From Spirochaetaceae bacterium (lineage in GTDB: Bacteria > Spirochaetota > Spirochaetia > Treponematales > Breznakiellaceae), in NCBI GenBank assembly GCA_031280115.1, contig JAITHF010000224.1, forward strand, positions 1 through 11,167: a stretch of DNA of 11,167 nucleotides, written 5' to 3'. The notes beneath the pieces were generated by a model. The model was not told where the DNA came from. It saw only the letters and a list, made by a program, of their open reading frames with translations, and made no database searches. Each line of letters begins with the position of its first letter. Position 1 is the first letter of the stretch. Position numbers and translations under genes: made by a program. Shown here in pieces: positions 1-11,167 of this stretch.

Positions 1-1
1 G

Positions 2-493
2 ATTGAGGCGGCCCACGCCGGGGAGTCCGGCAAGGGCTTCGCGGTGGTCGCCTCTGAGATACGCAAACTTGCGGAGCTTGCGGGTAAAGAGTCCGAGGGC
101 ATTTCCCAAGAAATAAAGAAAATGGAAAAGGCTATCAGCCGGATAGGGTCGGTTTCGCAGGAGACTGTCGGGGCTATGGACCTTATCTTTCAGGAAATAA
201 ACGCCATGAGCTCCTCATTTGCCGCGGTTAATCAGGCGATTGACGCGCAGGCTTCAGGGGGCGCGCAAATTTTGACGGCCTTGCAGGGGGTGAACAGCAT
301 GACCGGCAACGTTCAGGAAGGGGCGGGATTTATCAACCGGCAGAGCGGCGCCATACAAAAAGAAATGGAAAAACTACAGGCGATCTCCAAAGAGGTCATC
401 GCCATTGTATACGAGATGCGGGGCGCCAGCACCAGTATCACCTCATTCCTCGAAAACGCCAAAGAACTCACCGCCCAAATCACCCTCCCATAG
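2..493 (+). CDS. Methyl-accepting chemotaxis protein, C-terminal part (truncated by window start)
   Basis: The frame is open from base 2 to a TAG at 491-493, giving 163 residues of a larger receptor. It opens with IEAAHAGESGKGFAVVASEI, the highly conserved hairpin tip of the MCP cytoplasmic signalling domain, which in this family contacts the CheA kinase and CheW. The following residues (RKLAELAGKESEGISQEIKK) and the heptad-like helix up to about residue 150 are the descending arm of the four-helix bundle. Ligand-binding, membrane and HAMP parts lie upstream of the window. No C-terminal NWETF-type CheR/CheB tether is seen; the protein ends in AQITLP. A start at GTG 44 is possible on paper, but it would begin inside the conserved tip, so this is a 5'-truncated gene. 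The family call is secure; the ligand is unknown. Confidence 0.95.
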   Translation: MEAAHAGESGKGFAVVASEIRKLAELAGKESEGISQEIKKMEKAISRIGSVSQETVGAMDLIFQEINAMSSSFAAVNQAIDAQASGGAQILTALQGVNSMTGNVQEGAGFINRQSGAIQKEMEKLQAISKEVIAIVYEMRGASTSITSFLENAKELTAQITLP

Positions 494-688
494 CAGCCGA
501 AGGCTGCCCCCATAGGGGGGTTTCACGTGCTTCTTGTAGCGAGAGGGTTTGCGGTTTTAGTCACAACCCTGAAGCGGCGCCTCAGCGGACTTCGAGAACG
601 GAAGGGCGCGGGGCTGGAAACGTTTAGGGGTGGTGCGGAGGGTTTTTCTATAATGACCCTCCGCGTTTTATTTTTGCGCCTTCGGCGC
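493..688 (+). repeat. Three-hairpin dispersed repeat, copy A
   Basis: This non-coding element begins on the last base of the MCP stop codon. In order it has: hairpin 1, GCAGCC-GAA-GGCTGC (493-507); a second small palindrome, CCCCC-ATA-GGGGG (507-519); a conserved box around GTCACAACCC (560-569) followed by GAAGCGGCG and CTCAGC; hairpin 2 with a T-rich tail (635-676); and hairpin 3, GCGCC-TTC-GGCGC (676-688). The same order of parts recurs in the same orientation at 10881-11035. Short ORFs across it have no recognisable product. Together with the direct repeats that follow, it fills the gene-free stretch 494-956. Confidence 0.8.
635..676 (+). terminator. Rho-independent terminator-like hairpin downstream of the MCP gene
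   Basis: GCGGAGGGT (635-643) pairs perfectly with ACCCTCCGC (656-664) across a 12-base loop and is followed by GTTTTATTTTTG. The T-rich tract lies only on the plus-strand side, so it would stop transcription coming from the MCP gene, although it lies about 140 bases after that stop codon. It is also hairpin 2 of the dispersed repeat, so its role as a terminator may be secondary. Confidence 0.6.
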
Positions 689-942
689 TTGAAGAGGATT
701 TGGGGGGTCTTAGACCCCCCAAGCCCCCCATAAAGGCTGCCTGCTATGAGCGGGTGCGGGTGCGGCGTCCGGTGCGGGGCTTTCGCATGGGGGCGGGTGT
801 TTGGTATGGGCGCTGCGCTGCGCTTGCGCCTTGAAGAGGATTTGGGGGGTCATAGACCCCCCAAGCCCCCCATAAAGGCTGCCTGCTATGAGCAGGGGCG
901 GGGGCGGCGTCCGGTACGGGGCTTTCGCATGGGGGCGGGTGT
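689..942 (+). repeat. Two 112-bp direct repeats, period 142 bp, with a GC palindrome
   Basis: Bases 689-800 and 831-942 differ at about 5 of 112 positions. Each copy starts TTGAAGAGGATTT, continues with a perfect palindrome (GGGGGGTC-TTA-GACCCCCC in the first, GGGGGGTC-ATA-GACCCCCC in the second), then AAGCCCCCC and AAAGGCTGCCTGCTATGAGC, and ends in a GGGGCTTTCGCATGGGGGCGGG block. The first two thirds reappear on the minus strand at the start of the queG-like gene (about 5260-5325), and a shorter part at 8240-8266. Small ORFs through the repeat translate to Pro/Arg-rich sequence with no sign of selection. Confidence 0.85.
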
Positions 943-956
943 CAGGCGATAAAGCA

Positions 957-2231
957 TTAGGAAAAGTTTCGCAGGATGCCGAGGATTTTTAACGCCCCTG
1001 CCCGCCGCGCGGGAATCCATGAGGCCCCCACGGCGCAGATAAGGGTAAACAAGAAAATAGCCAGCACGTCAGGCCAATTTATAATAACCGGTATGCGCTC
1101 AAGGTAGTACCCCGGGTCGAGTATTTTAACCGCTTCGCCGTGAAAAAGGCCGGAAAAAAAGGCGAACACCCCTTCAAGGGCATGAATGAGGGGGTTGATG
1201 AAGGCGCCGATAAGAAGGCCGGCGCTTATGCCGGTGCAGGCGCCGGTAAGGCCGGTGAGAAAAGCCCCCCATATAAAGATTCCTGCCGCATCGGCAGGGC
1301 TTGCGCCGCCTGTTTTGAGTATGGCAATGTCCCGCCGCCGCTCAAGGGCGAGCATACTCGTGGCGGACGACACGTTCACCGCGGCCACCAGCACCACCAG
1401 GGCCATGATAAAAAGAAGTATCTGGCGGGTGGACTCGTAGGAGCTGTACTGGGAGCGCTGGAGGTCTTTCCAGGTATAAATATGAAAGCCCCCGCCTAAC
1501 TGAGATGCCCACTCCGCCGCAATCTGGTCCGCCTCCTCATAGGGGCGGGTGATTTTAGCGATAAGGTACGCGCCGGCGCTGGGCGGCAGCGCCTGATCCC
1601 CCGCCTCATACCCTGTCACGCACCACAGCGCGTCAAGTTCCCGGTAGCCTGAAGAGATGACGCCCCGCACGGTGAACACGGCGGTCCTCGGCACGGTCCT
1701 GCCGTCTTCGGTGAGGCGCGCGGTCATAACCCGCACGTTCCCGCCGGCCTCCGCGCCCACCGCTTGGGCAAGGGCCTGGCCTAACAGCACCTCCCGCCCG
1801 CCTGTTATCCGCGCCTCCCCGCTGAGCACCGTAAGGTAGCGCCCGCTCTCGGTGTCTTCCCAAAACGACGGGTCAACCGCCCGTATGGTGGCGCCGGTCT
1901 TTCCCGCAGGGCCTATAACCACCCCTAAGCCGTGCCGTTCCCGCCACAGCCCCCGGACCCGGGGGTCTTCCCGGAGGTAGTCCGCGGCCCCCTCAAGGCC
2001 GCTGCCGCCGCCAGCGCGGGAGGACGGCCATATTTGGAGGTGGCCCGTGCCAAGCTCAACCGCCCGGTCAGTGATGCCCCGTATCATGCCGTCAGCTACG
2101 ATGAGGGTAATGATGATGGGGATAAGGCTCAGCGCGATGCCTGCGGCGGCGCCGCGCAGGTACCGCCCTCCCTCCTGGTCCCGCCCCAGAAGATACCGGA
2201 AGGCGATGAAAAAACAGGGGCCCGCTTTCAT
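957..2231 (-). CDS. LolC/LolE-like ABC transporter permease (FtsX family)
   Basis: This is the last gene of a three-gene minus-strand operon. The 424 residues have the LolC/E/MacB layout: a short cytoplasmic start (FFIAFRYLLGR), a first membrane helix at about 28-47, a large periplasmic domain at about 48-265, and three C-terminal helices forming an FtsX domain. The FtsX domain carries the typical loop LALERRRDIAILKTGGAS after its first helix and a YYLERIPV segment before the last. In the LolCDE complex two such permeases with the LolD ATPase release mature lipoproteins from the inner membrane to a carrier. The ATG at 2231 overlaps the lolD stop by four bases (ATGA), implying coupled translation. 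Other FtsX-type exporters look alike; the LolD neighbour tips the call to lipoprotein transport. LolC cannot be told from LolE here. Confidence 0.87.
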   Translation of the reverse strand: MKAGPCFFIAFRYLLGRDQEGGRYLRGAAAGIALSLIPIIITLIVADGMIRGITDRAVELGTGHLQIWPSSRAGGGSGLEGAADYLREDPRVRGLWRERHGLGVVIGPAGKTGATIRAVDPSFWEDTESGRYLTVLSGEARITGGREVLLGQALAQAVGAEAGGNVRVMTARLTEDGRTVPRTAVFTVRGVISSGYRELDALWCVTGYEAGDQALPPSAGAYLIAKITRPYEEADQIAAEWASQLGGGFHIYTWKDLQRSQYSSYESTRQILLFIMALVVLVAAVNVSSATSMLALERRRDIAILKTGGASPADAAGIFIWGAFLTGLTGACTGISAGLLIGAFINPLIHALEGVFAFFSGLFHGEAVKILDPGYYLERIPVIINWPDVLAIFLFTLICAVGASWIPARRAGALKILGILRNFS

Positions 2232-2941
2232 GGGGCGCCCCCGCCGCCGCCGGGCCCCGCCGCCGCTGCTATGAGGACGCCCCCTTCAAGGGTATAGCGC
2301 TCCCGGGCCCGGGAGGCCACGTTTTCATCGTGGGTGACCACCACTAAGGTTTTGCCCCGCTCGCCTGCGGCCCGGTATAAGAGTTCCGCCACAAGCGCGC
2401 TGTTATCCGCGTCAAGACTGCCTGTTGGCTCGTCAGCGAGGATAAGCGCCGGATCGTTGATAAGCGCCCGGGCCACCGCGACCCGCTGGCGCTCCCCGCC
2501 TGAAAGCTGGAAGGGCAGGTGCCGGAGCCGGCTTCCGAGCTTAAGATCCTCAAGGAGGGACCGGGCTTTTTCAAGGGCCGCCTTTTTTTTAAGCCCCGCC
2601 ATATAGGCAGGCAGCATCACGTTCTCAAGGGCCGTGAAATCTTTAAGGAGGTAGTGGAACTGGAAGATAAACCCCACTGTATCCCGCCGGAACGCCGCAA
2701 GGCCCTGTTCGGAAAGGCCGGTAATCTCGGCGCCGGCAATCCGGACGGACCCGGAATCGCAGCGGTCAAGGCCGCCCAGGATATTAAGGAGCGTGCTTTT
2801 CCCGCACCCGCTTCTGCCGGTTATGGCCACTGACGCCCCCTCTTCCGCGCAAAGCGCGGCGCCCCGCAGGATGTGCAGCGTTTCGGCCCGGGAGGCATAG
2901 CGCTTGACCACATCTTGAGCGTTAAGGATGAGGTTACTCAT
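2228..2941 (-). CDS. lolD: LolD-like lipoprotein-release ABC transporter ATPase
   Basis: This 237-residue nucleotide-binding subunit has all the ABC signatures in order: Walker A GRSGCGKST (42-50), Q-loop FQFHYLL with Gln94, signature LSGGERQRVAVARAL (from 146), Walker B LILADEPTGSLD (166-177) and the switch His in VVVTHDE (His204). The stretch FQFHYLLKDFTALENVMLPA is characteristic of LolD within the MacB/LolD group. The reading frame stays open upstream to 3196, but residues beyond MSNLIL lie inside the upstream permease gene in another frame and look like noise. The ATG at 2941 is the sensible start: it overlaps the upstream stop by eight bases and the downstream gene by four. The C-terminus ends in a low-complexity Ala/Gly run (AAAAGPGGGGGAP), which is unusual but harmless to the fold. 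It should act at the cytoplasmic face with the two flanking permeases. Confidence 0.92.
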   Translation of the reverse strand: MSNLILNAQDVVKRYASRAETLHILRGAALCAEEGASVAITGRSGCGKSTLLNILGGLDRCDSGSVRIAGAEITGLSEQGLAAFRRDTVGFIFQFHYLLKDFTALENVMLPAYMAGLKKKAALEKARSLLEDLKLGSRLRHLPFQLSGGERQRVAVARALINDPALILADEPTGSLDADNSALVAELLYRAAGERGKTLVVVTHDENVASRARERYTLEGGVLIAAAAGPGGGGGAP

Positions 2942-4346
2942 AGCGCAGCACCTCCGCGGGGCGGGCTTTTGACACGCCTGCGGACGCGAACCACGCCGAA
3001 ACAAGGGCGGACAGAAAGCCGAAGAGGAAGATAAGGCACGCTTCAGAGGGGATGACCCGGGAGGGTATCTCCCGTATATAATAGACGTCCTGATGAAACA
3101 CCGCGAACTCCTGCCGCGCAAGCACTGACACGGCAAAGCCGTTCCACCAGGCGATAATAGCGTTGACATTAAAGGCAATAAGAAGGCCCAGGGCAAGCCC
3201 TGAAAGGGCGCCTGTAAAGCCGATGGCCGCGCCGTCCCAGAGGAAGACCAAACGCGCCGCCCCCTCGCCCGCGCCTAAGGCCCTGAACAGGCCGATCTCC
3301 TCCCGCCGCTCGAACACGGCCCGGCGCTGGGACTGGAAGATGTTGAGCCCGGCCACGATAAAGATAAGCCCCACCAAAACGAACATGAGCAGTTTTTCAG
3401 TACGCAGGGCCCCGAAGAAGGCGCGGTTATAATCCCGCCAGGCGCTCAGGGTAAGGGCGCGGGTTTCTGCAAGGGCTTCCGCGCGTTTAAGCCCCTGCCG
3501 GTCCTGCCAGCGGTTTTTGAGCTTCACCCCCACAAGGGGCGGCCCCCCGCCTAAATCGCCGGCAGCATCCAGGTTGATAAAGCCCCAGCCCAAATCGTAC
3601 TCATAGAAGCCGCACCGGAAGATGCCCCGCACCACAAAGCGCGTGTCTTCGGCTTCAGCGGAGCCGCCGAACAAGCCCGCCACGGACACCAGGGTTATTT
3701 CGTCCCCCACCCGGGCAAGCAGGCGGCCCGCAAGCTCGGCGCCTAAGAGAATATCCCGTTTGCCGGCAATAAGAAAGGACCCTTCTTCAAAGACAAGTTT
3801 TTCCGCCAGCCCCGGGTCCCGCTCAATGGCGTCCGCCTCAAGGCCCCGTATCACGACCGCGTACTGGCTGCCTTGGGCGCTCTGGATGATGCCGTGGAAT
3901 TCCCTGAAGAGCGCTGCCGCGGCAACCTCCGGCAGTGCGGCAATGGCGGCGCGGGCGTCCTGTATTTCTTGTATTATTTCTGTTTGCCGCGCTGTTTCAA
4001 GGGGGCCTTCCGGTTCCGCTCCCCCACGGGGCGCCTCGGCCCGGAGGTGGTACGACGAGATTTCAAGGATGCTCTCGATAAAGCCCATTTGCAGGCCGTT
4101 CATCACCGCCAGTATGACCGTCAGGGCCAAGACGCCGGTGGCGATGCCTATGACCGCCTGTATTGAGGAGGGGGATGCGGAGGCGGACACATAGCGGAAC
4201 GCTACAAAGGGTATCCAGCTTACACGGCGTAAGGGGCGTAATTTTTCTTCTTTTTTCTCTTTTTTCTCTCTTTCTTTTCTTTCTTCTATTTTTTTTTCTT
4301 TTTCTTTTTTACTTGCTGCACTTGCTGCGGACGGGGAAACAATCAT
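2934..4346 (-). CDS. LolC/LolE-like ABC transporter permease with a Lys/Glu-rich N-terminal tail
   Basis: This is the first gene of the lol operon, 470 residues. The family core starts near residue 45 (IPFVAFRYVSA). It has a first membrane helix at about 64-83, a periplasmic domain at about 90-315, an FtsX helix at about 319-337 followed by RRAVFERREEIGLFRALGAG, a third helix at about 372-396, YYIREIPSRVIP (from 422) and a last helix at about 435-455. Residues 13-37 are almost pure Lys, Glu and Arg, a cytoplasmic extension absent from usual LolC/E proteins, which start within about ten residues of the FRY motif. It is encoded by the purine tract at 4241-4311. The ATG at 4346 has AAGGGG a few bases upstream (4351-4356), supporting this start and hence the tail. 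Only 36 bases separate it from the queG-like stop, so the two may be co-transcribed. Confidence 0.87.
   Translation of the reverse strand: MIVSPSAASAASKKEKEKKIEERKEREKKEKKEEKLRPLRRVSWIPFVAFRYVSASASPSSIQAVIGIATGVLALTVILAVMNGLQMGFIESILEISSYHLRAEAPRGGAEPEGPLETARQTEIIQEIQDARAAIAALPEVAAAALFREFHGIIQSAQGSQYAVVIRGLEADAIERDPGLAEKLVFEEGSFLIAGKRDILLGAELAGRLLARVGDEITLVSVAGLFGGSAEAEDTRFVVRGIFRCGFYEYDLGWGFINLDAAGDLGGGPPLVGVKLKNRWQDRQGLKRAEALAETRALTLSAWRDYNRAFFGALRTEKLLMFVLVGLIFIVAGLNIFQSQRRAVFERREEIGLFRALGAGEGAARLVFLWDGAAIGFTGALSGLALGLLIAFNVNAIIAWWNGFAVSVLARQEFAVFHQDVYYIREIPSRVIPSEACLIFLFGFLSALVSAWFASAGVSKARPAEVLRYE
4241..4311 (-). repeat. Low-complexity purine/pyrimidine tract coding the Lys/Glu tail
   Basis: On the plus strand about 70 bases are almost exclusively T and C with long T runs; read on the minus strand this is AAA/GAA/GAG-type codons within the first lol permease. 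Long A runs like these are prone to length change by slippage, which would shift the frame of the whole permease gene. Confidence 0.75.
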
Positions 4347-4350
4347 AATG

Positions 4351-4356
4351 CCCCTT
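4351..4356 (-). promoter_or_regulatory. Ribosome binding site for the first lol permease
   Basis: On the minus strand AAGGGG lies four bases before the ATG at 4346, close but usable. It fixes the start upstream of the Lys/Glu tail rather than at a later codon. Confidence 0.5.
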
Positions 4357-4382
4357 ACTATGCCCTAAACGCGGCGCAAGCG

Positions 4383-5333
4383 TCAAGCCCCGCGCCGCCT
4401 CATGCCGGAGAGGAGGATGCAGCGGGCGTTCCGGCGTATGTTTTGGGGGCCGAGCCACGCCATTCCCAGGGCGGTCCCCTTGAACATACAGGCAAGCTCC
4501 CTGTCGGTCATGGCAAGGATACGGCGGGGGTCAATGCACGAGGGGAGGGAGCCTCTGCCGGTTGCAACGGCCTTGACCGCCTTTTGGTTGCGGACGCAGC
4601 GGTCTTGGCAGTCAGTACAGCCGTACAGCCGGTTTCCCCAGTGCCGCAGCACCGCTTCCGGCACGTCAAGGCCGTTGCCCGAAGCGTACCACTGGATACA
4701 GCGCTTGGTATCAATGGTTCCGTCCCCCCGCGCCGCGCCGGTGGGGCAGGCCGCGGCGCAGGGAGGCGGGTGGCCGCAAGAGGCGCAATAGCCCAAAGGC
4801 CCGGTTTCAGGGCTGTCCCCTGCAAGGGGGAAGGGCAGGGTCAGGGCCGCGATGATGCACAGGGAGCCTGCTTCAGGGGTAATGATAAGGCCGTTCCGCC
4901 CCAGCGCGCCGAGGCCGCAGGCCGCGGCCAGGGGCTTTTCAGGGACCGGCGAATTGCAGAGGATGCGAAAATCAGATTTCATGCCCCCATAGCGGGCGCG
5001 GAGGGTTTTGGCCAGGGCCTGGAGGCGCAGGACCCCTTCGCGGTAGTAGTTTCTTTGGGCAAACGGGGCCACGGCCCCGGGCGCGTCAGGAGGCGCCGCG
5101 CCGCCGCTGCCGTAGGGGAGCGCCGCTACAAGGAGCGCCGCGGCGCCGGGCCGGTAGTTCTCAGGGACAGACCCCGGCGGCTCATAGCCGGAGAGAAAAC
5201 GCGCCCGCGCAAAGCCCGCGTCCAGCGCCATTTCCCGAATCGCGCTTTGAGCGCGCGCTGGCTCGCAGCAGGCAGCCTTTACGGGGGGCTTGGGAGGTCT
5301 ATGACCCCCCGCATCCTCTTTAAACACAACCAA
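4383..5333 (-). CDS. QueG-family (epoxyqueuosine reductase-like) 4Fe-4S protein
   Basis: The QueG family reduces epoxyqueuosine to queuosine in tRNA using cobalamin and two 4Fe-4S clusters. Family marks here are the GLGALGRNGLIITPEAGS block, the first cluster segment CASCGHPPPCAAACPTGA, a partner CIQWYASGNG segment, the second cluster segment YGCTDCQDRCVRN, and the C-terminal FKGTALG..WLGPQNIRRNARCILL. The length of 316 is shorter than many QueG proteins, and there is no C-terminal HEAT-repeat extension. In family members I remember, an Asp lies in a VD/TD-x-x-PV motif before the GLG block; here the aligned stretch is LCNSPVPEK, with Cys in that place, so catalytic identity is uncertain. The start is also uncertain: the longest frame uses TTG 5333 (or GTG 5327), with the first 25 or so residues encoded by a dispersed repeat. 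The next start, ATG 5231, would cut into the conserved first helix (IREMALDAGF). Neither has a good ribosome site. Confidence 0.75.
   Translation of the reverse strand: MVVFKEDAGGHRPPKPPVKAACCEPARAQSAIREMALDAGFARARFLSGYEPPGSVPENYRPGAAALLVAALPYGSGGAAPPDAPGAVAPFAQRNYYREGVLRLQALAKTLRARYGGMKSDFRILCNSPVPEKPLAAACGLGALGRNGLIITPEAGSLCIIAALTLPFPLAGDSPETGPLGYCASCGHPPPCAAACPTGAARGDGTIDTKRCIQWYASGNGLDVPEAVLRHWGNRLYGCTDCQDRCVRNQKAVKAVATGRGSLPSCIDPRRILAMTDRELACMFKGTALGMAWLGPQNIRRNARCILLSGMRRRGA
5196..5291 (-). repeat. 96-bp repeat, copy 1, covering the queG-like 5' coding region
   Basis: This 96-base block matches 8171-8266 with about four differences, in the same orientation. It covers the codons from KPPVKAACCEPARAQSAIRE to the ARARF segment of the queG-like gene. 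Its upstream side continues into the GC palindrome GGGAGGTC-TAT-GACCCCCC (5292-5310, one mismatch in the stem) and a GAGGATGC segment, the same module as in the direct repeats at 689-942. Confidence 0.85.
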
Positions 5334-5372
5334 AGCCGCACGGCAAAGGGGCCGCAGCGCAGGAAGCGCTTA

Positions 5373-5391
5373 AAGCCCCCGCAGGGGGCTT
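5373..5391. repeat. Perfect GC inverted repeat in the queG-like leader
   Basis: AAGCCCCC-GCA-GGGGGCTT is an 8-bp perfect stem with a 3-base loop, about 40 bases upstream of the longest queG-like start. On the minus strand it is followed by TTAAGC rather than a real T tract, so it is a poor terminator. It may be part of the dispersed GC-palindrome family or a leader structure. Confidence 0.5.
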
Positions 5392-5474
5392 GACGAAATC
5401 GGAGAGGGCTGGTATTATTTTTTTCATAATGAAACCTATTATGGCAGCGTTTCCGTTAGGGCGTAGTTTAGCCG

Positions 5475-5509
5475 AAACGACAAACGACAAACGACAAACG
5501 ACAAACGAC
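5475..5509. repeat. Five exact tandem copies of a 7-bp unit (AAACGAC)
   Basis: AAACGAC is repeated five times without error, followed by a run of A. It lies in the gene-free stretch 5334-5730. The rest of that stretch holds the inverted repeat at 5373-5391, a pyrimidine-rich segment at about 5577-5615, a small CCCCT/AGGGG hairpin near 5635-5650 and a possible promoter; I see no further gene in it. A 63-codon minus-strand ORF starts inside the repeat but looks spurious. Confidence 0.85.
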
Positions 5510-5561
5510 AAAAAAATTATTTCATCTTAGCCCTCAGTGTCAAGCCCTATTCCCCTGTATT

Positions 5562-5590
5562 TTGCGATTTATTAGTCTCTTTTCTATCTT
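5562..5590 (+). promoter_or_regulatory. Possible sigma70-type promoter for the radical SAM/peptide locus
   Basis: TTGCGA (5562-5567), a 17-base spacer and TATCTT (5585-5590) give a moderate match to -35/-10 consensus, about 140 bases before the first ORF of the locus. The surrounding sequence is AT- and pyrimidine-rich, so a chance match is quite possible. Confidence 0.3.
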
Positions 5591-5730
5591 TTTTTCCCTT
5601 CTTTCCTCTCTTTTCTCCGCGTCATATATGCGCCCCTGCGCGACATAGGGGAGAGTCTGCATAATCCAGAAACAGGCCCGTCTTAGAATGGCGGTATATC
5701 TCTATAACACAAGGAGTTTATAAAAGAACT

Positions 5731-5907
5731 ATGAGAAAAAGGCAGGATTGGTTTCAGCGCGCCCATACCGGCGCGCCGGTCATTAAGGCTCACCTCTGGG
5801 GTATCTCAAATAATTTTGCCCGGGAGTTCCGCCAATGTATGATAGAGGCGCAGGACACCCGTCATACGGCGCCCAGAGTATTTGAGGGAATATATGCGGA
5901 CTGCTGA
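5731..5907 (+). CDS. 58-codon ORF in frame with the radical SAM gene; possible broken or UGA-interrupted N-terminus
   Basis: ATG 5731 opens 58 codons ending in TGA at 5905-5907. It is too short to be obvious as a gene, but it is preceded by AAGGAG at 5711-5716 (14 bases before the ATG, longer than ideal). The product starts MRKRQDWFQRAHTGAPVIKA and ends RVFEGIYADC, with an amphipathic charged character like a helical protein domain. I recognise no family. It is in exactly the same frame as the radical SAM ORF that starts at TTG 5932, with no other stop between. If the UGA were a sense codon, a single 402-residue protein would run from 5731 to 6939. The radical SAM ORF has no ribosome site of its own, which favours a single ancestral gene. 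Alternatives are a separate small protein or a nonsense mutation. Confidence 0.45.
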   Translation: MRKRQDWFQRAHTGAPVIKAHLWGISNNFAREFRQCMIEAQDTRHTAPRVFEGIYADC

Positions 5908-5931
5908 AGAACAGGTGAAAAAAACATCCGT

Positions 5932-6939
5932 TTGGAACAGCAGCAGCAGCGCAAATGGGTTGAGGAACAAAAACAGGCAATCAAAACAGGCATGTATCCC
6001 TCACACTTTACCATGCCCCTTTCCCTTCAGTTTGAGCTTACCGGACAATGCAACCTAAAATGCCGGCACTGCTACAACCGGTCTGGAGAGCTTCCCCTTG
6101 ACGCGATGACCGCAGAGCGCTGGAAAAAACTCTCGAAAGAACTTGCAGCACACGGCGGCATCTTTGAATGTATTATTTCAGGGGGAGAACCCTTTCTCCT
6201 TGGGGAAGACCTTTTTGCTATTATGGATATACTCCATGACGACGGCGCGATATTTTTGGTAATAACAAACGGGTTTCTTATAACCGAAAAAATAGTGCGC
6301 CGCCTCCAGAAATACCGGTACCGCTGGCTGCAAATTTCGATTGACGCATCAAACGCCCAGGCCCATGACGCTTTGAGGCGCGTTCCGGGAAGCTGGGAAA
6401 AAGCGGTACACGCCGCGCTGAACGCCGCTGACGCGGGGATTCCTCTGGCCATAGCCAATACGATTATTCCCGAAACTATAGAAGACCTGCCTGAAATGGC
6501 GCGTCTTGCGTATTTCTGCGGCGCCGCGTCGCTTATCACCGGCGAAGTATTTCCAAGCGGTCGGGGCGCGATAGACGAGGCATTGCTCTTGAACAACGAA
6601 GAGAGAGCGCGGCTTTGGCACATCATCGAAGAGCAGCGGGTCATTTTTCAAGGACGCATGAAGATACAGCGCTCCATGTCAAACCGGTCCCAGCTTGAAG
6701 GCGTATCTGATTTACCCGCAGCAGGCGCCATTATCCGCCCCAATGGGGATATACGATTGGATTGTACCGCCCCGTTTGTCATAGGCAATGTGGCTAACGC
6801 TTCTTTTTATGAGCAATGGCAAAAAAGCCGCGGCTGCTGGCAGGATAAACGGGTGAAAGAGTACATTGAATCGGTGGATTGGTATTCCGGAAAAAGCAAT
6901 TTACATAAAAATCATGTTGAAGGAGATATTTTATTATGA
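5932..6939 (+). CDS. Radical SAM peptide-modifying enzyme with reduced SPASM-like C-terminus
   Basis: The 335-residue frame has the radical SAM signature CNLKCRHC (Cys40, Cys44, Cys47) that binds the 4Fe-4S cluster cleaving S-adenosylmethionine. It also has GGEP (84-87), TNG (112-114) and ISIDAS (135-140). Residues about 265-299 (IIRPNGDIRLDC, then GNV..ASFYEQW) match the shape of a SPASM domain, but most auxiliary-cluster cysteines are missing: only Cys278 and perhaps Cys302 remain. With two small peptides, a PqqD-like protein and a cysteine-cluster protein directly downstream, it probably modifies the peptides; the chemistry is unknown. The start is uncertain: TTG 5932 has no Shine-Dalgarno sequence, ATG 5991 (residue 21) only a weak one, and an in-frame upstream ORF is separated by one UGA. 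The stop overlaps the first peptide start (ATGA). Codons look more AT-rich than in the flanking operons. Confidence 0.88.
   Translation: MEQQQQRKWVEEQKQAIKTGMYPSHFTMPLSLQFELTGQCNLKCRHCYNRSGELPLDAMTAERWKKLSKELAAHGGIFECIISGGEPFLLGEDLFAIMDILHDDGAIFLVITNGFLITEKIVRRLQKYRYRWLQISIDASNAQAHDALRRVPGSWEKAVHAALNAADAGIPLAIANTIIPETIEDLPEMARLAYFCGAASLITGEVFPSGRGAIDEALLLNNEERARLWHIIEEQRVIFQGRMKIQRSMSNRSQLEGVSDLPAAGAIIRPNGDIRLDCTAPFVIGNVANASFYEQWQKSRGCWQDKRVKEYIESVDWYSGKSNLHKNHVEGDILL
6920..6925 (+). promoter_or_regulatory. Strong ribosome binding site of peptide 1
   Basis: AAGGAG followed by ATATTTTATT leads to the ATG at 6936. The site lies within the last codons of the radical SAM gene. The same AAGGAGATAT motif precedes peptide 2. 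Such strong sites, against none at the radical SAM start, suggest the peptides are made in excess over the enzyme. Confidence 0.75.
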
Positions 6940-7190
6940 AGAATATGAAAAAAGCGTATATCAAACCTACGCTGTTTTACGGGAAAGAACCGGCGGGGCT
7001 TATTCCTGTAGTAGCAGGAGTAGCCGCGGTCCTTGGGGTATCACAAGCTGTGGCTGGACTTGCTTTAGGAAGCGCAGCAGGACTTGCCGCTGTAGGCGGC
7101 GCCACTGCGCTTGCCAAGAAAGCGGGGAATGACAGGGTTGGCCCCTGGGAACGCCTGCCCGCCCTTGATATTGTCGATGCGTATGTATAA
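6936..7190 (+). CDS. Candidate RiPP precursor peptide 1 (84 aa, Gly/Ala-rich)
   Basis: A small protein whose ATG overlaps the radical SAM stop. Three zones are visible. The N-terminus has AYIKPTLFYGKEPAGLIP; a Y-x-KP motif of this sort is common in leaders recognised by PqqD-like proteins. The middle (about 25-60) is hydrophobic and Gly/Ala-rich with a G-x3-G zipper at 41-45-49. The C-terminus is LAKKAGNDRVGPWERLPALD then IVDAYV. It contains no cysteine, which excludes thioether (sactipeptide-type) products, but it has one Trp (71) in W-E-R. Peptide 2 shares both ends and differs in the middle, as expected of a leader, variable core and follower, or of a membrane-active pair. I recognise no named family; the precursor role is inferred from position and pairing. 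A start at Met4 is also possible. Confidence 0.7.
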   Translation: MKNMKKAYIKPTLFYGKEPAGLIPVVAGVAAVLGVSQAVAGLALGSAAGLAAVGGATALAKKAGNDRVGPWERLPALDIVDAYV

Positions 7191-7197
7191 AGGAGAT
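7190..7197 (+). promoter_or_regulatory. Ribosome binding site of peptide 2, overlapping the peptide 1 stop
   Basis: AAGGAGAT begins on the last base of the TAA stop of peptide 1 and lies five bases before the ATG at 7203. It is nearly identical to the site before peptide 1, consistent with duplication of the whole unit including its translation signal. Confidence 0.75.
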
Positions 7198-7202
7198 ATG
7201 TT

Positions 7203-7469
7203 ATGAGCAGAATATATGTAAAACCGGCGATACTCGTAAATACAGAACCTGCGGGGATTATTCCGGCTATACTTGGAGTGGGAATGGCGTTAGGTTCGGC
7301 GTTGGGTATGGCGGCTTCCGCCTCCGCCGCTTTAGGCGGGCTTGCCGTAGGCGCCGCTGCCGGCGCCGCCGGCGCTGGTGTTGCCGCACTTGCCAAGAAA
7401 GCGGGGAATGACAGGGTTGGCTCCTGGGAACGCCTGCCCGCCCTTGACGCTGTTGAAGCGTACTCATGA
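7203..7469 (+). CDS. Candidate RiPP precursor peptide 2 (88 aa, glycine-zipper)
   Basis: A paralogue of the peptide just upstream. It shares the N-terminal pattern IYVKPAILVNTEPAGIIP and an almost identical C-terminal zone, LAKKAGNDRVGSWERLPALD (63-82), followed by AVEAYS. The middle (25-60) is longer and richer in Gly and Ala, with G-x3-G zippers at 27-31-35 and 46-50-54; such zippers pack transmembrane helices in many proteins, including class IIb bacteriocin pairs. No cysteine; one Trp (75) again in W-E-R. DNA for the C-terminal zone is also almost identical to peptide 1, so the duplication is recent or kept alike by gene conversion. The stop overlaps the PqqD-like start (ATGA). No double-glycine export leader is seen and no exporter is adjacent. 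Confidence 0.7.
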   Translation: MSRIYVKPAILVNTEPAGIIPAILGVGMALGSALGMAASASAALGGLAVGAAAGAAGAGVAALAKKAGNDRVGSWERLPALDAVEAYS

Positions 7470-7759
7470 TCGCATTTTCACACCTGGCGGACTATATTCC
7501 TGTCCGCAAAGACCTGAAACTGCGGATTGAAGGGGCCATCGGCATTGTTTCTAACGCCTCTGACTATCGAATTGACTATCTCAATGAAAGCGCGCTGGCG
7601 GTTTTCCAACTTATTGACGGCAAGAGAAACGTTGCGGAGATCGCCCGCTGTTTTAGAGAAGAAACAGCGGCTGCCGAAGCTGTTTTTGAGCATGATTTAG
7701 TGGAGCTGCTAAGGAATTTCCAGTGGCAGAAACTGATCGTTTTGAAAAAGAAAGTTTGA
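7466..7759 (+). CDS. PqqD-like peptide-recognition protein (RRE)
   Basis: The 97 residues match the PqqD fold: an N-terminal beta part (VRKDLKLRIEGAIGIV, then YRIDYLNESALAVFQLIDG) and helices NVAEIARCF and AVFEHDLVELLRNF leading to a final strand (KLIVLKKK). In known systems a PqqD protein binds the precursor leader and brings it to the radical SAM enzyme. Here it follows two candidate precursors and shares ATGA with the second, implying coupled translation. It lacks its own strong ribosome site. The family call rests on the pattern YLNESALAVFQLIDGKRNV and on size; the role is inferred from the neighbours. Confidence 0.8.
   Translation: MIAFSHLADYIPVRKDLKLRIEGAIGIVSNASDYRIDYLNESALAVFQLIDGKRNVAEIARCFREETAAAEAVFEHDLVELLRNFQWQKLIVLKKKV
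7711..7716 (+). promoter_or_regulatory. Ribosome binding site deciding the GTG start at 7723
   Basis: AAGGAA lies six bases before GTG 7723, inside the end of the PqqD-like gene, and supports a non-ATG start with a 37-base overlap. Confidence 0.55.
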
Positions 7760-8013
7760 GTTTCGTCTGTGAAAAGTGCGGCGAATGCTGCCGTCATATC
7801 GAAGCGTTTGTTGGTTCATTGCCGTATCAAGAAAACGGCGTATGCGGTTATCTCAAAGGGGATCTCTGCTCGATATATGAAAAGCGCCCTGATTTCTGCG
7901 ATTTCAAGCGGGCATACGGCTATTTTAAAGACAGTATGACCGAAGCCGAGTATTTAGAGAAAACCCGCTGTTTTTGCGAACTGCTTAAATGCTTAAAGAA
8001 GAAAAGAACATGA
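7723..8013 (+). CDS. YkgJ-family cysteine-cluster protein (putative metal-binding)
   Basis: This 96-residue protein has ten cysteines. The N-terminal FVCEKCGECCRHI (Cys16, 19, 22, 23) followed by LPYQENGVCGYLKGDLCSIY (Cys41, Cys49) and EKRPDFC (Cys59) is the CxxCxxCC signature of the YkgJ family, thought to chelate zinc or iron. Three more cysteines (83, 85, 90) end the protein. Its gene overlaps the PqqD-like gene by 37 bases in another frame, so it belongs to the same operon. Family members occur in many settings and their chemistry is mostly unknown. In this operon it may be an iron-dependent second modifying enzyme or a metal/cluster donor to the radical SAM protein; that role is a guess. 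It is the last gene of the locus; no clear terminator follows. Confidence 0.82.
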   Translation: MAETDRFEKESLSFVCEKCGECCRHIEAFVGSLPYQENGVCGYLKGDLCSIYEKRPDFCDFKRAYGYFKDSMTEAEYLEKTRCFCELLKCLKKKRT

Positions 8014-8032
8014 GGCGATAGCCCATTGAAAT

Positions 8033-8167
8033 TCATCCCCCTTTCACTGCCTTGCGAAACTCAGCGCGATAATACTGCGGTTTCCAAACAAGCGTCTGAT
8101 ATGGCCAAAGAAGCCTAGGAGAAAGCGCGCATGAGTGGTCGCGACAGACCTCTTTGCCTGCCCGCGC
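8033..8167 (-). pseudogene. Possible 3' remnant of an unidentified gene (44 codons, no start)
   Basis: On the minus strand 44 open codons end at TGA 8033-8035. The last part, LLWPYQTLVWKPQYYRAEF then RKAVKGG, reads like real protein rather than a shadow, with many Trp and Tyr. There is no start codon with a ribosome site, and the frame is cut upstream by a TAG next to the duplicated queG-like fragment. I do not recognise the parent. With the 8171-8266 copy, this fills the stretch between 8014 and 8265. Confidence 0.3.
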
Positions 8168-8170
8168 CTA

Positions 8171-8266
8171 AAAACGCGCCCGCTCAAAGCCCGCGCCCAG
8201 CGCCATTTCCCGAATCGCGCTTTGAGCGCGCACTGGCTCGCAACAGGCAGCCTTTACGGGGGGCTT
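8171..8266 (-). pseudogene. Duplicated 5' fragment of the queG-like gene (96-bp repeat, copy 2)
   Basis: The minus strand encodes VKAACCEPVRAQSAIREMAL then GAGFERARF and a TAG stop, against VKAACCEPARAQSAIREMAL then DAGFARARF in the intact queG-like gene: about 92 of 96 bases are identical. The rest of the gene is absent. The fragment starts exactly at the end of the LPP20-like lipoprotein gene, whose TAA stop (8265-8267) overlaps the repeat edge. The copy is therefore a dead gene fragment carried along with a dispersed repeat. Confidence 0.8.
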
Positions 8267-9500
8267 ATTGGCTGGCAGGCTTGGGGAGGATATTCGCAAG
8301 ATAATTCGACAAAAGGGCGCTGTAGGCGCCGGCTATCTTTTTCTCCGCCGCAGCCACGGCGCGGTTCTCCGCCTCTGAGAGGCTGACGTGCCCCTCCCGC
8401 CCGTTGATGTTAAACGGGACGATCACGCTCTCTTCGAGGGTGTCAACAAAGTTCGCGTCCACCACGTACCGGACGAACTTGTTCGGCTGGTTCGGGAGGT
8501 CTACCGGCAAAAGGCTTACTTTCACCCGCACCGCATACCGCGCGTTGATGCCGCCGCTCCTGAACCCCTGCTTCGCAATGGCCGCGGCGAACACGTCTTT
8601 TATCCGGTTCGACCGGTCGTTGTCGATCTCGATCCCGATAGGGATGGCTTTCGTGATATTAAGCGCGTCCACGCGGTAGGAGTCCCCTTTTTTGAGGGTC
8701 TTCGCCAGGGCCGAGCCTGCGGCGCTGTCAACCATGGTGAGCACATTGGCGTACACATAGTTCGCGTCAGCAACGGTGGCGGCAAACTGGCAGCGGGCGT
8801 ACCCGTCAAGGGAATACTTTTCCGCGTCCGTCATGGCAAGGAGGCTCTCGATAACCCGCTGGTTTGCCGCGATAAGGTCCGCGTACAGGGTCTTGGCCTT
8901 GTTTTTTTCCAGCGCCGCCACCGCGTAATACGTGGACTTGGAGTCAAACCAGACATCCTTAATCTCCGCGCCGATAAGGGCGTCCATTTCTGAGGAGGTC
9001 TTGATGGCGTTCTGTACGCTTGTGTCCTCCGAGACCTGCACCTTCCCCCGTGAGACCGCCTCTGAATAGTGGTGGATGGTGCTGAGTTCCGCCTGTATGG
9101 ACTGGCCGAACACGGCTACGAGTTTTGCAAGGGAGTCCCGCTCCGCTTGGTTGCGGTCCGCCCCGAAGCCGGTCGCAGCCACAAACGCGCTTGCAGGGTA
9201 CACGGTTTCAGGAGCGGAAACCCATGCGGGCTCTTTGCCGCCGGCTTTTGCGGCAGGGCCTGTACTGCCGCCGCCGCCGCTTTGGGCTTTGCCGCCGCCG
9301 CTCTTGGCCGTGCCGCCGCCTTTCCCCCCCCCATCCATTGCCGCCAATGCCGCTTCAGCGGCGGCTTCAGCCTCTTCGGCGCTCTGGCTTGAGGAGCCGG
9401 CGTTTCTTGACGGCCCGTAGGAGCCGCTCTGGGTTGAGGAGGTGGCGCAGCCGGCCAGCCCTAACCCTATAGAGATGAACACGATTATTATTTTAAGCAT
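8265..9500 (-). CDS. LPP20-like lipoprotein
   Basis: The 411-residue product begins MLKIIIVFISIGLGLAGC, a lipoprotein signal with lipobox LAGC and acylation site Cys18. Residues about 19-88 are a low-complexity linker, first Ser/Gly, then Ala/Glu, then Gly/Lys (GGGKGGGTAKSGGGKAQSGG). The LPP20 domain spans about 90-215, from KEPAWVSAPETVYPASAF and GFGADRNQAERDSLAKLVAV to WFDSKSTYYAVAALEKNKA. A second alpha/beta part (about 225-400) is unnamed. LPP20-type domains occur in outer-membrane and flagellar-associated lipoproteins; the exact role here is unknown. GGAGG lies four bases before the ATG, and the start overlaps the upstream lipoprotein gene by 13 bases, so the two form an operon. As a lipoprotein it could be a client of the LolCDE system in this window. 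The stop codon lies at the edge of the repeat at 8171-8266. Confidence 0.82.
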   Translation of the reverse strand: MLKIIIVFISIGLGLAGCATSSTQSGSYGPSRNAGSSSQSAEEAEAAAEAALAAMDGGGKGGGTAKSGGGKAQSGGGGSTGPAAKAGGKEPAWVSAPETVYPASAFVAATGFGADRNQAERDSLAKLVAVFGQSIQAELSTIHHYSEAVSRGKVQVSEDTSVQNAIKTSSEMDALIGAEIKDVWFDSKSTYYAVAALEKNKAKTLYADLIAANQRVIESLLAMTDAEKYSLDGYARCQFAATVADANYVYANVLTMVDSAAGSALAKTLKKGDSYRVDALNITKAIPIGIEIDNDRSNRIKDVFAAAIAKQGFRSGGINARYAVRVKVSLLPVDLPNQPNKFVRYVVDANFVDTLEESVIVPFNINGREGHVSLSEAENRAVAAAEKKIAGAYSALLSNYLANILPKPASQ

Positions 9501-10795
9501 ACTGCCTCCACTAAATTGAGTGTATTTTCCCGAATAACGATATGTTTCAGGTCTGAAACGTAGAGCAGCGAGCCGTGCTGCCCGTAATACTTGATGTGCA
9601 GGGAATAGGTTCCGGGATCGAGGGTAAGGCCCCCTACATAGGCTTTTGCCGGAAAAAAGCGGGAAAGCCTGAGGTCCGCCTGTTCGCTTGCTTCGGCAAA
9701 GACCTGCGCCCCCAGGCTCAGGGCGCCTAGCACGAGGCTCGCGGCGGAATCATCCACCAGGTCGGCGGCGGTTCCCAAGGTCGAAGAGACGGCGCCTTTG
9801 GCAGAGGCGCGGATGGCCGATTTAAGATAGATCATAGAGACTTTTTCCTTAAAGGTCTCCTGCGCCACTGCTTCCATGTTTTCCAGCAGTTCAAGGGTGA
9901 AGGAGGGACCCTTTTCAATGGCCGCCTCGATTCTGCTTACCTGGGAGGGGCGGGGGGCCATAACCGGCAGGGCGATTTTGACGTACCGCGCCCCGGGGAT
10001 GGGGATCCTGATAACCTCCTCGATTTTAACCGGCGAGAGCCCGCTAAAGCCTATGATATTAAGCCGCGCTTTCCCCGGCGGAATATTAAGCTCCTCATCT
10101 ATCGAGGAGGGAAGGGGGAAGCCGTACACCTGCGGGGCCGCGGCAAAGGCGTATTTTATCTGTTCCTGATCGATGCGGGCGTCGTCGCCGTACCCGTCGG
10201 CGCGGTAAAAGAGCATCCCCAGGTACCGGGCCAGCGCCGAATTGGAGAACCGCTGGGAAGGCCGGCGCTCTTCCGGCATGGAGAGGGCTTTTTCTTCCGC
10301 CTCCGCTTCAAGACCGTCTATGGTTTCCCCGTAGGTGAAGGCAAGAAAGTCCAGTTTTTCGGTCATCCGCCTGATTTCGACCAGCGCGCCTTCAAGGCTG
10401 CCGTTATGATAATAGTTAAGGGCGTTAAAGATGTTGGTATAGATATTCTCGTAATCTTCCCCGGCGTAGGCCCTGACCGTGTCGTTGATAAGATAGGATC
10501 CTACTGTTTCGGTTATGCTTTTGGTAAATGCTTCTTCGATGGCTTGGTCCGCCTCTTGCAGGAGCCCGGTCGAATCCCCGTAGCCTTCGGCGTAGTGGGC
10601 GAGCATTCCTTTGTCAAGGCAGTACAAAAGCCGGTCCCGGTAGAGTTTTGCTTTGTCTTTTTCAAGGAGTTCCATACTTTTTGGGTAATCAGCATGATAC
10701 GCCGCATCGTCGATTTTCGCATACGGATTAGACGCGCACCCTGCAATTAAAACCGCCCCGGCCAACACCAGCCCCAGGGCACAGGCTTTTCTCAT
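9488..10795 (-). CDS. COG3014-like lipoprotein
   Basis: This 435-residue protein starts with a lipoprotein signal (MRKACALGLVLAGAVLIAGC; lipobox IAGC, Cys20). The first half is helical and repeat-like: YPKSMELLEKDKAKLYRDRL, LDKGMLAHYAEGYGDS, and NALNYYHNGSLEGALVEIRR at about 124-143, the pattern I associate with COG3014, a widespread uncharacterised family. The second half holds a more extended region ending in a beta-rich PGTYSLHIKYYG segment. From memory, COG3014 genes often sit near LPP20- or LpoB-type lipoprotein genes in Gram-negative bacteria, matching the partner here. TGAGG lies about ten bases before the ATG, and a near-consensus promoter precedes it. Function unknown; a cell-envelope or assembly role is likely. 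Confidence 0.8.
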   Translation of the reverse strand: MRKACALGLVLAGAVLIAGCASNPYAKIDDAAYHADYPKSMELLEKDKAKLYRDRLLYCLDKGMLAHYAEGYGDSTGLLQEADQAIEEAFTKSITETVGSYLINDTVRAYAGEDYENIYTNIFNALNYYHNGSLEGALVEIRRMTEKLDFLAFTYGETIDGLEAEAEEKALSMPEERRPSQRFSNSALARYLGMLFYRADGYGDDARIDQEQIKYAFAAAPQVYGFPLPSSIDEELNIPPGKARLNIIGFSGLSPVKIEEVIRIPIPGARYVKIALPVMAPRPSQVSRIEAAIEKGPSFTLELLENMEAVAQETFKEKVSMIYLKSAIRASAKGAVSSTLGTAADLVDDSAASLVLGALSLGAQVFAEASEQADLRLSRFFPAKAYVGGLTLDPGTYSLHIKYYGQHGSLLYVSDLKHIVIRENTLNLVEAVCLK

Positions 10796-10853
10796 ACCAG
10801 AAACCTCAATGCTTTATTTTTGTTTTTTTCTGTTTTATTTTTTACCTACTGAA

Positions 10854-10882
10854 ATATTACCAATATCCTCTCCCCCTGTCAA
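10854..10882 (-). promoter_or_regulatory. Sigma70-type promoter of the lipoprotein operon
   Basis: On the minus strand TTGACA (10877-10882), a 17-base spacer and TAATAT (10854-10859) are a near-perfect housekeeping promoter. Transcription would start near 10847, giving an AT-rich leader of about 50 bases before the ATG at 10795. The -35 box shares its outer two bases with the start of dispersed repeat copy B. Confidence 0.8.
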
Positions 10883-11035
10883 CAGCCACAGGCTGTTTCA
10901 GGTGCTTCCTGTGGCGATAGGGTTTGTACGTTTAGTCACAACCCAGAAGCGGCGTCTCAGCAGCATGGCGCCTTTAGGGGGTGGTTTGGAGGGTCTATGA
11001 CCCTCCAAATTTTCTTAAAGAGGCGCGAAAGCGCC
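10881..11035 (+). repeat. Three-hairpin dispersed repeat, copy B
   Basis: Same architecture and orientation as copy A: hairpin 1, AACAGCC-ACA-GGCTGTT (10881-10897); the box around GTCACAACCC (10935-10944) with GAAGCGGCG and CTCAGC; hairpin 2 (10985-11009) with a T-rich tail; and hairpin 3, GGCGC-GAAA-GCGCC (11022-11035). Paired bases in the stems differ between copies in a compensating way (for example GCAGCC/GGCTGC against ACAGCC/GGCTGT), suggesting that structure rather than sequence is kept. Copy B lacks the CCCCC-ATA-GGGGG part. This element and the tandem repeats fill the gene-free end of the window. Confidence 0.8.
10985..11016 (+). terminator. Terminator-like perfect hairpin inside repeat copy B
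   Basis: TTTGGAGGGTC (10985-10995) and GACCCTCCAAA (10999-11009) form an 11-bp perfect stem with a TAT loop, followed by TTTTCTT. It has the form of a plus-strand terminator, but there is no plus-strand gene directly upstream, so it may simply be a repeat structure or an insulator for the divergent lipoprotein promoter. Confidence 0.5.
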
Positions 11036-11083
11036 GATAATTTATACTATACCAACAGAGCGCGGCGCAAAGACCGGTTTTTT

Positions 11084-11167
11084 GGTTCCCCAAATAAGTT
11101 TTTTGGGTACCCAAATAAAGTTACTGGTTCCCCAAATAAGTTCCGCGGTGACCCAAAAAACTATCCT
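11084..11167. repeat. Tandem repeat with exact 21-bp period, running off the window
   Basis: Four consecutive 21-base units begin at 11084, 11105, 11126 and 11147. The shared part is GGTTCCCCAAATAAGTT; the second has GGGTACCCAAATAAAGTT and the fourth is degenerate (GGTGACCCAAAAAA). The CCCAAA core recurs at precisely 21-base steps, two helical turns, so the cores face the same side of the DNA. It may be an operator or iteron-like array, or a minisatellite; the end is not visible. Confidence 0.8.

What the first reader, a model, noticed from the sequence alone, without database searches (positions are those of the whole stretch)
5731..8013. Compact radical SAM RiPP-like locus with two precursor-like peptides, a PqqD-like protein and a YkgJ protein
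Seen: radical SAM signature, two tandem homologous small proteins with strong ribosome sites, a PqqD-like protein and a ten-cysteine YkgJ-family protein, with start/stop overlaps at most junctions. Known: PqqD-type proteins bind precursor leaders for radical SAM maturases. Inferred: a peptide modification system. The combination with a YkgJ protein and cysteine-free Gly/Ala-rich peptides is not one I can name, so it may be an undescribed class.
Basis: partly seen in the sequence, partly recalled or inferred. Interest (0 to 1): 0.82.

Follow-up and report, generated by a model that had tools for sequence, protein, structure and literature searches.

The report
Radical-SAM peptide-modifying operon with hydrophobic precursors
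This is a small bacterial operon that very probably chemically alters two ribosome-made, water-shunning peptides; related operons turned up in other gut and rumen bacteria, and the peptides match no named family that was checked.

Summary
Window 5932-8013 encodes a radical SAM enzyme, two homologous peptides, a discrete PqqD-type RRE and a YkgJ-type cysteine-cluster protein. Two spirochaete relatives keep the order. Profile scans found the cassette in Selenomonadaceae, Synergistales and a Ruminococcus MAG: 39 distinct contigs, with YkgJ in 31 of the 35 where its place can be read.

In 189 genomes of one family, two precursor profiles gave 29 and 28 hits (partly the same peptides), all within about 1 kb of the RRE. 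Precursors share a YxxPx[hydrophobic] leader. The RRE keeps the Asn and Asp that hold that motif in a solved complex. The middle is Ala/Gly/Val/Ile/Leu-rich.

The enzyme has a SkfB-like Twitch fold without a conserved auxiliary-cluster Cys set; CxxxCxxC, C80 and C278 persist.

Best reading: a RiPP cassette, with epimerisation the likeliest but unproven chemistry. None of the 25 best NCBIfam models listed reaches its cut-off. No paper in the held library joins YkgJ, radical SAM and RiPP.

The parts
5932..6939 (+). Radical SAM maturase, 335 aa from TTG 5932; CxxxCxxC at C40/C44/C47, conserved C80 and C278, Twitch-like C-terminal fold without a conserved auxiliary-cluster Cys set
   Evidence: N-terminal stretch from ATG 5894 lies in another frame
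6936..7190 (+). Precursor peptide A, 84 aa (81 from ATG 6945): leader YIKPTL, 39-residue uncharged middle, tail WERLPALDIVDAYV
7203..7469 (+). Precursor peptide B, 88 aa: leader YVKPAI, 46-residue uncharged middle, tail WERLPALDAVEAYS
7466..7759 (+). Discrete RRE (PqqD family), 97 aa; N40 and D77 (family-invariant) align with an Asn and an Asp of LppB
7723..8013 (+). YkgJ/CxxCxxCC protein, 96 aa from GTG; eight Cys invariant in 25 of 25 cassette members aligned
6920..6925 (+). AAGGAG ribosome site of peptide A
   Evidence: sequence
7190..7195 (+). AAGGAG ribosome site of peptide B
   Evidence: sequence
5196..5291 (+). Left copy of a dispersed repeat bracketing the operon (96% identical to the right copy); not a functional part as far as known
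8171..8266 (+). Right copy of that repeat

Best explanation
A RiPP maturation cassette. The discrete RRE binds the YxKPx[ILV] leader of peptides A and B and presents them to the radical SAM enzyme, which modifies the long Ala/Gly/Val/Ile/Leu-rich middle. Leader and tail act as recognition ends. Because the enzyme keeps only the SAM-binding cluster motif plus two conserved cysteines, the likeliest chemistry is redox-neutral C-alpha epimerisation (L to D residues) with a protein cysteine as hydrogen donor, as in proteusin epimerases. YkgJ most likely serves as a metal or Fe-S accessory that reduces or matures the enzyme. Supported by data: cassette, co-occurrence, leader/RRE pairing by conservation, absence of a conserved cluster-ligand set. 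Inferred: which residues change, the epimerisation, the role of YkgJ, and the product's activity.
Confidence: 0.55

Rival explanations
1. The enzyme oxidises or cross-links the peptides (C-C, C-O or C-N bonds, or dehydrogenation), with YkgJ taking the place of the missing auxiliary clusters as electron acceptor.
For: YkgJ accompanies the enzyme in 31 of 35 readable cassettes and has eight invariant Cys in 25 of 25 aligned. Intermolecular electron transfer is documented for the radical SAM enzyme PapB (abstract of PMC10470005). The nearest fold is the thioether former SkfB. Spirochaete tails carry conserved residues such as E, L, P and often W, R, Y.
Against: In the two precursor alignments the only invariant aromatic column is the leader Tyr (13 and 15 rows), and only 29 of 97 precursors contain Cys. 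The enzyme has no conserved Cys after C278 that could correspond to SkfB's C385/C387, and C351 aligns with D277.
Confidence: 0.3
2. The peptides are membrane proteins or signals that are modified only at the tail or merely escorted; the hydrophobic middle is a membrane anchor, not the modified core.
For: Uncharged 39- and 46-residue middles; 60 of 97 precursors have a 19-residue stretch with Kyte-Doolittle mean of 1.6 or more. Tails are conserved ([ASGTN]L[EDTQ] in the last 16 residues in 52 of 97 versus 10.5 in shuffles) and more alike within a locus. No exporter recognised.
Against: 37 of 97 precursors lack such a stretch. RRE plus radical SAM is a maturation pair.
Confidence: 0.2
3. A cofactor pathway like PQQ, in which the peptide is a scaffold for a small molecule.
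For: PqqD-type RRE, and NCBIfam similarities to NirJ2, AhbD, mycofactocin and PqqE models.
Against: Those models score far below their cut-offs. One to six divergent precursors per locus suit peptide products rather than one cofactor. By eye I saw no conserved Glu-Tyr-type pair.
Confidence: 0.05

Closest known systems
SkfB (sporulation killing factor sactisynthase, PDB 6efn)
   Different: SkfB has a fused RRE and an auxiliary cluster held by C351, C385 and C387 (passages of PMC6231123); here the RRE is separate, D277 aligns with C351, and C278 is the only conserved Cys of the C-terminal region. Sactipeptides need precursor Cys; peptides A and B have none
Proteusin radical SAM epimerases (PoyD, OspD, PlpD, AvpD)
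   Same: Only the radical SAM cluster plus a conserved Cys; RRE; Val and Ile among the target residues (passages of PMC8326336)
   Different: Discrete RRE and a short YxxP leader instead of the long nitrile-hydratase-like one; the review calls them leader-independent; no PoyD-type model is among the 25 listed of 76 and 79 hits. Not compared directly
Epipeptide epimerase EpeE/YydG
   Different: EpeE has two Fe-S clusters (passages of PMC8326336)
Lasso and LPP discrete RREs (TbiB1, LppB)
   Same: YxxPx[LVIFA] leader motif and the Asn/Asp contacts
   Different: The LPP paper's text has no 'radical SAM' (0 occurrences); I saw no lasso enzymes in these loci, without a dedicated search

Membership tests
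RiPP with RRE-dependent maturation | Short precursor genes clustered with a modifying enzyme and an RRE | tested here: met
   27 of 27 rSAM-anchored loci with an RRE have YxxP peptides; 57 of 57 precursor-profile hits lie at the RRE
RiPP with RRE-dependent maturation | Leader binds the RRE | tested here: inconclusive
   Motif and contact residues conserved; binding not measured
RiPP with RRE-dependent maturation | Post-translational modification of the peptide | not testable with these tools
   needs mass spectrometry
Sactipeptide/ranthipeptide | Cys in the precursor core for thioether bonds | tested here: not met
   Peptides A and B have no Cys; 29 of 97 in the family have any
SPASM/Twitch auxiliary-cluster enzymes | Conserved Cys ligands for auxiliary cluster(s) | tested here: not met
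   Only C278 is conserved in the C-terminal region (28 of 30); PF13186 12.1 bits vs cut-off 21.5
Proteusin-type radical SAM epimerase | Radical SAM cluster only, plus a strictly conserved Cys | tested here: inconclusive
   C80 in 29 of 30 and C278 in 28 of 30; not placed relative to the substrate
Proteusin-type radical SAM epimerase | D-residues in the product | not testable with these tools
   needs chiral analysis
PQQ biosynthesis | PqqD and PqqE equivalogs | tested here: not met
   TIGR03859 30 bits vs cut-off 46; TIGR02109 69 vs 381
YkgJ/CxxCxxCC (PF03692) | Pfam gathering score | tested here: met
   24.4 vs 23

The most novel reading that the evidence does not exclude
A new RiPP class in which a Twitch-fold radical SAM enzyme that has lost its auxiliary cluster installs many D-residues along a roughly 40-residue Ala/Gly/Val/Ile/Leu core, turning paired peptides into membrane-inserting helices of the polytheonamide type, with the separate eight-cysteine YkgJ protein acting as the redox partner that restores the catalytic cysteine.
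Probability: 0.17. Interest if true: 0.87.

Novelty: new variant of a known kind. Interest (0 to 1): 0.66.

Why it matters
It outlines, by searches anchored in turn on enzyme, RRE and precursor, a radical SAM and RRE peptide-modification family with 97 precursor-like peptides in spirochaetes, Selenomonadaceae, Synergistales and others. It also ties the poorly understood YkgJ family to a concrete pathway. If the chemistry is epimerisation it would offer a route to D-residue peptides with a separable RRE, and would make two open questions testable: how the catalytic cysteine of radical SAM epimerases is regenerated (called unclear in passages of PMC8326336) and what YkgJ proteins do.

Tried and rejected
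The large protein database was switched off, so the search of peptide B there could not be made. A genome-contig scan with peptide B found nothing; the scan with the rSAM alignment worked. The phylum search with the peptide profile gave G000 and one weak hit, G312 at E 9.6e-4, in 392 genomes sampled; G312 was not followed. Phages (window rSAM, E limit 1e-10) and plasmids (L028 rSAM, E limit 1e-20) each gave one distant match, 27.8% and 28.8% identity. YkgJ exclusivity was rejected: hits in 11 of 197 relatives of the window's genome and in 77 of 189 genomes of the L028 family; the 18 best of the latter are cassette ones. Of 12 non-cassette YkgJ regions fetched, my script marked YkgJ in five: four beside genes that look by eye like riboflavin genes, one in another setting. 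In seven it marked none, for a reason I did not pursue. Of six regions around YkgJ relatives in spirochaete genomes, none showed this rSAM by eye. The YkgJ model was too poor to use (pLDDT 63.7), so no fold search was made with it. A link between C80 and YkgJ presence was looked at and not supported. Defence: PADLOC matches of the enzyme are to viperin models over the shared core. Four weak RRE places (L112-L115) were dropped from counts; L112 and L113 show a related rSAM and RRE with no peptide found by my filter. Peptides were picked with a leader-motif and hydrophobicity filter, so the leader frequency in the 97 is circular; controls are the opposite strand and the genome-wide profile searches. 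Folds missing from the list are not excluded. The 18 papers naming YkgJ were seen as a listing only, as were those except the ones quoted as passages or abstract.
Full report
WHAT IS THERE. Window 5932-8013 (+) is a compact operon: radical SAM enzyme (5932-6939), peptide A (6936-7190), peptide B (7203-7469), PqqD-type RRE (7466-7759) and YkgJ/CxxCxxCC protein (7723-8013). Three of the four junctions overlap and AAGGAG sites precede both peptides. The enzyme's N-terminal stretch is split over two frames at an A-run; relatives have it in one frame. This was left as found.

HOW FAR IT REACHES. Among 197 genomes (own included), peptide B and the RRE are found in the same three, with the same gene order; YkgJ relatives are in 11 of 197. 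Contigs of the same lengths are titled Treponema sp. and Spirochaetaceae bacterium MAGs. Identities to the window: rSAM 74 and 74%, RRE 65 and 62%, YkgJ 59 and 53%. A scan of GTDB species contigs with the rSAM alignment gave 30 loci, 29 strong and one (L052, E 2e-4) dropped: Selenomonadaceae/Selenomonadales including Centipeda periodontii, Synergistaceae/Synergistales, a Ruminococcus MAG, Clostridium algifaecis and a Roseburia MAG, besides spirochaetes. With the window that makes 30 loci: RRE in 27 and YkgJ in 25. L023 ends at the enzyme; L047 and L048 show neither RRE nor YkgJ nor peptides; L035 and L049 show no YkgJ. Each of the 27 loci with an RRE has YxxP peptides.

FURTHER TESTS. Searching by RRE instead gave matches in 26 of 189 genomes of the L028 genome's family (a Selenomonadaceae MAG by title) and 10 of 81 of the L030 genome's family (Synergistales by title): 37 places, four weak ones dropped. 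The rSAM is adjacent in 32 of 33, the other sits at a contig end, and all 28 fetched have peptides. Merging both searches gives 39 distinct contigs; YkgJ can be judged in 35 and is present in 31 (absent in L035, L049, L110, L111; contig ends in L023, L106, L107, L120). Searching by precursor gave 29 hits in 21 of 189 genomes and 28 hits in 17 of 189, each on a cassette contig within about 1 kb of the RRE; some peptides are hit by both profiles. YkgJ, in contrast, is found in 77 of 189 genomes; the 18 best hits are cassette ones and most others are elsewhere.

ANATOMY OF THE PRECURSORS. I gathered 97 precursor-like peptides of 51-102 residues from 37 loci, chosen by an N-terminal Y-x-x-P motif and a hydrophobic stretch. 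Of the hits of the both-strand scan, 68 were on the operon strand and 2 on the other. Tail motifs exceed shuffled tails: [ASGTN]L[EDTQ] in 52 of 97 against a mean of 10.5, maximum 21. Type I (mostly between enzyme and RRE) has the consensus GYAAGRAxTKA and KLPxL; type II (mostly after the RRE) ends IDSxHTxxLTxRK. Spirochaete tails read RLPALDxVEAY and some synergistete ones MPGLExVLAYE, a likeness across phyla. In the window and in G062 the last 72 bases of genes A and B are far more alike within a genome (63 and 70 of 72) than to the same gene in the other genome (42 and 41 of 72). The first 72 bases do not show this: the three A genes share 55-58 of 72 with each other against 42-46 with the B gene of the same genome; B genes share 41-52. 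This looks like gene conversion of the tail; G001 does not show it (42 of 72). Within-locus similarity exceeds permutation for leader and tail, not for the middle, in the pooled set and in the Selenomonadaceae-family set, but not significantly in the Synergistales or spirochaete sets alone. I read the ends as recognition parts and the middle as the modified or functional core; that is inference.

THE RRE. PDB profile matches are PqqD, TbiB1, TfuB1 and the RREs of entries 9x8z and 9x90, which are LppB and PbaB1. In the alignment to 9x8z the family-invariant Asn and Asp (N40 and D77 in the window protein) fall on an Asn and an Asp 37 residues apart. I identify these with LppB N33 and D70; the numbering shift of the construct is my inference. 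N33 fixes the kink at the leader Pro and D70 holds the leader Tyr; N33A almost abolishes and D70A reduces complex assembly (passages of PMC13381572). The leader motif here fits the [Y/W]xxPx[L/V/I/F/A] motif quoted there.

MECHANISM. Reactions that end by oxidising the peptide radical commonly use auxiliary clusters (general knowledge; suggested for anSME and BtrN in PMC6231123). Proteusin epimerases have only the radical SAM cluster, an RRE and a critical Cys, and epimerise residues such as Val and Ile (passages of PMC8326336). By that analogy epimerisation is my first choice (about 0.4 given that it is a RiPP system); oxidation or cross-linking with YkgJ as electron partner is second (about 0.3). 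Against the analogy, the same review calls those epimerases leader-independent, and SkfB, the nearest fold, makes thioethers. The abstract of PMC10470005 documents intermolecular electron transfer for PapB, which makes a separate redox partner plausible. YkgJ's eight invariant Cys (25 of 25) could hold two metal centres; this is unproven and its model was too weak to judge.

ORIGIN. The operon's G+C is 0.51 against 0.60 for the rest of the window. It is bracketed by two direct copies of a dispersed repeat that are 96% identical to each other, while the other places listed are 76-91% (41 matches, a lower bound since 40 of 194 candidates were scored). The rSAM tree groups the four spirochaete sequences (100/100), with Synergistota and Bacillota rows interleaved around them; the program warns of long branches. 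Together these fit horizontal acquisition.

NOVELTY. In the held paper library no paper has YkgJ with radical SAM and RiPP, or 'cysteine cluster protein' with radical SAM and precursor peptide, or Selenomonas with radical SAM, RiPP and RRE. Thirteen papers on rumen, radical SAM, RiPP or Selenomonadaceae (three of four terms) were seen as titles and abstract starts, none evidently about this system. In the RRE survey PMC12710340 the words CxxCxxCC, Selenomon- and Synergist- do not occur. This is absence from those searches only. I rate it a new variant of a known kind (radical SAM/RRE RiPP systems), possibly a new class.

Noticed in passing
window 5196-5291 and 8171-8266: Direct copies (96% alike) of a dispersed repeat with at least 41 matches in the genome bracket the operon; operon G+C 0.51 versus 0.60 around it. 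Possible trace of mobility.
   Followed up: partly
window 5894-5932: N-terminal coding of the enzyme is divided between two frames at an A-run, unlike relatives; assembly error, alternative start or slippage cannot be told apart.
   Followed up: partly
window 7086-7183 and 7365-7462; L008: 3' ends of the two peptide genes are homogenised within a genome while 5' ends are not (G000 and G062, not G001).
   Followed up: partly
L027, L028, L030, L031, L033, L038-L040, L051, L118, L122, L123: Recurring cassette neighbours: DUF1232/YkvA (8 of 30 loci), LRAT domain (6 of 30), TerB-like (4 of 30); WYL-type regulator in 6 of 20. Only representatives were checked by Pfam. A link to a stress or conflict island is possible.
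   Followed up: partly
L126 5219-6847: A YkgJ relative in another spirochaete lies next to a protein matching candidate-defence model PDC-M40B (206 bits), with an LRAT gene nearby.
   Followed up: no
L047, L048: Relatives of the enzyme preceded by a second radical SAM gene, without RRE or peptides found and with C278 replaced by Gly: perhaps a different function.
   Followed up: no
L110, L111: Divergent cassettes with gene order peptide-RRE-rSAM, no YkgJ found, no C80, and a second Cys two residues after C278.
   Followed up: no
window 11062-11160: Units spaced 21 bases apart (four overlapping 36-nt copies) and a palindrome near the contig end.
   Followed up: no
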